A stretch of DNA of 42,699 bases from Planctomycetota bacterium (GTDB lineage Bacteria > Planctomycetota > Phycisphaerae > WQYP01). Both the position numbers and the translations under genes were made by a program. The stretch lies in contig JAKBMM010000024.1 of the NCBI GenBank assembly GCA_021831565.1, positions 1-42,699 of the forward strand, in the 5' to 3' direction. Of this stretch, positions 1 through 42,699 are shown in pieces (position 1 is the stretch's first letter; the number at the start of each line of letters is the position of its first letter). The notes under the pieces are model-generated. The model searched no databases, was not told the origin of the DNA, and was given only the letters and a program-made list of their open reading frames with translations.

Positions 1-540
1 TTTGAGATCACCGTGCCGGAGATGGGCCGTGGCATTACGCAGGGCGTAACCGGCCCGTCGTTGAATGGCGTACAGGATGACAGTGCGCTGGGATCGGCGA
101 TAGTGGACTACACGATTGGTAATCTGAGCTCGGCGAGCACGCAAGTGAATCTGCCGGCCTATACGCCGCCGGCACCGGTGGTGGTGTCGGATGACCCCAC
201 GGGCTCGATTCAACTGCAACTCAACGGTGTGTTTAAAGTAACAGATGCTACTTCCGGTTCGTCTCCAACTTCTTACAACGTAAAGCTGTACGATTCTGGC
301 ACTCTCCTCTATGAGCAGGACGTCAGCGCGGCATCGGAGCCGGTGGGCGTGTGGAATGGCCTGGCCATATCGTACTCGCTTGCGGCATCGCTTAATCACG
401 ATGCCAATGGCGACATCACCAATACCGTCAACAACGTGCTGGTAACGGTTCCCAGCCCGGCGAATATTTTGCAGAATTTCTGGGAGAGCAATGTCACGGG
501 AGACGGCGGTTATAACTCTGGCACAGTGGAGATATCGTGA
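1..540 (+). CDS. C-terminal fragment of a lipase-associated beta-rich protein (array copy 1, 5' end outside window)
   Basis: The reading frame is open from the first base of the window, so the gene starts further left. The 179 visible residues align along their whole length with the end of the copy ending at 2095, and more weakly with the end of the lipase-like copy ending at 4385. They are rich in Gly, Ser, Thr and Asn with alternating hydrophobic residues, as in an extracellular beta-sandwich. Shared marks are MGRGITQGVTG near the left edge and NLPAYTP about 45 residues later. No catalytic motif is visible in this part. The stop overlaps the next ATG as TGATG at 538-542, preceded by GGAG, which suggests translational coupling to the membrane protein that follows. 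The function is unknown; the link to a lipase rests on copy 3. Confidence 0.7.
   Translation, partial: FEITVPEMGRGITQGVTGPSLNGVQDDSALGSAIVDYTIGNLSSASTQVNLPAYTPPAPVVVSDDPTGSIQLQLNGVFKVTDATSGSSPTSYNVKLYDSGTLLYEQDVSAASEPVGVWNGLAISYSLAASLNHDANGDITNTVNNVLVTVPSPANILQNFWESNVTGDGGYNSGTVEIS
187..446 (+). repeat. 260-bp near-identical repeat, copy A
   Basis: This stretch matches 1748-2007 base for base except for one difference (G at 216, A at 1777). The coding sequence on both sides is clearly more diverged between the two copies. The identity ends abruptly at 446/2007. This is the pattern expected from recent gene conversion or unequal recombination between array copies. Confidence 0.93.
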
Positions 541-1100
541 TGGGGGCGCAGGTTCGCATGACGACAATTGGCGAGCGCTCAGCCCGTATGAGGCTGGGCG
601 TCGCCCGGACGGTATTGGCCTTGGGCTGGGTTGCTCTGGTGGCGAGTTTGCCGATGGCAATGGATTATGGGGCTGCCTCCGTCTGGAATCCGCAGCCTCT
701 GATATCCTACTCTACCTGGGCAGACATTTACTGGGTGTCGAGCCTCAGCATTTTTGGAACGTTCTTACTCGCCCCGTTTTTCGTCGGGCTGGCTGCGGGA
801 ACCCTGGCCACCGTAGTACCACCTCTCCTTACTCGCCCGCGGCTGGTCTGGGCGTGCCGCATCCTCACCATTGGGGTTTGTGAGAGCTGGACCATAGGCG
901 TGGGGCATGTTGTAAATCATATTTTCGACTGGCCTACGATTGGAGGAGTTGGAATTGGATTCTTTTTTTGCGGTATGGGTAGCCTGTTGATCGGCCTCTC
1001 GGCGTGGATACGTCCGGTGCGTGCGATATCTGAGGGCAAAAATGGAAAGCAAAACACCGCGAGCGGTGCCAATCCTGATTCGGGCACAGAGGGAACGTGA
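540..1100 (+). CDS. Small four-helix membrane protein (array copy 1)
   Basis: This 186-residue protein has about four hydrophobic segments: residues 20-42, 68-92, 105-128 and 135-156. A short Arg-rich N-terminus precedes them and a polar tail of about 30 residues follows. It is paralogous to the proteins at 2095-2622 and 4452-5172; shared marks are ISYSTWA, VGLAAGTLAT and the exact block LLIGLSAWIRP near the end of the last helix. The ATG at 540 overlaps the previous stop (TGATG); a GTG directly in front, at 537, is the alternative start. The next gene starts on its own stop codon, again as TGATG. I do not recognise the family. The strict alternation with the beta-rich secreted domain suggests a partner, perhaps for anchoring or immunity, but that is speculation. 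Confidence 0.72.
   Translation: MGAQVRMTTIGERSARMRLGVARTVLALGWVALVASLPMAMDYGAASVWNPQPLISYSTWADIYWVSSLSIFGTFLLAPFFVGLAAGTLATVVPPLLTRPRLVWACRILTIGVCESWTIGVGHVVNHIFDWPTIGGVGIGFFFCGMGSLLIGLSAWIRPVRAISEGKNGKQNTASGANPDSGTEGT
981..1017 (+). repeat. 37-bp exact repeat in the membrane-protein genes (copy A)
   Basis: It is identical to 2530-2566. It encodes the last transmembrane segment and the WIRP motif of array membrane proteins 1 and 2. The flanking bases differ, so this is a second short tract of sequence sharing between array copies. Confidence 0.9.
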
Positions 1101-2095
1101 TGGTGTGTCCGTTCCTCGCCAATCCGAATCTTCCATCGGGCAGCGCCCAGGCCACCGCCGCAGGCTCGACCGGCTGGAATGCGCCAGTCAGCGATCAGAA
1201 TGCCTACAGCGGCGGGACGAATTCCGGCCCAGGCACGGAAGTCTCCGGCGCGGGGTTGAACCCAGCCGCCATTGTCGGCGTGCAGTTGGACGGAAACAAT
1301 GATTACAATACGACAACTTGGAATCTTTCCGTAACTACAGGCCCAAACGCTGGCGCGGGCATTAAGAATCCAGTGCTTACAGGGATGGCGCAAAAGAGCC
1401 AACTGGAGGCCGGCATCCCCGTCTCACTGGTCGCTTCAAGCGGTGCGTATGGCATTCCGCCCGATACGATGGATACGGCCAACATCGCGTATGTCGATGC
1501 GGGCTTGTCTGTTAACGCCAGTGTCTGGTCGGCGGCTGGTCCCAACGATTATGTTCCCTTCCAGATTAACTCGCTGGAGATGGGCCGGGGGATCACGCAA
1601 GGCGTCACCGGCCCATCATCACTTGTTGTTGTGCAGAACGATAGCGTCCACCAAAGCGCACTTGTTGGCTACACGCTGGGAAATCTCTGGTCGCCCACGA
1701 CGCAAGTGAATCTGCCGGCCTACACGCCGGCCAAGCCTGTCGTTGTCTCGGATGACCCCACGGGCTCGATTCAACTACAACTCAACGGTGTGTTTAAAGT
1801 AACAGATGCTACTTCCGGTTCGTCTCCAACTTCTTACAACGTAAAGCTGTACGATTCTGGCACTCTCCTCTATGAGCAGGACGTCAGCGCGGCATCGGAG
1901 CCGGTGGGCGTGTGGAATGGCCTGGCCATATCGTACTCGCTTGCGGCATCGCTTAATCACGATGCCAATGGCGACATCACCAATACCGTCAACAACGTGC
2001 TGGTAACCGTACCCAGCCCGGCGCAGATTCTACAGAACTTCTGGGAATCGGTTCTGACGAATCCGCTGGACTCCAGCACCGTGGAGGTGCAGTGA
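1100..2095 (+). CDS. Lipase-associated beta-rich protein lacking the hydrolase domain (array copy 2)
   Basis: This 331-residue protein corresponds to the C-terminal part of the lipase-like copy at 2619-4385. It begins at the point that reads ALLANPNLPLGS there and PFLANPNLPSGS here. The conserved block SAQATAAGSTGWN follows, then a beta-rich region ending in SPAQILQNFWES. No GxSxG motif and no signal peptide is visible, so export is doubtful unless a different start is used. The ATG at 1100 overlaps the stop of the preceding membrane gene (TGATG), with GAGGGA just upstream as ribosome binding site. Its own stop forms TGATG with the next membrane gene at 2095. I read it as a 5'-truncated module that has kept an open frame and translation signals. 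It may be expressed or may be a decaying copy. Confidence 0.68.
   Translation: MVCPFLANPNLPSGSAQATAAGSTGWNAPVSDQNAYSGGTNSGPGTEVSGAGLNPAAIVGVQLDGNNDYNTTTWNLSVTTGPNAGAGIKNPVLTGMAQKSQLEAGIPVSLVASSGAYGIPPDTMDTANIAYVDAGLSVNASVWSAAGPNDYVPFQINSLEMGRGITQGVTGPSSLVVVQNDSVHQSALVGYTLGNLWSPTTQVNLPAYTPAKPVVVSDDPTGSIQLQLNGVFKVTDATSGSSPTSYNVKLYDSGTLLYEQDVSAASEPVGVWNGLAISYSLAASLNHDANGDITNTVNNVLVTVPSPAQILQNFWESVLTNPLDSSTVEVQ
1748..2007 (+). repeat. 260-bp near-identical repeat, copy B
   Basis: It matches 187-446 with one substitution (A at 1777). It lies in the C-terminal part of array copy 2. See copy A. Confidence 0.93.
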
Positions 2096-2622
2096 TGACG
2101 ACGAGCGTATGCACAACATCGGCCGCTGGATATTCAGCGCGCCGGCGGCTGTTGGTCGCCCACGTTGCGTTAATCTTGGGCTGGTTAACATTGGCGGTCA
2201 GTCTGTTTATGAACATGGGTACCGTGACAGTTGGGTGGAATCATAAATCCTACTCAACTTGGGCTATAATCTCGTGGTTCTTTCGCCCCCCTTATTGGGG
2301 AGGCATGCTTCTGTTTGCTCCACTCTTTATCGGGCTGGCTGCAGGGACCTTAGCGACCGCCGCGCCAGCTCGCTCTGCAGCCCCCTGTTTAATCTGGCTG
2401 TGCCGCATTGGTGCCGTGGGTGTTTGTGAAGGTTTGCCCTTGGGCTTGTTATATCTGGTCGCCTGTTTTCGCATTTCTCCGAGCGCCTCCGACGGGAATG
2501 GAATTGGTACATTATTCTTTGCGACCGGCAGCCTGTTGATCGGCCTCTCGGCGTGGATACGTCCGGCAGGGGCCAGCAAATCCGACAGCGGAACCAGTCG
2601 GCAGAGGGCGGAACCGCCGTGA
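2095..2622 (+). CDS. Small four-helix membrane protein (array copy 2)
   Basis: This 175-residue protein is paralogous to the one at 540-1100. It has hydrophobic segments at about residues 22-42, 62-88, 97-122 and 136-158. Shared motifs are YSTWA, IGLAAGTLAT, CRIGAVGVCEG (CRILTIGVCES in copy 1) and LLIGLSAWIRP. The ATG overlaps the stop of the preceding gene (TGATG) and a GGAGG lies just upstream. The downstream lipase-like gene starts at a GTG overlapping this stop (GTGA at 2619-2622). The family is unrecognised. The predicted location is the inner membrane. Confidence 0.72.
   Translation: MTTSVCTTSAAGYSARRRLLVAHVALILGWLTLAVSLFMNMGTVTVGWNHKSYSTWAIISWFFRPPYWGGMLLFAPLFIGLAAGTLATAAPARSAAPCLIWLCRIGAVGVCEGLPLGLLYLVACFRISPSASDGNGIGTLFFATGSLLIGLSAWIRPAGASKSDSGTSRQRAEPP
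2530..2566 (+). repeat. 37-bp exact repeat in the membrane-protein genes (copy B)
   Basis: It is identical to 981-1017 and encodes the same LLIGLSAWIRP segment. Confidence 0.9.
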
Positions 2623-4385
2623 ACTTCCTCACATCCACCACCATCGGTTACGATCCGTTAAGCGGGACGGGTGCACCGATGATTGCCGTGCAGAAGGTGG
2701 ATGTGGTGGCGCACAGCTACGGCGGTTTGCTGACACGCTGGTACATGGAGCAGGCGGCGAATTCCAGCGGCGTGGCCGGCAGTGAATTCAAGGATTACCG
2801 CGATATCCGAACGCTGATCGAAATCGGCACGCCGAATCTCGGCTCGCCGTTGGCGAATATGATTGACGAGGTGTATTCGGGCACGTCGCTGGGGAAAATG
2901 ATTGCGAATGCCAGCCTCCCGAGTTGGGTGATCGACACGGCAGCCTTCTTAAAGTTCGTCCCAAGTTCGGCCACAACAATGTCGGGGTTCCTTGCTTACC
3001 TGCAGCAATTGGGCGCCAATGGACTTCCGACGACGTCGAACGGCAATCCGTATCCGTTCTACGAAGACGATGCTGTGAATAGTCCGCTGCTCAGTCAGCT
3101 CAACGCCGGGTCGCCATTCAATAACAACGTCAGCTATGCTGCCGTCTACGGTACCAATCCTAATTTACCGGCGTTGAAGTGGCATGATATGACGTTACTG
3201 TGGTTGGATGTTTACCCCGACATGCAGCCGATGGGACCGAACGGCCAATCCTATTTCCCGTGGCTGCAAATTCTCGATGGTGCCAGCAACGATTCGATCG
3301 TTCCAACTTGGAGTGCGACGCTGCCCGATCTGAGCTACGATAAGCCCGTGAATACAGACCACATTGACCTTGAATCCAATGCCACCACCGAGGCCGATGT
3401 TCTGGCACTTCTCGCCAATCCGAATCTTCCGCTCGGCAGCGCCCAGGCCACCGCCGCAGGCTCGACCGGCTGGAATCCACCAGTCAGCGATCAGAATGCC
3501 TACAACGGCGGAACCAATAGCGGTCCAAGCACTGAGGTTTCCGGCGCGGGGTTGAACCCAGCCGCCATTGTCGGCGTGCGGCTGGACGGCACAGATTACA
3601 ACACCACAACATGGGATGCTTACAAAAACGCCGGAGCGCAATATCCCGTGTTCACGGGGATGGTTCGGGTGTCCCAACTTACCACAGGCGTTAATTTCTC
3701 GTATAACGCGAGTTATGTCGATATCACCGGCGGAGCGCACTCGACGTCGTTGGGCGCCTTTTATCTCTATGGCCAAGGCCAGACTAACGGCGGCAATTAC
3801 CTTTTTGTCGCCCCCCAGTATCTGCAGGGCGCAGGGCCGAGTGATTGGGTGCCTTTCTCCATCTCGACCCTTGCCCTGGGCCGAGGGGCGGCCCAAAGCA
3901 TTTCCTCGCCCTACACGTCCCAACCGTTTGCTGTGAACTCGTATGCCGACATCAGTTACACCCTGAACGGGGTAGATTCCGCCTCTACAGCGCTCAACGT
4001 GCCGGCCTACACGCCGCCGGCGCCGTTGGTCAACGCCCCCAACGCCCAGAATCAGGTGATGGTGACGTTGAATGGAGCGTACCAGGTTCAGCCGTCGGGC
4101 AGCGGCAGCTACGCGGACGTCAAACTTTATGCCGACGGCGGCCTCATCGGGTCGGATACGCTGTTGGCGGAATATCAGTTTAATGACCTCAATCCGCCGA
4201 ACGTGGAGGTGTATTGGACCGGCTTGGCGATCACCTATTCACAAACCGTTACGCTTACGCTCAGCAACTATACCCTGACCGGGCCGCTTGGTTCCGCGCC
4301 GTGGAATGACGGCCTGTTCCAGCAACTTAATCAAAGCGTCATCGGACCCTTGAACTCGGGAGATGCCTATGTGCCCGGATCGTAA
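2619..4385 (+). CDS. Alpha/beta-hydrolase (lipase-like) protein, N-terminally truncated, with beta-rich C-terminal domain (array copy 3)
   Basis: This 588-residue product starts at a GTG overlapping the previous stop. Around residue 32 is VDVVAHSYGGLLTRWYM, the nucleophile elbow of triacylglycerol-lipase-type hydrolases (motif HSYGG). The later DGASNDSIVP and NTDHIDLESN fit the catalytic Asp and His. The strands normally in front of the nucleophile, the oxyanion loop and a signal peptide are missing: the protein begins only about 30 residues before the serine, where a complete enzyme has 150 or more. From about residue 265 (ALLANPNLPLGS) to the end lies the beta-rich region shared with copies 1, 2 and 4. 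Extending the frame upstream only runs into the membrane gene, so the truncation is real in this assembly. It is probably inactive as a lipase unless another polypeptide supplies the missing half. Confidence 0.75.
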   Translation: MNFLTSTTIGYDPLSGTGAPMIAVQKVDVVAHSYGGLLTRWYMEQAANSSGVAGSEFKDYRDIRTLIEIGTPNLGSPLANMIDEVYSGTSLGKMIANASLPSWVIDTAAFLKFVPSSATTMSGFLAYLQQLGANGLPTTSNGNPYPFYEDDAVNSPLLSQLNAGSPFNNNVSYAAVYGTNPNLPALKWHDMTLLWLDVYPDMQPMGPNGQSYFPWLQILDGASNDSIVPTWSATLPDLSYDKPVNTDHIDLESNATTEADVLALLANPNLPLGSAQATAAGSTGWNPPVSDQNAYNGGTNSGPSTEVSGAGLNPAAIVGVRLDGTDYNTTTWDAYKNAGAQYPVFTGMVRVSQLTTGVNFSYNASYVDITGGAHSTSLGAFYLYGQGQTNGGNYLFVAPQYLQGAGPSDWVPFSISTLALGRGAAQSISSPYTSQPFAVNSYADISYTLNGVDSASTALNVPAYTPPAPLVNAPNAQNQVMVTLNGAYQVQPSGSGSYADVKLYADGGLIGSDTLLAEYQFNDLNPPNVEVYWTGLAITYSQTVTLTLSNYTLTGPLGSAPWNDGLFQQLNQSVIGPLNSGDAYVPGS

Positions 4386-4537
4386 GCTGCCTAATTGATA
4401 TGGTGTCGCGTTACGCGCGTTACGAAGGTAAGGACAAATGCGGGAAGTAAAATGAAAAAAGCGTTATCAGGGGCGCGTAAAGTAGGCTGGTATAAGTGGA
4501 ACATTTTGTCTGGGTTTACGATATATTCTATTGGTTG

Positions 4538-4545
4538 GATTATTT
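4538..4545. repeat. 8-bp target site duplication, left copy (GATTATTT)
   Basis: It is a perfect direct repeat of 4698-4705, directly abutting the inverted ends of the miniature element. Collapsing the two copies restores the host gene frame. Confidence 0.9.
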
Positions 4546-4697
4546 GTAACCGTTCACGGGCCAAAAACCGCTTAAAATCAAAGAAATAATGTGGAATCTG
4601 AAGTTTATGGAGCATAAAAATCACAAAAAAAGTGCTCTGCAAGGCAAAAAGTGGCGTTTTTTTGCTGATTACGCCACTTTTGCCCGTGAACGGTTAC
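4546..4697. mobile_element. 152-bp IS66-type MITE with 16-bp terminal inverted repeats
   Basis: The left end GTAACCGTTCACGGGC (4546-4561) is the exact reverse complement of 4682-4697. The element is flanked by a perfect 8-bp direct repeat GATTATTT (4538-4545 and 4698-4705). Ends starting with GTAA and 8-bp target duplications are the hallmarks of the IS66 family (established knowledge). The interior is AT-rich, has no transposase frame, and holds a second 11-bp hairpin (4647-4657 with 4671-4681). It is therefore a non-autonomous element, probably moved by an IS66 transposase elsewhere in the genome. It interrupts array membrane gene 3. Confidence 0.9.
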
Positions 4698-5171
4698 GAT
4701 TATTTGGCTCGTGTCACTTTGCTTGCCTATTGATTACGTAGCCCAAGGGGCTTGGACCCATCCCGACGCGCCGCTGCCAACAGCACTATTCCTGATTTTT
4801 ACGGCATTAATGCCAGTTTTTGCTGTTTTTAAGATTCATCTTTATTGGCCGTACCTCCTCCTGTGGTTGTACTACCCCGGATTGCTCGCGGCGCTGGTGT
4901 GTGTGTTTCGCCTACGGTCACCGATATTGTTTGTCTTTCTTCGTCTTTGTTCACTGGCGCTTCTTGAAGTCTGGGTCTGGGAACTGATGTACCTGCTCAA
5001 GGACCGGCAGGGCACGTTTTATTGGGGCGGAACCGTCTTGGCCGTCGGCAGCACATTGATCTGCTTGGGCGTTTGGCTGATTCCGCCACGGCAGAAAGGC
5101 GAGGACGCTGGCACCAGGAAACAGTCGGCGGATTCGCGGGCTGGTCCAGGCTCAATTTCCGGAGGCGAATG

Positions 5172-5285
5172 ATGGGGTGTCCGTTTCTCGCCAATCCGAA
5201 CCTTCCATCGGGTAGCGCCCAAGCCGCCGCTATGGAACTACCGGCTGGGACGAACAATTTGCCGGGCGGGTCTCGCTCCCGCTGA
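5172..5285 (+). pseudogene. Remnant of the beta-rich domain gene (array copy 4)
   Basis: The short frame of 37 codons starts at the TGATG junction with the preceding membrane gene and reads MGCPFLANPNLPSGSAQA, almost the same as the start of copy 2 (MVCPFLANPNLPSGSAQA). After about 18 residues the similarity is lost and a stop follows at 5283-5285, 38 bp before the end of thrS. Copies 2 and 4 thus share the same 5' breakpoint. Copy 4 has lost its body and marks the right border of the array. Confidence 0.8.
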
Positions 5286-5323
5286 AGAACAACACCTTGG
5301 CACGGCGTACTACAATATTCAGG

Positions 5324-7309
5324 TTAACACTTCCGCTCGTGGATTTCCGTCGTAAGTTTGGTGATAAAGGTTTCCAGCGGCATGGCGCCCAGATCCTGAT
5401 CTTGGCGCGTGCGCACCGCCACGGCCCCGGTTTCCTTCTCCCGGGCTCCGATGATGAGCAAATAAGGAATCTTCCGCTCCCGCGCCCGGCGGATTTTCGC
5501 GCCGATCTTTTCGTCGCCGGCATCCATCTCCACGCGCACACCCGCCGCGGAAAGTTTCTCCGTCGCCTGCCGGCCGTAGGAGACGAATTTTTCGCTGATG
5601 GAAAGCACGATCGCCTGCACCGGCGCCAGCCAGGCCGGGAAAGCGCCGGCGAAATGTTCAATCAGAATTCCCGTGAACCGCTCCATGGATCCGAACGGCG
5701 CACGGTGAATCATCACCGGCCGGTGGGGGACGTTGTCAGCGCCGATGTATTCCAATTGGAATCGCTCCGGCAGCACATAATCAAGTTGCACGGTTCCGAG
5801 CTGCCATTGCCGGCCAATCACGTCTTGAACCAGAAAATCCAGCTTCGGGCCGTAGAAGGCGGCTTCGCCGATTGCTTCCTCGTGCGGCACGCCCACTTCG
5901 CGAACAACTTTTCGCAACGTCGCCTCCGCCCGATCCCATAGCGCCGGATCGCCGGCGTATTTGTCGGAGTGCGCAGCGCGTAAACTCACCCGGCACCGGT
6001 ACTGGCTAAAACCCAGTGTTCGGAACACCAGCAACACCATCTCCACCGTGCTGCGCAGCTCCGCTTCCACCTGCTCCGGCGTGCAGAACAGATGCGCGTC
6101 GTCCTGCGTGAAGCCGCGAACACGCGTCATTCCCGAAAGCTCGCCCGATTGTTCAAAGCGGTACACGGTTCCGAATTCGGCCAGGCGAATCGGCAGATCG
6201 CGATAACTGTGCGGTTCGGCGGCGTAAATCTGAATGTGATGCGGGCAATTCATCGGCTTGAGCAGGTATTCGCTCGTATCGCCATCGTCGCGCTCCTTCA
6301 TTTTGATGGTCGGGAATTGTGATTCTTTGTAATAAGGATAATGCCCGCTGGTTTTGTAGAGATTCACATTGCCGATGTGCGGTGTATATACGCCGCTGTA
6401 ACCACGGCGGGACAGTTCCTGTCGCATGAAGTTTTCCAATTCCTGCCGCACCACGCCGCCCTTGGGCATCCACAATATCAATCCACCGCCGACCAGCGGA
6501 GAAATGGTGAAAAGCCCCAATTGTTTGCCGAGCACCCGGTGGTCCCGCTTTTTTGCCTCCTCCAGTTGGAGCAGCCAGGCGTCCAGTTGGGCCTTGGAAA
6601 AAAACGCCGCTCCATACACCCGCTGCAACTGCTGTTGCGCGGCGTCGCCGCGCCAGTAGGCGCCCGCCACGCCGGTAATCTTGAACGCTCCGATACGACC
6701 CGTCGCCGGCAGGTGTGGTCCGCGGCACAAATCTTCCCAGTTTGTACCCGGGGCGCCGGTGACGTAAAAACTCATGGTCGTATTGGCGTCCTGTTCCAGC
6801 GCGCGCCGGGCATTGTCCACCTTATAGGGATTGCCTTCCCGTTGCAGTTTATTCATCGCCTCGGCCGGCGGCATTTCATAACGCGTAAACGGCCGGTTCT
6901 CCGCAATAATTCGCGCCATTTCCGCCTCGATGCGGGCGAAATCCTCCTGCCGGATCGGATCGGCAAGTTCCATGTCGTAATAAAAACCTTCCTCCACCGG
7001 CGGACCGTAAGCCAGCTTGACCGCGGGAAAAAGAGTGCTGATGGCCTCGGCCAGCACGTGGGCACAGGAGTGGCGCAACAGATACGTTGCGTGGGGATCG
7101 TCAGCCGTCGCGGTGATAATGGCTACCGCCGCATCGCTGCGAATCGGGGCGTTCAAGTCGCTCAATTGGCCGTTGATCAAGGCGCCGATGGCGTCGCGCG
7201 CCAGCCGGGGACCAATCGCCTCCGCCACCTCCCGTGGGGTGACGGCAGGGGCGTCAAAAATTTTTTTCGCGCCGTCCGGCAGGGTGATGGTAATCATGCG
7301 TGATTTCAT
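5324..7309 (-). CDS. thrS: Threonine-tRNA ligase
   Basis: This 661-residue enzyme charges tRNA-Thr in the cytoplasm. Domains in order are an N-terminal TGS domain (about residues 5-68, starting ITITLPDG), the editing domain with the HSCAH zinc/editing motif at 80-84, the class II catalytic core with MNCPHH, motif 2 (EFGTVYRFEQSGELSG) and GFTQDDAHLFC, motif 3 near IHRAPFGSMER, and a C-terminal anticodon-binding domain ending about ALETF-like MPLETFITKL. The length is normal. The start at 7309 gives MKSRMITITL; ATG at 7297 is an alternative that fits the TGS start more tightly. The gene reads toward the decayed array, and its stop lies only 38 bp from the copy-4 remnant. Unlike the common arrangement, infC, rpmI and rplT do not follow it. 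Confidence 0.98.
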   Translation of the reverse strand: MKSRMITITLPDGAKKIFDAPAVTPREVAEAIGPRLARDAIGALINGQLSDLNAPIRSDAAVAIITATADDPHATYLLRHSCAHVLAEAISTLFPAVKLAYGPPVEEGFYYDMELADPIRQEDFARIEAEMARIIAENRPFTRYEMPPAEAMNKLQREGNPYKVDNARRALEQDANTTMSFYVTGAPGTNWEDLCRGPHLPATGRIGAFKITGVAGAYWRGDAAQQQLQRVYGAAFFSKAQLDAWLLQLEEAKKRDHRVLGKQLGLFTISPLVGGGLILWMPKGGVVRQELENFMRQELSRRGYSGVYTPHIGNVNLYKTSGHYPYYKESQFPTIKMKERDDGDTSEYLLKPMNCPHHIQIYAAEPHSYRDLPIRLAEFGTVYRFEQSGELSGMTRVRGFTQDDAHLFCTPEQVEAELRSTVEMVLLVFRTLGFSQYRCRVSLRAAHSDKYAGDPALWDRAEATLRKVVREVGVPHEEAIGEAAFYGPKLDFLVQDVIGRQWQLGTVQLDYVLPERFQLEYIGADNVPHRPVMIHRAPFGSMERFTGILIEHFAGAFPAWLAPVQAIVLSISEKFVSYGRQATEKLSAAGVRVEMDAGDEKIGAKIRRARERKIPYLLIIGAREKETGAVAVRTRQDQDLGAMPLETFITKLTTEIHERKC

Positions 7310-7535
7310 CCGATCATGTAAGCATTTCGCATATTAAGCCGCCGGGAACCGGTCCTTCTTCCGCGCCGCGCCGCCCTTGCGGATGAAAGCGCCGACGATC
7401 CATCCTGTTGCATTGCAGCCATGGTCGGAATTGCGGCTCCGGGCGGAATATCCGCCCGGATGGTAGCGGTGGTTGCTTTGCGGTGTCAAATCCCGGTGCG
7501 CCGGAGCGCGAGATTTCTGATAAAATCAGTCGACG
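7310..7535. other. Divergent intergenic region thrS / thiS
   Basis: The 226-bp spacer must carry promoters for both thrS (leftward) and thiS (rightward). A TAAAAT at 7521-7526 sits within the small palindrome CTGATAAAATCAG just before thiS, but no convincing -35 box stands at the right distance. I see no T-box for thrS and no TPP-riboswitch signature (CTGAGA core) for thiS. Confidence 0.4.
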
Positions 7536-7736
7536 ATGAAAGTCGCCGTCAATGGTGAAGAAGTGGATCTGCCCGCAGGGACGACGGTTACGCAGTTGCT
7601 TGCGCGGTTGAGGCTTCCGCCGGTGCGCGTCGCGGTGGAGTTGAACCGCGCCATCGTTCCCCGGAAGAATTTTTCCGTCGCCACGCTGCACGCCGGCGAT
7701 CGGGTCGAAATTGTCACGTTTGTCGGCGGTGGTTGA
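7536..7736 (+). CDS. thiS: Sulfur carrier protein ThiS
   Basis: This 66-residue ubiquitin-fold sulfur carrier supplies sulfur as a C-terminal thiocarboxylate for the thiazole half of thiamine. The beginning MKVAVNGEEVDLP, the middle VELNRAIVPR and the C-terminal VTFVGGG are all diagnostic; the terminal Gly-Gly is the residue pair adenylated and thiolated by ThiF and a sulfur donor. The length is normal. It lies 28 bp upstream of thiG in the same direction, so the two are probably co-transcribed. No thiF, thiH, thiO or thiC is in the window, so the rest of the pathway must be elsewhere. Confidence 0.95.
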   Translation: MKVAVNGEEVDLPAGTTVTQLLARLRLPPVRVAVELNRAIVPRKNFSVATLHAGDRVEIVTFVGGG

Positions 7737-7764
7737 AATTCCCGGGAACTAACAGGATTTTGTC

Positions 7765-8580
7765 ATGCTGGAACATCCCCTAAAAATAGGACCGTACAGA
7801 CTTCATTCCCGCTTGATTGTGGGCACGGGAAAATACTCATCGCTGGAACTCATGCAGCAATGTCACGAGGCCAGCGGATCGCATTGCGTTACCGTCGCCG
7901 TTCGGCGGGAGCGGCTGATCGATAAAAATTCCGGCCGCAATATTCTCGACTTCATTGATCCGAAAAAATACGTCCTTTTGCCAAACACCGCCGGCTGTTT
8001 CACCGCCGACGACGTGGTGCGCGTCGCCCGTCTGGGACGCGAAATGCTGCGCGATTCCGGCTACCAGGGGGCCGACTGGGTGAAGCTGGAGTGCCTCGGT
8101 GACATCAAAACGCTTCTGCCCGAACCCGTCGGCACACTCGAAGCCTTGAAAATTCTGGTTGCCGACGGTTTCCACGTACTGGTTTACTGTTCCGATGATG
8201 TCATGCTATGCCGGCGCATAAAGGAAGCCGGCGCCGCCGCCGTCATGCCCGCCGGTTCACCCATCGGTTCCGGGCAAGGCGTGCTCAATCCCAATGCGAT
8301 TCGCATCATTCTTGAACAACTGAAGGAAAATGATCCGGATTATCCCATTATTGTGGATGCCGGCGTTGGCGCCGCCAGCGATGTGGCCGCCGCCATGGAA
8401 CTGGGCGTCGATGGCGTACTGCTGAACACCGCCATCGCCGGGGCGAAGGAGCCTCTGAAAATGGCCCGCGCCATGGGACTGGCGACCGAAGCCGGCCGCC
8501 TGGCGTTCGCGGCCGGTCGCATTCCACGCAAACTCTACGCCACAGCCAGCAGCCCATGGGAAGGCCGAATCAACGCTTGA
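7765..8580 (+). CDS. thiG: Thiazole synthase
   Basis: This 271-residue TIM-barrel enzyme makes the thiazole phosphate of thiamine from 1-deoxy-D-xylulose 5-phosphate, dehydroglycine and ThiS-thiocarboxylate. Recognisable marks are [10 protein letters not shown] at 17-26, the Schiff-base lysine K107 in DWVKLE, the [14 protein letters not shown] phosphate-binding stretch, and the C-terminal [18 protein letters not shown] and [10 protein letters not shown]. The usual length is about 255-270. AGGA at 7752-7756 provides the ribosome binding site. It forms an operon with thiS. The downstream initiator tRNA lies on the opposite strand. Confidence 0.97.
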
Positions 8581-8598
8581 TCTTAATATCGCTCTTAA

Positions 8599-8672
<74 letters not shown>

Positions 8673-8883
8673 ATCAACATCGCGTTTGTTCTATTGGCTC
8701 GTCAGGCATCTTTCCATTCTCGGCCTTGCGACGAGCTACACCCGAAGTATCGGGGCTCTACCCACATCCATCCGCGTTCAGTATCCCATATCCGCCGGTT
8801 CCATGTCAAACGACCGCTTCTTCGGTTCCTCACGAAAAAATTGCCACGCCTGGGATCGCCTGGATTGACCGCATCATGCCCCC

Positions 8884-9969
8884 TCACGGCAAAATCAGCA
8901 TCGCGTCGCCATAACTGTAAAAGCGATAGTTCAGGCGTATCGCCTGGCGATACAAGTCTTTCAAGCGTTCCAGGCCGACCAGCGCCGCGACCAGTGCCAG
9001 CAGAGTGCTGCGCGGCAGATGAAAGTTGGTAATCAGAGCGTCGCAAAGCCGAAAGGTAAATCCGGGCTGAATCAGCAGATCGGTCCAGGAGGCCAGGTCG
9101 TGTGGCGGAACGGATACATCGAGAATTTCATCCGCGGCGGTTTCCAGGGCGCGAACGGTGGTCGTTCCGACCACTACCATGCGGCGCCCCGCCGCACGCT
9201 GCCGGCGGATCCTCTCCACAGTTGACTGACCGATGCTGAAAAACTCCCGCGAAATAGTGTGATTCTCCAACCGCAGCGTCCGTACCGGCAGAAATGTTCC
9301 CAGTCCCACGTGCAGCGTCACAAACGCCTGTTGCACACCGTGCCGCGCCAGTTCCGCCAGGAGTTCCGGCGTGAAATGCAGACCGGCGGTCGGGCAGGCC
9401 AAGGATCCGGTGGAACATGCGTACACCGTTTGATAATCCACCGCATCTTTCTCCTGGAACGGGACGGCGCGATCAACCGCGCGGGCTTTTTCGATGTACG
9501 GCGGCAGGGGAACGCCGCCGATTTTCTCCAAGAGAGCAAGTGCCGCTTGCGCGGTGTTCAGATCGGCGATCCACCGGCCTTTTTCCTCCAGCCGCCGGCA
9601 CAAGGTCAGTTCCACACCGGTGGATTGGTCATGCGAATCAACGACCGACAGCACCATGCCCGGGGCAACACGTCCGCGGGTTTTTAGCATTACCTGCCAG
9701 CATCCCGGAGCCTTTTCCTCCAGGAACAACCCCGATAGAAGACCGCCGGATGGTTTTCGCAATCGCAATTTTGCCGGTAGTACACGCGCGTCGTTGGCAG
9801 CCAGCAGATCTCCGGCGGTAAGCAGCTCCGGCAATTCATCAAATCGAAGGTGTTCGACCGAATCCGCGGCCCGGCGATAGACCAGGAGGCGGCACCGGTC
9901 GCGTGGATATACCGGATGGCGGGCGATCAGCGACGCGGGCAGGGGATAATCCAGTTCGTCGGTTCTCAT
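8884..9969 (-). CDS. queA: S-adenosylmethionine:tRNA ribosyltransferase-isomerase
   Basis: This 361-residue enzyme transfers and isomerises the ribose of SAM onto preQ1-modified tRNA, giving epoxyqueuosine at the wobble base. Family marks are DELDYPLPASLIARHP at the start, the PLPPYI segment, YQTVYA with SLACPTAGLHFT, TLHVGLGTF, the GTTTVRALE block, and the C-terminal TNFHLPRSTLL and YRFYSYGDAMLI. The length is normal (about 340-360). The ATG at 9969 gives the usual family start; another ATG two codons upstream at 9975 is possible. The frame stays open to 10143, but the extra residues have no family counterpart and cover an intergenic palindrome, so I exclude them. Confidence 0.96.
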   Translation of the reverse strand: MRTDELDYPLPASLIARHPVYPRDRCRLLVYRRAADSVEHLRFDELPELLTAGDLLAANDARVLPAKLRLRKPSGGLLSGLFLEEKAPGCWQVMLKTRGRVAPGMVLSVVDSHDQSTGVELTLCRRLEEKGRWIADLNTAQAALALLEKIGGVPLPPYIEKARAVDRAVPFQEKDAVDYQTVYACSTGSLACPTAGLHFTPELLAELARHGVQQAFVTLHVGLGTFLPVRTLRLENHTISREFFSIGQSTVERIRRQRAAGRRMVVVGTTTVRALETAADEILDVSVPPHDLASWTDLLIQPGFTFRLCDALITNFHLPRSTLLALVAALVGLERLKDLYRQAIRLNYRFYSYGDAMLILP

Positions 9970-10033
9970 GCCCATGAGGATATACCAAGACGCCAGGACG
10001 CGGGTACTTCCATCAAGCGTGATGATTTTTGGG

Positions 10034-10051
10034 GCCTGTCGGCCGGCAGGC
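10034..10051. repeat. 18-bp intergenic palindrome (GCCTGTCGG/CCGGCAGGC)
   Basis: The two 9-bp arms pair with one G-T wobble and no loop. It is located in the leader of queA, between queA and the glycosyltransferase gene. It is a candidate small dispersed repetitive palindrome; no second copy was noticed in this window. Confidence 0.5.
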
Positions 10052-10135
10052 AGGGGATGCCCGCGTCGAATAGGTAACATGAATGTTTTAGACGACGCGT
10101 CAGAATTGGCGCTATCGCTCGGAGAGTGGAATTCA

Positions 10136-11356
10136 TCAGGCATCCAGGCCCGATGACTGTCGGGCGCGTTTTTGCGAGCGGCTGCGCAGGCGGCGGCTCA
10201 CACCATTATGTGCGGGCATTTCCAGGAGGGTATTGACAATGGTCGTCGCGGCGGCGGGACGGGCGAGTTCGGCGGCGTGGCGGCGCATGGCGGCCAGGCG
10301 GTTTGGATCGTCCATCAACCGTTCGAGTTTCCACGCCAGCGCGGCGATATTGTTGCAGCGAATGGCTGCGCCTGCCTCCAGCAGATGATCGGCGTTGCGC
10401 TGTTCCTGGCCGGGAATTGGATTGACAATGCAGATGGGCAGCCGGCGGGCCAAGGCTTCGCTGGTCGTGAGGCCCCCGGCTTTTCCCAACAGCAGGTCGG
10501 CGGCGGCCATGTATTCATCCATCAGGATGGTGTAACCGATCACCACCATTTGCACCGGTTCCTTGCCGTTGCGGCGCGCGGCAATTTGATCCAGCTTCTG
10601 CTTGAGCTCCTCGCCCTGGCCCGCGATAACGACAATCTGCGCCCGCCGGCGGATGCGAAAGAGTTCGTCGATCATGGTTTCGACGGGACCGACGCCGTAA
10701 CCGCCGGCAACGACCAGAATGGTAAAGAGGTGCAAGTCCAGACCGAGACGGCGACGGGCCTGTTCCGGCGTTTTTTCCTCCATGAAAACCGGATCCACCG
10801 GTATTCCGGATACGCTGATGCATGTCGGATCGATACCCAGCCGTTCCATGTGCGCGCGGGTTTCTTCCAGCATGACAAAATAATGTTGATAGCTATGCGT
10901 CAGCCACATTGCGTGGCAATCGAAATCCGTCACGGCGATCGACGGTCGAACCGGCAGTCGGCCGTTCTCGTAAAGCCAGGCCGTCAGGACGGCCGGTGTG
11001 AAGTGGGTGCAGATGATCAGATTCGGCGCAAAGGCGGCGGCCGCCTTGAGGAACGGTCCCGCGTTAAATTTGTCGAAAGCCAGCCGCATTTTTTCCCGGC
11101 GCCAGGGTGTATCGGTGGTATCGTAAATCCAGCCGAGCATTTTGGGAGCACGGTTGATCAGGTCCAGGTACACCTGCGAATAGATGTGCCGGAACAGCCG
11201 TGAAGTGTACTTGAGCATGTCCCAATGCTGCACCTGGCCGACCTGGGGATGCGCCTGACACACCTTCAGGAGGGCCTCGGCGGCGCGGACGTGGCCCGCC
11301 CCGGCGGAGGCCGAAAGAATGAGAACTTTTCTGCATCCTTGCGATTCGCTGATCAT
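10136..11356 (-). CDS. GT28-type glycosyltransferase of the MGDG synthase / UgtP type
   Basis: This 406-residue protein resembles glycosyltransferases that put sugar on diacylglycerol (UgtP, plant MGDG synthases). The N-terminal domain begins KVLILSASAGAGHVRAAEAL, the glycine-rich loop of the MGDG-synthase N-domain. VTDFDCHAMW follows near residue 160, and the C-terminal half carries the UDP-sugar binding marks VVAGGYGVGPVE, AADLLLGKAGGLTTSEAL and NPIPGQEQRNA. It is expected to be peripheral on the inner face of the cytoplasmic membrane. The ATG at 11356 is chosen because the family starts just before the ILSAS strand; the frame is open 14 codons further. The donor sugar and acceptor cannot be told from sequence. 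It lies 65 bp downstream of phhB. Confidence 0.85.
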   Translation of the reverse strand: MISESQGCRKVLILSASAGAGHVRAAEALLKVCQAHPQVGQVQHWDMLKYTSRLFRHIYSQVYLDLINRAPKMLGWIYDTTDTPWRREKMRLAFDKFNAGPFLKAAAAFAPNLIICTHFTPAVLTAWLYENGRLPVRPSIAVTDFDCHAMWLTHSYQHYFVMLEETRAHMERLGIDPTCISVSGIPVDPVFMEEKTPEQARRRLGLDLHLFTILVVAGGYGVGPVETMIDELFRIRRRAQIVVIAGQGEELKQKLDQIAARRNGKEPVQMVVIGYTILMDEYMAAADLLLGKAGGLTTSEALARRLPICIVNPIPGQEQRNADHLLEAGAAIRCNNIAALAWKLERLMDDPNRLAAMRRHAAELARPAAATTIVNTLLEMPAHNGVSRRLRSRSQKRARQSSGLDA

Positions 11357-11421
11357 GAAAGATTCCAACCCCCACGGCGCACTTTGCCATTGTACCAACT
11401 ACCGAACGTTTGAATGGGCCG

Positions 11422-11769
11422 CTAGAGCATCAACATGGCGTTGATTTTCGCGGCACAGATAAAATCGTTCTCCGAAATTCCTCCGATCGCATGGGTGCGG
11501 TAGCGAATCAGGCATCGACTGTAACCGACTTCCATGTCGGGATGATGGTTCTCCATCTGCGCCAGCCAAGCGACGGCGTTTACAAACGCCATTGTCTGGT
11601 AGTAGTTCATGAAAACAAATGCCCGCACAATCGCTCCGTCGCGGTATTCCCACCCCGGAACCCCCGGGAGCAGCTCTTGAATCTCTTCGTTTTCCAACGG
11701 CTTGACGCCTCCCTCGCATGGCTTGCAGCGGCGGGACGAAAAGCGGGAGCCATCTGGAACGTGCGCCAT
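11422..11769 (-). CDS. phhB: Pterin-4-alpha-carbinolamine dehydratase
   Basis: This 115-residue protein dehydrates 4a-hydroxytetrahydrobiopterin in pterin recycling; in bacteria without phenylalanine hydroxylase it also acts in related pterin chemistry. The active-site motif ENHHPDMEVGY at 73-83 is intact. The start CKPCEGGVKPL is a typical feature of the longer bacterial form, where the two cysteines are common. The ATG at 11769 has a perfect AGGAGG six to ten bases upstream, which decides the start against a 66-codon open extension. A good promoter with TATAAT lies about 50 bp upstream. No phenylalanine hydroxylase is seen nearby, so the physiological substrate is uncertain. Confidence 0.93.
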   Translation of the reverse strand: MAHVPDGSRFSSRRCKPCEGGVKPLENEEIQELLPGVPGWEYRDGAIVRAFVFMNYYQTMAFVNAVAWLAQMENHHPDMEVGYSRCLIRYRTHAIGGISENDFICAAKINAMLML

Positions 11770-11823
11770 AAAGAAAAAACCTCCTGCCGGGAACACGAAC
11801 AACCGTCCTGACTGGCCATACTG

Positions 11824-11852
11824 ATTATACAACGTGGTTTTCCGCCCGTCAT
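11824..11852 (-). promoter_or_regulatory. Sigma-70-type promoter of phhB
   Basis: On the minus strand there is a perfect -10 TATAAT (plus-strand 11824-11829), a 17-bp spacer and a -35 ATGACG (11847-11852, 4 of 6 to TTGACA). The predicted start of transcription lies about 45-50 bases before the phhB ATG. Confidence 0.6.
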
Positions 11853-12013
11853 TGCCTTGGAGGGGCAAAAAATCGGCAATGTACGAGCAAATACGCAAAC
11901 GCTTTTTATTTGTTAAAATGTGGTCGGGTGAGCCAACTGGAGTTGCATCGTCATACGGAGATTCCACCGGCCAATGAGACGCTCCCTTTCAAATGGGCGA
12001 AAATATGGTTCTA

Positions 12014-12033
12014 ATCCCGATAGCCATCGGAGT
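12014..12033. repeat. Intergenic palindrome, CCCGATAGC family, copy 1
   Basis: ATCCCGATAGCCATCGGAGT is a member of a palindrome family also found at 13538-13562, 23276-23295 and 37522-37541. This copy lies upstream of the methyltransferase start. It is not in a coding frame that I accept. Confidence 0.65.
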
Positions 12034-12144
12034 CTCGATGGTGGTCAAACAGGGTTGGAACTGTGCGGGACCGCGCCTCCGGCCGTGCCCGGCGATATAC
12101 AAGGCTTCATCGAAGAAAACCCCGGCGGGGATGGAACACGGGAA

Positions 12145-12867
12145 ATGAATTCGTCCTGGATATCCGAACTGGTTGCCGCCGCCGCCACACCGTATCGGGC
12201 GGTCGGTTGTTTCGCGTGGTATTTCGCCCGCGGCAAGCTTCGTGGCGACCCGATCTTTACCGCTTTGCTGGAGCGAGGCCTGATTCCTCCGCAAGCCCGT
12301 ATTCACGACTTGGGCTGTGGGCAGGGTCTCCTGGCCGCGTGGCTGCTGGCGGCGCAAAGCCGGTATGTCGCCGGCGACTGGCCCCGGAATTGGCCACCAG
12401 CGCCGCAACCGACGTGGATCCACGGCATAGAAATGATGCCCCGCGATGTATGGCGGGCCAGGCGGGCGCTGGGCGAGAGCGCCGAGTTTGTACAGGGCGA
12501 CATTCGGACCGGCGATTTTGGTCCGGCCGATGCGGTAGTAATTTTCGACGTATTGCACTACTTCGACTTCTCCGTGCAAGACCGGGTACTGCGGCGGGTG
12601 CGCGATTCGCTCTGCCCGCAGGGGGTGCTGCTGCTGCGGGTGGGCGACGCCGCGGGTGGACTGCGATTTCTCTTGAGCTACTGGGTTGATCTATTGGTTA
12701 TCATGGCGCGCGGCCACCGCCTTCGCCGGTTGTATTGCCGGTCTGTGGCGGACTGGACGGGCGCATTGGACGCGCTGGGTTTCACGGTGGACGCCTTGCC
12801 CATGAGCCGCGGTACGCCCTTCGCCAATGTCCTGCTGGTGGCACGGCTGCGGAAAGCGCACGGGTGA
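12145..12867 (+). CDS. Class I SAM-dependent methyltransferase
   Basis: This 240-residue protein has the Rossmann-fold motif I IHDLGCGQGLLAAW at about residues 53-66. An acidic strand-2 position at GIEMMPRDV, FVQGDIRT for motif II and VVIFDVLHYF for motif IV follow; these define a SAM-binding methyltransferase. A hydrophobic stretch LLSYWVDLLVIMA in the C-terminal half suggests membrane association or a lipid-like substrate. The ATG at 12145 with GGGAA upstream is chosen because earlier codons lack any domain. The sulfotransferase gene follows 50 bp later on the same strand. The substrate cannot be inferred; similar proteins occur near lipid and polyketide-type pigment genes, but there are none here. 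Confidence 0.82.
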   Translation: MNSSWISELVAAAATPYRAVGCFAWYFARGKLRGDPIFTALLERGLIPPQARIHDLGCGQGLLAAWLLAAQSRYVAGDWPRNWPPAPQPTWIHGIEMMPRDVWRARRALGESAEFVQGDIRTGDFGPADAVVIFDVLHYFDFSVQDRVLRRVRDSLCPQGVLLLRVGDAAGGLRFLLSYWVDLLVIMARGHRLRRLYCRSVADWTGALDALGFTVDALPMSRGTPFANVLLVARLRKAHG

Positions 12868-12917
12868 CGCATCCGGAAACGAATATAACGGATTGGAACT
12901 TCTCTGGAGGTTTGGAT

Positions 12918-13505
12918 ATGACCGGCGCGCGGTTGGATACGCAACCGGTGATTATTGTTTCTGGTTTGCCGCGATCGGGCACATCGCTGATGATGCAGAT
13001 GCTCGCCGCGGGCGGCATAGAGGTTCTTACCGATTCCCTGCGCACGCCGGATGAAAACAATCCTCGCGGTTATTACGAATTGGAAGCCGTCAAATTCACC
13101 AGGACCAATCCTCAATGGCTCGCCGGCGCTCCCGGCAAAGCGGTGAAGATCATCTATCGGTTGCTTTACGATCTGCCGGCGGACTATTCTTATCGCGTCA
13201 TTTTCATGCAGCGTGATCGCCACGAGGTGCTCGCCTCACAGCGGGCCATGCTCCAGGGACGTTCCGGCACCGCCACCGGGCTAAGCGACAAGCAACTTGG
13301 GGATATTTTTGCCCGCGAAATTGCCGCCATCAATCAGTGGCTCGCCCAGCAGCCGAATTTTTCCGTGCTCAACATTGAGTACCGCCAACTGGTGCAAAAT
13401 CCCCGCGAGCGGATCCAGGCGATCGCCGCGTTTCTATCTCGGCCCATGAATATTCAGGCTATGCAGGCGGCCATTGATCCGGCGCTTTATCGCCAGCGGG
13501 CATAG
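12918..13505 (+). CDS. Small sulfotransferase-family protein
   Basis: This 195-residue protein has the 5'-phosphosulfate-binding loop GLPRSGTSLMMQML at 16-29, right after a hydrophobic strand (VIIVS). This is the signature of PAPS-dependent sulfotransferases. VIFMQRDRHEVLASQ fits the 3'-phosphate-binding region (R.....S) and LNIEYRQLVQNP is the usual downstream block. It is shorter than most members (250-300 residues), with a compact C-terminus. CTGGAGG at 12904-12910 decides the start at ATG 12918. It is probably co-transcribed with the methyltransferase. The substrate is unknown. A CCCGATAGC-type palindrome followed by a T-run lies just downstream. Confidence 0.82.
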   Translation: MTGARLDTQPVIIVSGLPRSGTSLMMQMLAAGGIEVLTDSLRTPDENNPRGYYELEAVKFTRTNPQWLAGAPGKAVKIIYRLLYDLPADYSYRVIFMQRDRHEVLASQRAMLQGRSGTATGLSDKQLGDIFAREIAAINQWLAQQPNFSVLNIEYRQLVQNPRERIQAIAAFLSRPMNIQAMQAAIDPALYRQRA

Positions 13506-13537
13506 GCGTCGCCGATCAGAACAGGGCGGGCCGGGCA

Positions 13538-13562
13538 ATCCCGCTATCTATCGGGGTCCCAT
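13538..13562. repeat. Intergenic palindrome, CCCGATAGC family, copy 2
   Basis: ATCCCGCTATCTATCGGGGT (13538-13557) lies between two convergent genes. It can form a six-pair stem and is followed ten bases on by a run of seven T (in ATTCGTTTTTTTA), so it may serve as a weak rightward terminator for the sulfotransferase gene. Confidence 0.55.
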
Positions 13563-13664
13563 TCGTTTTTTTATATGCCCCGGACTTTCCGGAAGTGTCC
13601 TTCCAGATCAAACGCCCTGGCATGTGCACATTCCCCATCGGCTGATTTTCTCTCTTGCATCCCC

Positions 13665-15188
13665 TCAACAATCCGGCGTCCCCCCCACTAACTGAAGCAA
13701 GGCGAATGGCGTTAGGGGATAGGGAACCAATACTCCCTCAACCATCCGCTGGGCTTCCCGCCTGCGGCCGGCCTGCCGATAGCATTGGGCCAACAGAAAG
13801 CGCAAGAGGATGCGGTTGGGCAATTCTGAAATAAGTGTTTCCAGCAATGAAATTGCTTCGGCAAATTTTCCGGCGTCTGCATAAACCATCGCCAGATTCG
13901 CCTGGCGTTCCAGAATGGTGCGCCGGACCGCCTGTTGCTTGTCCTCTTCCAACGGCGCTATATAGCCCAACGCCACAAGCTGGTTGATCGCTTCCTGGGC
14001 TTCCAGGGGATCTTGCCGCTTTTCCGGCGGATGCATGCCGGCATCGCCGGGAATATCTTCCCATGAGTTAATTCTCTCCAGAGCTGGCGGTTTTTCAAAC
14101 GCCTGGACAAGAACTTTGCCATCCATGTCCTGGCCAACCGGCAGTCCGAAAAGAGTCAGCAGGGTGGGCGTAACATCCAGGATGCTCGCGCCGTCAATGC
14201 GCTCGCCCTTACGAATGCCCGGTCCGCTCATGCAGAGGATGCCGAAAGGGCGATGGCAGACGGCTGCTCCGGCAGGTTCCTTGGAAATGTATTCGGGCCG
14301 CCGATGGTCGGAATAAAAGCCATGATCGGAAACGATCATCACAACAGTCTCCGGCCCCGCCAGGTCCAGCAACCGTCCCAGCATCGTATCGTGATAAGAG
14401 TAAACGCCGTTGACCACATTCTTGTATAAATCAAAATCTTCTTTGGAAATTCCGTCCAACTTCGGCGGACGATAAGGCATAAAGCTGTGGGAAAATTGGT
14501 CGATCGATTCGTAATAGACGGCGGCGAAATCCCAAGGCTTGTTTTTCAGAAGATAGGTGGCGGCGGCGTGTACGCTGAGAACTTCCGCCAATAGGCGGGC
14601 CACCACGGAAATACTTTTATCCTTTTCCGGGTTTATCTTGGCGGCGCCGGGAACTAAGGGCACAAGCATGCCGCTATCGATATCCGCCGGGTAAAGCCGG
14701 CACTGGGCCAACTCGGTCTCCAGCTCCGGTGGGTGGAATGTGCCGGGCTTGACCGGCAAGGGCTTGTCGAAATCGTCAACAGTCTTCTGAAAATATTCGC
14801 TTACGCAACAGCCGCGGATCGGTTCGGCGGGGTGCCCGGCGTACCACGCGATCACCTGGCTGCTCAGCTCGTTCTGCGAAAGAATGTTCCATATCGCCTT
14901 GACCTTCCGCGAGGTACTGGTGGAAGGGCGGACGTACTGGTGGTCGGGATCCGGCTCCATGAAGCTCAGAATGCCATGTTTGTCCGGTCGTTTTCCGGTG
15001 GCGATGGAGTTCCATAACATCGGCGAGAGAATAGGCTTTATGGTGGCGATATCACCCCTAACGCCGCTGTTGATGACTCGCTGCAAATTGGGCATAAGGC
15101 CTTGTTCAAGCAGGGGTTGGATGATTTGCCAGTCGGCGGCATCCCAGCCTATCAACAGCAGTTTTTTCGCCAAACGTTGCTGTGCCAT
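13665..15188 (-). CDS. Alkaline-phosphatase-superfamily phosphodiesterase/nucleotide pyrophosphatase-like protein with short TPR-like tail
   Basis: This 507-residue protein begins KKLLLIGWDAADWQIIQPLL, the metal-binding Asp and first strand of type I phosphodiesterases. LSPMLWNSIATGKRPDKHGI follows, where the nucleophile Ser/Thr sits, then YYESIDQFSH and VSDHGFYSDH (metal ligands Asp and His), and a final ligand His near VCHRPFGILC. From about residue 420 two helical repeats (ANLAMVYADAGKFAEAISLLE and the following pair) look like TPR. The product then stops abruptly at LLQLVGGTPDC. Similar proteins often have longer TPR tails, so a shortened end is possible. No signal peptide is visible, so it is probably cytoplasmic. 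Its substrate is unknown. It is convergent with the sulfotransferase gene. Confidence 0.85.
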   Translation of the reverse strand: MAQQRLAKKLLLIGWDAADWQIIQPLLEQGLMPNLQRVINSGVRGDIATIKPILSPMLWNSIATGKRPDKHGILSFMEPDPDHQYVRPSTSTSRKVKAIWNILSQNELSSQVIAWYAGHPAEPIRGCCVSEYFQKTVDDFDKPLPVKPGTFHPPELETELAQCRLYPADIDSGMLVPLVPGAAKINPEKDKSISVVARLLAEVLSVHAAATYLLKNKPWDFAAVYYESIDQFSHSFMPYRPPKLDGISKEDFDLYKNVVNGVYSYHDTMLGRLLDLAGPETVVMIVSDHGFYSDHRRPEYISKEPAGAAVCHRPFGILCMSGPGIRKGERIDGASILDVTPTLLTLFGLPVGQDMDGKVLVQAFEKPPALERINSWEDIPGDAGMHPPEKRQDPLEAQEAINQLVALGYIAPLEEDKQQAVRRTILERQANLAMVYADAGKFAEAISLLETLISELPNRILLRFLLAQCYRQAGRRREAQRMVEGVLVPYPLTPFALLQLVGGTPDC

Positions 15189-15318
15189 AGTCCCGTCCGT
15201 TTCCTTTTTTGTACCGGCGGTTCATCGCCGTTTTCCGCCGTTCAAACGCACTAAAAATGATAATTACACTGATTCGGATAACCATTCAACCTCCCGAATC
15301 AACAGGCTTGATGGGGTG

Positions 15319-16026
15319 TTACCCGGGCATGGGCCGGGCGAGTTCCTCCAACAGGCGCCGCGGCGCGCCGATGTCGCCGATGGAACATTGGCCGATATAG
15401 CGGGCTGCTTCCGGTTGGGCAAAGCCGATCTTGATACCGCAGAAACTTACTGTATGCGCAGCCTGAATGGCACAACCCAGCGGCTGACCGGTATCGCAGT
15501 CCAGACCCGACGGTATATCCGCACTGACGACTCGTCGTCCGGATTGATTAATTGTCTCGATCCATGCGGCGAACAGACCCGTGACCGGACGGGATAATCC
15601 CGTTCCGAAAAGCGCATCGATAATCGCCTCATCCACATGACTTTCATTGACCCAGCGCCGCAACGCTTCAGCCGCTTCTGTGTCCGTCAGGACGGGAAGT
15701 TCCATTGCCCGAATGGTGCGGAGTTGTTCCCCGGCCGGACCGGAGAATTTTTCCGCACCGGCGGCGAGCAAGATCTGCACTGGGTGTCCCCGATTGCTCA
15801 AGTGTCGCGCCGCCACCAGCCCGTCGCCGCCGTTGTTGCCTGGTCCCGCCACCACCAGTACGCGCGAGTCGGCATGTATGTATGCCTGTGTAATTTCCGC
15901 AACCGCCCGTCCGGCGTTTTCCATCAGCGTCAGAACAGGAATGCCGTAGTCTTGGACCGCCCGGCGATCAATTTCCGCCAAGTCCGTGCGGGAAAACCAG
16001 AGCGGCGCCGGGGCCATAGGTTCCAT
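15319..16026 (-). CDS. nnrE: NAD(P)H-hydrate epimerase (YjeF N-terminal domain)
   Basis: This 235-residue protein epimerises the R-form of hydrated NAD(P)H so that the dehydratase can repair it. The signature GPGNNGGDGLVAARHL sits at 61-76, preceded by MENAGRAVAE. DALFGTGLSRPV and ADIPSGLDCDTG give the remaining active-site and cation-binding loops. Only the epimerase half is present; the ADP/ATP-dependent dehydratase domain often fused behind it is absent, so nnrD must be separate. The ATG at 16026 with GGCGGA upstream is the best start; ATG 16017 is also possible. It lies between uvrA and the phosphodiesterase gene on the same strand. Confidence 0.93.
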   Translation of the reverse strand: MEPMAPAPLWFSRTDLAEIDRRAVQDYGIPVLTLMENAGRAVAEITQAYIHADSRVLVVAGPGNNGGDGLVAARHLSNRGHPVQILLAAGAEKFSGPAGEQLRTIRAMELPVLTDTEAAEALRRWVNESHVDEAIIDALFGTGLSRPVTGLFAAWIETINQSGRRVVSADIPSGLDCDTGQPLGCAIQAAHTVSFCGIKIGFAQPEAARYIGQCSIGDIGAPRRLLEELARPMPG

Positions 16027-16112
16027 TTTGTTCCGCCAATCGTTACCGTACCGTCGCTTGATGCAACTTCGCCGTGGCGTCAAGTAACCAACGGTCGCAG
16101 CTTGCGGCGCCA

Positions 16113-16150
16113 CATCCCCGCGTCGAACGGGCGGGGATGATATCTATCAT
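16113..16150. other. Hairpin and overlapping palindrome between uvrA and nnrE
   Basis: CATCCCCGC (16113-16121) pairs with GCGGGGATG (16131-16139), giving a nine-pair stem with a nine-base loop. Overlapping its edge is the 14-bp palindrome ATGATATCTATCAT (16137-16150). The minus strand here also contains TATGAT as a possible -10 for nnrE. There is no T-run, so an operator or leader structure is as likely as a terminator. Confidence 0.4.
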
Positions 16151-16239
16151 ACGCGCCAGTTGTGCGCACGGGTGAAAATAAAAATACGGCGCGGTCGAAC
16201 TCGCCCGTCGTATTTGTTCGGCGACTAACGGGCGCGGTG

Positions 16240-19074
16240 TTATAGCGCCGCCGCCATTGGTTCGCACGGGAGTTTGTGCTTGAGATACCGCCCAGTATGG
16301 CTGTTCGGATCGGCCGCGACATCTTCCGGCGTGCCCGCAGCCACCACCATTCCGCCGCCCGCGCCGCCTTCCGGCCCCAGGTCCACGATCCAGTCGGCGC
16401 ATTTAATCACATCCAGATTGTGTTCAATGATGATGGTGGTGTTGCCGGCGTCGGTCAAACGGTTGAGCACGTTGAGCAAGTTGTGAATGTCGGCGAAGTG
16501 TAAGCCGGTGGTCGGTTCATCCAGCACATAAACCGTATGGCCGGTGGCCGGCTTGCCCAATTCCGTCGCCAGTTTTACCCGCTGCGCCTCCCCACCGGAA
16601 AGCGTGGTGCTTGCCTGCCCCAGTTGCACATAGGACAGGCCCACGTCATTGAGCGCCTGGAGCAGGGCGCGAATACCGGCGAAACTCTCGAAAAACTCCA
16701 GAGCTTCCTCCACCCGCATGGCCAGCACATCGGCAATGGATTTACCGCGATATTTCACTTCCAGCGTTTCGCGGTTGTAACGCGTGCCCCGGCACGCCTC
16801 GCAGGTTACGAATATGTCCGGAAGAAAGTGCATTTCAATGCGCTTAATACCCTGCCCCTGGCAGTTCTCGCAGCGCCCGCCTTTCACGTTGAAACTGAAC
16901 CGGCCAAGTTGGTAACCGCGCATGCGGGCTTCGCGCGTGCGGGCGTAAAGCCGGCGGATCAGATCGAACACTCCCGTGTAGGTGGCAGGGTTGCTCCGCG
17001 GCGTGCGCCCGATGGGAGATTGGTCTATTTCAATGACCTTGTCCACCAGCGCCAGACCGAGAATTTTCTGGTGTTTTCCCGGATGCTCCTTCGAACCATA
17101 AAGGTAACGCCGCAGAGCCTTGAGCAGAATATGGTTGACCAGCGAAGACTTTCCCGATCCGGATACGCCCGTTACACAGACCATGACACCCAGCGGGAAT
17201 CGCACGTTGATGTTGCGCAGATTGTTCTGGGCCGCGCCGCTGATTTCCAGGCATTTATCCGGAACCGTCGCCCGGCGCTGCGCCGGCGGGGGAATCTGGT
17301 ATTCGCCGGTGAGGTACTTGGCGGTGATACTTTCCCGCGAAACGAGCACCTCTTGTACCGTACCCTGCGCTACGATGCGCCCGCCATGCGATCCGGCGCC
17401 TGGTCCCACATCGATGAGCCAGTCCGCGGCGCGGATCATATCTTCATCGTGCTCGACCACAATGGTGGTGTTGCCGATGTCCGTAAGGTGCCGCAGCGTG
17501 CGGATCAAGCGGTCGTTGTCGCGTTGGTGCAGACCGATGGTCGGTTCATCCAGCACGTAACAAACGCCCACCAGACCGGAGCCAACCTGCGTGGCCAGGC
17601 GGATCCGCTGCGCTTCGCCGCCGGAAAGCGTACCGGTCTGGCGGTCCAGTGTCAGGTAGCCCAGTCCCACATCATTCATGAAGCCCAGGCGCGATCGGAT
17701 TTCCTTGAGCACCGGCGCCGCCACCACCGCCTGTTCGCCGGTGAAATTCAATTGCTCGAAAAACGTGATGCTTTCTCCGATGGTCAGCGCCGTAATCTGC
17801 CGGATGTTGTACGGACCTATTTTCACCGCCAGCGCCTGTGGTTTCAGGCGGTTGCCATGGCACTTTTCACAGGGCTGTTCGCTCAAATACTGGTGCAGCC
17901 GCGTTTTGATAAATTCGCTTTGGGTGTTTTCCCACCGCCGCTGCAAGTTGGGAAGAACGCCTTCAAACGCGGCGCCATATTTGGCCTTGTCCCTAGCCGT
18001 GGCGCCGCGCAGCAGAACGGCGCGGATTTTCGGCGGTATATCTTCAAACGGTTGATCTTCCGAAACACCGAAAGTCTCGCAGAAATGCCGCAGCAGCCGG
18101 TTGTAGTAAATGTTCATCCGTTTGCCGCTGTGGCGGAAGGCCGCTATGGCGCCATCCTTGAGCGATAAACTCGGATCCGGAACGATCAGATCCGCGTCGA
18201 ATTCAAGAAGGACACCCAGGCCGTCGCACTCGTCGCAGGCCCCGTAGGGACTGTTGAACGAAAACAACCGCGGCGAGAGCTCTTCCAGCGAGCTTTCCGG
18301 ATGATGGGGGCAGGCATAGCGCGAGGAATAGGGATGATCCTCCCATTTTCCATCCATTTCCATCGCCACGATCACCAGACCATCGGCCAGCTTCAGGGCC
18401 AGCTCGATGGAATCCGCCAGCCGCGTGCGAATTTCCGGCTTGATGACCAGGCGGTCCACCACGGCTTCCAGGGTGTGCTTGATGTTTTTATCCAGCACCG
18501 GGATGTCTTTGATCTCCCGCAGCTCGCCGTTGATGCGGCAGCGTACAAAGCCCTGTCGAGTCATGGCGTCGAGCACTTCGCGGTGCGATCCTTTTTGGCC
18601 TCGCGCCAGAGGTGAAAGTATCATGATGCGCTTTCCCGGCGGCCACTGCATGATATTTTGCACAATTTGAGATGCGCTCTGCGAGGCGATTGGTTCGTTG
18701 CATACCCAACAATGCGGCTTGCCTACACGGGCGAAAAGCACTCGCAGATAGTCGTATATTTCCGTCGTGGTGGCGACGGTCGAACGCGGATTGGCGCCGC
18801 CGCCGCGCTGTTCGATGGCGATGGTGGGAGGCAGTCCTTCGATTTCCTCGCAATCGGGCTTGTGCATCTGCTGGAGAAATTGCCGGGCATACGCGGAAAG
18901 CGATTCCACGTATTTTCGCTGGCCTTCGGCGTAAATGGTGTCAAACGCCAGCGAGCTTTTTCCCGACCCGGAAAGACCGGTGATCACCACCAGCTTGTCG
19001 CGGGGTATGTCGAGCGTCACACCTTTGAGATTGTGTTCGCCGGCCCCGACGATCCGAATATGCTTGAGCGCCAT
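16240..19074 (-). CDS. uvrA: Excinuclease ABC subunit A
   Basis: This 944-residue DNA damage recognition ATPase of nucleotide excision repair loads UvrB at lesions. Two ABC modules are visible: Walker A GLSGSGKSSL near residue 33 and GVSGSGKSSL near 620, each with an LSGGEAQR signature and a DEPT Walker B (DEPTIGLH and DEPTTGLH). Zinc-binding CDECDGLG lies in the first half, and CENCQGQG with CEACRGTRY in the second. The length is normal. The ATG at 19074 gives the usual start MALKHIRIVGA; 20 extra open codons upstream have no counterpart. uvrB and uvrC are not in the window. Confidence 0.98.
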   Translation of the reverse strand: MALKHIRIVGAGEHNLKGVTLDIPRDKLVVITGLSGSGKSSLAFDTIYAEGQRKYVESLSAYARQFLQQMHKPDCEEIEGLPPTIAIEQRGGGANPRSTVATTTEIYDYLRVLFARVGKPHCWVCNEPIASQSASQIVQNIMQWPPGKRIMILSPLARGQKGSHREVLDAMTRQGFVRCRINGELREIKDIPVLDKNIKHTLEAVVDRLVIKPEIRTRLADSIELALKLADGLVIVAMEMDGKWEDHPYSSRYACPHHPESSLEELSPRLFSFNSPYGACDECDGLGVLLEFDADLIVPDPSLSLKDGAIAAFRHSGKRMNIYYNRLLRHFCETFGVSEDQPFEDIPPKIRAVLLRGATARDKAKYGAAFEGVLPNLQRRWENTQSEFIKTRLHQYLSEQPCEKCHGNRLKPQALAVKIGPYNIRQITALTIGESITFFEQLNFTGEQAVVAAPVLKEIRSRLGFMNDVGLGYLTLDRQTGTLSGGEAQRIRLATQVGSGLVGVCYVLDEPTIGLHQRDNDRLIRTLRHLTDIGNTTIVVEHDEDMIRAADWLIDVGPGAGSHGGRIVAQGTVQEVLVSRESITAKYLTGEYQIPPPAQRRATVPDKCLEISGAAQNNLRNINVRFPLGVMVCVTGVSGSGKSSLVNHILLKALRRYLYGSKEHPGKHQKILGLALVDKVIEIDQSPIGRTPRSNPATYTGVFDLIRRLYARTREARMRGYQLGRFSFNVKGGRCENCQGQGIKRIEMHFLPDIFVTCEACRGTRYNRETLEVKYRGKSIADVLAMRVEEALEFFESFAGIRALLQALNDVGLSYVQLGQASTTLSGGEAQRVKLATELGKPATGHTVYVLDEPTTGLHFADIHNLLNVLNRLTDAGNTTIIIEHNLDVIKCADWIVDLGPEGGAGGGMVVAAGTPEDVAADPNSHTGRYLKHKLPCEPMAAAL

Positions 19075-19452
19075 GCGTTTGCTCCGGCGGAGCGATCTCG
19101 ATCCGCCCGTGCGTGCGACTGGGTGTGCTCGCACGCAAACAAGTAGCTATCGGAATTTCCGATCAGCCTGCAAACCCATTATATTACCCCTATTCCGCCG
19201 CCGATTCCAAGTCGTTAGGTTGCTCGGCACGTTTGGGCGCATCGCCGGCTCAAAAGCGAGGCGGGTATGGTGGAATTTTTCCCGGTTTGCGGCTATCTTA
19301 CTTTCTTTCTCCGCGGAATTAAGGCGTGGGGAGCCAGGCGGGGAGCGAGGGAAGAAAATATTCCCGCGTTGGCCGCTGGGAATGAATCATAGTGGTTTCA
19401 TACGAGAAACTATCTTTTTTTTTAAGATAGGGTATAATTGTGGAGTCCGGAT
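19075..19452. other. Divergent intergenic region uvrA / rpmI
   Basis: This 378-bp region shows no gene. It carries the rpmI promoter region at its right end (TATAAT at 19433-19438) and presumably the uvrA promoter on the other strand. I looked for infC, which normally precedes rpmI, and for an L20-binding leader pseudoknot; neither is apparent. Confidence 0.5.
19410..19438 (+). promoter_or_regulatory. rpmI promoter region: -10 TATAAT with upstream hairpin
   Basis: A perfect TATAAT occupies 19433-19438. Where the -35 box should be there is a 7-bp inverted repeat, CTATCTT (19410-19416) and AAGATAG (19424-19430), separated by seven T. No TTGACA-like box is present at 16-18 bp. With a normal start of transcription the mRNA leader before the rpmI start codon would be under about ten bases. 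Confidence 0.5.
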
Positions 19453-19656
19453 GTGCCAAAATTAAAAACACATAAAGGGATCAAAAAGAGGGTCAAGGTA
19501 ACCGCGACCGGCAAGGTGAAGTTTCACAAGCACAACAAGGGGCACCTGCAAAGCGGCAAGTCGGGAAACCGCCGCCGCCGGCTGCGGTCGACCACGACGA
19601 TTTCCGGTCCATATGCGGACAAGATGATTGCTCTGCTGGGTCCGGGTGCACGTTAG
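19453..19656 (+). CDS. rpmI: 50S ribosomal protein L35 (bL35)
   Basis: This 67-residue basic protein of the large subunit reads PKLKTHKGIKKRVKVTATGK from residue 2, then HLQSGKSGNRRRRLR, the standard L35 pattern. The start is a GTG at 19453, decided by the universal MPKLKTHKG beginning; upstream codons are in the promoter. TGGAG at 19441-19445 could act as ribosome binding site only if transcription starts early enough. rplT follows after 31 bp and pheS after that, so rpmI-rplT-pheS is one operon. infC is not upstream. Confidence 0.96.
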   Translation: MPKLKTHKGIKKRVKVTATGKVKFHKHNKGHLQSGKSGNRRRRLRSTTTISGPYADKMIALLGPGAR

Positions 19657-19687
19657 TATTCATGTATTGGCAAGAAGGGGTTTTTTC

Positions 19688-20068
19688 ATGCCTAGGGTCA
19701 GAATCGGCGCCGCCCGCCATCAGCGACATAAACGGCTGCTAAAGAGGGCGAAGGGATTTGTCGGCGGTCGAAGCAAATTGTACAAAACAGCCCATGAAAC
19801 ACTGCTGCGGGCGGGGGTCAATCGTTTCAGCGGGCGCAAGGAAAAGAAGCGTGATTACCGCGCCTTGTGGATCACGCGACTCAGCGCTGCGGCGGCTAGC
19901 CGCGGCCTGCGCTACAGCCAATTGATCGCCGGTCTGGCCAAGGCCAACATTACGCTCAATCGCAAGAGCCTGAGCGAAATCGCCATCGCCGATCCGGCCG
20001 CGTTCGACGCCATTGTTTCCAAGGTCCGCGCGGCGCTGGGCGTGGCCGCGCCGCAAGAAGGCGGATAG
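19688..20068 (+). CDS. rplT: 50S ribosomal protein L20 (bL20)
   Basis: This 126-residue protein binds 23S rRNA early in large-subunit assembly. The start MPRVRIGAARHQRHKRLLKR is close to the family pattern PRVKRGVxARxRHKK. GFVGGRSKLYKTA, RRAGVNRFS-like LRAGVNRFSG and KRDYRALWITRLSAA follow. The AAGGGG at 19674-19679 supports ATG 19688. In many bacteria L20 represses this operon by binding the leader upstream of rpmI; the short leader here leaves little room for that. The distance to pheS is 10 bp. Confidence 0.97.
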   Translation: MPRVRIGAARHQRHKRLLKRAKGFVGGRSKLYKTAHETLLRAGVNRFSGRKEKKRDYRALWITRLSAAAASRGLRYSQLIAGLAKANITLNRKSLSEIAIADPAAFDAIVSKVRAALGVAAPQEGG

Positions 20069-20078
20069 TTCCACCGAC

Positions 20079-21089
20079 ATGAATCTTGATGAACTATTGG
20101 CTGGTGCTCAAGCCGAGCTTACCACGCTCCATACCGCCCAGCAGATGGAGGCCTTCCGCATTAAATACCTGGGCGCCAAGGGTTTGCTCAAAGAGGCCAG
20201 CGATCATCTGCGCACCATCGCTCCCGAACAAAAACGCGAATACGGCCGCAAGCTCAACGAGACCAAACTCGCGATTCAAACCGGCTTCGCGGCCGCCCGG
20301 GAATCCATCGCGACCCGGTCGCCGGAGTTATCCACCGCTATCGACATCACCGAACCGGGGCGGATTCGGTCGGAGCCATACCGTCCCGGTACATTGCATC
20401 TGGTCAACCAGACCATCGACGATCTGACCGATCTATTCGCCCGCATGGGGTTTTCCATCGCCGATGGGCCGGAATTAGAAGATGAATTCCATAATTTCGA
20501 GGCTCTGAACGTTCCGCCGCATCATCCGGCGCGCGATCCCCTGGAAAACTTTTACCTGGAAAGGCCGGCCGGCGCGGCCCCGTACATGCTGCGATCGCAG
20601 ACCAGCAGTGTGCAGATACGTATTATGGAAACGCACCGCCCACCGATCCGAATCGTGGCGCCAGGGCGGGTGTACCGGCCGGACACTGTTGACGCCACCC
20701 ATTCCTGGATGTTTCATCAGTTGGAAGGGCTGGTGGTGGATCGGGATATCACGATGATCGATCTGAAAACCTGTATCGCGCTCTTTGCGCGTGGTTTTTT
20801 CGGTGCGGATGTCAAAACCCGTTTTCGTCCCAGTTTTTTTCCGTTTACCGAGCCCAGCGCGGAATTCGACGTACTTTTCCATTATCCCGACGGTTCCACC
20901 CGCTGGATGGAACTCGGCGGCTGCGGCATGGTGGACCCCAACGTGCTGACGATGGTCAAGATCGATCCGGAAATTTACACCGGCTTTGCTTTCGGCCTGG
21001 GGGTGGAACGCGTGGCGATGCGACGGCATGGGGTGGACGACATCCGCGCATTTTATGAAAACGATCTCCGGTTTTTAAGGCAGTTCTAA
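20079..21089 (+). CDS. pheS: Phenylalanine-tRNA ligase alpha subunit
   Basis: This 336-residue catalytic subunit of the alpha2-beta2 enzyme begins with a coiled-coil arm (residues 1-85, MNLDELLAGAQAEL), followed by the class II core. Visible are GFSIADGPELEDEFHNFEAL, PARDPLENFYL, LRSQTSSVQIR, the motif 2 region RFRPSFFPFTEPSAEF, and motif 3 GFAFGLGVERVAM. The length is normal. It is translated directly after rplT. The beta subunit gene pheT, usually the next gene, is not found here; a carbon-nitrogen hydrolase gene follows instead. Confidence 0.97.
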   Translation: MNLDELLAGAQAELTTLHTAQQMEAFRIKYLGAKGLLKEASDHLRTIAPEQKREYGRKLNETKLAIQTGFAAARESIATRSPELSTAIDITEPGRIRSEPYRPGTLHLVNQTIDDLTDLFARMGFSIADGPELEDEFHNFEALNVPPHHPARDPLENFYLERPAGAAPYMLRSQTSSVQIRIMETHRPPIRIVAPGRVYRPDTVDATHSWMFHQLEGLVVDRDITMIDLKTCIALFARGFFGADVKTRFRPSFFPFTEPSAEFDVLFHYPDGSTRWMELGGCGMVDPNVLTMVKIDPEIYTGFAFGLGVERVAMRRHGVDDIRAFYENDLRFLRQF

Positions 21090-21108
21090 TAAACGGTGGA
21101 GCAATAGA

Positions 21109-21129
21109 GCCGGCGGTCCAGCCGCCGGC
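21109..21129 (+). other. GC-rich hairpin between pheS and aguB
   Basis: GCCGGCGG (21109-21116) pairs with CCGCCGGC (21122-21129) over a five-base loop. It stands 20 bp after the pheS stop and 15 bp before the aguB start. No T-run follows, so intrinsic termination is doubtful; it may be a 3' stabilising structure or a leader element. Confidence 0.4.
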
Positions 21130-21143
21130 GTACGGAGCGGATC

Positions 21144-22031
21144 ATGCGGTCAACTGGTGAATTCCGCATTGGAATCATTCAAATGCGATGTTCCACCGAT
21201 CCGGCGGCAAACCGGAAAAAGGCTGTGGAACTGATACGCCGCGCCGCCGACCGCGGCGCTCAGGTTATCTGTACCCAGGAGCTTTTCAGCGGCGAATACT
21301 TTTGCCGGCGCCAGGATCCGGAATTGTTTGATCTGGCCGAACCCATTCCCGGCCCCAGCACGCAACTGTTTGGAAAACTGGCCGCTGAACTTCATACCGT
21401 GATCATTATTTCTCTTTTTGAACGTCGTGCACCGGGCGTGTACCACAATAGCGCCGCGGTGTTGGACGCGGATGGCGCCCTGTTGGGTGTGTATCGCAAG
21501 ATGCACATCCCGGATGATCCATTGTATTACGAAAAATATTATTTCACCCCGGGCGACCTGGGCTTTCAAGCGTTCGCGACCCGCTATGGCCGCATCGGCG
21601 TGCTGGTTTGCTGGGATCAATGGTTTCCCGAAGCGGCGCGCATCACCGCCATGCAGGAGGTGAGCATCCTGTTTTATCCGACTGCTATCGGTTGGCATCC
21701 GGCGGAAAAGGCCGAATTCGGCCAAGACCAGGTGGATGCCTGGCAAACCATTCAGCGCGCCCACGCCATCGCCAATGGCGTTTATGTGGCCGCTCCCAAT
21801 CGGGTCGGCCACGAAGGGCCGGTGGAGGGTGGATTGGAATTTTTTGGCAACTCGTTTATCTGCGATCCCTTCGGGCGGTTCCTGGCGAAGGCTTCCAGTG
21901 ACGGCGAGGAAATCCTGATTGCCGCGATTGATCCGCGATGCCAGGAAACGGTGCGACGGAACTGGCCGTTCTTCCGCGATCGCCGGATTGATTCTTACGG
22001 TCCGCTTCTGGAACGATTCCGATCCCGCTAG
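21144..22031 (+). CDS. aguB: N-carbamoylputrescine amidase
   Basis: This 295-residue nitrilase-superfamily hydrolase splits N-carbamoylputrescine to putrescine, CO2 and ammonia. The catalytic triad is visible as E46 in CTQELF, K119 in YRKMHIPDDP and C156 in LVCWDQWFPE. FFGNSFICDPFGR and the N-terminal FRIGIIQMRC are also typical of the aguB branch, as is the DDPLYYEKYYFTPGD stretch. The length is normal. GGAG at 21135-21138 supports the ATG at 21144. Agmatine deiminase follows directly, so the two make putrescine from agmatine. The arginine decarboxylase that would supply agmatine is not in the window. Confidence 0.96.
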   Translation: MRSTGEFRIGIIQMRCSTDPAANRKKAVELIRRAADRGAQVICTQELFSGEYFCRRQDPELFDLAEPIPGPSTQLFGKLAAELHTVIIISLFERRAPGVYHNSAAVLDADGALLGVYRKMHIPDDPLYYEKYYFTPGDLGFQAFATRYGRIGVLVCWDQWFPEAARITAMQEVSILFYPTAIGWHPAEKAEFGQDQVDAWQTIQRAHAIANGVYVAAPNRVGHEGPVEGGLEFFGNSFICDPFGRFLAKASSDGEEILIAAIDPRCQETVRRNWPFFRDRRIDSYGPLLERFRSR

Positions 22032-22058
22032 AGTATTTCTCGAAAATTCCTTTTTCAC

Positions 22059-23273
22059 ATGAAGACGCGAAAGTTTACCATGGCTATGGTCAAGGAAATA
22101 TCGGGACGATCACTTCCGCGAACACTGGGATACCGCATGCCCGCAGAATGGGAGCGGCATGCGGCGAGTTGGCTGGCATGGCCGCATAACCACCGGGACT
22201 GGCCCGGTAAATTTGCGCCGATTCCCTGGATTATCGCCGACATCATTCGGCATATCGCTTCCGCCGAAACGGTACACCTGCTGGTACAGAATAAGTCCCA
22301 GCGGCGGCAAGCGGAGCATTGCCTGGAGAAAAGCGATGCGAATCTCTCCGCAGTACGGTTTCATCTGCAAGAGACCGACCGTATCTGGACCCGTGATTCC
22401 GGCCCGATTTTTCTCACACGCAATACTCCCGCCATCTACCCGGACAGGCGCCTCGGCGGATCTGTTAAATCCGGGACAGATCGCAACCGACGCGCAGTGC
22501 GCCCTACCGGCCGAATCGCTGTGAATCAGCGGTTGGCGGCGGTCGGGTGGGCTTTCAATGCCTGGGCCAAGTACGGTAATTATCGCCGTGACCGCCGGCT
22601 GCCGGCATTTGCCGCGGACCTGCTGGGGGTGCCGCTGTGGACACCGGCGGCAACCGATACGCGCGGACGAATCCGACGCATCGTGCTGGAAGGCGGCAGC
22701 ATTGATGTGAACGGCCAAGGGTGCCTGCTGACCACACGGGAATGTCTTCTGGCGCGGGTGCAGCAGCGAAACCCCGGTTTTTCCCGACAGAAAATTGAGG
22801 AAATTCTTCGCGATTATCTCGGTGTGGAACGGGTGCTGTGGCTGGCGGGCGGCATCGCCGGCGATGATACGCACGGTCACATTGATGACGCGGCGCGGTT
22901 TGCCGGTCCGACGCTTATTCTAGCCTGCGTAGAGCCTAACCGGCGCGATCCGAATCATCGATCATTGCGGGAAAACTTCAAAATGCTGCGATCGATGCGC
23001 GATCATAACGACCGCCCGTTTGACTTGGCGGAACTTCCGATGCCGCGGCCGGTAGTTTTCAACCGGCAGCGACTGCCGGCCAGTTACGCCAATTTCTATG
23101 TTTGCAATGCCGGAGTACTCGTACCGGTATTCAATGATCCGGCGGATTTGCCCGCCCTGCGCGTGCTGGAGCAAGTGTTTGCCGGCCGGGCAATTGTTCC
23201 CATCTATGCGCGCGACCTGGTTTGGGGGCTTGGCACGTTGCACTGTATGACGCAACAGCAGCCGGCGGTGTAA
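22059..23273 (+). CDS. aguA: Agmatine deiminase
   Basis: This 404-residue enzyme converts agmatine to N-carbamoylputrescine. It belongs to the guanidino-group-modifying fold. Family blocks are YRMPAEWERHAASWLAWPHN near the start, TDRIWTRDSGPIFLT, GWAFNAWAKYGNY, LEGGSIDVNGQGCLLTT, GDDTHGHIDDAARF, and the C-terminal catalytic cysteine in LGTLHCMTQQ. The region between the SGPIF and WAFNAW blocks is about 30 residues longer than I expect and basic (RNRRAVRPTGR), and the usual GGGNIHC is changed to GLGTLHC. Starts at 22080 or 22086 fit the family N-terminus as well as 22059. It is in an operon with aguB. A CCCGATAGC palindrome follows directly. Confidence 0.94.
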   Translation: MKTRKFTMAMVKEISGRSLPRTLGYRMPAEWERHAASWLAWPHNHRDWPGKFAPIPWIIADIIRHIASAETVHLLVQNKSQRRQAEHCLEKSDANLSAVRFHLQETDRIWTRDSGPIFLTRNTPAIYPDRRLGGSVKSGTDRNRRAVRPTGRIAVNQRLAAVGWAFNAWAKYGNYRRDRRLPAFAADLLGVPLWTPAATDTRGRIRRIVLEGGSIDVNGQGCLLTTRECLLARVQQRNPGFSRQKIEEILRDYLGVERVLWLAGGIAGDDTHGHIDDAARFAGPTLILACVEPNRRDPNHRSLRENFKMLRSMRDHNDRPFDLAELPMPRPVVFNRQRLPASYANFYVCNAGVLVPVFNDPADLPALRVLEQVFAGRAIVPIYARDLVWGLGTLHCMTQQQPAV

Positions 23274-23275
23274 GA

Positions 23276-23295
23276 GTCCCGATAGCTATCGGGGA
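23276..23295. repeat. Intergenic palindrome, CCCGATAGC family, copy 3
   Basis: GTCCCGATAGCTATCGGGGA contains a perfect palindrome CCCGATAGCTATCGGG (23278-23293). It lies between the convergent aguA and YnbE-YdbL genes and may help terminate both transcripts, although no T-run follows. Confidence 0.7.
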
Positions 23296-23327
23296 GCGGC
23301 TTACTCCAATAGCGAGTCAATCTGGAA

Positions 23328-23987
23328 TCAAGCGGCCTTTTTTACCCATATCCATCGACCGGTGGAACGGTCGAACCGCTGAACCCATACGCCCGCCGGC
23401 AAATAGCGCAGACGGACATGGAAATAGACAAAACCGACTTGCGCCACCGACTGGCCGGTCCGGCGGGAGACAATCTCGTAAAGACGCCGGCGTAGGGCGT
23501 TGTCCCGTCTGACAAATCGCCGCCGCGGCCCACCCAGATGCCCGCGCGGGACCAAATAACCCGTGTGCGCCTCACCGACCAGATGAGCAAGAAGCAATCG
23601 TTTAACCCGTGGAAAATTTAGCCGGAGTTTGCGGAGAACCTGCGCTTTGGTCAACGACCCGCCGGCGGCGTCGGCGAACACAACGACTCTATCGCCGCCG
23701 GGAATCAGGCTGGAACTCGAACCGGGAGAAACCTTCCCCCGCGTTCGTGTGGCTGGCGGAGCGACCGGCTTGGACGGCGCGGTTTCCGCCGGCGCCGCGC
23801 CGGTGATGTATCGCATGTCATCGTGTGCTTCCTTAACCACCAGGGTCAGCTTGCCGGTGAGCTGAATATTCACCTGCAACGGTTTAGGCTGGCGAAGCAC
23901 CACTTCATTGTGGGTTCGGATGCATCCCGTCATGAAAAAAAGTCCCGTGGTCAAAATCACCGCAAAAATGGCGTGACGCCGGATCAT
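23328..23987 (-). CDS. Lipoprotein with fused YnbE-like and YdbL-like (DUF1318) parts
   Basis: This 219-residue protein has a lipoprotein signal (positive start MIRRH, hydrophobic core, lipobox FMTGC with Cys at about 22). Directly after it comes a YnbE-like segment: NEVVLRQPKPLQVNIQL, comparable to the EV...P...IN pattern of the E. coli lipoprotein YnbE. A Pro/Ser/Thr-rich linker of about 50 residues follows. The C-terminal half matches the YdbL pattern: LVGEAHTGYLVPRG, then RLYEIVSRRTGQSVAQVG, ending PAGVWVQRF and GRWIWVKK. In E. coli ynbE and ydbL are separate neighbours of ydbH; here they appear as one chain, with the YdbH-like gene upstream. It is predicted to be anchored in the outer membrane and to act with YdbH in envelope phospholipid transport. 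Confidence 0.78.
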   Translation of the reverse strand: MIRRHAIFAVILTTGLFFMTGCIRTHNEVVLRQPKPLQVNIQLTGKLTLVVKEAHDDMRYITGAAPAETAPSKPVAPPATRTRGKVSPGSSSSLIPGGDRVVVFADAAGGSLTKAQVLRKLRLNFPRVKRLLLAHLVGEAHTGYLVPRGHLGGPRRRFVRRDNALRRRLYEIVSRRTGQSVAQVGFVYFHVRLRYLPAGVWVQRFDRSTGRWIWVKKAA

Positions 23988-24048
23988 GGTTGATCTCCTG
24001 TTAAAGCTTGCTGTTCATTGTAACGCTGTTGTGCCGGAGCGGTAGACC

Positions 24049-24076
24049 GGTGAGTTTATAGCGGTGAGTTTATAGC
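24049..24076. repeat. Perfect 14-bp tandem duplication
   Basis: GGTGAGTTTATAGC occurs twice back to back (24049-24062, 24063-24076) in the 217-bp spacer between the YdbH-like gene and the lipoprotein gene. A plus-strand TATAAT at 24108-24113 lies nearby but faces no gene on its strand. Confidence 0.85.
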
Positions 24077-24204
24077 GGATCATCTGATACCGCTTATGTT
24101 TTTGGGTTATAATAGCCCGACGATGGGCCTCTCGATTGGCGGCACAACCCCACGCCGGCCGGGAGCGTTATCCTGCCCGAAAAAATTTCCGTTCGCGTGG
24201 CGTC

Positions 24205-25269
24205 TCAGAAGGAAAAACGCCGCACCAGGACGATCAATCGTCGCAGGGGTAGATGCGGCAGGGGAATAGTCAGATGAATGGTTTTGAGGCCACCGGCTTT
24301 GACTAGAAATCGCTTTCCGGCGAAAGTCACGTAGTGGGGCTGAAGATGGCCCGGATTGCCCGTTCCCCGCAGAAAGTGCAGAAAAAGAGTGGTTTGATCC
24401 TTCGCCGCCACCATGCGTATATCTTCCTGTCGGTAAGGATATTCCTTTAGTTCCTGCATCGTCACATACGCCATTCCCGGCCCGTAAGCGCCGGCGAAGG
24501 CTCGCTCCAAAATTGGAGTATCACGAACCTTCAACAGACCGGGACCGTCGGAGCGTAAATCGATCGACCCGATGATCTCCCCGCGCCAATTAAACGAAAG
24601 TTTTGCCTGCAAATCGGCCTTTCCATCAATACTCAAGTGGCGCGGAGCGAGCAGGGAGAAAAGAGTTTTCTGATTCAACTGATGGATGTCAATCGCCAGA
24701 TCGCCGTCCGCCCGCCGCAGAAAGTAGTTCCCTTTCATGGTGATGCGGGCCTTGCCCCACCGGGCCTGAAAATCAGCCACGCGCAGTATCCCGTTCCGGA
24801 TGCGCCATTTCGCATACCCTTTACGCAAATGCTGTGCATGCCAAACAAGGCCGGCGAATTGGGTCGCACCGTGATCCAGGCGAATGTGGCGAATGGTCGC
24901 CGGTTGACGCCAGATGTTTAATTGGCCGGTGGTTTGGAATCCTTCGAGTGTAAAGACCGCGGGTCTTCGCGCCGGCCAGCGGATTTCGTCCGCTCCCAAC
25001 CGCAAAGTTCCATGGCACGATTGAATTCGTTTATTTCCGGAATATTTGATCGTACCGTTGAAAATGATCGCCCCGTTGGCAATGTGAACATGGGCGCCGC
25101 CAAATTTCACGGGGAGTGTTTGATTGCCTGTGGACACGGGTTGGGTTGAAACGGACAAATTCCGGCGCAAGGACCGGACCAGGTGTGGTCCTGTGGTCGG
25201 CGGCAAGCCGGTGCTTAACGGTGCACGGCTGGTAATTGTTGCCAGAATGACGAACCACCACAACCACAC
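24205..25269 (-). CDS. YdbH-like AsmA-type envelope protein
   Basis: About 354 residues with one N-terminal membrane segment (WLWWFVILATI). The rest is predicted periplasmic and beta-rich, with repeating strands of the kind seen in bridge-like lipid transport proteins. The C-terminal third (SIDGKADLQAKLSFNWRG, then IDLRSDGPGLLKVRD and later MQELKEYPYRQEDIRM) resembles the end of the YdbH family. E. coli YdbH (about 880 residues) is much longer, so this is a short member. The start is uncertain: no ATG lies near the membrane segment, and I place it at GTG 25269; the frame itself is open to 25551 across the small gene upstream. Context supports the call: the next gene downstream is a YnbE-YdbL fusion. 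Confidence 0.62.
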   Translation of the reverse strand: MWLWWFVILATITSRAPLSTGLPPTTGPHLVRSLRRNLSVSTQPVSTGNQTLPVKFGGAHVHIANGAIIFNGTIKYSGNKRIQSCHGTLRLGADEIRWPARRPAVFTLEGFQTTGQLNIWRQPATIRHIRLDHGATQFAGLVWHAQHLRKGYAKWRIRNGILRVADFQARWGKARITMKGNYFLRRADGDLAIDIHQLNQKTLFSLLAPRHLSIDGKADLQAKLSFNWRGEIIGSIDLRSDGPGLLKVRDTPILERAFAGAYGPGMAYVTMQELKEYPYRQEDIRMVAAKDQTTLFLHFLRGTGNPGHLQPHYVTFAGKRFLVKAGGLKTIHLTIPLPHLPLRRLIVLVRRFSF

Positions 25270-25313
25270 GCAAGTGTGCGATCGGGATATTATTGTTGCG
25301 CATTGGGACCGCG

Positions 25314-25499
25314 CTAGATCCACCGCGCATGAAGCGGTGGTCGAGAATGCACCACCTGTGGTAGCCAGGTTATGGGCTGGATACCAGATATGCGCGCCAA
25401 GTATGCACGCAAATCGTTCTCGGGAAACTTTTCCAGAAATTCCAGTGCGGCGGTGTGATTGAGTTTGAGAATTGCTTCGATCAGCTCGCGCTTGCTCAT
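25314..25499 (-). CDS. Small conserved-looking protein, 61 residues
   Basis: The protein starts MSKRELIEAILKLNHTAALE and continues FLEKFPENDLRAYLARISGI. It is helical and amphipathic, with a Pro/Trp-rich tail. AGGAG five bases before the ATG is a strong ribosome binding site and argues that it is a real gene. Its stop lies 44 bp before the proposed YdbH-like start, so the two may be one transcript. Similar short N-termini seem familiar from planctomycete hypothetical proteins, but no function is known to me. Confidence 0.68.
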   Translation of the reverse strand: MSKRELIEAILKLNHTAALEFLEKFPENDLRAYLARISGIQPITWLPQVVHSRPPLHARWI

Positions 25500-25750
25500 G
25501 GGCGACTCCTTTCACAGTTCGCACAAGCCAGGCCTTTATTGTCGGCCTCATAGAACCGTTCCCATCCGTGGAACAGTCATGTTTTTTGGATTTGGATGCA
25601 TCGGATTACAGCATCCCGCATTATTTTGAAAATCGGAAAGCCGGATTCCTCATTCCTATATCAGACGATCAAGCATAATTAGGTATGATCGGCTCCCTGA
25701 CTGGAAAATCTTTAGTTTTTTCGGATAAAAATTTCAAATTGGAGTTGATT

Positions 25751-26734
25751 CTACCGTGCACGAACCAGATCCTCCGTCTGCACGCCCAGCCGCTCCAAAT
25801 GCCCGCGTACGTCCGCCAGCCACCGCCGGCCATCCTGATAATATCCGGCCGTGGATTTTAGGCCCGGTACGCGATCGTTCCACCACCGGTTGAATGCGTG
25901 CATCATTGCTTCTCGAATATATTTGCAAAGCATGCTCGCCAGTGCGGTCGCCAGGCAAGTTTGCTCTGATTTTTCGCGAAAAAAAACTATCGTTTGCCGG
26001 GCGCCGTCCTGAAGCCGGTAGCCGCTGGCACGCCGGCCTTCCTGAAGGACCTTGAGTTCCATTCCGGGCAGGGCTTCCAACAGCAGCGGCACATAACGAT
26101 CCCGTCCACTCTGTTTATCCACCACCGCCAGAAGACCCTCGCCGCTGAATTGGGAATGCAGTTGCGCCAAGTGGTTCATCGTAGCGGAGGTCAGCACCGC
26201 CGCTTTGTTGTTTGTCGCTGATAGCAGGCGGTTAAATTGACCTTCGTCAATAACCCGCGTCCGGAGAGCGGCCAGGGATATATTTTCCGCCGTCATGGTC
26301 GCGCGAAGCAGATTAGCGGCAACCGCCGTACCATCGGCTTGGCAAAACAACGGCAGCGGGCCGTCCGTATATGCGTACCATGCCTGTTCCGGCAGGCTTT
26401 CCGGTGGCATCCCCAGCAGATGCAGCAATTGGAAAAGCGTCGGTGCGGTCGCGGGCCACTGGGGCAGCAGCCGACACATCGTCAGCACCGCTCTCTCCAT
26501 GTGCGTAAGCCCGTCCGCCAGGCGATGAACAAGTTTGCTGTCGGCAATGATCAGCTTTCCATCGCGGACCGGTCCTTGGCGCGCCACGGCGCGGCGCAAT
26601 CGCCGCCAGAGCTGTTCGCCGGCATCCGGATCGGTAACCGCCGGCGGATCGTTAACGCGAAATGCCGCTGCGGATACCACCAGCGGTCCCAGCAGCGGGC
26701 CATATCCGGCTTCGTCAATACCCGCGACGATCAT
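25751..26734 (-). CDS. RNase HII-like protein, enlarged form
   Basis: This 327-residue protein starts with the RNase HII signature VAGIDEAGYGPLLGPLVVSA, giving catalytic D7 and E8. A later acidic residue in LLAVVDKQSGRD, the block CLATALASMLCKYIREAMM and the end TAGYYQDGRRWL match the order of RNase HII motifs (D, then SxxxKxxRD, then GYxxD). In the third block the usual Asp is Glu (KYIRE). The protein is about 110 residues longer than a standard RNase HII; the surplus lies between the first and second motifs. It would remove ribonucleotides or RNA from RNA-DNA hybrids, but activity is uncertain because of these changes. Its neighbours do not help. Confidence 0.72.
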   Translation of the reverse strand: MIVAGIDEAGYGPLLGPLVVSAAAFRVNDPPAVTDPDAGEQLWRRLRRAVARQGPVRDGKLIIADSKLVHRLADGLTHMERAVLTMCRLLPQWPATAPTLFQLLHLLGMPPESLPEQAWYAYTDGPLPLFCQADGTAVAANLLRATMTAENISLAALRTRVIDEGQFNRLLSATNNKAAVLTSATMNHLAQLHSQFSGEGLLAVVDKQSGRDRYVPLLLEALPGMELKVLQEGRRASGYRLQDGARQTIVFFREKSEQTCLATALASMLCKYIREAMMHAFNRWWNDRVPGLKSTAGYYQDGRRWLADVRGHLERLGVQTEDLVRAR

Positions 26735-26766
26735 CGGTCACACCCATCCTGGCGCCGGGAAATGTT

Positions 26767-27711
26767 TCACGGCAACTTTTGGCCGCGCGCCGCTACCAGC
26801 AGTTCATACCATTGCTCGCGCGTCATCTGTACGGTATCGACCCGGGCCGCGTCGCGGATGTGTTCCGGATTGCACGAGCCGACGATCGGAATAATTCCCG
26901 CCGGGTGCGCGCGCAGCCACGCCAGCGCCAGAACCGTTCGCGATACGCCCCATTCCCCGGCTATACGATCCAGCACGGCGAGTAGATTCTGCATGATCTC
27001 CCGCCGCGGATGCTTGGCGGGCACTTGTCCGCCGGTACCGAGCCAACCGCCCGCCAGCGGACTCCAGGCCAGCGGCGTGAGATTTTTCGCCAGGCATTGG
27101 TCCAGCGTGCCGTCGTAAAAACAATCCAGCCGGCCCAGGTGTATTTCGACCTGCTGAACCACCAGCGGTGCGGAAAGGGCGGATTGCAACGCACAAACGA
27201 ACGTCGGCGAAAAGTTGGAAACACCGAAATATCGCACTTTTCCCTGCCGTCGCAGGGTGTCAAACGCACCGGCGATTTCCATCGGGTTCATCAGCAGGTC
27301 CGGCCGATGCAGTTGGTAAATATCAATGGTGTCCACCTGCAAGCGCCCCAGCGACTGTTCGCATGACCGGAGTATATGCTCGGCGGAAAAATCATAGCGA
27401 TGCGGCGAACGGGCTTGCGGGTCGCCGGCGAAGCGTATGCCGCACTTGGTGGCGATTAGAATGTCTTTTCGCAGGGAGGGATTCTGGCGGATCACTTCGC
27501 CGAAAATCGTCTCGCTCATACCGCGCCCGTAGATGTCGGCATGATCGAACAGACGGTAGCCGGCATCGTATGCCGCGAGAATCGCCTTTTTTCCGTAGTC
27601 CCGTTTTTCGGAGGTTACCTCCGCCGGGTTCCATGTACCGGCCACGCGCATGCAACCATAGGCCAAAGTGGTGGAAAGCAACGGGCTTTTTCCAAGGGGT
27701 TGTGTGTTCAT
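26767..27711 (-). CDS. Aldo/keto reductase
   Basis: This 314-residue NAD(P)H-dependent oxidoreductase has a TIM-barrel fold. The catalytic tetrad is visible: Asp and Tyr in RLFDHADIYGRG, Lys in IATKCGIR, and His in IYQLHRPD. RYFGVSNFSP, LAWSPLAGG and the C-terminal cofactor segment IIPIVGSCNPEHI are also standard. It is most like the YdhF branch. The length is normal. The substrate is unknown. It is divergent from the ArsR-type regulator at 27888, with 176 bp between the starts, so that regulator might control it. It is followed 32 bp later by the RNase HII-like gene on the same strand. Confidence 0.92.
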   Translation of the reverse strand: MNTQPLGKSPLLSTTLAYGCMRVAGTWNPAEVTSEKRDYGKKAILAAYDAGYRLFDHADIYGRGMSETIFGEVIRQNPSLRKDILIATKCGIRFAGDPQARSPHRYDFSAEHILRSCEQSLGRLQVDTIDIYQLHRPDLLMNPMEIAGAFDTLRRQGKVRYFGVSNFSPTFVCALQSALSAPLVVQQVEIHLGRLDCFYDGTLDQCLAKNLTPLAWSPLAGGWLGTGGQVPAKHPRREIMQNLLAVLDRIAGEWGVSRTVLALAWLRAHPAGIIPIVGSCNPEHIRDAARVDTVQMTREQWYELLVAARGQKLP

Positions 27712-27835
27712 GGCCGACTCGACTCCTCATGGAGCCGGGAAATTTATCCCCGGCTTTCCGCGGACGTTCCCATCATATCGTCGCCGCCCCTGGAAATGCC
27801 ACGCGCCCCGGCACAGAATAAAAACGCCGGTTCTC

Positions 27836-27865
27836 TTGACGAATCGGATGATCATTGCATATTAT
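27836..27865 (+). promoter_or_regulatory. Promoter and possible operator of the ArsR-type gene
   Basis: A -35 TTGACG (27836-27841), an 18-bp spacer and a -10 TATTAT (27860-27865) lie just upstream of the regulator. ATGAT (27848-27852) and ATCAT (27864-27868) form an interrupted inverted repeat over the -10 box, a position expected for autorepression. Confidence 0.55.
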
Positions 27866-27887
27866 CATGATAAGAAGTCGAGAATAT

Positions 27888-28229
27888 ATGCCTATATTCG
27901 ATACAAAAAATATTGAACTGACGGCCCGCGTCGTGGAACGATTTCGCGCTCTGGCCGATGAAAATCGCATCCGCATTCTCGCCCGACTGCAACAGGGCCC
28001 AGCCAACGTAACCACGCTTACCCGCGAGCTGGCCGTCAACCAGGCGTCCGTATCGAAACATCTGGCGGTTCTGCGGCAGGCCGGCCTGGTGAGTTTTCAC
28101 CGGCAGGGCGCCCAGGCGGTCTACTCCATTTGCGATCCCTCCGTGGAAACCATGTGCAAGCTTGTTTGCGAGGGTGTACTGGCACACTTCCGCCGGCAGC
28201 ATTCCGCGCTCCAGAAAACACCGCGTTGA
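27888..28229 (+). CDS. ArsR-family winged-helix regulator
   Basis: This 113-residue protein has the ArsR fold: RALADENRIRILARLQ at 20-35, the recognition region VTTLTRELAVNQASVSKHLA at 41-60, then VLRQAGLVSFHRQGAQAVYS with the wing. The usual arsenic or cadmium-type metal motif (ELCVCDL) is missing. Cysteines at 82, 90 and 94 near the C-terminus could sense metal or redox state, but that is inference. The ATG at 27888 is chosen because it sits a normal distance behind the promoter; earlier codons overlap the -10. It probably represses itself and may control the divergent aldo/keto reductase. Confidence 0.9.
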   Translation: MPIFDTKNIELTARVVERFRALADENRIRILARLQQGPANVTTLTRELAVNQASVSKHLAVLRQAGLVSFHRQGAQAVYSICDPSVETMCKLVCEGVLAHFRRQHSALQKTPR

Positions 28230-28286
28230 TGGCACGGATGGTTCGCCGGGATCCCGACGGGTTGGAATGCGTCCGGCCTGGCGCCG

Positions 28287-29519
28287 TCAGAGCAACCGGC
28301 CGGGAATGGGCAACGGGCCAACCAGCGGTCCGGCGTAACGCTTGAATTCACCGTGAATGTCGCAGCCATTGACCACATAGGACGGGTTCAATGGCTTGGT
28401 CTGCCGGGCGACATTCTCCAGCGCCGTGGGAAATGTCTCTATCTTGTAAGGATCATCACTGGTGCGCCGTATCGCCACCGATCCACTGGCCAGTCCGTCC
28501 GGCGCGCCCCGCGCGTACTGCGCCGCCATTCGGCCGCAGAGTCTGGCCTCCCAAGCATCGGTGGGACTGGCGCTGGTTGGAAAACTCCGCTGCAAGTAGC
28601 CGAAGGTATCCGCCCGCACTCGTAATTTTCCATCCTTCTTTTTCTGCAACGCCGCGCCGAAGTTCTTCTTCACCAGTTCGGCCAGATAATCGCCCAGCGC
28701 GCCGGTACCGGAAAGCTGCTTGTTGCCGTGGGCGTCCACTTCGCCGCTGCGCATCGCCTTGTCCGCCACCAGGCTGTTTTTATCGCCGGCCCTGTAGCGG
28801 ATACCCTCGCTTACCGCCACCACGCATCGGCCCAGCCTGCGGTAAACGCTTTCCACGTCGCCGAGGAATTTCTCGTCGCTGAAATCCGCCTCCGGCACGT
28901 AAATGAGATGGGGACCGTCGTCTTCCTCGTGCCGGGCCAATACCGAGGCCGCGGTCAACCAACCGGCGTCGCGCCCCATAATCACGTCGATCTTCACGCC
29001 CTGGAGCGACCGGTTGTCCAGATCGTCGCCCAGCACGGCCAGGGCCACGAAACGGGCCGCCGACCCGTAGCCGGGACAGTGATCGGTCGTCCGCAGATCA
29101 TTGTCTATCGTCTTGGGTACATGGTAGACGCGCAGCGGATAACCGGTCTGGAGAGCCATGTCCGCAACAATCCGCGCCGTATCCGCCGAATCGTTGCCGC
29201 CGATATAGAAAAAGTACTTGACGTCATGCTTTTGAAACGATTCGAGCAACTTGCGGCAATATTCCTCGTCCGGCTTGTCGCGGGTGGATCCCAGCGCGCT
29301 CGACGGGGTTTGAGCCACGCGCTCCAGCAGGTCGGGGGAAAGATGATTCAGCGGCGCGAAGTCGCCGCTCCGGATGCCGCGCACGCCATACTTGGCGCCC
29401 CAAATCCGCCCGATTTCGGCGTGCTGCTGCAATTCCTCAAGCACGCCCACCAGCGATTGATTGATCACCGCCGTGGGGCCTCCCGATTGCCCGATAACCG
29501 CATTCCCTTTCACCGCCAT
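28287..29519 (-). CDS. pfp: Pyrophosphate-dependent 6-phosphofructokinase
   Basis: This 410-residue enzyme phosphorylates fructose 6-phosphate, with PPi as likely donor, and can run both ways between glycolysis and gluconeogenesis. GQSGGPTAVINQS at the N-terminus, GGND at 107-110 (Asp instead of the Gly of ATP enzymes) and PKTIDND at 135-141 (Lys instead of Gly) are the residues that separate PPi from ATP users. MGRDAGWLTA at 181-190 binds the sugar phosphate. AGGGAG before the ATG at 29519 decides the start; the frame is open another 108 codons into the GC-rich leader. It is convergent with the ArsR gene and divergent from map. Confidence 0.93.
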   Translation of the reverse strand: MAVKGNAVIGQSGGPTAVINQSLVGVLEELQQHAEIGRIWGAKYGVRGIRSGDFAPLNHLSPDLLERVAQTPSSALGSTRDKPDEEYCRKLLESFQKHDVKYFFYIGGNDSADTARIVADMALQTGYPLRVYHVPKTIDNDLRTTDHCPGYGSAARFVALAVLGDDLDNRSLQGVKIDVIMGRDAGWLTAASVLARHEEDDGPHLIYVPEADFSDEKFLGDVESVYRRLGRCVVAVSEGIRYRAGDKNSLVADKAMRSGEVDAHGNKQLSGTGALGDYLAELVKKNFGAALQKKKDGKLRVRADTFGYLQRSFPTSASPTDAWEARLCGRMAAQYARGAPDGLASGSVAIRRTSDDPYKIETFPTALENVARQTKPLNPSYVVNGCDIHGEFKRYAGPLVGPLPIPGRLL

Positions 29520-29855
29520 GATGCAACTCCCTTGTGAAAACGCCAAAAGATCGAATAAAGTATACGGGAAACGCCGCCGGCGGGAAACGCCCGCCGGCGG
29601 GCGGGGTGGCCGGGGTTGTGACAATTTTTCGGAGGCGCCGGGAAGCGCGGACGTCCCCGTCCGCCTGGATCGCCGGCGCAGAAACCGCGATCCGGCCGAA
29701 CGACCGTCTCCATAGCGGAGATTGCCCCACCGCGAAAAATCGCCACGCACCGTTGGCCTCCGGCACGCTCTGGAGTAACGGGATCGAGTTTGGCGGGAGG
29801 GGCCGCCATCCTTCGCCGTCGGCGGTTCGCCGGAGGATGACACGGACAGTAAAAC
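29520..29855. other. Divergent intergenic region pfp / map with two GC-rich hairpins
   Basis: This 336-bp region has no gene. CCGCCGGCGGG (29574-29584) pairs perfectly with 29590-29600 over a five-base loop, and GCGGACG (29647-29653) pairs with CGTCCGC (29658-29664). Both would lie in the pfp leader if transcription starts to their right. No clear sigma-70 promoter boxes were recognised for either gene. Confidence 0.55.
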
Positions 29856-30638
29856 ATGAGAATATCACTAAAATCAAGGCAGGAAATAGATAAGATGCGG
29901 GCGGCCGGAAAAGTCGTGCAGCAGACGCTCGCGGCTTGCCGGCGGCATGTTTGTCCCGGCATCACCACCGCCGAGCTCGACCAGATAGCCTTGGAAACCT
30001 TTACCGCGCTGGGCGCCGTCGGACTGTTTAAAAATTATCCGACCTATGAACCGGGAAAGGGGTTTTCCGGCAATACCTGCATCAGTGTCAACGACGAAGT
30101 GGTCCACGGAATTCCCGGATCGCGCCTGCTGCGGGCCGGCGATGCGGTCAGCATCGATTGCGGCATCCGCCTGGATGGCTGGTGCGGTGATTCGGCCCTC
30201 ACCATGATTGTCGGCGAGGGGACGCCGGACATTGTCCGGTTGGTCCGCATTGCCGAAGAAACCCTCGAATTGGCCATTCGTTTAATTCGCCCGGGAATCC
30301 GCTGGAGCGACGTCGCCCGGAAAATGCAGGAATATGTTGAAAGCCGGGGGCTTTCCTGTGTACGGGAATTCGTCGGGCACGGCATCGGGCGCCGCATGCA
30401 CGAAGAGCCTAAGGTTCCCAACTTCGTTTCCAGCGAGTTTCTCAATCGCGATGATTTTTACCTCGAACCCGGCATGACGCTTGCCGTGGAGCCGATGGTG
30501 ATCCTTGGCGGGCCGGAAGTTGTGGTTCTGGATGATGGCTGGACCGTGGTTACCAAGGACCACACCGCCGCCGCCCACGTGGAACATACCGTAGCCGTGA
30601 CGTCCGATGGCTGCGAAGTCTTGACAGACGGACGTTAA
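29856..30638 (+). CDS. map: Methionine aminopeptidase, type I
   Basis: This 260-residue metalloprotease removes the initiator methionine from new proteins. The five metal ligands are in place: D101 (SIDCG), D112 (GDSALT), H175 (GHGIGRRMHEEP), E212 (AVEPM) and E243 (VEHTVAV). The substrate-binding His is in VVHGIPG. The length is normal for type Ia. It opens the string map-infA-rpmJ-rpsM-rpsK-rpoA-rplQ. In many bacteria secY and adk come just before map; here pfp diverges instead, so the unit must have its own promoter. Confidence 0.97.
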   Translation: MRISLKSRQEIDKMRAAGKVVQQTLAACRRHVCPGITTAELDQIALETFTALGAVGLFKNYPTYEPGKGFSGNTCISVNDEVVHGIPGSRLLRAGDAVSIDCGIRLDGWCGDSALTMIVGEGTPDIVRLVRIAEETLELAIRLIRPGIRWSDVARKMQEYVESRGLSCVREFVGHGIGRRMHEEPKVPNFVSSEFLNRDDFYLEPGMTLAVEPMVILGGPEVVVLDDGWTVVTKDHTAAAHVEHTVAVTSDGCEVLTDGR

Positions 30639-30676
30639 GGCCCGAGTATATAGAATTCGCCGGAAATAGGCTTACC

Positions 30677-30695
30677 ATCCGATTGCTATTCGGAT
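30677..30695. repeat. Short imperfect palindrome between map and infA
   Basis: ATCCGATTGCTATTCGGAT has six-base arms (ATCCGA/TCGGAT). Its centre resembles the CCCGATAGC palindromes seen elsewhere in the window, so it may be a diverged member of that family. Confidence 0.35.
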
Positions 30696-30780
30696 CGGGA
30701 TCGCCGGCGACGGTGCGCCCCCAGCCCCGCGGTTGCCGCCGCCGGAACCGGTTTTTACCGCCATGGTGCGGAGGAAATGA

Positions 30781-30996
30781 ATGCCCAAGGATGAAGCCCT
30801 CCGCGTGGAGGCCGTCGTGACAGAGGCTCTTCCCAATGCTATGTTTCGGGTGAAGCTCGAAAACGGCCATATTCTTTTGGCCCATATATCGGGAAAAATG
30901 CGGGTGAATTACATCCGTATTCTTCCCGGGGACAAAGTTACCGTGGAGATGTCGCCGTATGATTTATCCCGCGGGCGCATCATCATGAGAAATTGA
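30781..30996 (+). CDS. infA: Translation initiation factor IF-1
   Basis: This 71-residue S1/OB-fold protein blocks the A site of the 30S subunit during initiation. [33 protein letters not shown] and the end [12 protein letters not shown] are the standard blocks (in most bacteria VxEALPNxxFRVxLENGxxVLAHxSGKMR). GGAGGA directly precedes the ATG. It lies 142 bp after map. Confidence 0.97.
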
Positions 30997-31151
30997 ACAG
31001 GGAATGGCGGCGCGGTATTTTTCCGGGAGGCGCCGAAGATTCGGCGAAGTGATTTGCCGCCGCCTGGGCGGCAACCTTTGATGTGGCCGGCGGCACGTTG
31101 ACATTCTGGAAAAAATTGCCTTGTCCGAATTCGAACTGTTGTACGGGGCGC

Positions 31152-31180
31152 TGGCAATAGCGATTGATAGCGGGTATACT
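31152..31180 (+). promoter_or_regulatory. Possible internal promoter before rpmJ
   Basis: TATACT (31175-31180) is a good -10. The hexamer 17 bp upstream, TGGCAA (31152-31157), is a poor -35. It lies in the 254-bp gap between infA and rpmJ, which holds no other gene. Confidence 0.3.
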
Positions 31181-31250
31181 TATCCGGTTTGTGCGCCGGC
31201 CTCCCTTTTTGATTTGGAAACGCCCCGCCGGCATCTTGCGGAGTCGAACC

Positions 31251-31367
31251 ATGAAAGTGCGCTCAAGCGTCAAACGTATATGCGAGCATTGTATTGTGGT
31301 GCGCCGCAACGGTGTGTTGCGGGTGATTTGCAAGGCCGATCCGCGTCACAAGCAGCGGCAGGGTTGA
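31251..31367 (+). CDS. rpmJ: 50S ribosomal protein L36 (bL36), zinc-binding form
   Basis: This protein has only 38 residues: [20 protein letters not shown] and on to [10 protein letters not shown]. The zinc ribbon ligands C11, C14, C27 and H33 are all present, so this is the C+ (zinc-dependent) form rather than the C- paralog used under zinc limitation. A GGAG lies ten bases upstream. It sits between infA and rpsM, its usual place. Confidence 0.96.
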
Positions 31368-31429
31368 AAAAGTATCGGTCCGCTTTCGGCCGGAGTGTGC
31401 ACCCGCCGCGCCAAACGTAAGGAGTTGTT

Positions 31430-31816
31430 ATGCCGCGTATCGCCGGGGTTGATATACCGATGGATAAGCCCCTTCGGATCAGCCTACGTTACGTCTACGG
31501 CCTCGGTCCGGTCAATACCATGGATATCCTCAAGGAGGCCAATATTGATCCGCAGAAGCGGGCCAAGGAACTTTCGGAAGATGAAATCGCGCGCATCGGA
31601 AATATCATCGACCGGAACTATATCGTTGAAGGCTCGCTCCGCCGGCAGATTCAGCAGAATGTCGCCCGGCTCAAGGATATTCAGTCGTATCGCGGTTTTC
31701 GGCATCGGCGGGGCCTTCCCGTCCGCGGCCAGCGCACCCGGTCCAATGCCCGTACCCGCAAGGGACCGCGCAAAACCGTCGCCGGCAAGAAGGGCGTGAA
31801 AGAGCTGCATGGTTGA
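31430..31816 (+). CDS. rpsM: 30S ribosomal protein S13 (uS13)
   Basis: This 128-residue head protein of the small subunit contacts the P-site tRNA through its basic tail. [55 protein letters not shown]-type block and [15 protein letters not shown] are standard. GGAG seven bases upstream gives the start. The length is slightly above the common 118-125. A spacer of 214 bp separates it from rpsK, unusually long for this pair. Confidence 0.97.
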
Positions 31817-32030
31817 TGAAATTTACCGCGCTGCGGGCGCGGCGCAGGCTCCGGCCGCAGCGCGAATCCCGATCCGAACAGGAAGTGAGGCGGGGCGCGC
31901 CGGGATTGCTGGTATAAGTTTTTAGCCGCGGGTCTTGACCCGTGCGAGGCGCCAGTCCGCGTAAGGAGTCCCGACGGCTTGCGGGCGCGGCCGCCGGCAA
32001 CGATAAAAACAAGTGTTTCGAGGTGTTATC
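31817..32030. other. Long spacer between rpsM and rpsK
   Basis: This 214-bp, GC-rich spacer contains the inverted repeat CGGGTCTTGACCCG (31929-31942) and a TATAAG that could be a weak -10. No gene was found; in particular no rpsD. Confidence 0.4.
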
Positions 32031-32411
32031 ATGGCGAAATCCGGGAAGAAAAAAATTCGGAAAAATGTGGGGCGGGGCATTGCCCACATCAAGGCCAGTT
32101 ACAACAATACCCAGGTGATTATTACCGACGTCAATGGGGAGACGCTCGCCTGGGATTCCGCCGGTACGGTCGGCTTCAAAGGCGCCCGCAAGAGCACGCC
32201 CTTCGCCGCCACGCGCGCCGCCGAGAACTGTGCCGCCAAAGCCCGCAAGTTCGGCCTGCAGGAACTGGAGGTGCGCGTCAAAGGTCCCGGCTCCGGCCGC
32301 GAATCCGCCATTACCGCCCTGCAGAACAGCGGCATGAAAATCACCTCGATTGAGGATAACACACCCCTCCCGCACAACGGGTGTCGGCCGCCGAAAAAGC
32401 GGCGGGTTTAA
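32031..32411 (+). CDS. rpsK: 30S ribosomal protein S11 (uS11)
   Basis: This 126-residue platform protein of the small subunit reads [36 protein letters not shown] and [10 protein letters not shown], ending in [16 protein letters not shown], all standard. ATG 32031 with GAGGTG upstream is preferred to an earlier in-frame start at 32013. rpoA follows 42 bp later. rpsD, which often sits between the two, is missing. Confidence 0.97.
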
Positions 32412-32453
32412 ATATATCTAAAAAGTATAACAATTTCATGTTGGAGATCACTT

Positions 32454-33488
32454 ATGCGGATGCATTGGCGCGGTCTGGAACTGCCCACCCGGATCGAGGT
32501 GGATCATTCTATTTCCACCGAGACGTATGGCAGGTTCTCCGTGGAGCCGTTCGAACGCGGCTTTGGAACGACCGTCGGTAATTCCCTTCGCCGGATCCTA
32601 CTAAGCTCCCTGGAAGGCGCCGCGGCGGTTTGGGTCCGCATTGCCGGCGCGGACCACGAATTCGCCCAGCTTCCCGGCGTCGTGGAAGATGTCACCGACA
32701 TCATTCTCAACGTCAAGAGCCTCGTGGTTTCCCTGGAGGGCGACGCTCCCAAAACCCTTGGTGTGAAGAAAAAGGGACCGGGGACCGTCACCGCCGGCGA
32801 TTTGCAGGGTGATCCCGCATTGACCATCCATAACAAGAACCTGGTTCTGGCCACCCTGACCAGTCCGAACGTCTTTGAGATGGAGCTGGAAGTCCGCAAG
32901 GGCCGCGGTTTCCTCACCGCCGCGGACAATACGCCCGCGGAGCAGATCATCGGTGTAATTCCCATCGATTCGGCCTACTCTCCGGTTACCCGTGTTCGCT
33001 ACAAAACCGAGGATACGCGCGTCGGCCAGAAGACCAACTACGACCGTCTGCAATTGGAAATATGGACCAACGGCACCATCACGCCCGACCTGGCCCTGGT
33101 GGAGGCCGCCAAAATTCTCCGCAAGCATCTCAACGCCTTTCTCCAGTATTTTGAGCCGGGCGATGAAGTCAACGCGCCCCTGGAATCCGACGAACCGGCC
33201 GTACCGGCCGTACTGAATGAGGAACTGGCGGCCCGGCTTATTCAGCCCATATCCACCATGGACCTCTCGGTGCGGGCCAGCAACTGTCTGGAGTCCTCGC
33301 GGATTCATACCATTGGCGATCTGGTGCGGTTGACCGACGGGGAGTTGCTTAAAGTGCGCAGTTTCGGCAAAACCAGCCTCCGTGAAGTCAAGAGAAAACT
33401 ACAGGACATGGGGCTGTCGCTGGGTATGAATGTACCGGTTAGCGAAGAAAATCCGCCCGCGCAGGAGCCGGTGGTGGAGGAGTCCTGA
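32454..33488 (+). CDS. rpoA: DNA-directed RNA polymerase subunit alpha
   Basis: This 344-residue subunit nucleates RNA polymerase assembly and contacts promoter UP elements. The N-terminal domain (about 1-235) has GRFSVEPFERGFGTTVGNSLRR split by family marks (PFERGFGTTVGNSLRRILLS). The C-terminal domain (about 255-325) has DLSVRASNCLESSRI, LLKVRSFGKTSLREV and a Glu/Pro-rich tail. GGAG before the ATG supports the start. The length is normal. It is followed 43 bp later by rplQ. Confidence 0.98.
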   Translation: MRMHWRGLELPTRIEVDHSISTETYGRFSVEPFERGFGTTVGNSLRRILLSSLEGAAAVWVRIAGADHEFAQLPGVVEDVTDIILNVKSLVVSLEGDAPKTLGVKKKGPGTVTAGDLQGDPALTIHNKNLVLATLTSPNVFEMELEVRKGRGFLTAADNTPAEQIIGVIPIDSAYSPVTRVRYKTEDTRVGQKTNYDRLQLEIWTNGTITPDLALVEAAKILRKHLNAFLQYFEPGDEVNAPLESDEPAVPAVLNEELAARLIQPISTMDLSVRASNCLESSRIHTIGDLVRLTDGELLKVRSFGKTSLREVKRKLQDMGLSLGMNVPVSEENPPAQEPVVEES

Positions 33489-33531
33489 TCAACCATCCCG
33501 GCGCACCGAAATCAACCATTGAGGACTATTT

Positions 33532-33987
33532 ATGCGTCATCTTATTGCAGGTCGAAGGCTTTCCCGCACGGCGGCCCATCGTAAGGCCATGCTGCGAAAC
33601 CTGTCCCAGTCTCTTTTCGAGCATGGCCAGGTCCGCACCACTCTGCCCAAGGCCAGGGAACTGGTCCGCTTTGTCGAACCGCTGATCACCCTGGCCCGCA
33701 AAAATACGCTCGCGGCCCGCCGGCTGGTTATCTCCCGCCTGCGCGACCGTCTGATGGCCGATCCGAAAGACCCCGACCGTCTGATGGATGAGAGTGTGGT
33801 TCAGAAACTCTTCAAGGAAATCGCCCCGCATTACGCCGACCGCAACGGCGGTTATACGCGAATCATCAAAACCGCCGAGTGGCGCATCGGAGATGCCGGT
33901 GACATTGCCATCGTTCAGCTTGTCGGCATTGCCAAGGTCCGCCAGCGCGCGACTCGTCCCGCTGCGGAATCCGCATCCGCCGAGTGA
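33532..33987 (+). CDS. rplQ: 50S ribosomal protein L17 (bL17)
   Basis: This 151-residue protein starts MRHLIAGRRLSRTAAHRKAM and continues LRNLSQSLFEHGQVRTTLPKA; the NGGYTRIIKT block is also diagnostic. The tail of about 15 residues after the core is Ala/Arg-rich. GAGG precedes the ATG. It is the last gene of this ribosomal string, with a strong hairpin 95 bp downstream. Confidence 0.97.
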   Translation: MRHLIAGRRLSRTAAHRKAMLRNLSQSLFEHGQVRTTLPKARELVRFVEPLITLARKNTLAARRLVISRLRDRLMADPKDPDRLMDESVVQKLFKEIAPHYADRNGGYTRIIKTAEWRIGDAGDIAIVQLVGIAKVRQRATRPAAESASAE

Positions 33988-34081
33988 TGGCGCCTGGCCG
34001 GGATTCCCGCCGCGGTTCTTCGCCAGCAGCCTTGCATCCGCCGCGTGGAGAAAACACGCGGGCCATTGCGCCGGCCCGCGC

Positions 34082-34111
34082 CGCCGGGTTCGCACTGCGG
34101 CGAACCCGGCG
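34082..34111 (+). terminator. Strong 12-bp hairpin downstream of rplQ
   Basis: CGCCGGGTTCGC (34082-34093) pairs perfectly with GCGAACCCGGCG (34100-34111) over a six-base loop. It stands 95 bp after rplQ. There is no T-run, so it may terminate poorly on its own, protect the mRNA end, or act in the leader of the HIT gene. Confidence 0.5.
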
Positions 34112-34235
34112 CATTACGAATTCGTCCAACGCGAAGCCGGGCCGCCGCGGTGACCCGCGTCGTTAAGGCCAACCCGGCGGCGGGCCGTGTACCGACAGCC
34201 GGGATGACTTATTCGCGCAACAAGAGGCCGCCGCC

Positions 34236-34700
34236 ATGACCGTGCCACAGAATGTTCTGAACGATCCCGATTGCATCTTCTGCAAAATCGTCGCCGGGCG
34301 GATTCCCTGCCACAAAATCCATGAAGATGACGCGATCGTGAGCTTTCTGGACAGCGGTCCGCTTGTTTCCGGCCATGCACTGGTGATCCCCAAGTCCCAT
34401 TACCAGAATGTTTTTGATGTTCCGCCGGAACTTTTCGCCCGCATCTCCGCGCAATTGCCAGCCTTGGCGCGTGCCGTCACGGCGGCGGTGGAAGCGCCGG
34501 CCTGCCATATTCTTCTGAACAATGGACCGCAGGCCATGCAGTCGGTATTGCACCTGCATTACCACATCATTCCCCGTAAAAATGGAGATCGCTTCTTTAT
34601 TCCCTGGCGCCCCGGCAGCCTGGATACCGCCACCGCCCGGCAACTTGTTTGCGAGATAAAAAATCGTCTTGGCGGAACGCAAGAGCTTGGACGTATTTAG
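34236..34700 (+). CDS. HIT-family nucleotide hydrolase/transferase
   Basis: This 154-residue protein has the histidine triad HLHYHII at 106-112 (H106, H108, H110). The N-terminal DCIFCKIVAGRIPCHKI carries the two cysteines that, with histidines further on, bind zinc in the HINT/PKCI branch. SGHALVIPKSHYQNVFD is also typical. It hydrolyses nucleoside phosphoramidates or dinucleotides; the exact substrate is uncertain. It is longer than HinT (about 115 residues) through a C-terminal extension, closer to the Fhit-like bacterial group. A clear stem-loop follows the stop. Confidence 0.93.
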   Translation: MTVPQNVLNDPDCIFCKIVAGRIPCHKIHEDDAIVSFLDSGPLVSGHALVIPKSHYQNVFDVPPELFARISAQLPALARAVTAAVEAPACHILLNNGPQAMQSVLHLHYHIIPRKNGDRFFIPWRPGSLDTATARQLVCEIKNRLGGTQELGRI

Positions 34701-34725
34701 AGCCTGTCTCATATAGACAGGCTCT
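34699..34725 (+). terminator. Stem-loop after the HIT gene
   Basis: GAGCCTGTCT (34700-34709) pairs with AGACAGGCTC (34715-34724) over a five-base loop, with one more A-T pair outside. It begins inside the stop codon. Only two T follow, so it is an intrinsic terminator of uncertain strength, and it is symmetric enough to work from either side. Confidence 0.6.
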
Positions 34726-34975
34726 TGTGGCGCAGCAAGGCGAAATCACCGCCGATTCAATCCCGCCGGGATGGCTGGGCTTTCGCAACCCGGTTTGCCA
34801 AAAAATATGGTTATTTTCAACGCAATTCATTTTATAGGCTGTATTGCAAACCGCACCCCACCTGCGTAGACTAACACGCACGCGTTTCGGGACCACACAG
34901 GCTCTACAGGAGTGGCCGCCCCATGAAAAATGTCCGCGAGCTACATAATTCCACAACAGAAGGCGCCGTGTTTTA

Positions 34976-36520
34976 ATGCTCTCGATTGCCGGTAGTATAT
35001 TTAACGCGCTTTACCTGCTCGTGCTGGTGGTCTTGACCGTTTATGGTCTGCACCGGTATTGGGAGGTCATCCTCTATTATTGGACCGGGCGCAAAGAACA
35101 TCTCGCACCTCCGGCGCCGCGGGAATTCCCGGATCTTCCCCCGGTTACCATCCAGTTGCCCATGTTTAATGAGCGCTACGTGGCCACCCGGGTCATTGAG
35201 GCCGCCGCCCGCATGGATTACCCCCGGCACCTGCTCCAGATACAGGTTCTGGACGATTCCACCGACGATTCCGCCGAAATCGCCCGGTCAACTTGTCAAC
35301 GGTTACGAGAGACGGGCCAAGATATCCAGTACATCCACCGGAACAATCGATTCGGTTACAAAGCGGGCGCCCTGGAAAACGGCTTGGCTACGGCCAAAGG
35401 CGAATTCATCGCCATTTTTGACGCCGATTTCATCCCTCCCTCCGACATGCTCCGCGGCGTGATTCATCATTTTACCGATCCCGCCATCGGATGCGTACAA
35501 ACCCGCTGGGAACACATCAACCGCCGCCATTCACTGCTGACGCGCTGCCAGGCGATTTTCCTCGACGGACATTTTGTCATTGAACATGCGGCGCGCAACC
35601 GCAGCGGGCGGTTCATCAATTTCAACGGCACCGGCGGGGTGTGGAGAAAAAGCGCCATTGTCAGTTCCGGCGGCTGGCAGCATGATACGCTTACCGAAGA
35701 CCTGGATCTGTCCTATCGCGCCCAGCTTTGCGGCTGGCACCTGGTTTTTCTGCCCAAAATGATCTGCCCGGCTGAATTGCCGCCGGAAATCGTCGCGTTC
35801 AAGCGGCAGCAGCATCGTTGGACCAAGGGAAGCGTTCAAACGGCGGTAAAACTTCTGCCCTCCCTGCTCAAAAAACCCCTGCCTTTACGGGTCAAAGTGG
35901 AAGCGTTTCTCCATCTGTGCTCCGGGGTGGTTTATCCCATGGCGGTTTTGCTTTCGCTGCTTCTGTTTCCGACGTTCTTTCTGGGCGGGCCGGGTATCCT
36001 TTTTCCCGCATCCCCCGTTCTGCGGGGAACGCTCCTGACGATGTTCATCATTCTTACCTTTTCCGCCGGTACATTCTACATGGTCGCGCAGAGAGAGCTT
36101 GGTGAAAGCTGGATTCGCGCCATAGTGCGAATGCCCATGCTGATGGCCGTGGCCATGGGCATCAGCCTGACCAACTCTCTGGCCGTGCTCGAAGCTCTTT
36201 TTCGGCATGAAAGCGAGTTTACCCGCACGCCCAAGTACGGCATTCAGTGCGATACGCCGTCCAATGCCTGGAAAAGCCGTGCGGCCGGGTTCCGCCAGAA
36301 GATCAATTGGCTGCCCTTCGCCGAGATTGGCCTGGGCTTGTATCTATTGTTGTGCGCGATTGCCGCCGTGGTTCTGCAACGCGCGGAGATGTGCGTTCCT
36401 TTTCTGTTGATCTTCATGTGCGGTTACCTGTATGTCGGTATTTTATCCCTGTATGCGCAATGCGCGCCCCGCCGCGGTAAAGTCAGTGATTCCGCCTTTG
36501 CCCCCGCCATGGCGGGCTGA
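34976..36520 (+). CDS. Membrane family 2 glycosyltransferase (cellulose/mannan synthase-like)
   Basis: This 514-residue inner-membrane protein has an N-terminal membrane helix (about 8-25), a cytoplasmic GT-A domain (about 55-280) and five or so C-terminal helices from about 315. The processive GT2 residues are present: QVLDDSTDD, IFDADFIPP (DxD), the acceptor-site TEDLDLSYRA and QQHRWTKG (QxxRW). It most resembles the CslA-like branch, which makes beta-1,4-mannan or glucan-type chains. No PilZ domain and no BcsB are seen. The donor sugar is not predictable. The ATG at 34976 has no clear ribosome binding site. The unknown membrane-anchored gene 14 bp downstream is probably co-transcribed. Confidence 0.9.
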   Translation: MLSIAGSIFNALYLLVLVVLTVYGLHRYWEVILYYWTGRKEHLAPPAPREFPDLPPVTIQLPMFNERYVATRVIEAAARMDYPRHLLQIQVLDDSTDDSAEIARSTCQRLRETGQDIQYIHRNNRFGYKAGALENGLATAKGEFIAIFDADFIPPSDMLRGVIHHFTDPAIGCVQTRWEHINRRHSLLTRCQAIFLDGHFVIEHAARNRSGRFINFNGTGGVWRKSAIVSSGGWQHDTLTEDLDLSYRAQLCGWHLVFLPKMICPAELPPEIVAFKRQQHRWTKGSVQTAVKLLPSLLKKPLPLRVKVEAFLHLCSGVVYPMAVLLSLLLFPTFFLGGPGILFPASPVLRGTLLTMFIILTFSAGTFYMVAQRELGESWIRAIVRMPMLMAVAMGISLTNSLAVLEALFRHESEFTRTPKYGIQCDTPSNAWKSRAAGFRQKINWLPFAEIGLGLYLLLCAIAAVVLQRAEMCVPFLLIFMCGYLYVGILSLYAQCAPRRGKVSDSAFAPAMAG

Positions 36521-36534
36521 ACCGGTGTTTTGCC

Positions 36535-37410
36535 ATGCCTGAATACTCGCTTCGGCCAGTTCGTCTGTTGCTTGTTCTGGCGGTCCTCGTCTTAATCGTC
36601 GCCGGAGCCTGGTGGTATTTCACCCGCCCCGGTCCGAATCCTCTAAGCAGATATCCCGTCGGGGGCCGGGCGCTGGTCGGACGATTTTTCTCTCTGGTGT
36701 CCAGCGACCGCACGCACAAGATTCATCAGGCTTTTCGGCTTATTACCTGGCCGCAGCGTAAGGCGCAGCGGAAAAACCGCGGCCGGTATTGGCAACGTTT
36801 TGGGGAGCTTTATCAATATCTGGCCGGCCTCTTCGGACCCTCCTGGGGAGCGGATGTCCGCATCCAGCGAAATAAATCCATCATCCCGTCCGCCGGCGGA
36901 ATCCACGCCGGAAAGTGGCAATATGTCGTCCACGTCGCGACCGAAACATTCCACGTGCGGGTTCAACCGCAAAACAACTTGCGCCAGCCGCCCCTGCCCG
37001 GGCCCACGCGTTATGGACTGGTGGCCATCCGCGAGTTTTCCTTCTCCGGAGGCCGGCGGGGCCGCAAGGCCCGGATGGTCCATTCGCTTCTGGGAGTGGC
37101 GGGCATGGGCCGGGCGGGTGAAAACATCAGCGCCATCAGCGCCGCCTATGGCGGAAAAATACACGAAAAACCGTGGCAAATTAAAGAGCGGCTGTTGCCT
37201 GTTGTGGAACATCCACATGCCGCCGCGCTGCGGCAATGCGTGTATCAACTCTGGCCGGTAAGGCATGATCCCACCGTGCGAATGGTGCTGAAAAAAATTG
37301 CCGCCGATCCGCGTTATACCTCCGACATCCGCCAGGATGCCCGGCAGGTTCTTTCCGGCCGGGTTTCCAAGGCCATTCTCATCGGCAATGGCGTTGTCAA
37401 TACCCATTGA
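36535..37410 (+). CDS. Membrane-anchored protein of unknown function
   Basis: This 291-residue protein has one N-terminal membrane helix (about residues 9-27, LLLVLAVLVLIVAGAWWYF), a short Pro/Gly linker, and an Arg/Lys-rich domain predicted on the outer side of the inner membrane. Near residues 90-200 there are alternating strands (KWQYVVHVATETFHVRVQP). The C-terminal part (VEHPHAAALRQCVYQLWPVR, then VRMVLKKIAADPRYTSDIR) resembles one HEAT-like repeat pair. I do not recognise the family. It lies 14 bp after the glycosyltransferase, so a role in making, exporting or anchoring the same glycan is likely but unproven. Confidence 0.75.
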   Translation: MPEYSLRPVRLLLVLAVLVLIVAGAWWYFTRPGPNPLSRYPVGGRALVGRFFSLVSSDRTHKIHQAFRLITWPQRKAQRKNRGRYWQRFGELYQYLAGLFGPSWGADVRIQRNKSIIPSAGGIHAGKWQYVVHVATETFHVRVQPQNNLRQPPLPGPTRYGLVAIREFSFSGGRRGRKARMVHSLLGVAGMGRAGENISAISAAYGGKIHEKPWQIKERLLPVVEHPHAAALRQCVYQLWPVRHDPTVRMVLKKIAADPRYTSDIRQDARQVLSGRVSKAILIGNGVVNTH

Positions 37411-37521
37411 AAACCACGTTCATTTCCTCGGGAACCGCAGGTCGCCAATGTATTAAAAAAGACCGCTTGGAGTATAATCGAATATACTTTGGCACACCGA
37501 TTGCTCGGCAATTCACGCCGA

Positions 37522-37541
37522 ATCCCGACAGCCATCGGGAT
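37522..37541. repeat. Intergenic palindrome, CCCGATAGC family, copy 4
   Basis: ATCCCGACAGCCATCGGGAT has eight-base arms (ATCCCGA/TCGGGAT plus a centre). It lies upstream of rpoN, in what may be its leader. Confidence 0.65.
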
Positions 37542-37575
37542 CACGCTCCGGAGTGCCGGCTGGCGGAAAGAAACC

Positions 37576-39096
37576 ATGCGGCTGAATACCTCCACCCACC
37601 TGCGTCTCGAACAGCGGATGAAGCTCTCGCCGCGCATGATTCAGTCGATGGAAATACTTCAATTGCCCACCCTGGCCCTGGAGCAGCGCGTCAACGAGGA
37701 ACTTGCCGCCAATCCTGTTCTCGAAAAACTCGATTCACCTTACGATCAGGGGCCGGATTTGGCGCCGGTCGCCGGCATCCCCGCCGCGGCGCTGGAAAAG
37801 TCGCCGGCGACGGGGTCGGACTCCGCTTCTGACGATCCCTCCGCCCGGGCCGGGTCGGATCCCGCCGCGCCGTCCCCGACTCTCTGGTCTGATGATCACA
37901 ATGAGACGTTTTTTTCTCCGCGGTCCGGCGCCCGCCGCCCGGCCGGCGATCGTGATCCCAAGCTCGCAGCCCTGGCCAATGCACCCGCCCCCGGCGCATC
38001 CTTGTCGGAACAATTGCTCGCGCAGTGGAATTTGTTGGATATCGATGAATCCACCCGCAGCGCCGGGCAGAGGCTCATCGAGTGGATTGATCCGGACGGC
38101 TACATCCGCGAGAGCATCGATGTGATCACGCGTGACCTGCCGCCCGGAGTGCGCCGCCAGGACGTGGAACGGGCTTGGCCGCTTCTGCAGCGCCGGCTGG
38201 AACCGGCCGGAATCGGCGCCCGCAATCTCCGGGAATGCCTGCTGCTGCAGTTGGATGCCCTGGCCCGCGATCAGAAGGAGCTGGTCCACGCGCCGCGCCT
38301 GCTGGTGGAGCGCCACCTGGCGGACCTGGAAATGAACCGCCTGCCGCAAATCGCCCGCAGGAGCGGCCTATCCCTGGAGCAGATCAAGCAGGCCCGCGCG
38401 TTCCTGGCCCGGTTCCTGCATCCGAGTCCCGGCCGGCTGCTGATCGATTCCCGTGCGACTTTCGTTACGCCCGATGCCGTCATCGAACCGGATGAGCAAA
38501 CCGGTCGCTACCACGTGCGCCTCGCCGACGATCACCTGCCGCGCCTGTGCATCAACGAGGTATACAGCCGCATGGCCCGTCCCGGCGAGCCGGGCGTGGA
38601 TGAAAAAACCCACCAGTTCCTGGCGGACCACATCCGCAACGCCCGTTGGCTGATCGATGCCATCGAACAGCGCCGCCACACGCTTCTGCGCGTGTTGCGC
38701 GTCGCGGCCGAAGCCCAGAAAGACTTTATTGACTTGGGCCCGAAACATCTCCGGCCGCTGCCGATGACCGCCGTCGCCGAGCGGCTCGGCGTCCACGTGG
38801 CCACGGTCAGCCGTGCAGTTGCTGATAAATATGTAAATACGCCGCGCGGCGTGATTCCCCTGCGCCGGTTTTTCAGCGGCGGAACCGAAGACTCCACCGG
38901 CCAGGCCGTAAGCTGGGACGCCATCCGGGTTCAGTTGGAGGAGATGGTGCAAAGCGAAGACAGGAAAAACCCGCTCGCCGACGATGAAATCGTCGCCCGG
39001 CTCCGGGAAAAGGGAATCACCCTGGCGCGCCGGACCGTCGCCAAGTATCGCAAGATTTGCAAAATTCCCCCCGCCCGCCGCCGCCGCGAATATTAA
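37576..39096 (+). CDS. rpoN: RNA polymerase sigma-54 factor
   Basis: This 506-residue alternative sigma factor needs enhancer-binding ATPases to open promoters. The N-terminal region I is LEQRMKLSPRMIQSMEILQL with LEQRVNEELAANP-type continuation. An acidic, Ser/Pro-rich region II follows (about 55-125). The core-binding domain comes next (ASLSEQLLAQW onward), then the helix-turn-helix (MTAVAERLGVHVATVSRAV), and the RpoN box ARRTVAKYR at about 484-492. The ATG at 37576 gives the usual start; upstream codons cover a palindrome. No hpf or PTS genes follow, unlike in proteobacteria. Confidence 0.98.
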   Translation: MRLNTSTHLRLEQRMKLSPRMIQSMEILQLPTLALEQRVNEELAANPVLEKLDSPYDQGPDLAPVAGIPAAALEKSPATGSDSASDDPSARAGSDPAAPSPTLWSDDHNETFFSPRSGARRPAGDRDPKLAALANAPAPGASLSEQLLAQWNLLDIDESTRSAGQRLIEWIDPDGYIRESIDVITRDLPPGVRRQDVERAWPLLQRRLEPAGIGARNLRECLLLQLDALARDQKELVHAPRLLVERHLADLEMNRLPQIARRSGLSLEQIKQARAFLARFLHPSPGRLLIDSRATFVTPDAVIEPDEQTGRYHVRLADDHLPRLCINEVYSRMARPGEPGVDEKTHQFLADHIRNARWLIDAIEQRRHTLLRVLRVAAEAQKDFIDLGPKHLRPLPMTAVAERLGVHVATVSRAVADKYVNTPRGVIPLRRFFSGGTEDSTGQAVSWDAIRVQLEEMVQSEDRKNPLADDEIVARLREKGITLARRTVAKYRKICKIPPARRRREY

Positions 39097-39258
39097 CCCG
39101 GATTTTGCACCGCGGAGGCGCAGAGCACGCAGAGGCGACGAAGGAGTAAATGGATAGGAATGATGAGATAGCCGACAGTCTATAGCTGCGGTGTTGTGGA
39201 AAAAACTCTATAAGTGCTTTCATTTCAACAACCTCTGCGATCTCTGCGTCTCGGCGGT
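39097..39258. repeat. CCTCCGCGGTG-type dispersed element without ORF, with inverted arms
   Basis: A 28-bp arm at about 39109-39136 (starting CACCGCGGAGGCGCAGAG) is an imperfect inverted repeat of about 39230-39258 (ending CTCTGCGTCTCGGCGGTG). The left border 39097-39118 is the near-exact reverse complement of 41993-42014. No reading frame lies between the arms. It sits just downstream of the rpoN stop, between convergent genes. Confidence 0.7.
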
Positions 39259-39317
39259 GAAATGTTCGGGGTGGAGCGGTTCGAGTTTTTTTATGGCGAA
39301 CCGCCGGAAACGCGATC

Positions 39318-40670
39318 TCACCTGGCTCCCGGGAACATCTGCTGCATGGAGACGCCGCCGCTCGGCGGCGCCGGGGTGTTGCCGGGGGAGCCGGAATTCC
39401 CCGGCGGGACCGATGCCGGTTGCGTCGTGGCGCCGCCCAGCGGCGTCAATGCGGGTTTCAAAAACAGATAATACAACCGTCCCTTGCTGTACTCATAACC
39501 GGCCTGTGTTTGCGCCTCCGGTCCAATGCCCATGTAAATGTCGGCGCGGCCCGCCGCCCGAATTGCTCCGCCGGTGTCCTGGTCCAGCAGAAAACCCTTG
39601 AACGGCTGGATGTTGCCGGAAGTGTCCGGCATTTGGGCGGTCACATACGTGATCGCCGCCCGCGGAAAAATGCTCTGGTAAGGCGGCGCTTCAATGGTTT
39701 TATCCGTGGCCAGCGTGCGGTGCGCGGTTACTTTCACGCCCAGCGATCCCAGCGGCCAGTGCGCCGGATTGTATACCTTGAGAAAAGCCATGAATTTATT
39801 GTGCATAATGATATTCTCCACCTGCCGCGGATGAATTTGAAAATAGGCTTCGATGGCCGGCAGCGAGAGTTTGCGCGCGCTGATCTTCCCCGCCTTCATC
39901 AATGCGATCCCCAGCCCGTGGTAGGTGCGTCCATTGTCGCCGGCGTAGCCGATGGTCATTACCTGGCCATTGGTGAGAATCACCTTGGCCGACCCCTGAA
40001 TTTCAGCCACGTAGGCGTCCAGCGGGTTGCTGAACCACACCAATTCCCGACCGCGCAGCAGATGCTGCTTGAGGATTTTGGCGCGTGATGGATATGGGCG
40101 GATCGTTCCATTGGGCAATTTCTGGCCCAGAGTCTGCCCGGTAATCGGATTGCTTACCAGGTCCAGCGGGCGTTTGTACACCGGGTAGCGGTATTGGAGG
40201 GTTTTGGTCAGGCTGCCGTAAAGAATCGGTGTGTAATAGCCGGTGAACCACACGTCGCCCCGGGTGTCATAGCCCTTGGCTGTATATACATCATAACGTT
40301 GCACGATGTTTTTTTGGAATTGCGCCGCCGTGGGTACTGTCCGGAGCATGGTGCGGAAATCATAAAGGGTGTTGAGCTCCTGCCGATGCGTAATCGGCCC
40401 GTCGGGAAAGAAAAGCCGGCTCGTAGGCGTCCGCATGTACTGGATGGAGCGGTCAATCGCCGTGATCAACCCTTTCTTGTGCAGAAAAGCCGACTCCATG
40501 TTCGGATACTGACTGGGGCTTAGCTTGCGCAGCCCCCAGTGGCCCGGGGGCAATTGCCGGTCCACGTTTGTGCGCGGCGCCTTAATGATGGTGTTGTTAT
40601 GCGTGGCGCATCCCGCCAGCAGAGCCGCAATGCCCAGAAGTTCCGCCAGCCAAATCAGTCTTCGTTTCAT
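39318..40670 (-). CDS. mltA: Membrane-bound lytic murein transglycosylase A
   Basis: This 450-residue lipoprotein has the signal MKRRLIWLAELLGIAALLAG with Cys directly after, so it is anchored in the outer membrane. It cleaves peptidoglycan glycan strands. The MltA beta-barrel part starts about VWFTGYYTPILYGS; the C-terminal 3D domain has FLLDQDTGGAIRAAGRADIY with three conserved Asp. AAITYVTAQMPD also fits. A Pro/Gly/Ser-rich tail of about 40 residues follows the catalytic region, which is unusual. AGGA precedes ATG 40670; an open extension to 40784 has no signal features. Confidence 0.94.
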   Translation of the reverse strand: MKRRLIWLAELLGIAALLAGCATHNNTIIKAPRTNVDRQLPPGHWGLRKLSPSQYPNMESAFLHKKGLITAIDRSIQYMRTPTSRLFFPDGPITHRQELNTLYDFRTMLRTVPTAAQFQKNIVQRYDVYTAKGYDTRGDVWFTGYYTPILYGSLTKTLQYRYPVYKRPLDLVSNPITGQTLGQKLPNGTIRPYPSRAKILKQHLLRGRELVWFSNPLDAYVAEIQGSAKVILTNGQVMTIGYAGDNGRTYHGLGIALMKAGKISARKLSLPAIEAYFQIHPRQVENIIMHNKFMAFLKVYNPAHWPLGSLGVKVTAHRTLATDKTIEAPPYQSIFPRAAITYVTAQMPDTSGNIQPFKGFLLDQDTGGAIRAAGRADIYMGIGPEAQTQAGYEYSKGRLYYLFLKPALTPLGGATTQPASVPPGNSGSPGNTPAPPSGGVSMQQMFPGAR

Positions 40671-40761
40671 AGAGGTTCCTTTACCGCCATGCCTGGCCCG
40701 ATAAAACCTTGCGATACCAGTATAGCGGAAAATATCCGCAGGCAATATTTGAGATAGTTTT

Positions 40762-41637
40762 TTATTCCTGCGGAACCACCACATTGTCGATCAGACGCGT
40801 CGCGCCCAGCCGCGCGGCGACCAGCAGCACGCACCGGTCATTGACAACTCCGGCAAACTCCGCGAGCGTATCGGCGTGACACGGTAGCGCATATTGAACT
40901 TCCAGGCCGGCGGCGGCGATGGGGCCGGCCATTTCCTCGATCAGGTGTTTTACTTCGCGGCGGCCATGCAAAATTTCATCCTTCGCCCGGCATAAGGCGC
41001 GATAAACCACCGCGGCCGCGGGACGCTCCCGCGGCGTCAGGCGGCGATTGCGGCTGCTCATGGCCAGACCGTCCGGCTCGCGAATGGTCGGAGCGGTCAA
41101 CACATCCACTGGAAAATTCATCTCCCGAATCATCCGCCGCAGAATGAGCTGCTGCTGGTAGTCTTTTTGTCCGAGAATGAGCATGCCCGGTTGCACCATT
41201 GCCAGCAACCGGGCCACCACGACGCATACGCCGTGGAAATGCCCCGGTCGTATTTTCCCCTCCAGCACGTCGCCCAGCGGGTCCTGGTATCCGGCGGGAT
41301 CGCGTGGAGAATCCGCCGGCGCCTCGTCTTGCGGATACATTTCCCGCGCGGTGGGCGCAAAGAGAATATCGGTGCGCCACTGGCGCAGCAGGCGCGCATC
41401 CTCCGCGAAGGGGCGGGGATAACTTGCAAAATCTTCGGCGGGACCGAACTGCTTCGGATTGACAAAAATGCTGACGAGCACGCACCCGTCCGGTCCGGCC
41501 GCCTGGCGGGCCAGTTGCACCAGGTGGCCATGCCCCGCATGGAGCGCGCCCATGGTGGGCACAAACACCACGCGCGCGGTGGCGGAAAGAGCCTGCCGCC
41601 AGCGCCGCAATTCCGTGATGGTCCTGATGATCCGCAT
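40762..41637 (-). CDS. panC: Pantothenate synthetase
   Basis: This 291-residue enzyme joins pantoate and beta-alanine using ATP. VPTMGALHAGHGHLV at 27-41 carries the HxGH nucleotide-binding motif. VSIFVNPKQFGPAEDF, FHGVCVVVARLL, LGQKDYQQQLILRRM and MSSRNRRL (SSRN) complete the active site. The length is normal. The start at 41637 gives MRIIRTITEL; a further ATG at 41655 is possible. It is downstream of the GxxExxY remnant and folK on the same strand. panB and panD are not in the window. Confidence 0.97.
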   Translation of the reverse strand: MRIIRTITELRRWRQALSATARVVFVPTMGALHAGHGHLVQLARQAAGPDGCVLVSIFVNPKQFGPAEDFASYPRPFAEDARLLRQWRTDILFAPTAREMYPQDEAPADSPRDPAGYQDPLGDVLEGKIRPGHFHGVCVVVARLLAMVQPGMLILGQKDYQQQLILRRMIREMNFPVDVLTAPTIREPDGLAMSSRNRRLTPRERPAAAVVYRALCRAKDEILHGRREVKHLIEEMAGPIAAAGLEVQYALPCHADTLAEFAGVVNDRCVLLVAARLGATRLIDNVVVPQE

Positions 41638-41679
41638 GAAACAAAGTGTATCCATTTACTCCGGGGCGTTCCTCTGATT

Positions 41680-41700
41680 CCTCCGCGGTGCGAACTCCGG
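41680..41700. repeat. CCTCCGCGGTG-type border repeat, copy 1
   Basis: This 21-bp sequence starting CCTCCGCGGTGCGAACTCCG differs by one base from 41993-42013. The two copies flank the GxxExxY remnant in the same orientation. Confidence 0.85.
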
Positions 41701-41732
41701 ACGTTATTTACCGCGGACGTTATTTACCGCGG
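41701..41732. repeat. Perfect 16-bp tandem duplication
   Basis: ACGTTATTTACCGCGG is repeated twice back to back, adjoining border repeat 1. CCGCGGAGG-type stretches follow up to the stop of the GxxExxY remnant. Confidence 0.9.
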
Positions 41733-41755
41733 AGGACGCAGGGGACCGCGGAGGT

Positions 41756-41935
41756 TTATAGCTTGTGGACCATTCGCTTAATGCCATCCCTTTGGGATAC
41801 GACCGGAAGGCCTCGTTTCCGCAATTCGTGGATCAGGCATCCTTCGTAGGCGCTTTCGAGAAGTCCCGGGGCGAGCGCCGAATGCACCTTCATCGCCGCA
41901 TCCACAATCTGGCCGCTTAAATCATTGATTTCCAT
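41756..41935 (-). pseudogene. Truncated GxxExxY protein gene
   Basis: The 59-codon frame reads MEINDLSGQIVDAAMKVHSA, then LAPGLLESAYEGCLIHELRK and RGLPVVSQ. GLLESAY at 24-30 is the family-defining GxxExxY motif. The first 48 residues match the N-terminus of this family of about 125 residues; then the sequence turns into RDGIKRMVHKL and stops, so roughly the last 60% is missing. The start lies inside the last codons of the folK frame, with CAGGA as possible ribosome binding site. It is flanked by the CCTCCGCGGTG-type repeats. The function of intact members is not known to me. Confidence 0.8.
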
Positions 41936-42471
41936 TCCTGTATTCCCAGCATTTTCGACACGCCCCGTTTATACCCTCGGCGTCCTCCGCGTCCTCCGCG
42001 GTGCAAACTCCGGGTTAGCAATTCCCGGATTCTACAGCCGAGAACCGGATGCCATGCGTCCGGAGCGATTTCATTCAATGGCAGCAATACAAATAGTCTC
42101 TCATGCAGGCGCGGATGGGGAATCGTCAGATGGGGCTGCTGATAAATCTGATCCGCGTACAGAAGAATATCCAGGTCGATCGGGCGCGGGCCATGGCGCT
42201 GCTCCATCCGCCGATTGCGGCCCCGGCCGATTTCGATCGCCAGCAGACCCGCCAGCAGATCCGGCGGCGCCAGACGCGTCGCGATTCGCGCCGCCGCGTT
42301 GAGATAATCGGGCTGATCCGGCGGACCACCCACGGCCGGCGTGTTATAAAATCCGGAGACAGCGAGAACTTCTGTTTCCGGCAATCGGCCGATGGCGGCG
42401 ATGGCCCAGAGCATATTAACGACGCGGTCACCGATGTTCCCGCCGAGCGCAATGTAACTGGTAGCCACCAT
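41917..42471 (-). CDS. folK: 2-amino-4-hydroxy-6-hydroxymethyldihydropteridine pyrophosphokinase
   Basis: This 184-residue folate biosynthesis enzyme transfers pyrophosphate from ATP to the pterin alcohol. SYIALGGNIGDR near the N-terminus, YNTPAVGGPPDQPDYLNAA, and the family signature GPRPIDLDILLY are intact, followed by IPHPRLHERLFVLLPLNEI. The ATG at 42471 fits the family; an in-frame extension reaches 42534. The real domain ends around RIRELL; the remaining 32 or so residues (starting TRSLHRGGRGGRRGY) are encoded by the CCTCCGCGGTG repeat and the start of the GxxExxY remnant. The repeat thus appears to have replaced the original stop. Confidence 0.94.
   Translation of the reverse strand: MVATSYIALGGNIGDRVVNMLWAIAAIGRLPETEVLAVSGFYNTPAVGGPPDQPDYLNAAARIATRLAPPDLLAGLLAIEIGRGRNRRMEQRHGPRPIDLDILLYADQIYQQPHLTIPHPRLHERLFVLLPLNEIAPDAWHPVLGCRIRELLTRSLHRGGRGGRRGYKRGVSKMLGIQEWKSMI
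41993..42014. repeat. CCTCCGCGGTG-type border repeat, copy 2
   Basis: It has near identity to 41680-41700 and to the reverse complement of 39097-39118. It lies inside the 3' end of the folK frame and encodes part of its odd tail. Confidence 0.85.
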
Positions 42472-42539
42472 AACGTACCCGATGTAGATCGACGCAATGG
42501 AAATTTTATAACCGCCGCGGGTATATTTCGCCATCCGCT

Positions 42540-42596
42540 CCGCTTGCTTACACGCGCGGCTCGGCTTGCTTATCCGCTTGCTTACGCGCGCGGCTC
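42540..42596. repeat. Direct repeat of 23 bp (CCGCTTGCTTAC type)
   Basis: The 23-bp units at 42540-42562 and 42574-42596 differ by one base; a partial GGCTTGCTTA unit lies between them. The repeat is just upstream of folK. In one frame it reads LAYARGS, a peptide I associate with dispersed repeats in planctomycete genomes (recollection, not checked). Confidence 0.75.
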
Positions 42597-42649
42597 AGGG
42601 TAATTCTCGGTTGTAATTCTCGGTGGGAATTCCGGAATCCGGCTCGCCC

Positions 42650-42697
42650 GTTGTATAAAAAGAACCGGCCCGCACACACAGGGCGTGTACGGGCCGG
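42650..42697 (-). terminator. Leftward intrinsic terminator at the right edge
   Basis: On the minus strand CCGGCCCG (plus 42690-42697) pairs with CGGGCCGG (plus 42665-42672). Four further inner pairs lie across a single mismatch, and TTCTTTTTAT follows directly. This is a complete stem plus T-run. It would end a minus-strand gene lying to the right of the window. Confidence 0.85.
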
Positions 42698-42699
42698 AT

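Follow-up and report, generated by a model that had tools for sequence, protein, structure and literature searches.

Does the minus-strand locus at positions 23328-25499 of the planctomycete sequence analyzed here encode a lipid-transfer unit of the YdbH-YnbE-YdbL type, in which two of the three components are joined in a single lipoprotein? The window, i.e., the whole 42,699-nucleotide stretch of DNA that was analyzed (contig JAKBMM010000024.1), contains three reading frames in this region, all located where a preliminary description, made from the sequence alone, had placed them. In that description, the locus was interpreted as a short YdbH homologue adjoining a fused YnbE-YdbL lipoprotein, the whole being led by a small gene. 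The interpretation was partly supported: it is right in its core and wrong with respect to the small gene, and it needs caveats at the level of Pfam matches. An NCBIfam hmmscan returned no matches.

The partner of YdbH in Escherichia coli is YnbE, a lipoprotein of the outer membrane (PMC12977461, PMC11784454). The window shares with the E. coli ydbH-ynbE-ydbL genes (b1381-b1383) the three components and the gene order, as well as the succession of lipobox and YnbE-type strand and the YdbL fold. In contrast to E. coli, in which ynbE and ydbL are separate, the window encodes the two as one chain, and the E. coli YdbH of 879 residues has a counterpart of only 354 residues, without the anchored N-terminal two thirds. 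In the work of Kumar, Davis and Ruiz from 2024, YnbE is said to augment the groove of YdbH by a strand, and YdbL reportedly has a chaperone role and prevents YnbE multimerisation. To our knowledge, the case for physical cooperation between YnbE and YdbL has so far rested on work in E. coli.

The fused lipoprotein

The lipoprotein gene (23328-23987, minus strand) encodes a single chain of 219 residues, as described previously, according to its open reading frame, its PF07027 match and its conservation within the GTDB family (Phycisphaerae), where 22 of 28 genomes contain it. An assembly error can be dismissed as the source of the fusion, since these relatives share it. Its layout was likewise borne out. 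On the minus strand, a lipoprotein signal peptide with the lipobox FFMTGC, the lipidated Cys22 and Ile at position +2, all read directly from the sequence (23922-23987), is followed by the YnbE-like segment (residues 22-63; 23799-23924), a Pro/Ser/Thr-rich linker (residues 64-112; 23652-23798) and the YdbL/DUF1318 domain (residues 113-219; 23331-23651). The linker was delimited from the alignment, in which its length varies among genomes, and from its low model confidence (pLDDT < 50 for residues 68-110).

The C-terminal half of the lipoprotein is YdbL, in agreement with the original annotation. Residues 136-212 matched PF07027 (DUF1318) with 33 bits, above the gathering cut-off of 27. In an AlphaFold2 model, for which 20 homologues served as input, residues 111-219 were predicted with confidence. 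A Foldseek search with this model matched 28oj, the crystal structure of E. coli YdbL (entry titled 'Probable chaperone-like protein YdbL'), at E 6.3e-4, with a probability of 1.00, a TM-score of 0.86 of the target and an rmsd of 1.9, and the same entry was matched at E 3e-6 in a sequence profile search with the lipoprotein. Unlike the soluble periplasmic YdbL, which has no lipobox, the domain is carried here on a lipoprotein.

The proposed YnbE-like nature of the N-terminal half stood up in profile-profile comparisons with YnbE sets, but not at the level of Pfam. Thus, of the two family profiles applied to the two halves, DUF1318 (PF07027) was detected, whereas PF13617 (YnbE) gave no match to the fused lipoprotein at E <= 1; neither PF13617 nor a 14-sequence YnbE profile, searched across the genomes of relatives, recovered the fused N-terminus. 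In hhalign comparisons, the segment scored 15.3-16.0 against proteobacterial and planctomycete YnbE, values reached by 0-2 of 200 column shuffles in which the cysteine was kept in place. When YnbE sequences from the Phycisphaerae were added, the score was 20.7 versus 14.9 for the best shuffle (0 of 200), at an absolute probability of 45-51%; the set behind this score includes a second fusion, described below, and the score was partly helped by that. Cys22 is invariant in the family alignment (A4), and the stretch that follows it is strongly conserved among the family homologues (C-[IL]-x-TH-x-[DE]VV-x4-KP[LM]-x-V-[ND]-[VI]-x-[LV]; segment consensus, CLRTHNDVVISQPKPLEVNVNLNGKLTLVV-DDM-YI-G). 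Moreover, the segment KPLEVNVNLNGKLTL resembles EPIQVDVNLNLKVDK in the YnbE of a neighbour. As judged from these alignments, the likeness to YnbE is supported, and it is short and weak, which is what a segment of some 40 residues would lead one to expect.

The YnbE-like segment resides in the fused chain rather than in a stand-alone lipoprotein of about 60 residues, and searches with PF13617 and the YnbE profile found no separate YnbE in the genomes of the fused type. In the monomer AlphaFold2 model, residues 41-62 of the lipoprotein form a helix, with no strand. This helix could represent a stored, chaperoned state, or it could be evidence against the strand model.

The short YdbH homologue

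The adjoining upstream gene (24205-25269, minus strand) encodes a protein of 354 residues if translation begins at the GTG at 25269. The frame remains open upstream of this codon, and the extension would bring the total to 448 residues. Substitutions relative to the congener L148 at codon positions 1, 2 and 3 number 33, 19 and 47, respectively, within 24205-25269, versus 7, 6 and 8 in the upstream extension, where the third position shows no excess. Since substitutions of the coding type are confined to 24205-25269, the 354-residue form is right, which bears out the shortness of the YdbH-like partner noted earlier; the exact GTG start is uncertain.

Similarity of this protein to the C-terminus of YdbH, also part of the preliminary description, was recovered when profiles were compared with each other and by way of an intermediate sequence, but not by Pfam, since PF11739 (YdbH) matched neither the 354-residue protein nor its homologues at L137 and L141. 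With HMMER, the profile of the short family gave marginal matches to full-length YdbH (best E, 0.03). With hhalign, the short family and 12 canonical YdbH sequences were aligned over 219 colinear columns, corresponding to positions 637-871 of 936, at E 7.7e-5. The score against a set of canonical YdbH C-termini was 37.6, compared to 21.5 or less for 150 shuffles and 23.4 for the reversed control; against a broad YdbH alignment, the reversed control was not negligible (36.7 against 42.3). The intermediate is a 1018-residue protein from another genome of the same family (G001), which has an N-terminal hydrophobic segment. Its C-terminal end matched the short family at E 1.9e-13 and 1.8e-16, and the canonical YdbH profile matched the protein at E 6e-8. 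In view of the colinear alignment and of the link through this protein, the 354-residue protein is best read, from sequence comparison, as homologous to the last third of YdbH. Canonical YdbH has an N-terminal inner-membrane anchor and a length of about 700 residues or more, neither of which applies to the window protein; in place of the long anchored N-terminus, the latter has a signal peptide that is probably cleaved.

The short homologues range from 324 to 425 residues in length, and 29 positions are invariant among 11 sequences. By inspection, they carry apparent cleavable signal peptides of the Ala-X-Ala type, which render an inner-membrane anchor unlikely. The AlphaFold2 model of the short YdbH predicts a meander, similar to a beta-groove, of about a dozen long strands (8-18 residues each) of antiparallel type, with pLDDT values mostly of 60-93 for residues 53-340, and a fold search of the PDB with this model gave no match at E <= 0.001.

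The possibility that the N-terminal two thirds of YdbH are encoded by a separate gene was considered and rejected, as the 1018-residue query retrieved mainly the short YdbH proteins and, weakly, the N-termini of long AsmA-like proteins. The 1018-residue protein (L171, 4967-8032, minus strand) is itself AsmA-like, and its C-terminus is of the type seen in the short YdbH; matches to the short family in three of its stretches point to internal repeats. DUF1318 and YnbE were not found in the G001 genome.

Co-occurrence, distribution and neighbouring genes

Among the 28 genomes of the family, the short YdbH occurs in 20 of the 22 that carry the fused lipoprotein versus none of the 6 that do not (Fisher p 7e-5, for related genomes and uncorrected for phylogeny). 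The lipoprotein gene adjoins the short ydbH in about 12 genomes, genera g4 and g6 have the two genes unlinked, and the remaining cases lie at contig ends. The co-occurrence also holds where the genes are unlinked.

The fused lipoproteins found with the short YdbH group in a single clade (100/97), which among the genomes searched is confined to the family of the window. When 85,000 genomes were scanned with the alignment of the fused lipoprotein, using family-specific peptide patterns, all records returned were planctomycete, and those named more closely belonged to the Phycisphaerae. Other planctomycetes, including other families of the Phycisphaerae, possess the canonical ydbH-ynbE-ydbL as separate genes. 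Their operons (L093, L095, L203 and L206) contain the same parts as the window, but as three genes and with a full-length YdbH. The YdbH proteins of L093 and L095 pass PF11739, and addition of the YnbE sequences of their operon group improves the match of the fused segment.

A second YnbE-YdbL fusion was detected at locus L207 of a genome (G371) from a different family of the Phycisphaerae (f6), in which the lipobox, a YnbE-like strand and DUF1318 are combined in one chain as in the window. This gene occupies the reverse complement of 1321-1806, and its ATG overlaps the TGA stop codon of ydbH (ATGA); the long Pro/Thr linker of the window protein is lacking. In a congener (L203), ynbE and ydbL are separate. 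The DUF1318 domain of L207 was placed among the unfused YdbL sequences of the Phycisphaerae (95/77, on a long branch), so that the second fusion is apparently independent of the first, as far as the phylogenetic placement indicates. The survey of fusions in planctomycetes called for in the preliminary description has yielded one family-wide clade and a second fusion in another family of the class. The arrangement, which had been regarded as undescribed as far as known, is real, but it is not unique, being found across the GTDB family and again in the second family. No description of a YnbE-YdbL fusion was found in the literature searched, a search outside which the 2024 work of Kumar, Davis and Ruiz lay.

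A looser analogue is present in further planctomycete families (f86, f87, f22, f54, f63 and f79), in which a lipidated cysteine, a beta-type stretch (CAVITVNVYFP) and DUF1318 share one chain, encoded beside an AsmA/DUF748-like protein of about 1000 residues (range, about 900-1060). In these lipoproteins a short strand is followed by a helix-like stretch, their likeness to YnbE is weak (13.9, reached by 0 of 100 shuffles), and the long partner, in the one case tested, belongs to DUF748/AsmA and not to YdbH. At four other loci (L099, L104, L112 and L114), DUF1318 proteins without a lipobox were observed near AsmA-like proteins of about 1400 residues, which by eye are not YdbH-like, and no YnbE was found between the two genes. 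A plasmid-borne gene of the YdbL family from Phenylobacterium zucineum (L123, 5480-5797, plus strand) lies beside genes for a DnaJ-type and a universal stress protein, with no YdbH or YnbE annotated nearby.

The small gene (25314-25499, minus strand), which had been thought to lead the unit, encodes a genuine protein of 61 residues (MSKRELIEAILKLNHTAALEFLEKF...), of which only 3 differ in L148. Homologues, mostly in single copy and usually not beside ydbH, were detected in 52 of the 61 relatives from this class. The class-wide presence of the gene, for the most part at other sites, led to its rejection as a component of the unit, and it is judged to lie outside it. On the other side of the locus, a nitrilase-family gene precedes an agmatine-deiminase-like gene, both named by eye, at 21144-23273 (plus strand), and the pair is convergent with the lipoprotein gene. 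A nitrilase-family gene also adjoins the YdbH-type gene of G001 (L171, 8080-9057).

A putative rearranged lipid-transfer unit

The reading that we favour, with a probability of roughly 0.55, is that of a rearranged YdbH-YnbE-YdbL lipid-transfer unit, in which a lipidated YnbE-like strand at the outer membrane would extend the groove of YdbH, with a tethered YdbL acting as its chaperone in cis. The lipidated Cys22 would anchor the lipoprotein, most likely in the outer membrane. The YnbE-like strand (residues ~35-52) would pair with the edge of the C-terminal beta-groove in the short YdbH, in the manner reported for YnbE and YdbH of E. coli, such that lipid leaving the groove would meet the membrane. 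On its flexible linker of 50 residues, the YdbL domain might shield the still free YnbE strand until it docks and thereby halt runaway YnbE polymerisation, with the fusion setting the ratio of strand to chaperone at 1:1. The natural fusion of YnbE and YdbL in two lineages constitutes independent evidence that both proteins cooperate physically, and it renders the idea of a cis chaperone directly testable.

Other explanations can be offered for the same set of genes. A soluble short YdbH could, together with the fused lipoprotein, work outside any bridge and serve locally in the periplasm as a carrier or buffer of lipid, docked to the outer membrane. The apparent Ala-X-Ala signal peptides, with no inner-membrane anchor, and a groove of some 14 strands, too short to span the periplasm, would both suit such a carrier. 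We nevertheless regard it as rather unlikely, as the relatives of established function are all thought to be bridges, we know of no soluble AsmA-like carrier, and the genome encodes long AsmA-like proteins with which the short YdbH could pair. Also conceivable, though improbable in our estimation, is a DUF1318 protein with an unrelated lipidated N-terminus, which would have converged with YnbE on a generic strand behind the lipobox. Such convergence would be consistent with the lack of a PF13617 match, the absolute hhalign probability of 45-51% and the helix predicted in the segment. It is difficult to reconcile, however, with an hhalign score reached by none of 200 shuffles, the parallel with the YnbE of the neighbour, the failure to find a separate YnbE in the fused-type genomes, the clearer fusion in the same class (L207), and the linkage and co-occurrence of the lipoprotein with YdbH. 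Finally, the excess of third-position and paucity of second-position changes between congeners, the 29 invariant positions in 11 sequences and the retention of the short YdbH in 20 of 22 lipoprotein-bearing genomes argue strongly against its being a decaying remnant of a full-length gene, with the lipoprotein now serving another role. The persistence of a full-length homologue in G001 and the unlinked genes in g4 and g6 would accord with decay, but this explanation appears highly improbable.

In the favoured rearranged lipid-transfer unit, the short YdbH would retain no more of the bridge than its end at the outer membrane, and a separate AsmA-like protein anchored in the inner membrane would consequently be the probable source of the rest; by itself, the short YdbH is far too small and cannot span the periplasm. 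We suggest tentatively, as a possible and by no means probable elaboration, that the bridge is split: the anchorless C-terminal groove of YdbH and the strand/chaperone lipoprotein would together make up a docking cap at the outer membrane, one that can be detached and that fits onto an inner-membrane bridge formed by a separate AsmA-like protein. The short, anchorless YdbH shows that the outer-membrane end of a bridge can persist alone, which raises the question of the minimal part required for lipid delivery, and its combination with the fused lipoprotein provides a natural test of how the parts of a bridge cooperate. TamB gave no match in the genome of the window. Contigs C77 and C71 of the same genome encode two long AsmA/DUF748-like proteins of about 1190-1331 and up to 1519 codons (L186, 5277-9272, plus strand; C71, 58216-58662, minus strand), which are candidate inner-membrane bridges, the assignment of either as the long partner being a guess.
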